Of a DNA stretch of 24,773 nucleotides, positions 1-24,773 are shown one piece after another. The first letter of the stretch is position 1. Each line of letters opens with the position of its first letter. The notes beneath the pieces were generated by a model that was given only the letters and a program-made list of their open reading frames with translations, was not told where the DNA came from and made no database searches. The position numbers were made by a program, and so were the translations under genes. The DNA is from Lachnospiraceae bacterium (GTDB taxonomy: Bacteria; Bacillota_A; Clostridia; Lachnospirales; Lachnospiraceae). The stretch is from assembly GCA_017620975.1 (NCBI GenBank), contig JAGAUD010000027.1, positions 1-24,773 of the forward strand, given 5' to 3'.

Positions 1-68
1 GCATACTCCAGATAATCCCGGACACTCCCGGTGCGGGTAAACTGCTGCCAGTAATTCCATGATTTCAT
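1..68 (-). CDS. yqzL: YqzL-like small protein, 5' end only
   Basis: The gene runs off the left edge, so only the first 22 codons are visible. They read MKSWNYWQQFTRTGSVRDYL followed by EY. The pattern of aromatic residues, then F-x-x-T-G-S-V-x-x-Y-L, resembles the YqzL family, a protein of about 50 residues usually found between era and recO in Firmicutes. Its function is unknown. The start is supported by a purine-rich site (GGGGGAAG) just upstream. It lies 81 bases after era on the same strand, as expected for an era-yqzL-recO cluster. An in-frame alternative start does not give a recognisable protein. The identification rests on a short pattern plus gene order. Confidence 0.6.
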   Translation of the reverse strand, partial: MKSWNYWQQFTRTGSVRDYLEY

Positions 69-149
69 CTGCTTCCCCCGTTTCGTATGAATTAGGCATA
101 AAGCTCTTGCCTTCGCCTCATAAGATTAGGGTTCGCTTTTTTTATTTTT

Positions 150-1067
150 CTATGCGTTCATATCAATATCTTTTGGGTTGTATCCAAAGTTCTTCAAAAG
201 GAAGTCACTGTCTCTCCAATCCTTCTTCACTTTGACCCAAAGCTGAAGATTGACTTTCGTCTCCAACAGATCTTCTATCTCCGGACGGGCCTTGGAGCCG
301 ATTTGCTTCAGCATCTGACCGCCTTTTCCGATAATAATGCCCTTGTGAGAATCTCTCTCACAGATAATCGTAGCTTCAATATCACAGATATTTTTTCTGA
401 AATTCATCTGTTCAATACTGACAGCGATTCCGTGGGGAATCTCCTCTTCTAAGAGTCTCAGTGCCTTTTCACGAATCAGTTCCGCTACGATCTGGCGCAT
501 AGGCTGATCCGTAATGGTATCTTCATCGTAAAATGCCGGTCCATAAGGAAGATATTTCAAAATACATTTTACCAGAGTATCCGTGTTGTCCCCTTTCAGG
601 GCAGACACAGGCACAATTTCCTGAAAATCCAATTCTTTCCGGTAAGTGTCGATATAGGGAAGCACCTCATCACGTTTGATAGTGTCTGTCTTATTGATGA
701 CCAATATCACCGGTGTCTTTACTTTCTTCAGCTGTTCAATAATATGGCGTTCTCCTGCACCGATGAAATTGGTAGGCTCCACCAGCCAAAGGATCACATC
801 TACTTCATTTAATGTGCGCTCTGCCACATTAACCATATAATCTCCCAGCTTGTTCTTGGCCTTGTGGATACCCGGCGTATCCAGGAAAACAATCTGACCT
901 TCTTCCAGGGTCAACACTGTCTGGATGCGGTTTCTGGTAGTCTGTGGCTTATTGGAGGTGATTGCGATTTTCTGACCGATCAGCTGATTCATCAGTGTGG
1001 ATTTGCCCACATTAGGTCTTCCGATCAATGTCACAAAGCCGGATTTATATGCTGGATTTTCATTCAT
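150..1067 (-). CDS. era: GTPase Era
   Basis: Era is a KH-domain GTPase that binds 16S rRNA during maturation and assembly of the small ribosomal subunit. Numbered from the Met at 1076, all G motifs are visible: GRPNVGKST at 19-27 (G1), the threonines of QTTRNR (G2), DTPG at 66-69 (G3), NKTD at 128-131 (G4) and SAL at 158-160 (G5). The C-terminal KH domain carries GKGG at 250-253. Length (305 aa) is normal. I chose the ATG at 1067 because the GGGAG site lies about 10 bases before it. The ATG at 1076 sits directly on that site, too close for initiation. The gene overlaps the end of the upstream DUF4349 gene by 8 bases, so translation is probably coupled. Confidence 0.97.
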   Translation of the reverse strand: MNENPAYKSGFVTLIGRPNVGKSTLMNQLIGQKIAITSNKPQTTRNRIQTVLTLEEGQIVFLDTPGIHKAKNKLGDYMVNVAERTLNEVDVILWLVEPTNFIGAGERHIIEQLKKVKTPVILVINKTDTIKRDEVLPYIDTYRKELDFQEIVPVSALKGDNTDTLVKCILKYLPYGPAFYDEDTITDQPMRQIVAELIREKALRLLEEEIPHGIAVSIEQMNFRKNICDIEATIICERDSHKGIIIGKGGQMLKQIGSKARPEIEDLLETKVNLQLWVKVKKDWRDSDFLLKNFGYNPKDIDMNA

Positions 1068-2049
1068 TCTTTTCATTCTCCCTTGTGATTTCTTCTTTCT
1101 TTGCTCCCTGAAAGGACATTGACTTCTTCAGGAAATTCTTACGTTTCCACTTGCGAAGGAGCCAAATGGCAGCTACAATGATGACTGCCCAGATTACCAG
1201 GAAAGGACTGTTGACGATCAGCCAGATACTGAATTCCACAAAACCATCGGCTACGCTGTGCAGGCTTTCTACAAAGCCTCCTGAAATCCTCTGCCATACC
1301 GTTTCTTCCTCTACCGGTGTCAGTTCCTGCACCTCTTCAATTTCCAGGTTCACGGTACTGTAGGTGATCTTATTGTCATATGTACGAAGCTGTGATTCCA
1401 TGCTTTCAATCTGATAACGGACACCAGACAACCTTTCCTCTATGGTAATAATGTCCTCTACCGATTCCGCTTTCTCAAGCAGTTCCAAAAGTCTGGTCTG
1501 TTCTGTCTGCAACGCCTCCTTATGACTCTGCAGATCAACGTAGGTAAGGGTCACATCTTCTACCTTGTCGCTGCGTCTGATCACATTACTGATGTCAGTC
1601 ACCGTATCCAGGAATGTCTCCAGGTTCTCCACCGGAATACGGATGGTCATGCTGGCATCTCTGGAGGAACGCCAGCTATCGTAGATACTGCCGTTATAGG
1701 TATTCATGTTCTCCACATAACCACCGCAAGCCTTGATCTGCTCATTCAGGCTATGCAGTACCGCATCAAATTCCTTGGTCTCCACCGTCATATTCACGGT
1801 CTTAATCAGCTTCCGGTCAGTCTCCTCTATCTGTGCGGCCTCTGTGCCGCTGCTTAAAGCTCCGGACTCCATCATTTCCTCTGTCACTGCATAGTCCATG
1901 CTGCCGGAATACTCTATAGATGCCTCCGACTTCATGGAATTCGTGGAAATCATAGCCGAATCAGAAGCCCCGCATCCTGTCAGTCCTAACGCTAATGCCA
2001 ATGTAAGCCCAAGTCCTGCTGCCCATAATCTCTTTCTCTTGCCAATCAT
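1060..2049 (-). CDS. DUF4349-type membrane-anchored lipoprotein
   Basis: This 329-aa protein has a lipoprotein signal: a K/R-rich start, a hydrophobic stretch at about 9-25 and the lipobox LTGC with the lipidated cysteine at 26. The middle holds a domain of the DUF4349 type, beginning around RKLIKTVNMTVET. An extended coiled-coil stretch follows at about 180-225, rich in L/E/Q and containing IEERLSGVRYQIESM. One transmembrane helix lies near residues 272-295, followed by a basic tail. This is the usual architecture for DUF4349 proteins, whose function is not established. A strong site (AGGGAGGG) precedes the ATG. The gene lies 29 bases after the M16 protease gene and overlaps era, so these three are likely cotranscribed. 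A small CCGGC-TTC-GCCGG hairpin (2066-2078) lies in the gap. Confidence 0.85.
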   Translation of the reverse strand: MIGKRKRLWAAGLGLTLALALGLTGCGASDSAMISTNSMKSEASIEYSGSMDYAVTEEMMESGALSSGTEAAQIEETDRKLIKTVNMTVETKEFDAVLHSLNEQIKACGGYVENMNTYNGSIYDSWRSSRDASMTIRIPVENLETFLDTVTDISNVIRRSDKVEDVTLTYVDLQSHKEALQTEQTRLLELLEKAESVEDIITIEERLSGVRYQIESMESQLRTYDNKITYSTVNLEIEEVQELTPVEEETVWQRISGGFVESLHSVADGFVEFSIWLIVNSPFLVIWAVIIVAAIWLLRKWKRKNFLKKSMSFQGAKKEEITRENEKNE

Positions 2050-2078
2050 GTAACCCTCCCTTTCTCCGGCTTCGCCGG

Positions 2079-4997
2079 TTAAAACAGATTTTCCGTAAAC
2101 CCAAATATTCCTTCCGCTTCTTTTATCTTATCTGCATTTCCAACCACACAGAGGAAATCATCCGCCATAAAAGCTCTGATATATGCAGCCAGACTGCGGA
2201 TATCCTCCGGTGTGGCAGATAAAAGTTCATCTCTTTCCTTCTGCATGATTTCCTGAGTCAGTCCTGTCATATAAGCACTCAGGGAATTCAATCCCTTTGC
2301 AGCAGGATTCATCGGCGTGTCCAGTTCACTGATGGCACCGATAATATACTGAGTCATCGTACGTTCATCTGCATCGAACTTTTCAATAGCCTCTGCTGCA
2401 TGCTCATAAACTTCAATCGTCTTTAACAGATTAGGATCCCTGTAGGATACAAAATAACAGTCACCGGATTTGCCAAAGGTACACATGCAGCCGTAAGCGC
2501 CGCCCTTCACTCTCACATTCTCCCACAGATAACCGTAACCCATCAATACTTTCAAAGCCTTCAAAGCACCCTTGTAAGGCAGACCTTTCCTGCGGAAATT
2601 GCCGGCACGGCATACATACTGTACCTGACCGGAAGTCTTAAAGCCTTCGTTACGCTTCTCAGGCTGAGGTACAAACACTTCTTTGGTAACCGGACAGGTA
2701 TATAATTTGCTCTTAAGCCTTCTTACCGGGTCTTCCAGAAGCTTTAATGCCTCTCTGTCTCCCACAAAGTCTACCATGAGATTCTCCGGGCGGAAAATCA
2801 TCTGCGCAAGTTCTGTCAATTTCTGTACCAGTTCCCCACTGCGCTCATTGAAATGATTCTCCAAACCGGCAATCAGCCTGTACAAAGGTAAACCTGATAA
2901 TAATTCACTTACCACACCGGAAGCACTGCCATACGAAAGTGCTCTTCCCGCAGCCACATTATGACCGGAATAGGTCATCTGTGCCTGCATTCTGGACTGT
3001 CCCTCTGCCAAAATCTCATGAAGACGCTTGGTGTCCGTAAAATCACTGGTCAGAATCACTTCTTCCATCAATTCCACCGCTTTGGCAATATTTTCATACA
3101 GCACCTTGGTCTTTAATTCCATGGTCACCGTATAACGTTCCAAATCTTCGATTCTTCCGTACACATTATTGACCGCAGCCATACCGCCTGTCACAATATT
3201 CATCTCATTGAACAGGTCACTGTAGCAAAAATGCTCTGTATTCAGAAGTCCCAGGCAGCCTTTCAAAATGCCCACATAAGGGAAATGGCTTTCCGGAATC
3301 TGATCCAGTTTGAAAATCAGGCGCAGATAACCGATACCGTTGGTAAACAAGTCATGGAACAGCACTTTGGTGTCTCCCAGTATCGTCTCTTCATTGACAA
3401 AGCCCGATGCTTCCTTTTTCATATCTGCCCTGGTCAGCAGCGGTATCTTCTCCAAATCTTCCTTGGGATCTTCCGTTTCCTGATACTCGGTCAATGCCTG
3501 CGCTTTTCTGATGATCTCCTGAATCTCTTCCTGCGTAAGCGAAGCTTTTACATTTGCCATCTTTTCCTTGAACTTGCGCTCATTTTCGGCAGTCATACCC
3601 TTTTTAGGATTTAACACTACTACAGAGCAGTGCGGATTGCCCAGCAGATACTCCTTAATCAGCTGCTCAAAGTAGCCACTTTCCGCTTTCTGTCTCATTC
3701 CGGCAAACGTATCATTAGCCTCCACATGAATGAAAGGCTTGGCATCATCATAAAGCCAGCTGTCCAATATCTGCAGGCCGTACATCAGTCCCTTAGGGTA
3801 AGAACCGAAGTCCGCCTCTCTGTATTTAAATTCATAATAATTGATGCCTGCAAGCAATGCCTTTTTATCCAGCCCGTTTTCTGCCAGTCCGGTCAATACA
3901 GACTGAATGGTATCTAAGAAAGATTCCTCCTGGCTGCTTTCCGCATTTTTAGCTACTACACTGAAATATGGCTGCAGGATACCGTTCTCATAAATGCTGT
4001 ATACATCCTTACCGATTCCCTGGTCGATCAGAGCCTGTTTTAAAGGAGCACCGGGTGCGGAACAAAGTGCATAATCCAGAATCTGGAACGCCACATACAG
4101 ATCCCTGTCCAGGCTGTCTCCTACCGATACATTCCAGGACAGATAAGTGTTGGCAGCCTCCTCTTCATCCTCACTGATGGGGTAATCTTTCACCACACGA
4201 TTCACCTTTTCAAATGCAGGCTGGGGCTGTAACCCGGAATCTACCTTCTGCTCCTCAAAAGCTGACAGGTAATGCTCATCGATAAAGGTAAGCTTCTCTG
4301 CCATATCCATATTTCCGTACAGATAAATATAGCTATTGGAAGGATGATAATATTTCCTGTGGAAATTCAGGAATTCCTCATAAGTAAGCTCAGGAATCAC
4401 ATCCGGGTCACCGCCGGATTCCACACCATAAGAAGTATCCGGATACAGAGAATTCATCAGTTCTCTCTCAAACACATCATCCGGAGAAGAGAATGCACCC
4501 TTCATCTCATTATATACAACGCCGTTGATAGTCAATTCATCCTCCGGGCTTTCCATTTCGTAATGCCAGCCCTCCTGCAAGAAAATATTTTCATTTTTAT
4601 AAATATTCGGATAAAATACAGCATCCAGATACACATGCATCAGGTTCTGGAAATCCTTATCATTACAGCTTGCCACCGGATATACTGTCTTGTCCGAATA
4701 CGTCATAGCATTCAGGAAGGTGTTCAAAGATCCCTTCACCAGCTCTACAAAAGGGTCCTTCACAGGAAATTCCCCGGAACCGCAAAGTACAGTATGCTCA
4801 ATGATATGGGGCACCCCCGTGGAATCCTTGGGCGGTGTACGGAATCCGATGTAAAATACTTTATTTTCGTCGTCGTTAGATAAAAGAGCCACACGCGCTC
4901 CGCTCTTACGGTGACGCAGGATATAACTCTCCGAATTCAAATCATCAATTCTTCTCTTCTCTATGATCTCGTATGCTTTTAAATCTTCTATCTTCAT
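2079..4997 (-). CDS. M16C zinc metalloprotease, PreP/insulinase-like
   Basis: This 972-aa protein belongs to the presequence-protease branch of the M16 family, which degrades short unstructured peptides inside a closed two-half chamber. The inverted zinc motif HIIEH is at 64-68: His64 and His68 bind zinc and Glu67 is the catalytic base. The distal zinc ligand is Glu164 in VYNEMKG. The C-terminal half keeps the conserved substrate-binding R-x-x-GGAYG motif near residue 830. Length matches family members (about 970-1000). No signal peptide is seen, so a cytosolic role in peptide turnover is inferred. AAGGGAG lies 7 bases before the ATG. The gene begins 47 bases after the 139-aa gene and is followed closely by the DUF4349 lipoprotein, so it may share their transcript. 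Confidence 0.93.
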   Translation of the reverse strand: MKIEDLKAYEIIEKRRIDDLNSESYILRHRKSGARVALLSNDDENKVFYIGFRTPPKDSTGVPHIIEHTVLCGSGEFPVKDPFVELVKGSLNTFLNAMTYSDKTVYPVASCNDKDFQNLMHVYLDAVFYPNIYKNENIFLQEGWHYEMESPEDELTINGVVYNEMKGAFSSPDDVFERELMNSLYPDTSYGVESGGDPDVIPELTYEEFLNFHRKYYHPSNSYIYLYGNMDMAEKLTFIDEHYLSAFEEQKVDSGLQPQPAFEKVNRVVKDYPISEDEEEAANTYLSWNVSVGDSLDRDLYVAFQILDYALCSAPGAPLKQALIDQGIGKDVYSIYENGILQPYFSVVAKNAESSQEESFLDTIQSVLTGLAENGLDKKALLAGINYYEFKYREADFGSYPKGLMYGLQILDSWLYDDAKPFIHVEANDTFAGMRQKAESGYFEQLIKEYLLGNPHCSVVVLNPKKGMTAENERKFKEKMANVKASLTQEEIQEIIRKAQALTEYQETEDPKEDLEKIPLLTRADMKKEASGFVNEETILGDTKVLFHDLFTNGIGYLRLIFKLDQIPESHFPYVGILKGCLGLLNTEHFCYSDLFNEMNIVTGGMAAVNNVYGRIEDLERYTVTMELKTKVLYENIAKAVELMEEVILTSDFTDTKRLHEILAEGQSRMQAQMTYSGHNVAAGRALSYGSASGVVSELLSGLPLYRLIAGLENHFNERSGELVQKLTELAQMIFRPENLMVDFVGDREALKLLEDPVRRLKSKLYTCPVTKEVFVPQPEKRNEGFKTSGQVQYVCRAGNFRRKGLPYKGALKALKVLMGYGYLWENVRVKGGAYGCMCTFGKSGDCYFVSYRDPNLLKTIEVYEHAAEAIEKFDADERTMTQYIIGAISELDTPMNPAAKGLNSLSAYMTGLTQEIMQKERDELLSATPEDIRSLAAYIRAFMADDFLCVVGNADKIKEAEGIFGFTENLF

Positions 4998-5044
4998 GCC
5001 TTAACTCCCTTATGTTCTTTCCCTCTTTAAGCCTGATGCCGTTT

Positions 5045-5464
5045 TTAGAAAGTCATCAATGCCAGCTTACTGCACATGAGTTCCTGAATGACCATTCCCT
5101 TTTCCTCTTTTTCTGCCGATGTCATTTTTACCAGCTCCTCAATGGGCAGGATTCGTGTAGTATACACCTTTTTACACTTTCCGGTCAAACTTTTTTTCTC
5201 TTCTATGACATTGACCTTGACCTTCATCTTAATCTGCCTGTAAATTCTGTACTGCAAGTCTTTTGATGTCATGTAATAAAGCTGGCTTTCCAGCGTCGTC
5301 TGAGGATCTACATCCTGATAAATATAGCGTTCCACAATCAGTCTGAATTTAAACGGTACTTCTTCATTATCTATCAGTTCCTCAAAACTGTATTTAGCTC
5401 CCAGATACAGCTGATAGGTGTCCTGCATCACATATTTATAATCTTCGTACTGCTGCTTATGCAT
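5045..5464 (-). CDS. Conserved-looking protein of unknown function coupled to the sigma-like gene
   Basis: I do not recognise this 139-aa protein. It is soluble with no signal peptide. The N-terminal half is rich in aromatic residues (QQYEDYKYVMQDTYQLYLG), and the C-terminal half is basic, with a KMKVKVNVIEEKK segment that looks like beta strands. An upstream in-frame Met at 5515 would extend it by 17 residues inside the preceding gene. I chose 5464 because GAGGTGG lies 6 bases before that ATG and because its ATGCATAA overlaps the stop of the sigma-like gene by 8 bases, a classic coupling arrangement. The tight coupling suggests that the two products act together, perhaps as partners in one complex, but nothing in the sequence shows how. 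Confidence 0.75.
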   Translation of the reverse strand: MHKQQYEDYKYVMQDTYQLYLGAKYSFEELIDNEEVPFKFRLIVERYIYQDVDPQTTLESQLYYMTSKDLQYRIYRQIKMKVKVNVIEEKKSLTGKCKKVYTTRILPIEELVKMTSAEKEEKGMVIQELMCSKLALMTF

Positions 5465-6203
5465 TTCTGTCCACCTCAATGTACTCAATCTTATATCCGC
5501 TGATCCGCACTGCATCCATGATTCTGTTCAAGGACAGGCCGCTTTCTTCGGCAAGCTCCTCCGGTGTCACTTTACGTCTCAATTCTTCGGACAGTTCTCT
5601 TGCTTTATCCAGGACTTCATTGACCTTATCTGCAGCCTTCTTATCCAACTTCTCATTTTCCACGTTCTCAGCAATATACTCTTCCATGGCATCCATGACC
5701 ATTTTCATCAGCATACCCTGTGCCTCCGAGGCATGCTCCAGGCAGCCCAGTATGCCGGTACCCATAGCCAGTGCTACATTTCCTTCTCCGATTAAATCTT
5801 CCAGGAAGACACCCTGGCCTGCATAGAGCTTGGCAATGTCCACAACATCTTTTAAGTAAATCTCTACCATACGTCCCTGTGCATCACTCTCTCCTGCCAT
5901 GGCAGACAGGGTAATGGCCTCTCTTTCACCATCGCTCACCTCTCCAAGTACCTCTATCTCATTCAGATAATCCTGAAGATAATCCTTTTCTTCATCTGAC
6001 AAATAGTCATCCACATTTACAGGCTCATTGATGCCCACTTTATGCTTTACCAGATAATCAAACACCATCTGCAGCTGGTCGTTATTCAGCCCCAGAGGCT
6101 CAAATGCTTCCTTCACCTGCTCTTCACTGACACAATTTCCCTGCTCTTTTGCCAGCTTTCTCACCTGCTCCAGTGTCTGCGCAAATAAAACTTCCTTATT
6201 CAT
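5457..6203 (-). CDS. Sigma-70-like protein lacking region 4 and the promoter-melting motif
   Basis: The order of segments in this 248-aa protein follows a primary sigma factor. Residues 5-60 resemble region 1.1. A region 1.2/2.1-like stretch lies at about 80-120. AKLYAGQGVFLEDLIGEGNV (124-143) matches the region 2.1-2.2 helix that binds the beta-prime clamp. RKVTPEELAEESGLSLNRIM (210-229) matches region 3. What is missing is striking. The aromatic region 2.3-2.4 motif (F-S-T-Y-A-x-W-W-I-R-Q) that melts and reads the -10 box is replaced by a Met-rich helix, and no region 4 follows. It may bind core RNA polymerase without recognising promoters, but that is inference. It lies 21 bases after the rhomboid-like gene and overlaps the next gene. 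Its ribosome site (AGGAAAGGA) is unusually far from the ATG, about 13 bases. Confidence 0.75.
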   Translation of the reverse strand: MNKEVLFAQTLEQVRKLAKEQGNCVSEEQVKEAFEPLGLNNDQLQMVFDYLVKHKVGINEPVNVDDYLSDEEKDYLQDYLNEIEVLGEVSDGEREAITLSAMAGESDAQGRMVEIYLKDVVDIAKLYAGQGVFLEDLIGEGNVALAMGTGILGCLEHASEAQGMLMKMVMDAMEEYIAENVENEKLDKKAADKVNEVLDKARELSEELRRKVTPEELAEESGLSLNRIMDAVRISGYKIEYIEVDRNA

Positions 6204-6224
6204 ATATATATATCGGTTCCTTTC

Positions 6225-7097
6225 CTATTTTACGTGCTCATGCGTAAAGAGATGATACTGGCAATACTCATAGTTTCCGTTACATTTAGAACAGAATCTG
6301 AATTCCAGAGAAGGATCATCCTCATCTGTTCTTCCGCAGATTGCACATTTATGTCTGGTCACGCGGGTATTGCGCTTTACTTCACTGCGGAATTCCTGTC
6401 TGCGCTTGGCCTGCCTGGGCGACATAGATATCCTTCCTCTGGAAGTAATCCAGAAAATCACAAAATTCAAAAGGGATGCCACCAATGCAATTCTGTAGAA
6501 GATATCAAAAACTACAATTCCCACGCCTGTGAACAATTGATACAGAAGCAGAACTGCATAAGCAATGCCCATCCATTTCATCTTCACGGGAATCACAAAC
6601 ATGAGAAGCACCTGCGCATCCGGGAAAGTAGCCGCATATGCCAGGAAAATGGACATATTGATATAGTAAGTACTGAACAGCGTTGATGCACTCTGTACCA
6701 AGGCAGAGCTTACTTCGGATCCGGCTGCGGAAGCCAGTGTCCAATAAATCCCATATGCCAGGAAGCTTCCTATGATGGTGTAGAGCATTCCGGAGAACAT
6801 ATATACATTATATCTGTAGGTTCCCCATGTTCTCTCAAGGGAAGAACCGACATTATAATAAAACATCAGCATGATGATTGTAAAAAGATCCAGACTGTCC
6901 GGCGGGATCAGCACCCAGGTCACCAGCCTCCATATCTGACCGTGCAGAATTGCATAAGGATTCAAGGTAAGCAGACTCTGGATTCCCGGTGTGAATAACT
7001 GGATCACGTAACCTATCACGTAGCAGGCAATCAGCACCAGTGACAGATTCCTCACCGCATATTTTCCAAACTTTCGTTCAAATTTACTCATTTTCAA
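6225..7097 (-). CDS. Rhomboid-fold membrane protein, probably inactive, with C-terminal zinc ribbon
   Basis: This 290-aa protein has about six hydrophobic segments between residues 18 and 218 and a soluble basic tail. Rhomboid-like landmarks are GQIWRLVTWVLIP (53-65, containing the WR pair) and GSSLERTWGTYRYNVYMFSG (84-103). The protease serine motif GxSG expected in the following helix is absent: that helix reads INMSIFLAYAATFPD. It is therefore more like a derlin-type pseudorhomboid than a protease. The tail (251-290) has C251, C254, C269, C272, C279, H282 and nearby His, which could hold one or two zinc ions. AAGGAG lies 9 bases before the ATG. It heads a likely operon with the sigma-like gene, 21 bases downstream. 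A role in membrane-protein quality control or scaffolding is speculative. Confidence 0.8.
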   Translation of the reverse strand: MKMSKFERKFGKYAVRNLSLVLIACYVIGYVIQLFTPGIQSLLTLNPYAILHGQIWRLVTWVLIPPDSLDLFTIIMLMFYYNVGSSLERTWGTYRYNVYMFSGMLYTIIGSFLAYGIYWTLASAAGSEVSSALVQSASTLFSTYYINMSIFLAYAATFPDAQVLLMFVIPVKMKWMGIAYAVLLLYQLFTGVGIVVFDIFYRIALVASLLNFVIFWITSRGRISMSPRQAKRRQEFRSEVKRNTRVTRHKCAICGRTDEDDPSLEFRFCSKCNGNYEYCQYHLFTHEHVK

Positions 7098-7127
7098 ATA
7101 CTCCTTGCCATAAACTAAATATAACTT

Positions 7128-7155
7128 ATTTTACCATTCCAATCCCCATAAGTAA
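7128..7155 (-). promoter_or_regulatory. Possible promoter of the rhomboid-like / sigma-like operon
   Basis: Read on the minus strand, TTACTT and TAAAAT are separated by 16 bases, about 30 bases upstream of the start codon at 7097. The -35 match is partial, so this is only a candidate. The surrounding gap is strongly AT-rich. Confidence 0.3.
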
Positions 7156-7261
7156 ACCATTCAAAATTGTTTTTAGTTAAAAAAAAAGATTTCTAAACTA
7201 AATTTAAGAATTTCTTTTCATTTTTTTTACACGTCATTTGACATTTGTAGCAGTTTGTTCG

Positions 7262-7290
7262 TTGCATTTTGTCGAAACGTGTTGTAAAAT
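7262..7290 (+). promoter_or_regulatory. Possible promoter of the activase gene
   Basis: TTGCAT and TAAAAT are separated by exactly 17 bases, ending 47 bases before the start codon at 7338. A perfect TTGACA occurs further upstream at 7238-7243 but has no good -10 box at the right distance. CATTTT (7265-7270) and AAAATG (7287-7292) form a short inverted repeat around this promoter and could be part of an operator. Evidence is by eye only. Confidence 0.35.
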
Positions 7291-7337
7291 GTCTTATGAT
7301 TGCATGAATTGCAGATAAGAAAGAAAGGGCGAGATAC

Positions 7338-10300
7338 ATGAGCAATGAAACATTAAAAACAACTGTACCTGCTGACAGTCAAACTTATCGTTTAGGTATT
7401 GATATCGGCTCTACTACGGTTAAAATCGCAATAATAGACAAAGCCCATACTATATTGTTCTCCGATTACGAACGTCATTATGCCAATATCCGCGAAACGC
7501 TGGCAGCACTTTTAAAGAAAGCATACGCTAAACTTGGCAATGTAAACCTTCATCCCATGATTACAGGTTCCGGCGGTCTGACTCTGGCCAACCATCTGGA
7601 AGTCCCTTTTAACCAGGAAGTAATTGCAGTAGCTACTTCTCTGCAGACGCTGGCTTCCAAGACAGATGTTGCCATCGAGCTTGGCGGTGAAGATGCCAAG
7701 ATCATTTATTTTGAGGGTGGTAACGTCGAGCAGCGTATGAACGGTATCTGCGCAGGCGGTACCGGATCATTTATCGACCAGATGGCTTCCCTGCTTCAGA
7801 CTGACGCCTCAGGTTTAAATGAATATGCCAAAAATTACCATTCCCTTTACGACATTGCAGCCCGTTGCGGTGTATTTGCCAAGACAGATATTCAGCCTCT
7901 CATCAATGATGGTGCCACCAAGGAAGATTTAGCTGCTTCTATTTTCCAGGCAGTAGTCAATCAGACCATCAGTGGTCTGGCTTGTGGTAAGCCGATTCGC
8001 GGACATGTAGCTTTCCTTGGCGGTCCTCTGCACTTTTTATCGGAACTGAAGGCTGCTTTTATCCGTACACTTAAGCTGGATGAGGAGCATATTATCGATA
8101 CTGATAATTCTCATCTGTTTGCAGCCATCGGTTCCGCTTTGAATGCCAAAGAGGACGTGACCTATACTATGGAAGAAATGGTAGGTAAACTTTCTTCCGA
8201 AATCAAAATGGAATTTGAAGTAGAGCGTATGGAACCGCTCTTTGCCAATCAGGAAGAATATGATGTGTTTAAAAATCGCCATGCCGGCCATCGTGTAGCC
8301 ACAGCAGATCTGAGCAGTTATCACGGCAAAGCTTTCCTGGGTATTGACGCAGGCTCTACCACCACCAAGATCGCGCTGGTAGGAGAAGACGGTTCTCTTC
8401 TTTATTCTTTTTACAGCAATAACGACGGAAGTCCCTTACATACAGCTATCCGCTCCCTGAAGGAGATTTATTCTCTGCTCCCTGAGGATGTGGAAATCGT
8501 ACGTTCCTGTTCGACCGGTTATGGGGAGGCTTTGATGAAAGCAGCTTTCCTGCTGGATGACGGAGAAGTGGAGACGGTAGCACATTACTATGCTGCTGCA
8601 TTCTTTGACCCCAAGGTAGACTGTATCCTGGATATCGGCGGTCAGGACATGAAATGTATCAAGATCAAAAATCAGACCGTAGACAGTGTGCAGCTGAACG
8701 AAGCCTGCTCCTCCGGCTGCGGCTCCTTTATCGAAACCTTTGCCAAATCCCTGAATTACAGTGTACAGGACTTTGCTGCTGAGGCATTGTTTGCCCCTCA
8801 TCCTATCGATCTGGGTACCCGCTGCACTGTATTCATGAACTCTAAGGTAAAACAGGCCCAGAAGGAAGGTGCTTCTGTAGCCGACATTTCCGCAGGTCTT
8901 GCTTATTCTGTTATCAAGAACGCCCTGTTTAAGGTCATCAAGGTATCTGATGCTTCCGAGCTGGGCAAAAATATCGTAGTACAGGGCGGAACCTTCTACA
9001 ATGATGCCGTCCTTCGAAGCTTTGAGAAAATTGCAAACTGTGAAGCCACCCGTCCCGATATTGCAGGTATCATGGGCGCTTTCGGTGCCGCTCTCATTGC
9101 TAGGGAGCGCTATGAAGAGGGTTATGCGACCTCCATGCTCTCCTATCAGAAAATCTGCGACTTGAAATTCGAGACCAGCATGGCAAAGTGTAAAGGCTGT
9201 ACCAACAGTTGCCGTCTTACTATTAATCGTTTCTCCGGCGGCAGACAGTATATCTCAGGCAACCGCTGTGAACGTGGTATCGGCGGTCAGAAAAATGCCA
9301 ATAATGTGCCAAATTTATTTGAGTACAAGCTGAAGAGACTCTTTTCCTATGAACCCCTGGATGCGGACAAAGCTCCCAGAGGTACGGTAGGTATTCCCAG
9401 AGTCCTGAATATGTATGAAAACTACCCATTCTGGTATACTTTCTTTACCAAACTGGGCTACCGTGTGATTCTCTCCCCCAGTTCCAACAGGAAAATCTAC
9501 GAACTGGGTATTGAATCCATTCCCAGTGAATCAGAGTGTTACCCGGCAAAGCTGGCTCACGGTCATGTGACCTGGCTGATCAAACAGGGCGTTGACTTTA
9601 TCTTCTATCCTGCGCTTTTCTATGAGCGCAATGAATTTGAGGATGCCAATAACCATTACAACTGTCCTATCGTAACCTCTTATTCGGAAAATATTAAAAA
9701 TAACGTAGATGAAATCGGACGCGGAGAGGTTGTTTTCCGCAATCCCTTCATGTCCTTCAGAGATCTGGATACCATAACAGATGCTCTGACGAAAGAATTT
9801 ACCGAGCTTTACGCAGATGAGATTGCTGCTGCTGCAAAAGCCGGCTGGGAAGAGCTGGCTGCTGCCCGCCATGATATGCAGGTCAAGGGCGAAGAGGTAC
9901 TGAAATATCTGGAAGAAACCGGTAAGCGCGGTATCGTTCTGGCAGGTCGTCCCTATCATATCGACCCTGAGATCAATCACGGTATTCCGGAATTAATCAC
10001 TTCCTACGATATTGCAGTGCTGACTGAGGACTCTATCTCTCATCTGGCCAAGCCGGAACGCCCACTGATTGTATCCGACCAGTGGATGTACCACTCCAGA
10101 CTTTACGCTGCTGCCAGCTATGTAAAGACAGTAGACAACCTGGACCTGATTCAGCTCAATTCTTTCGGCTGCGGTCTGGACGCGGTTACCACCGACCAGG
10201 TGAATGATATCCTTTCCGGCTCCGATAAGATCTATACCTGCTTAAAAATTGATGAAGTCAACAATCTGGGTGCTGCAAGAATCCGTATCCGCTCTCTTCT

Positions 10301-11621
10301 CTCTGCCATCCGTGTCAGAGAAAAGATGAACAAGGCACGTACTATTCGCTCTTCCGCTATCGAGAAAGTATCCTTTACGGAAGAAATGCGCAAGAACTAT
10401 ACCATTATCTGTCCGCAGATGTCGCCCATTCATTTTGAGATTTTACAGCCTGCATTCAATGCCTGCGGCTACAATTTCGTAGTTCTTGATAACGACAATA
10501 AGCACTCTGTGGACGTTGGACTGAAATATGTAAATAACGATGCCTGCTATCCTTCCCTGCTGGTAGTTGGCCAAATCATGGAAGCACTGCTTTCCGGTAA
10601 ATATGACCTCAATCAGACAGCCATCATCATGACCCAGACAGGCGGCGGCTGTCGTGCTACCAACTATGTAGGCTTTATCCGCCGTGCGCTGGCAAAGGCC
10701 GGAATGGAACAGATTCCCGTTATTTCCCTGAATCTGGGCGGTATCGAGAGTAATCCCGGCTTCCATTTGAACGCGGAGCTGATGCTTCGCGCTGCTATCG
10801 GCGCACAGTTCGGTGATATCTTCATGCGCTGCGTATATCGCATGCGCCCTTATGAAGCAGTTCCCGGAAGCGTCAACGAAGTACACCGCAAATGGCTGAA
10901 GGTAGTACAGGACTATATATCCGCAAAACATATGAACCTGCTCAAATTCAACTCCCTGTGCAGGGCTATCATCCGTGACTTCGACAACATTCCGCTTAAG
11001 GATATCAAGAAGCCTCGTGTCGGTATCGTAGGTGAGATTCTCGTAAAATTCTCTCCTGCCGGTAATAACCACCTGGTAGAACTTTTAGAGTCAGAGGGAG
11101 CAGAAGCCGTTGTGCCTGACTTGATAGACTTCATGCTGTACTGCTTCTACAATCAGATTTACAAAGCTGAGCACTTAGGTACCAGTAAGAAAGCTGCCAA
11201 AGTCTCCAATCTGGGGATCTGGGCAATTGAACATATTTTGCGGGGAGCATCCGTAAAAGCATTTAAGAAGAGCAAACACTTTACACCGCCTACATCGATT
11301 CGCGAAATCGTAAGCTTTGCAGAACCCATCGTATCTATCGGCAACCAGACCGGTGAAGGCTGGTTCTTAACGGGTGAAATGGTAGAACTGATACATGACG
11401 GTGTGCCTAATATCGTATGTACCCAGCCTTTCGGCTGCCTGCCCAACCACGTGGTAGGTAAGGGTGTCATCAAATCACTGAGGAAGCATTATCCGGAGTC
11501 AAACGTAGTCGCTATCGACTATGATCCCGGTGCCAGTGAAGTAAATCAGCTGAACCGTATCAAGCTGATGTTATCCACCGCACAGAAGAATCTGCAGCGT
11601 GCAGAGTCAAAGGAATCATAA
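7338..11621 (+). CDS. Giant double acyl-CoA dehydratase activase (BadF/BadG/BcrA/BcrD family) fused to dehydratase-like domains
   Basis: The family couples ATP hydrolysis to one-electron transfer onto 2-hydroxyacyl-CoA dehydratases or benzoyl-CoA-reductase-like enzymes. Two ASKHA ATPase domains are visible. The first starts with [12 protein letters not shown] near residue 19, with the paired cluster cysteines C138 (CAGGTGSF) and C177 (RCGVF). The second starts with [12 protein letters not shown] near 334, with C457 (CSSGCGSF) and C496 (RCTVF). Each therefore keeps one half of a 4Fe-4S ligand set. A C618/C621/C625/C644 cluster and a DUF2229-like domain follow. The C-terminal third resembles HgdB-type dehydratase subunits (GGGCRATNY with C1105). 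Such fusions of about 1400 aa are common in Clostridia, but the substrate is unknown. It stands alone with no dehydratase genes nearby. AAAGGG lies about 9 bases before the ATG. Confidence 0.9.
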
Positions 11622-11635
11622 CGTTACATATGCAT

Positions 11636-11671
11636 ACAACCGGGACATTCTATCTGAACCGTCCCGGTTGT
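11636..11671. terminator. Hairpin between convergent genes, probable bidirectional terminator
   Basis: ACAACCGGGAC (11636-11646) pairs perfectly with GTCCCGGTTGT (11661-11671) around a 14-base loop. It lies 15 bases after the activase stop and 5 bases after the Uma2-fusion stop on the other strand, so it can serve both convergent genes. The T-runs on either side are interrupted. Confidence 0.75.
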
Positions 11672-11675
11672 TTAT

Positions 11676-12545
11676 CTATTCCGGCCAGTCCTGAATCAAG
11701 TCTGCAATTTCCTTAAGATCAATCTGTAAATCTCCGTTATAAAGCGCAAGACCTGCTTTTCCTTCCAGCGGATAGATGCAGGGCATATTCTCATTCACAA
11801 AATCATATACCATCAAAATCTTCTTCTCCGGGTCAATGATCCAATATTCTTTTACACCTGCCTCAGCATATTTCTGTAATTTTTTCGTATAATCCATCTT
11901 GCGTGTAGAGTTGGATACCACTTCCAGCACAAATTCAGGAGCTCCCATAATTCCCCAGCGCTTAATCTTATTCCTGTCACACGCAATAACCAAATCCGGC
12001 TGAATCATCGTTTTATCATCACAATCGAGGCGAACATCTACAGGGGCGATAGCAGGGATGCAATTACCGCCTTTTTTCTGAATATATGCATCCACATAGG
12101 AAAACATTTTGCCGGCTATCCTCTGATGTACAAATCCCGGGGCACTCATATCATAAATTACACCATCAATCAGCTCTGCCCTTCGTTCATCAGGTAATGT
12201 ATAATAGTCTGCTACTGTGTATTCTCCCTGACGTTTTCCTCTTTGAGCTCCATATGCATTCGCAGACTCTCTTACACACATCGTCTGTGTTGTCTTCTGC
12301 TTTTCTCCATCGCCATATGCAGCCGGCTTGTGCTCACTTTTGGCCGACACCGTGCCCCCTGAAGGAATCGTCTCCTCTCCGGCAAGTACTCTCTCAATTG
12401 CCTGACGAGTAGCGTAACGTGGGTAGGCAGTCTCCCCGGTAAATATTTTCTGCAGTGTACCCAACGGAACACCGCTATATTCAGACAACTGTGCCATCGT
12501 GTAGCCACGTTCCTGCTTAATTCGCTTCATTTCATCCAATGTCAT
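11676..12545 (-). CDS. XRE-type HTH fused to Uma2/DUF820 PD-(D/E)XK nuclease-like domain
   Basis: This is a 289-aa two-part protein. Residues 1-55 form a helix-turn-helix (MAQLSEYSGVPLGTLQKIF, 17-35). Residues 60-105 are a low-complexity linker, and the Uma2-family domain starts near GEYTVADYYTLP (108-119). Nuclease-fold landmarks are QPDLVIACD (Asp184), PEFVLEVVS (Glu208) and DYTKKLQKYAEAGVKEYWII (218-237), with lysines K221/K222 as the third position of the PD-(D/E)XK core. Uma2 proteins are very common in cyanobacteria and some Clostridia, and their biological role is not established. The fused HTH suggests binding to a specific DNA site, perhaps its own promoter, which carries direct and inverted repeats. 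AAGGAGGA lies 7 bases before the ATG. It is monocistronic as far as can be seen. Confidence 0.88.
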   Translation of the reverse strand: MTLDEMKRIKQERGYTMAQLSEYSGVPLGTLQKIFTGETAYPRYATRQAIERVLAGEETIPSGGTVSAKSEHKPAAYGDGEKQKTTQTMCVRESANAYGAQRGKRQGEYTVADYYTLPDERRAELIDGVIYDMSAPGFVHQRIAGKMFSYVDAYIQKKGGNCIPAIAPVDVRLDCDDKTMIQPDLVIACDRNKIKRWGIMGAPEFVLEVVSNSTRKMDYTKKLQKYAEAGVKEYWIIDPEKKILMVYDFVNENMPCIYPLEGKAGLALYNGDLQIDLKEIADLIQDWPE

Positions 12546-12562
12546 TCAAGACTCCTCCTTCT

Positions 12563-12609
12563 GATACAATTCAATTAATCCATCCTTTTTTAACTAATAT
12601 AATTGTATC
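12563..12609. repeat. Inverted repeat over the Uma2-fusion promoter
   Basis: GATACAATT (12563-12571) and AATTGTATC (12601-12609) are a perfect 9-bp inverted repeat 29 bases apart. The distal arm contains the -10 box of the Uma2-fusion gene, and the other arm lies in its leader just before the ribosome site. It could be an operator bound at two places, or an mRNA stem. I favour the operator because of the -10 overlap. Confidence 0.6.
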
Positions 12610-12630
12610 ACGGTTCTGCCCGTAACGCAA
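12602..12630 (-). promoter_or_regulatory. Probable promoter of the HTH-Uma2 gene
   Basis: On the minus strand, TTGCGT and TACAAT are separated by exactly 17 bases, about 57 bases before the start codon. The -35 box touches the last of three 11-bp-spaced direct repeats, and the -10 box lies inside an inverted-repeat arm. Confidence 0.55.
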
Positions 12631-12659
12631 CCGTTTTTTAACCTTTTATCAACCTTTTA
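12629..12659. repeat. Three direct repeats with 11-bp period
   Basis: AACC followed by a T-run occurs at 12629 (AACCGTTTT), 12640 (AACCTTTTA) and 12651 (AACCTTTTA), exactly 11 bases apart, which places them on one face of the helix. They lie directly upstream of the -35 box of the HTH-Uma2 gene and look like a regulator-binding array or phased A-tracts. Confidence 0.55.
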
Positions 12660-12733
12660 ATTCATAACTGCGCGGTGTCGGCTGTTTGAACTGTTATCCC
12701 AAGCGATACTGTTCACAGCAACATTATGCGCAC

Positions 12734-12772
12734 AAAAAAAGAAGCCGCGTACCGCCTAAGTACAACGACTTC
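12734..12772 (-). terminator. Rho-independent terminator after the 79-aa gene
   Basis: Read on the minus strand, GAAGTCGTTGTAC pairs with GTACGCGGCTTC around a 7-base loop, with one mismatch and one bulge, and is followed immediately by seven T residues. It lies about 55 bases after the stop codon at 12826. Confidence 0.85.
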
Positions 12773-12825
12773 CTCTCCAAATACTTGTAACAGTTCAGAC
12801 GGGGTCTGAGCTACTTACTTCTGCA

Positions 12826-13065
12826 TCAGGACGCATTTGCCATTCTGCTGTCCAGATACTGCTGCAGCGCCTCCACTGCTTCCTCAGGGCTTAAGCCCGC
12901 TTCTTCAATCAAATCATTCACAGTTCCCAGGTCTTTGATTCTTTTCTCCTCGTACATAGCCTCCAGTTCCTTTTTCTCAGACTCGATTCTGGTCAGAAGC
13001 GCAGAAATCAGTTCTTGCTTTGCTGTGATTTTCTCTTCAATTGTTTTCTTCGTTCCTCTTGCCAT
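12826..13065 (-). CDS. Small coiled-coil protein of unknown function
   Basis: This is a 79-aa charged protein with no signal peptide. Residues 8-46 form a nearly continuous amphipathic helix of coiled-coil type, rich in E and K with heptad-spaced L, I and M. A helical tail follows with LSPEEAVEALQQYLDSR. I do not know the family, though its composition resembles small Lachnospiraceae proteins of unknown function. A perfect AGGAGG lies 6 bases before the ATG and a strong terminator follows, so this is a real and probably well-expressed single gene. A role as a structural adaptor or nucleoid-type protein cannot be decided from sequence. Confidence 0.8.
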   Translation of the reverse strand: MARGTKKTIEEKITAKQELISALLTRIESEKKELEAMYEEKRIKDLGTVNDLIEEAGLSPEEAVEALQQYLDSRMANAS

Positions 13066-13262
13066 ATATACCTCCTGATTCTCCGGCTGATCACTTTGCC
13101 GTAGATTTCAAATGCGCTGCAGCAGCCTTCTGTGTAAATGTCAAATTTCGTAGAACATGTTCCGCCGCATTGCTTATTTCCAGTATATGGACAAGGCAGG
13201 AAAATTATACCTGATTTCTCAGATTTTTAGGAATATAAATAAACTCAGCAGGGAGTTCTTCC

Positions 13263-14647
13263 TTACATCAAGTCAGTTTCTGAACAGTAACGCGGGTACA
13301 CCTGAACCACGCTGTTGTTCTCAACAGAATAAACCGCATCATATAACTGCATATTTTTTTCGTTCAAATTATGTGTCACATGAAGAATCAGCCGGGTATC
13401 TTTTGCGATAATTCCCTCTTCCAGCTCCTTGGCCATTTGTTCATGCACAGAAGAAGTGAACTCGTCGAGTATCAAAATTTCACAATCCCTGTAAAGCGCC
13501 CTTGCGTAGGCGAGGCGCTTCTTCTCTCCGCCGGACAGCTCCCGAGCAGGCAGATGAAGTAAAGCATCCACATCTTTGCCGCCGCGACACATAGTCAGAT
13601 TGCTTCGGTTCAAGACCAGGGCCAGCTTACCGCGGTCCTCTTCGCTTCCTGCCAGAATATTCTCCTTCACGTTTTTATGGAAGATCATCGGAGACTGTGC
13701 CACATAGCCAACACGATGCAGAAGACTCGCCTTGCTGATATCGTCATAGAAAGTGTCGTTCCACTGTATGTGGCCTGCAATCGGTGTAAGCTGCTTTAAG
13801 ATCAGCCTGAGCAATGTGGTCTTGCCACTGCCGCTTTCACCAATGATTGCATATTTCTTTCCGGCAAAAAGCTCCATGGACACATGCTCCAGCACCATTT
13901 CTTCCCCATAGGCGCAGCTGACGTCCTGAAGAGAGATTTTATCCAGATCGGGTAACGGCGTGCCTCCTGACGTCCATACTTCTTTTCCCTCGATGCCCGC
14001 TCTTTCATATTCCTTAAAGCTTTGGCGAACTTCCGAAGCACTCCTTATTTGAGTCACGGTAGAGCCCAGCTCGCCGACAGGCCCCAAAGCGGAGGCGATC
14101 AATCGCTCGCCTTCATACTTTCTGTCTGAAGCCCGGCCAGCTTTTTCTGAAGGCCATGAGTCAGACCCATAAAAGCCGCAAACAATACCGCGCTGACCAG
14201 CGCAATGCGCCACTGCAGATACAACATTGCTCCAAAGGAAATTATGCTCACAGTACAATTTCGGATGAGCTGAAACAACGGCTCATAATAGGTGCTCTCC
14301 ATCACATCCACCTGGTGCTGGTGCCGTGAGAGCACTTCGCCAATCTGACTTTTTCGGTGTAGCACCTCGGATTGCCATATCAGCCCTTTAGAAAGACGCT
14401 CCTTCATTTGGATGCGAATATCCCGCATGGTTCTCGCACATACTTTTTTGCTGCACCAATAGATTACAAGATAAACCAGATAATAACCACATGCAAGCAG
14501 GCAAAAGTCCGAAAATCCAAGGTCTGCATTAGCGCCGGTTACCATATCAACTATCAGTTTCAACAGCCACGCGCAGCCCAGACCCAAAATCCCCTGCATG
14601 ACGCCCAGCATGATAGAAAACGTCACTTGAACGCGCATCCTTTTCAT
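13263..14647 (-). pseudogene. ABC half-transporter broken by internal deletion and frame change
   Basis: The reading frame from 14647 encodes 182 aa of an ABC-exporter membrane domain (about four hydrophobic helices) and stops at 14099 after LQTESMKASD. The rest continues in another frame from about 14100: LIASALGPVGELGSTVTQIR, the end of a membrane domain, then a full ATPase domain. That domain has GESGSGKTTLLR (Walker A), YVAQSP (Q-loop), ELSGGEKKRLAYARAL (signature), EILILDEF (Walker B) and HVTHN (H-loop). Alignment by eye with the partner at 14644-16191 suggests that about 80 codons (late helices TM4-TM5) are missing at the junction. The start is excellent: AGGAGGT 6 bases before an ATG that overlaps the partner stop as ATGA. 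It was therefore once the second half of a heterodimeric exporter. A product is unlikely to work. Confidence 0.8.
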
Positions 14648-16191
14648 ATCGCCACCTCCTGTATCCGCTTAGAACCGAGTTTTACATGAACATCATACTG
14701 CTCAGGGAAGTACGTTCTGTGAGCCACAGCGCACAGAGCCATTTGCGGATTCTCCGTCAAAAGCATTTCTTCGATTCTCTGCCCAAGCGCACTGTCCATA
14801 TTGGTCGTCAATTCATCTGCGATCAGCAGGTCCGGGTTCGTCAACAACGCCCGTGCCATCGCTACTCTTGTCCTTTGACCGCCGGACAGATTTGCACCGC
14901 CATCCTCGATCATCAAATCAAGAGGCAAAGATAATTCCAGCTTCTGCAAAAGTCCACAAAGTACACCGTCAGCCACGTTCTGATCAAACACTATGTTCTG
15001 GCGCAAAGTGCCTTGAAAAAGAAACGGCTCCTGGGGAACATATGCAATCCTGTCCGTAAATCGGGAAATACATCCCGTCTGACAGACCTTATGTCCCACC
15101 ATGAGTTCCAGAAACGTGCTTTTTCCGCTGCCGCTTTCGCCGGTGATCAGATGTTTTTCCCCTCTGCGGATGATCAGGCTCACGCCCTCCAGTAGTTGTG
15201 TCTCCGCTTCATATCGAAAGCACACATCCCGAACCTCCAACAGCACATCTCCCGCCTTTTGAGGCAGCGAATCAGACGGCGGCACTTCCTCCAGATACGC
15301 GTCTAACTCCTTTTTCAGCTGCTCTACGCCCTTGATTTTCACTCTAATCCGCGAAAGCATCGACCATTGATTCAGCGCCTGCACAGAGAGTTCAGCAGCA
15401 GAGACAAATATCCCCAGTCCCGTTCGGCCGCTATAGGCAAGTCCACCCCCGATGATCAAGATGAGGATATATATCAGCATGTTCTGACCAACACCAAGTG
15501 TCTCGATTCCCAACTGCGCCAGACGGTAATCGTACAGTGTCTTCTCCAATGATTTGTTGGCTTGAGAGAAATTTTCCTCCGCCAACGCCTCCATCCGGTT
15601 CAGGTGAATCTCCTCATAGCCCTCATGAAGTTCTGCCAGCGTATCGACAAACGCAGCTTTTTTCTCTTGCAGCTGCCGCTGCTTCTCCGTCAATTTTTTT
15701 CTTAAGAATCGAATCGCAACGCCAAAGCCCACCGCAGCCGCAGTAACCGCAAATCCGCATTGCAAGGAGATGACAAAAAGAGTCACAAACGTAGTGCCGA
15801 ATTGGATCATCAGCTTCATTCCATATAGACCTATGTAAAAATACTGATTCAGGACCGTATCCACCTCGCCTAAAAAGAACGATATGTGCTCCTCATCGCT
15901 TTTGATCCCATGGGACTGGGCAGACTGCCTCAAAAATGCCTTTGCAGCTCTTCTCTTTACCTCTGTGGAAAAAACAGCGTACGAGCGTCCGCGAATGTAT
16001 GATTCAAACAGTTCAAGGAAAATTGAAAGGGCAAGAGCCACTGCCGTCAGCAACGCCAGACAACCATTGACAGCTTCCTTCTCCAGGTCGCTGATCAGCC
16101 GCATCTGCATATACACAAATGCGCAGGAAACCAGCGCAGACAGGGCTTGTACGAACACAAGGCTTGCTGAAGTACGTCGGGTAAATTTCAT
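14644..16191 (-). CDS. ABC exporter half-transporter (membrane domain plus ATPase)
   Basis: This is a 515-aa fused exporter subunit. The membrane domain covers about residues 1-300, with hydrophobic helices near 8-28, 43-62, 118-160 and 230-255. The ATPase domain is complete: Walker A GESGSGKS (351-358), Q-loop Gln387, signature LSGGQ (435-439), Walker B ending Asp459-Glu460, and H-loop His491. It probably formed a heterodimer with the product of the now-broken downstream gene. The substrate is unknown; position next to a C39-like protein and a putative signal peptide suggests peptide export. No N-terminal C39 domain is fused to it. GGAGG lies within the last codons of the lipoprotein gene, which ends 4 bases upstream, so the genes are cotranscribed. 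The coding sequence is visibly more GC-rich than the genes upstream. Confidence 0.88.
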   Translation of the reverse strand: MKFTRRTSASLVFVQALSALVSCAFVYMQMRLISDLEKEAVNGCLALLTAVALALSIFLELFESYIRGRSYAVFSTEVKRRAAKAFLRQSAQSHGIKSDEEHISFFLGEVDTVLNQYFYIGLYGMKLMIQFGTTFVTLFVISLQCGFAVTAAAVGFGVAIRFLRKKLTEKQRQLQEKKAAFVDTLAELHEGYEEIHLNRMEALAEENFSQANKSLEKTLYDYRLAQLGIETLGVGQNMLIYILILIIGGGLAYSGRTGLGIFVSAAELSVQALNQWSMLSRIRVKIKGVEQLKKELDAYLEEVPPSDSLPQKAGDVLLEVRDVCFRYEAETQLLEGVSLIIRRGEKHLITGESGSGKSTFLELMVGHKVCQTGCISRFTDRIAYVPQEPFLFQGTLRQNIVFDQNVADGVLCGLLQKLELSLPLDLMIEDGGANLSGGQRTRVAMARALLTNPDLLIADELTTNMDSALGQRIEEMLLTENPQMALCAVAHRTYFPEQYDVHVKLGSKRIQEVAI

Positions 16192-16195
16192 TCAT

Positions 16196-17752
16196 TTATT
16201 CCTCCGCCTTAACATACAAAGCTCTCGGAACATCCTCTTTATAGACATTAAATGCTCCATAATAGCGTGTATTATCAAATACTTCCAAACACATATCATC
16301 ATTGGGTACAAAAAGCCAGAACTCTTCATGCTCACCGTCTGATAATTGAGGTAATTTTAAATTCATTTCTTCTGTATATTTGTCTGCATATTTCAAAGAA
16401 ACAACCACGCAGCCGTTACTTAATATTGTTTTTACGTAATAATCGTATGTAACACCGGGTGCCAATTTCATCCACAATTGTTCGAATAATATATGATAAT
16501 CATCGCACTCCATCAACTCTTCCACCGCTAATGTATCAATATCCTCAACTTTTATCCACTCCTTCGCACATTCCCCAGCGCTTGAACTATCCATGATCTG
16601 CCCAAGCAAATCATGACATGCTATTGTCTCAGCATCATTCTCGGGCAAGTCAAAAAATTCAATGAAACTCCCATTCTTTTCATACTTCTGTTCAGTTATA
16701 CTTGTTACTTCCGAATTAAACTTATATAATGTTTCCTCTTTGTCATCTTTTTCTTCTGCCATATTCTCTTGTGCAAACTCTTGAATGGAGTAGTCCATTA
16801 ACACTTTATAATCATCTTCCCTCACGCCTTCGTAATTCTTCACTATTTTGTAGCCCTCCGGAAAAGCACTTAACATCTCCGGTATGTTCACTCTAACCAT
16901 TTTATCATTCACTTTCTTAAAGAGAATAATTCGATTATTCAACGTTTGCAATGCAAACAGCTCCTCGTCCATGCATTCTATCCTGTAGATAGAATCATAT
17001 GAAGATACTTCCTCCAAATATAAAAAGTCATCTATATCAACCAGATACTCATTCACTATGTTCCCCTCTAAATTAAGTGAACAGATACTATAGCTATTCT
17101 CTCCTTCTCGCACTGAATTTTTAAATACGTAGATTAAATCATTATAAACATCAACGGTCGGAACAACTTCTCCTTCTTGCTTGTTGATATTATAGGAAAA
17201 GCTCCCGATTTTTGTTTTCTCATTATTGTTTACATTCAATTTCAATATTTCGTAGAAGTAGAATTCATCATTACCCTCTTCAATTAAATCCGGATAAAAA
17301 ATGAGCAGTTCTTCATCAGAAATTTTTTCAAGATAAGACATTGGAATATTAGTATACCAATTATGTATATCACACAAATTATTATCTATAGCATAATACA
17401 CCTTGTTAACAAGCTTATTATCTTGTTGACTGCACGTGGTAAATACAATCCCCTCATTCATTATAACTGCACTGTTTGTAGACATGTAAAAATCACTTAC
17501 TTCACCCAACTGTTTTATCTTACCACTTAACACATCATATTCATACAAAGTCAATGAATTAACACCTTGTTGTTCTTCTTCACAAATTTCATAAAAGATT
17601 ATCTTATTACGGGTATAAACTAACACAACCGCATCGTTATTGTTTTCAAGAATACTAATTACACTTGTTTCCTCTAAGTTGTCATTCCCCATGTTTGCAG
17701 AGCATGAGGACAATATAAAAATACTTATAAGTAATAATAATACCTTTTTCAT
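16196..17752 (-). CDS. Large lipoprotein of unknown function
   Basis: This is a 518-aa protein with a clear lipoprotein signal: MKK, a hydrophobic stretch (4-14) and the lipobox LSSC, with the lipidated cysteine at 17. The mature part is acidic and rich in N, E, D and Y, with many short hydrophobic strand-like segments such as NSYSICSLNLEGN and DSIYRIECMDEELFALQTLN. That pattern is compatible with a beta-propeller or WD-like fold, but I recognise no family. AGGAGGG lies 5 bases before the ATG. It precedes the ABC gene by 4 bases. A surface accessory or immunity role for the exporter is possible but unproven. Codon and base use are AT-rich compared with the downstream transporter genes. Confidence 0.8.
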   Translation of the reverse strand: MKKVLLLLISIFILSSCSANMGNDNLEETSVISILENNNDAVVLVYTRNKIIFYEICEEEQQGVNSLTLYEYDVLSGKIKQLGEVSDFYMSTNSAVIMNEGIVFTTCSQQDNKLVNKVYYAIDNNLCDIHNWYTNIPMSYLEKISDEELLIFYPDLIEEGNDEFYFYEILKLNVNNNEKTKIGSFSYNINKQEGEVVPTVDVYNDLIYVFKNSVREGENSYSICSLNLEGNIVNEYLVDIDDFLYLEEVSSYDSIYRIECMDEELFALQTLNNRIILFKKVNDKMVRVNIPEMLSAFPEGYKIVKNYEGVREDDYKVLMDYSIQEFAQENMAEEKDDKEETLYKFNSEVTSITEQKYEKNGSFIEFFDLPENDAETIACHDLLGQIMDSSSAGECAKEWIKVEDIDTLAVEELMECDDYHILFEQLWMKLAPGVTYDYYVKTILSNGCVVVSLKYADKYTEEMNLKLPQLSDGEHEEFWLFVPNDDMCLEVFDNTRYYGAFNVYKEDVPRALYVKAEE

Positions 17753-17777
17753 TTATCCCTCCTGTTAAATGCATAAC

Positions 17778-17801
17778 GGGCGAGCCCATAATAGCTCGCC
17801 C
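17778..17801. promoter_or_regulatory. Intercistronic hairpin within the operon
   Basis: GGGCGAGC (17778-17785) pairs perfectly with GCTCGCCC (17794-17801) around an 8-base loop, between the cysteine-rich gene and the lipoprotein gene. No T-run follows on the minus strand, so it is more likely a partial attenuator or mRNA-processing or stability element than a terminator. Confidence 0.5.
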
Positions 17802-17851
17802 TGCTGTTCCTATCTTTCAAGCAATATCCTAACAAGCTGATTGCACAACTG

Positions 17852-18193
17852 TTATTGATAATCTTTTTCATCAATATATACAGGATATGCTATATTTCCT
17901 TTTGTACGTCCACACTTTGAACATACTTGCTGGTATCCATTGTTGACCGGATCCACACAGACTACCTCCCATTCATGCGAGATATATTCTGTAGTCTTAT
18001 CTTCCAATACATAGCCACAATAGCATGAATACGTAACTGTTATTGTAGTAAGTTTGCAATAATCATCTGTAACTTCCGTGCTTTTCTCTTCTGTTATCAC
18101 AAATTCATGAAAATGTTCTTCCGCACATACATTCATCGTATTAATCAACGAAAAAGCAACAACCATAGCCAGTAATGTCTTTAAAACTCTCAT
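17852..18193 (-). CDS. Secreted cysteine-rich small protein
   Basis: This is a 113-aa protein with a Sec-type signal peptide (MRVLKTLLAMVVAFSLINTM), probably cut after Ala24. The mature part of about 89 residues has six cysteines: C46, C57 and C59 in SCYCG, C79, and C91 and C94 in CSKCGRTKG. The two CxC/CxxC knuckles resemble a zinc ribbon, or redox or disulfide pairs, although zinc ribbons are unusual outside the cell. I do not recognise a family. GAGGAG lies about 7 bases before the ATG. It follows the broken C39 gene by 41 bases and precedes the lipoprotein gene by about 100, apparently in one operon. It might be an effector, a substrate of the exporter, or an envelope factor. Confidence 0.75.
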   Translation of the reverse strand: MRVLKTLLAMVVAFSLINTMNVCAEEHFHEFVITEEKSTEVTDDYCKLTTITVTYSCYCGYVLEDKTTEYISHEWEVVCVDPVNNGYQQVCSKCGRTKGNIAYPVYIDEKDYQ

Positions 18194-18234
18194 ACCTTTT
18201 CTCCTCTTCTAAATTTCATGTTATTCACACGAAA

Positions 18235-18658
18235 TCACTTATAATACCCCAAATTTCTAGCCATTGTCGCATCATAAGCCTCTTGTGCTGTCACCCAATA
18301 CTTACCGAGTAACAGTTTGTTTTGCAGTTGCAGGCCCACAATAATAATTTGTTTCTTGCTGATAATACGGAACTCCAAGAACAGTCATCGTGATATTTGT
18401 ACTTCGAGCACTCGCAGTCTTAAACATTTTATTCCAAAACTTCTGACATTCTTCATCAGAAATATTAGGATCATTTAACATTTCCTGATATTGCTCTTCT
18501 GCAGTCTGTGGTTCGTCATTGGCATAGTCTCCACGAAATGAAACTTCCGCATCGCATTGTACGTTTTCCGCTGCATAAATATCACTGGCAAACAATAATA
18601 AACTAATCCCTACAGCACATAAAACAGACAGAGGTTTCTTAAGCTTTATTTTGTTCAT
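18235..18658 (-). pseudogene. Secreted C39-type (papain-like) peptidase with internal deletion
   Basis: The open frame from 18658 gives 118 aa: a signal peptide (hydrophobic 9-27, probable cut near Ala29-Ala30), a spacer, then LGVPYYQQETNYYCGPATAK (94-113). That is the start of a Peptidase_C39_2-like domain with the catalytic Cys107. It stops four residues later at 18302. In another frame directly after, GKYWVTAQEAYDATMARNLG leads to a stop at 18235. Ends of this kind (YWVTAQ-x-x-Y-x-A) are typical C-termini of such peptidases. The part between, with the catalytic His and Asp (roughly 100 codons), is missing. The ribosome site (AAGGAG) and signal peptide are intact, so decay appears recent. 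It is the first gene of the operon divergent from the peptide gene. Confidence 0.7.
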
Positions 18659-18738
18659 ATTATTCTCCTTTCACTCCCATTAGATGATTGATTTTACGCA
18701 AAAAATAACTCACCACCAAAGTACACAGTAAGTATAAC

Positions 18739-18767
18739 TATATACTTTAAACTTGCAGCTTAACCAA
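18739..18767 (-). promoter_or_regulatory. Possible promoter of the C39/lipoprotein/ABC operon
   Basis: On the minus strand, TTGGTT and TATATA are 17 bases apart. A TATAGT lies 2 bases further on. The -35 box overlaps the end of the perfect palindrome CAAAAGATCTTTTG. The leader to the start codon at 18658 would be about 75 bases. Matches are partial. Confidence 0.35.
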
Positions 18768-18778
18768 AAGATCTTTTG
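18765..18778. promoter_or_regulatory. 14-bp perfect palindrome, candidate operator
   Basis: CAAAAGATCTTTTG reads the same on both strands. It overlaps the likely -35 box of the divergent C39-led operon, a typical site for a dimeric repressor. Confidence 0.45.
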
Positions 18779-18810
18779 TGCTTTAACTTTAACCTCTATT
18801 CTCTTCCTCC

Positions 18811-18867
18811 GCAACACCCAAAACTGTCAAAAACGGCGCTTCAAAAATTGACAACTTTGGGCATTGC
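18811..18867. promoter_or_regulatory. Long inverted repeat, candidate operator of the peptide-regulator system
   Basis: Left arm GCAACACCCAAAACTGTCAA (18811-18830) and right arm TTGACAACTTTGGGCATTGC (18848-18867) are inverted copies matching at 16 of 20 positions, with identical blocks GCAA, CCCAAA and TGTCAA. They are separated by 17 bases, with centres 37 bases apart. The right arm overlaps the -35 box of the peptide gene by 4 bases. Placement just upstream of and touching -35 is usual for an activator site. The most likely ligand is the adjacent double-HTH regulator, an inference. Confidence 0.6.
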
Positions 18868-18891
18868 ATAAATTCTCGATACCTTTATAAT
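18864..18891 (+). promoter_or_regulatory. Promoter of the small peptide gene
   Basis: TTGCAT and a perfect TATAAT are separated by 16 bases, 29 bases before the start codon. The weak -35 box together with the inverted arms just upstream suggests activator dependence. Confidence 0.55.
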
Positions 18892-18920
18892 CGAATTCAT
18901 CATAAGAAAGGGGATTATCC

Positions 18921-19067
18921 ATGATGAAAAAAATTTTCAAAACGTTCCTTGCAGCTAATTTAAGTCTCTTTATCGCACTGTCATTGTTTATTACACCTAT
19001 CCAGGATAACCATTATCCTCTCCAACCATTAAATGACTTAATTGGACAGAACAAGGGCACAAATTAG
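18921..19067 (+). CDS. Putative secreted pheromone precursor, 48 aa
   Basis: A short ORF of 48 codons. It starts MMKKIFKTFLAANLSLFIAL, a basic start followed by a hydrophobic core (about 9-24), and ends in a polar tail containing DNHYPLQPLNDLIGQNKGTN. This is the form of an exported signalling peptide of the RRNPP type, where the Sec-secreted precursor is trimmed to a short C-terminal peptide that re-enters and binds a TPR regulator. Support comes from AAGGGG about 7 bases before the ATG, a good TATAAT promoter, the upstream inverted repeat, and a stop that overlaps the convergent TPR-type regulator by 4 bases. A second ATG at 18924 is an alternative start. No cysteine is present, so an AgrD-like thiolactone is unlikely. 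Function is inferred from form and context. Confidence 0.65.
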   Translation: MMKKIFKTFLAANLSLFIALSLFITPIQDNHYPLQPLNDLIGQNKGTN

Positions 19068-20893
19068 TGCTCTGACAACTTATCTTCAAGAATTGCCTCT
19101 AAATTGTAACATTTAGCCATATGAAAAAGCAGCGCGCTTTTTCTTACCTCCGCCCTCCATACCTTGTCATCATAATCTACAGAGCTCTGTGCTTTATAAT
19201 TATACGCCATATTATATATACCGTCCGCAATATTACCGAATCGTCTTACAAGTGCATTCTCTCGGATAATCCTTCGGGAGATTGCATTTGACTCTTCATA
19301 ATCCCCCATATTCCCCAGTACACTTGCTATATGTGCCATGATGAATTCATACATGCTAATATTCTGAGCAATTTTATCTGATTTTTCATACTGCTTACAA
19401 ATCTTCCTCAATATTTCATGATACATGTTTATTTGCTCTGTACCTTGCACAAATGCCATATTTATTAAACACGTCATTTCACCTATTGTTATAAATAAAT
19501 CAATATCGTTCTTTATAATCTTTAATGGCACTGTACATGCTAAAGCCTCACTAAGTCCACCCATCACCATATCTCTGGAAAGTTCACCGCAGTTATACAT
19601 TAAAAGCAAACGCGATTCTTCTATATACTGCCGATTAATAGGTTCCTCCATAGAAATCATCCCTTCAAGCGTTTCCAGAGCTTGCTTTTCCTTCTCATAA
19701 TCCCTATTGTATCCATAAGTCGCAATATCTCTCACCAGTCGCAATGCTTCCGGATTGGATGTTATAATATCCACCCTCTGGTATTCTCCCGACATACCAA
19801 GTCTTGCCAGCACTTCCCTTGCAATCGGCAACTGCATCTTACCGTCCGTCAACTCTACTCTGACAATTGTCTTCTCCGAACATATCCCATCGCACAATTC
19901 TTTTCGGGTCATGCCAAGCATCATTCTACGCTTATAAATCATTTCGTTGATACAAAACGTATTTTTTTGCAGATACAAATAGCAGTTATTTCGCATAGCC
20001 GGGCGCATACCGCAATCTTTATACATCTCTTCGAGCGTCTGTATCCATAACGCGTTTTCTTCCTGCATTTGAGAAAAAGCCTCCAGCTGCTTTTGTTCTC
20101 CTGCCTCTTGCGCCTGTTGTACAAAATGCTCATATAGCTTTTCCCGCTCCAACAATAATTCCCAGAAATAATACAACCGCTGCGTGTTCCTCAGACACTC
20201 AATTGCTTTATTACAGTTCTTTAAAAGCATGCTCCAATCCGAAACTTCCTTTGCAAGACTCACCATGCACTGATAGTATACTATTTTAGGAATAATCTTT
20301 GCTTGTATGTATTCGTCCTCAATAGAACGCTTTATATATTCCAACAATTCGAGACTGCATTGTAATAAATATTCCGGATGGCTGTAGCGCACATAATCTA
20401 ACACCAGATCTATTTCCTGCTCGGATAATATCAGTTCATGCAACGGTTTTGTATCAATATTCGGAACCGTTAACTTCAAAGCTCTCTCTATCATTTCCTT
20501 AACAGAATCCCCCCCGCAACCTTTCCCTGTCAAAATCTGAGTCTCCATAACCAGACAAAACTGCTGTTCTAAATTGTTTTTCATGGATACTCTGCTTTTA
20601 TATTTTTGCAGAAGCTCCTCTGCCTGTTCAAACTGCTCTCGATTGATGCAATTTAATATTTGTTGCCGAAGCTTCCATTTTTCATATTCATCCCGAAACA
20701 GAAAGCTTTCATTTCTCGTATCAGACAACCCCAATCGCTGCATTAAACGCTCTCTTAATAACTTATCCGCACTTCGCTCCCCGTTGCAAATTCTGGTAAA
20801 CATACTTTGCGAACAGAGTCCTTCACATAACGCCTCTATCAATACACCTCTTTTTTTCGTTTGTGCTTTCAATAAATCAGCAAATTCATTCAT
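19064..20893 (-). CDS. RRNPP-like regulator with two tandem HTH + helical-repeat modules
   Basis: This is a 609-aa cytosolic protein. Residues 1-58 form a degenerate XRE-type HTH (LIEALCEGLCSQSMFTRICN, 18-37), followed to about 300 by helix pairs of TPR type (for example REQFEQAEELLQKY, 86-99). Residues 312-370 hold a second HTH-like segment (GMTRKELCDGICSEKTIVRV, 327-346) followed by another helical-repeat region to the end. The modules look homologous: both have C-[ED]-G-[LI]-C-S in the HTH, an R-L-G-[LM]-S at the HTH end, and a TVP block at 142-144 and 454-456. RRNPP regulators are normally about 280-320 aa, so this looks like a duplicated, fused dimer. GGGG lies about 11 bases before the ATG. 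The convergent 48-codon peptide gene is its probable ligand source. Confidence 0.8.
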   Translation of the reverse strand: MNEFADLLKAQTKKRGVLIEALCEGLCSQSMFTRICNGERSADKLLRERLMQRLGLSDTRNESFLFRDEYEKWKLRQQILNCINREQFEQAEELLQKYKSRVSMKNNLEQQFCLVMETQILTGKGCGGDSVKEMIERALKLTVPNIDTKPLHELILSEQEIDLVLDYVRYSHPEYLLQCSLELLEYIKRSIEDEYIQAKIIPKIVYYQCMVSLAKEVSDWSMLLKNCNKAIECLRNTQRLYYFWELLLEREKLYEHFVQQAQEAGEQKQLEAFSQMQEENALWIQTLEEMYKDCGMRPAMRNNCYLYLQKNTFCINEMIYKRRMMLGMTRKELCDGICSEKTIVRVELTDGKMQLPIAREVLARLGMSGEYQRVDIITSNPEALRLVRDIATYGYNRDYEKEKQALETLEGMISMEEPINRQYIEESRLLLMYNCGELSRDMVMGGLSEALACTVPLKIIKNDIDLFITIGEMTCLINMAFVQGTEQINMYHEILRKICKQYEKSDKIAQNISMYEFIMAHIASVLGNMGDYEESNAISRRIIRENALVRRFGNIADGIYNMAYNYKAQSSVDYDDKVWRAEVRKSALLFHMAKCYNLEAILEDKLSEH

Positions 20894-20977
20894 ATATTGT
20901 ATTCCCCTTTGTTCTTTACTGCATTTTATTTATCGTTACATTTTGGTGAACAGCTTGAATCAAGCCTCAAAATAGAT

Positions 20978-21019
20978 ATGACGAAACAGTTCAGTCCCCT
21001 GTCTGAACTGTTTCGTCAT
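20978..21019 (-). terminator. Terminator hairpin after metA
   Basis: ATGACGAAACAGTTCAG (20978-20994) pairs perfectly with CTGAACTGTTTCGTCAT (21003-21019), a 17-bp stem with an 8-base loop, 26 bases after the metA stop. The T-run on the minus strand is weak (ATATCTATTTT), so efficiency is uncertain. It also separates the metA operon from the regulator gene. Confidence 0.75.
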
Positions 21020-21045
21020 GAAGCTGCAGGTCATAGAAAGCATTC

Positions 21046-21960
21046 TTAAATTTCCCTGATATCATAGGGGGTAGCCTGATAAACATAGTAGTTCAGCCAG
21101 TTGCTGTACAGATTATTACTATGTGACCTCCACTGCAACAACGGTTTCTCCTCGGGATTATCATTAGGATAATAATTATACGGCACCTGAATCGGCAGCC
21201 CTTTATTCAGATCACGATAATATTCATTATTCAAAGTATATCTGTCGTACTCCGGATGACCGTTGACAAAAATCTTTTTTCCGTTTTCGGCAATTGCCAG
21301 GAACACCCCTGCCACCGGTGACTCCGCCAGTACAGTCAGTTCCTTGCAAGCATGAATAGCCTCTGCAGGTGTCTCGGTATGACGGCTGTGCGGTGCCAGG
21401 AAAATATCATCAAAACCTCTTACAAGAGGAATCTTACGATTGGACACTTTATGTTCGTATACACCAAACAGCTTCTGCGGCAGCTGCTTCTTGTTAATCC
21501 CATAATAGTGATAAAGTCCTGCCTGCGCTGCCCAGCAGATGTGCAGTGTGGACGTCACATGGGTTTCAGCCCAGTCAAGGATCTCGCAGGTCTCCTCCCA
21601 GTAATCCACCTCTTCAAAACTAATGTCTTCCACAGGTGCACCTGTTACTATCATTCCGTCAAACTTCTGATCTCTGACTTCATCCAAGGTGGTATAAAAT
21701 TTATTCAGATGGCTGGCAGATGTATTTTGAGAGACATGGCTCTTTACATTCATGAAAGTCACGTCAATCTGCAGCGGTGTGTTGGACAGGGCACGAAGAA
21801 GCTGCAGTTCAGTATCCTGTTTTATCGGCATATTATTTAAAATCAACACCTGCAAAGGACGGATGTCCTGATGCAGGGCACGGTACTCATCCATCACAAA
21901 TATATTTTCATTCTCCAGTATCTCCCTTGCGGGCAGATCACTTTGTGTTTTAATAGGCAT
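21046..21960 (-). CDS. metA: Homoserine O-acyltransferase MetA, predicted acetyl-CoA specific
   Basis: This 304-aa enzyme of the MetA family acylates the hydroxyl of L-homoserine, the first committed step of methionine synthesis. The catalytic nucleophile is Cys142 in HICWAAQAG, and the His-Glu pair is His235 and Glu237 in NGHPEYD. Residue 111 (VTGAPVE) is Glu. In this family Glu111 goes with acetyl-CoA use and Gly111 with succinyl-CoA use, so the product is probably O-acetylhomoserine despite the common name homoserine O-succinyltransferase. Length is typical. A perfect AGGAGG lies 8 bases before the ATG. It follows ligA by 38 bases without an obvious promoter, and no SAM riboswitch or T-box is seen, so it probably depends on the upstream transcript. 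Confidence 0.96.
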   Translation of the reverse strand: MPIKTQSDLPAREILENENIFVMDEYRALHQDIRPLQVLILNNMPIKQDTELQLLRALSNTPLQIDVTFMNVKSHVSQNTSASHLNKFYTTLDEVRDQKFDGMIVTGAPVEDISFEEVDYWEETCEILDWAETHVTSTLHICWAAQAGLYHYYGINKKQLPQKLFGVYEHKVSNRKIPLVRGFDDIFLAPHSRHTETPAEAIHACKELTVLAESPVAGVFLAIAENGKKIFVNGHPEYDRYTLNNEYYRDLNKGLPIQVPYNYYPNDNPEEKPLLQWRSHSNNLYSNWLNYYVYQATPYDIREI

Positions 21961-21998
21961 TTTCCTATCCTCCTATTTTTTCCCTACAAACAAGTTAC

Positions 21999-23963
21999 TT
22001 ACTCCCGAATCCCCAGGTATTCACTGCGGAACTGCTCCTCCGTAATGATAGGAATATTCAGTTCCTTCGCTTTTTTATTTTTAGAAGATGTGGAAGCAAT
22101 ATCATTATTGATCAGGCAGTCTGTCTTGGAAGTCACGCTTCCTGTCACCTTACCGCCTTTTTGCTCAATGATTTCCTTCAGTTCATTTCTGCTGCCGTAA
22201 TGATCCAGACTGCCGGTGATAACGAACACCTTTCCGGTAAGTGTCTGAGCAGACACATCTATCTGCGGAACTTCCACTTCCAGTTCCTTCATCAGATTAT
22301 CGATCTTCATCAGATTTTCTTCCCGGTGCATATGCTCCACAAAAGCAGCAGCAATCACCTCGCCAACACCTTCAATGGCGCTCAGTTCTTCCGCATCTGC
22401 CTGCTTCATCCGCTCAAGGTCGTAGTCAAAATGCCTGCAAAGCATCTTTGCATTGGCCACACCGATATTAGCAATGCCCAGTCCGTAGATAACTCTGGGA
22501 AGTGTAGTCTTTCTTGAAGTTTCCACGCTCTGAATCAGATTCCGATAGGACTTCTCTCCAAAACCTTCCATCTGAGTGATCACTTCCTCATATCGGTCAA
22601 GATGATACAGGTCCGCATATTCATGGATGAATCCCTGATCGATAAACTTCTCCAGCGTAGCCTCACTCAAGCCATCTATATTCAATGCATCCCGGCTGAC
22701 AAACAGTGTATAGGCTTTGATCTTCTTGGCTGCACAATCTTCATTCGTACAGTACAGTGACTGCACATCGTTAATCTGTCTGATTTGGGTAGCCCCGCCG
22801 CAGACAGGACATACCTTGGGAATTTCCAAAGTATCGCTGCCGGTCAGATTCTCTGCAATCTGTGGGATGATCATGTTTGCTTTATACACAGTAATCCTGT
22901 CACCTATTCCCAAGCGCAGACTTCTGACAATGCTGACATTGTGGACAGAAGCACGGCTTACTGTCGTTCCCTCCAGTTCTACAGGCTCGAAGATTGCCAC
23001 CGGATTGATAAGCCCTGTTCTGCTGGCACTCCATTCCATATCCGTAAGGGTGGTCTCCCTGATTTCATCGGCCCATTTAAAAGCAATGGAATGTCTCGGG
23101 AATTTGGCAGTACGTCCCAGAGACTGCCCATAGGCAATATCTTCATAAGTCAGTACCAGGCCGTCTGATGGAATATCATAATCCGGGATCCGGTGCTCAA
23201 ATTCCTCCACAGCCTCCAGAATATTCTCCTGATTTACTTTGATGTAATCTACCACATCGAAGCCCTGTTCTTTTAGAAACAGGAACTGTTTCTCCCTGGA
23301 ATTCTCAAAATCCACGCCTTCTGCACTGACCAGGGTAAATGCATACAGCTTTACATTTCTCCCGGCAGTAATCTCATTATTCAGCTGCCTTACAGAACCG
23401 CTACAAAGATTACGGGGATTCTTATATTTTGCATCTACATCTTCAATCTGCGCATTGATCTTCTCAAAATCACTGTAGCTGATAACCGCCTCACCACGCA
23501 GCACCAGTTCTCCCCGGAAAGAAATGCTCACCGGCAGATTCTTAAAGGTTCTGGCATTATTGGTGATGACTTCACCGATTTCGCCATTTCCCCTGGTAAC
23601 GGCTTTCACAAGCTTTCCTCCCTGATAGGTGAGCACTACCGTCAGACCATCCAGCTTCCAGCTGAGAAGTCCTTCCTTTCCCTGAAGCCAGTCCCTGAGT
23701 TCCTCCCTGCTCTTGGTCTTTCCCAGAGAAAGCATGGGACTTTCGTGACGTTCCTTGGGCAGTTCTTCTACTGCTTCATATCCTACATTTACGGTAGGGC
23801 TGTTGGAGAGAATGATACCGGTCTCTGCCTCCAAAGCAGTCAACTCATCATACAACCTGTCGTATTCAAGGTTGCTCATGATTTCCCTGTCCTCTGCATA
23901 GTAAGCTTTGGCTGCTTCATTCAGCGTCTCTACCAAATATTTGATTCTTTCTGATTGATTCAT
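21999..23963 (-). CDS. ligA: NAD-dependent DNA ligase LigA
   Basis: LigA seals nicks in duplex DNA during replication and repair, using NAD+. Numbered from the chosen ATG: an N-terminal Ia domain, the adenylation motif KLDG at 103-106 (Lys103 becomes adenylated), then the OB fold. The zinc finger has C385, C388, C405 and C410 (CPVC and CTNEDC). Helix-hairpin-helix repeats follow (for example GLGIANIG and IEGVGEVIA). A BRCT domain lies at about 575-654 (KVFVITGS start). The length of 654 aa is close to the usual 670. Two starts are possible: GTG at 23969, 4 bases after AGGAG, and ATG at 23963, 10 bases after it. I prefer the ATG. It lies 53 bases after the pseudouridine synthase gene. Confidence 0.97.
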   Translation of the reverse strand: MNQSERIKYLVETLNEAAKAYYAEDREIMSNLEYDRLYDELTALEAETGIILSNSPTVNVGYEAVEELPKERHESPMLSLGKTKSREELRDWLQGKEGLLSWKLDGLTVVLTYQGGKLVKAVTRGNGEIGEVITNNARTFKNLPVSISFRGELVLRGEAVISYSDFEKINAQIEDVDAKYKNPRNLCSGSVRQLNNEITAGRNVKLYAFTLVSAEGVDFENSREKQFLFLKEQGFDVVDYIKVNQENILEAVEEFEHRIPDYDIPSDGLVLTYEDIAYGQSLGRTAKFPRHSIAFKWADEIRETTLTDMEWSASRTGLINPVAIFEPVELEGTTVSRASVHNVSIVRSLRLGIGDRITVYKANMIIPQIAENLTGSDTLEIPKVCPVCGGATQIRQINDVQSLYCTNEDCAAKKIKAYTLFVSRDALNIDGLSEATLEKFIDQGFIHEYADLYHLDRYEEVITQMEGFGEKSYRNLIQSVETSRKTTLPRVIYGLGIANIGVANAKMLCRHFDYDLERMKQADAEELSAIEGVGEVIAAAFVEHMHREENLMKIDNLMKELEVEVPQIDVSAQTLTGKVFVITGSLDHYGSRNELKEIIEQKGGKVTGSVTSKTDCLINNDIASTSSKNKKAKELNIPIITEEQFRSEYLGIRE

Positions 23964-24016
23964 CTGCACTTTGCTCCTGCTTCTTTTTTCAACGCTTCCT
24001 GACTTTCCACCCCATC

Positions 24017-24733
24017 CTATCGTTTCAGCCCTGCAAGCGTATATAACTGCTCCATTTCGCTTTCCGTCAGTTCCCGATATTTTCCATAAGGAATCTTATC
24101 CAGACTGATATTCATGATCCTGACTCTCTTAAGCTTCTTTACTTCATAACCGCAGGCTTCGCACATTCTGCGGATCTGGCGGTTGAGCCCCTGGGTCAGG
24201 ATGATCCGGAAGGTGAATTTTCCTTCTGCTTTCACCTGACAGGGTCTTGTGGTCCGCTCCAGTTCTTTCAGATAGATTCCGGTGCTCATCGTCTCCAGAA
24301 ATTCCTCGGTGATTTCCTTATCCACCTTTACAACATATTCTTTCTCATGACGGTTGGCACCACGCATCATGGCATCTATCAGCTGTCCATCATTTGTCAG
24401 AAGCAGCAAGCCCTCTGAATTCTTGTCCAGTCGACCTGCGTATGTCACTCTGATGGGATAATGTATCATGTCCGTAATGATTTTCTCTGCATGGCGATCT
24501 TTCTCCGTACAAGTCACACCTACCGGTTTATAGAATGCCAGAACTACTGTCTTAGGCTTTCCGCCGATTCTTTTCCCGTTCAGCGCCACTTCATCCTCAT
24601 CTGACACCTTTGTACCCATACCGGCGATACTGCCATTTACCGTCACACGGCACTGCTCTATCAAACGGTCTGCTTCTCTGCGGGAGCAGATACCGTGTTC
24701 TGCCAGATATTTATTTAATCTAATCTGTTCCAT
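24017..24733 (-). CDS. rluF: RluF/RsuA-family 23S rRNA pseudouridine synthase
   Basis: This 238-aa protein has an N-terminal S4 RNA-binding domain (IRLNKYLAEHGICSRREADR, 4-23) and a pseudouridine synthase domain. The latter has FYKPVGVTCT (68-76) and the catalytic Asp103 in AGRLDKNSEGLLLL. It turns a specific uridine in rRNA into pseudouridine. The C-terminal signature GLNRQIRRMCEACGYEV followed by KLKRVRIMNI is closest in memory to RluF (23S rRNA U2604), rather than RluB or RsuA. The exact target is uncertain. GGAG lies 7 bases before the ATG. It is the first gene of the probable operon with ligA and metA. The remaining 40 bases to the window edge hold nothing I can assign. Confidence 0.9.
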   Translation of the reverse strand: MEQIRLNKYLAEHGICSRREADRLIEQCRVTVNGSIAGMGTKVSDEDEVALNGKRIGGKPKTVVLAFYKPVGVTCTEKDRHAEKIITDMIHYPIRVTYAGRLDKNSEGLLLLTNDGQLIDAMMRGANRHEKEYVVKVDKEITEEFLETMSTGIYLKELERTTRPCQVKAEGKFTFRIILTQGLNRQIRRMCEACGYEVKKLKRVRIMNISLDKIPYGKYRELTESEMEQLYTLAGLKR

Positions 24734-24773
24734 CTACAGGCTCCATTTCACTGATTTTTCTCACAGAAGGCAC

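Follow-up and report, generated by a model that had tools for sequence, protein, structure and literature searches.

The window analysed here (the whole stretch of 24,773 nucleotides, contig JAGAUD010000027.1 of assembly GCA_017620975.1) comes from a Lachnospiraceae bacterium, probably a gut bacterium. At 18921–19067 on the plus strand lies a small gene whose 48-residue product, MMKKIFKTFLAANLSLFIALSLFITPIQDNHYPLQPLNDLIGQNKGTN, is a candidate pheromone precursor with a basic N-terminus, a hydrophobic core and a polar tail containing a P-L-x-D core. This gene converges on that of a 609-residue double-module HTH/TPR-like regulator (19064–20893, minus strand), the candidate receptor, and shares 4 bases with its 3′ end. 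Both ORFs are present as described in the first-pass annotation, which had singled out a 48-codon signal-peptide ORF convergent with, and overlapping by 4 bases, a 609-residue regulator. The signal form of this and of all other peptides considered below was judged by a simple rule (a charged N-terminus plus a hydrophobic core) rather than by SignalP, and no obvious AxA cleavage site is seen in the window peptide. Seven protein homologues are 61–70% identical to the window peptide; residues P36, L37 and D39 do not vary among them, nor does most of the signal stretch to any great extent, and the second ATG of the window ORF (18924) fits these sequences better as a start.

Upstream of the small gene, on the plus strand, are (i) a ribosome-binding site, AAAGGGG, ahead of the ATG (18907–18913); (ii) a −10 hexamer, TATAAT (18886–18891); and (iii) 16 bp before the latter, a weak −35 hexamer, TTGCAT (18864–18869), which has three of the six consensus bases and for this reason was missing from the promoter scan list. 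A dyad forms the candidate operator: its left arm, GCAACACCCAAAACTGTCAA (18811–18830), and its right arm, TTGACAACTTTGGGCATTGC (18848–18867), which overlaps the −35 hexamer, are each 20 bp long, are separated by a 17-bp spacer and are complementary at 16 of 20 positions. Thus, the TATAAT box, the ribosome site and the dyad at the −35 box reported at first pass are all there, although the −35 is weak and the dyad imperfect. The placement of an operator arm over a weak −35 would suit an activator or a repressor alike. A terminator was considered in place of the operator and rejected, as a scan of 18640–19080 found none; a terminator-like hairpin occurs at 20978–21019, upstream of the regulator.

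The regulator consists of two receptor-type modules, each made of an HTH followed by helical repeats: module 1 (residues 1–312; 19958–20893, minus strand), which is Rgg/PlcR-like, and module 2 (residues 313–609; 19067–19957, minus strand), which is PlcR-like. The two modules are homologous to each other (hhalign probability 99.6). In profile comparisons, module 2 matched PlcR across the HTH and the repeats (E 1.3e-6), and module 1 matched Rgg3 and Rgg2 (E 5.6e-4 to 0.003) over about 100 N-terminal residues only, i.e. the HTH and the first repeats; a single-sequence search of the PDB with the regulator gave nothing useful. The AlphaFold2 model reached a pLDDT of 91.7 for the whole regulator and 93.7 for module 1. 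Foldseek placed PlcR, PlcR–PapR and ComR on top for the whole model, and PlcR and ComR, with Rgg lower down, for module 1 alone, Rap and NprR being structural matches of this module too; note that unrelated TPR proteins rank in these fold searches too. Pfam detected no TPR in the 609-residue protein, because its repeats are degenerate, and HTH_31 stayed below the cut-off in the window regulator; HTH_3 is detected in many relatives. Judged from profiles and predicted fold, both halves of the regulator resemble the pheromone receptors PlcR, ComR and Rgg, in line with the TPR-type receptor logic proposed initially. The remark that the receptor is twice the usual size also stands, and the whole family shares the double size, full-length relatives (chosen at 560 residues or more) measuring 572–703 residues. 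At four loci (L136, L142, L146 and L147), the two modules are separate, overlapping ORFs and the convergent peptide gene still lies after them. In a fifth split receptor (L138), the second ORF has no convincing start and no peptide was found. The regulators of L049, L052 and L113 are broken by stops.

The gene pair is conserved among relatives. A protein search with the regulator returned 52 proteins, including one identical sequence. Scanning genomes for relatives of the regulator yielded 28 loci; the titles of their records name Lachnospiraceae, except for one that names Acetatifactor. At an E-value of 1e-60 or better, whole-genome searches gave matches in three overlapping sets: a family (17 of its 397 genomes) and two genera (15 of 38 genomes and 23 of 101). 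The non-redundant set of full-length regulators (560 residues or more, 100 bits or more) had 102 members, of which five with less than 300 bp of 3′ flank were removed, leaving 97. Under a strict test (an ORF of 30–80 codons with an ATG start, a Shine–Dalgarno match of at least 4 bases, a charged N-terminus and a hydrophobic core, ending between −70 and +60 relative to the stop of the regulator gene), a convergent signal-peptide ORF was found at 64 of the 97 regulator 3′ ends and a same-strand one at none. At 413 other gene ends from the same loci (ORFs of at least 200 residues), the same test found no convergent ORF and one same-strand ORF (64/97 versus 0/413, Fisher p=3.6e-57); regulator-like ORFs are excluded from this control, 17 matches in an earlier version of it having all belonged to regulators outside the de-duplicated list. 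With looser criteria applied equally to regulators and controls (ATG or GTG start, 30–100 residues, a weaker hydrophobic core, −120 to +300), convergent ORFs were found at 78 of 97 regulators versus 9 of 413 control ends, and same-strand ORFs at 5 of 97 versus 11 of 413. The small signal-peptide ORF that the earlier reading had suggested looking for beside related regulators is therefore common, and its tail is conserved (see below). The most frequent offset is the 4-bp overlap seen in the window (23 of the 64 strict cases), followed by a 10-bp overlap (10 cases), and the distance between the stops of the peptide and regulator genes spans −101 to +279 bp.

Nineteen of the 97 regulators have no recognizable peptide ORF even under the looser criteria. 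One of them, L106, keeps paired operator half-sites about 240–290 bp past the regulator end (G495:C197:22808-22856), so that its peptide may have escaped the criteria. Genomes can hold several pairs with different tails, namely five in G003 and four each in G001, G438 and G495, the maximum being five, which fits private channels. At three loci (L028, 3483–7670; L048, 1498–4953; L021, 951–4202), two family regulators, or parts of one, stand in tandem, perhaps owing to duplication of the whole system. An origin from a mobile element was also considered and rejected: no relatives were found in viral contigs or plasmids, nor any nucleotide match in phages. Distant or partial relatives of the regulator, weak and 23–25% identical, do occur on three unannotated contigs from human faeces labeled 'Bacteriophage sp.' (MT837704.1, MT837868.1 and MT836677.1).

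The dyad is also conserved. We searched the 220 bp preceding the ATG of each peptide gene for inverted repeats scoring at least 20, leaving out 3 of 76 pairs on account of short sequence, and found one before 44 of 73 peptide genes. The comparison sets gave 1 in 365 for dinucleotide shuffles, 21 in 347 for the upstream regions of other ORFs and 13 in 71 for those of the regulators. The other 29 peptide genes have no dyad above the score cut; the window dyad itself scores below it but matches its sequence group. Arms can be aligned over much of the family, reading CAAGGGACAGAGTTGTCAAA in one large group and CAATGCCCAGAGTTGTCC in the group of the window, and distant branches carry other arm sequences. 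In nine genomes, the half-site GACAACTCTGTCCC (at most one mismatch) gave 39 matches versus 15 for the reversed pattern. Ten half-site pairs stand out in these nine genomes: seven belong to regulator loci, and the other three lie away from them, in three genomes. A tenth genome (G002) has pairs of its own variant at two peptide loci only, among 11 matches. In G006, one extra pair sits upstream of an ABC-transporter gene, and another site, whose second arm is imperfect, precedes a gene for a 218-residue protein near the same locus, as would be expected of a small regulon. Two orphan operator pairs (L153, 2110–2162; L154, 5425–5478) have no clear target and no family regulator beside them in the stretch examined; they possibly mark remote targets. 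Finally, the split two-gene loci keep arms of 15–22 bp, which fits, but does not prove, a tie between the possession of two HTHs and long arms.

Divergent from the peptide gene, an operon on the minus strand starts at 18658. It comprises genes for a secreted protein of 118 residues (18302–18658), a secreted protein of 113 residues with no assigned function (17852–18193), a lipoprotein-like protein of 518 residues (16196–17752) and an ABC half-exporter with a membrane domain and an ATPase (14644–16191), followed by a second half-exporter whose membrane part (14099–14647) and ATPase part (13263–14258) are encoded separately. This second half-exporter (13263–14647) takes up two ORFs that overlap and are read in different frames. 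The first-pass annotation had proposed an effector operon with a protease-like protein, secreted proteins and an ABC exporter: the secreted and ABC genes are present, whereas the protease amounts to a cut-short C39-like stretch, as the 118-residue protein stops about 24 residues into a weak match to C39 peptidases and so looks like a remnant rather than a working protease. Farther along the same strand, 11676–12545 encodes an XRE-type HTH fused to a putative endonuclease domain of the Uma2 type.

At the related loci, the first genes past the peptide gene look secreted or membrane-bound in 20 of 44 cases (by a crude rule). Pfam was run on 100 of the 149 proteins in the first three positions past the peptide gene, covering 43 of the 44 loci and omitting mostly long proteins. 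It assigned Radical_SAM to 11 of the 100, SBP_bac_1 to 7, and ABC_tran, ABC_membrane and FtsX to 4 each; we give these as counts and claim no enrichment. The radical-SAM proteins inspected are peptide-maturase-like, below the curated cut-offs of those models. The cargo therefore differs from locus to locus, whereas the pair is constant. Of the 53 loci whose sequence reaches far enough, 9 show no operon past the peptide gene by a simple rule. Locus L152 (3940–17814) combines the pair with two radical-SAM genes, a carrier-protein-like ORF, an ABC exporter and a set of three operator sites, of which one has an imperfect arm. These neighbors raise the question of whether the small protein is itself the secreted product, a bacteriocin or the precursor of a modified peptide, made under the control of the regulator and then matured and exported by the adjoining radical-SAM and ABC gene products. 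The 11 radical-SAM domains among the 100 sampled neighbors and the ABC exporters past the peptide gene would fit such a role. However, of the 43 loci sampled, no more than 11 can have a radical-SAM gene among the neighbors scanned, and the window has none, yet the form of the peptide is kept. The L152 operon carries a separate precursor-like ORF, 55 residues long and Cys-rich. Typical leader peptides have no Sec-like signals, unlike the peptides found here, and the regulators resemble the receptors PlcR and Rgg. We therefore regard a secreted product as an improbable role for the small protein.

The related peptides are under constraint. Precursors of relatives are 43–79 residues long (within the 30–80 searched), with polar and often acidic tails. 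In a set of 20 peptides that includes that of the window, conservation of P36 and D39 is 90% or higher. In all 71 pairs of related peptides tested (45–97% identity; 74 pairs were aligned), pN was lower than pS (mean 0.23 versus 0.62), a result to be read as one consistent sign and not as 71 tests because the pairs share branches; the window peptide, for which the loci offer no near relative at the DNA level, is in none of these pairs. For the tail alone, pN was 0.29 and pS 0.66. Codon-level conservation, whose absence together with that of transcription the first reading of the locus would have taken as a refutation, is thus seen in the relatives. Together with the count of 0 in 413 control ends, it rules out a chance ORF. 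The motif [IVA][SATQ][PTVL]xx[DEN], written after inspection of the tails, is found in 42 of 76 tails; among shuffled tails it occurs 4.5 times on average and at most 11 times. Regulator distance and tail distance are correlated (r 0.66), although co-inheritance alone would give such a correlation. Note that one locus (L053), whose true ORF overlaps the regulator stop by 4 bp, entered the dyad count, the codon test and the arm alignment as a wrong ORF 247 bp off; it was corrected for the motif analysis and omitted from the distance correlation. In one branch (L003, L007, L010, L011, L014, L020 and L008), the last residues of the peptides have the form hydrophobic-x-aromatic or hydrophobic-x-Ile (GFEY, EIEF, DFHF, DIYI), endings that recall the C-terminus of PapR, LPFEF.

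Constraint on the tail also bears on whether the pair could be of a toxin–antitoxin kind, in which a small membrane-active peptide would be restrained by the HTH protein and by the antisense overlap. A short hydrophobic peptide, overlapping convergent transcription and an XRE-type HTH would all suit such a pair. But protein-level conservation extends to the polar tail and is not confined to the hydrophobic part, the repeat domains match those of receptors that bind peptides, and antisense control would hardly allow stop-to-stop distances that range from −101 to +279 bp. This explanation seems to us highly improbable.

Comparison with known systems places the pair near the RRNPP group, the nearest analogue being an RRNPP pair whose receptor governs both its own peptide gene and an adjacent operon. 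PlcR–PapR of the Bacillus cereus group shares the HTH plus TPR receptor fold, PlcR being the best Foldseek match of both the whole model and module 1, and the PlcR operator is a dyad as well. PlcR, however, is a single module of about 285 residues (284 in 2qfc), whereas two modules are fused here, and papR lies on the same strand as plcR, whereas the strict test gave only convergent peptide genes. Rap–Phr and NprR–NprX of Bacillus likewise use a Sec-like precursor with a tail peptide. The rap and phr genes are on the same strand, unlike the convergent peptide genes described here, and the Phr_nterm model matched just 2 of 20 peptides, that of the window falling below the cut-off. The gene arrangement is shared with the streptococcal Rgg–SHP Group III systems, in which the peptide gene is convergent with, and overlaps, the receptor 3′ end (PMC13361665); a convergent overlap, most commonly of 4 bp, is typical here too. 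According to the same paper, another Rgg, Rgg1358, controls an operon for a radical-SAM peptide. In contrast to SHPs, which are short and hydrophobic and are exported by PptAB (PMC10075063), the peptides described here are longer Sec-like precursors with polar tails, associated with 20-bp arms, a double-length receptor and another host group. RRNPP-type pairs also occur in bacteria of a related class, as the QssR systems of solvent-producing Clostridium (PMC7376267 and PMC7206700).

Altogether, we think that the two genes probably form an RRNPP-type peptide quorum-sensing pair with a fused double-module receptor, a reading to which we give a probability of roughly 0.85. What the analysis shows is the conservation of both the gene pair and the dyad, the constraint seen in related peptides and the presence of two modules of receptor type in the regulator. 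We infer export, maturation, binding, the sign of the regulation and the target genes along the following lines. The signal sequence of the precursor would direct its export, and trimming would leave a short peptide from the tail, around YPLQPLNDL, which would re-enter the cell via an oligopeptide permease and bind the helical-repeat domain of the 609-residue regulator. The two HTHs of one regulator chain would read one 20-bp arm of the 18811–18867 operator, two chains filling both arms. Once the peptide is bound, the weak promoter of the peptide gene itself would be switched, resulting in autoinduction, and so would the divergent operon for secreted proteins and ABC export. OppA-type binding proteins, present in six of six genomes tested, belong to a common family that is also found in 11 of 14 control genomes, and are a precondition for re-import only. 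That the peptide acts only within the producing cell or at its membrane, with neither export nor re-import, would agree with the lack of an identified cleavage site in the window peptide, but is very unlikely given the charged N-terminus, hydrophobic core and polar tail of the peptides found (the first two being search criteria) and the presence of peptide permeases.

A bolder proposal, which we consider possible but somewhat less than an even bet, is that such quorum-sensing pairs make up a separate class. Each HTH would read half an arm, so that a dimer would place four HTHs on an operator of about 57 bp, and the two pockets may bind two peptides, or two copies of one, the receptor acting as an AND gate or as a built-in dimer. 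Gut Lachnospiraceae would in this way run up to five private channels per genome, timing operons for modified peptides and export.

Such a family could have gone unnoticed. By default, RRNPP_detector retains receptors of 250–500 residues, a range set from validated receptors of 285–473 residues (PMC10075063). The 609-residue regulator fails this length signature, each module of about 300 residues would pass it alone, and a double-length receptor family would therefore be skipped. A term search of the main text of this paper and of two other surveys, PMC9765709 and PMC12700828, found no word starting with 'Lachnospir', and a literature search for Lachnospiraceae peptide–receptor pairs or tandem-HTH receptors found none by title or beginning of the abstract, subscription papers and preprints aside. 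As the pair recurs in related bacteria, it may represent an overlooked bacterial chemical language. If the proposed function is true, the family would provide many predicted peptide–receptor–operator triples testable with synthetic peptides, a fused double receptor that occurs naturally, and a means of approaching the timing of radical-SAM modified peptides in gut bacteria.
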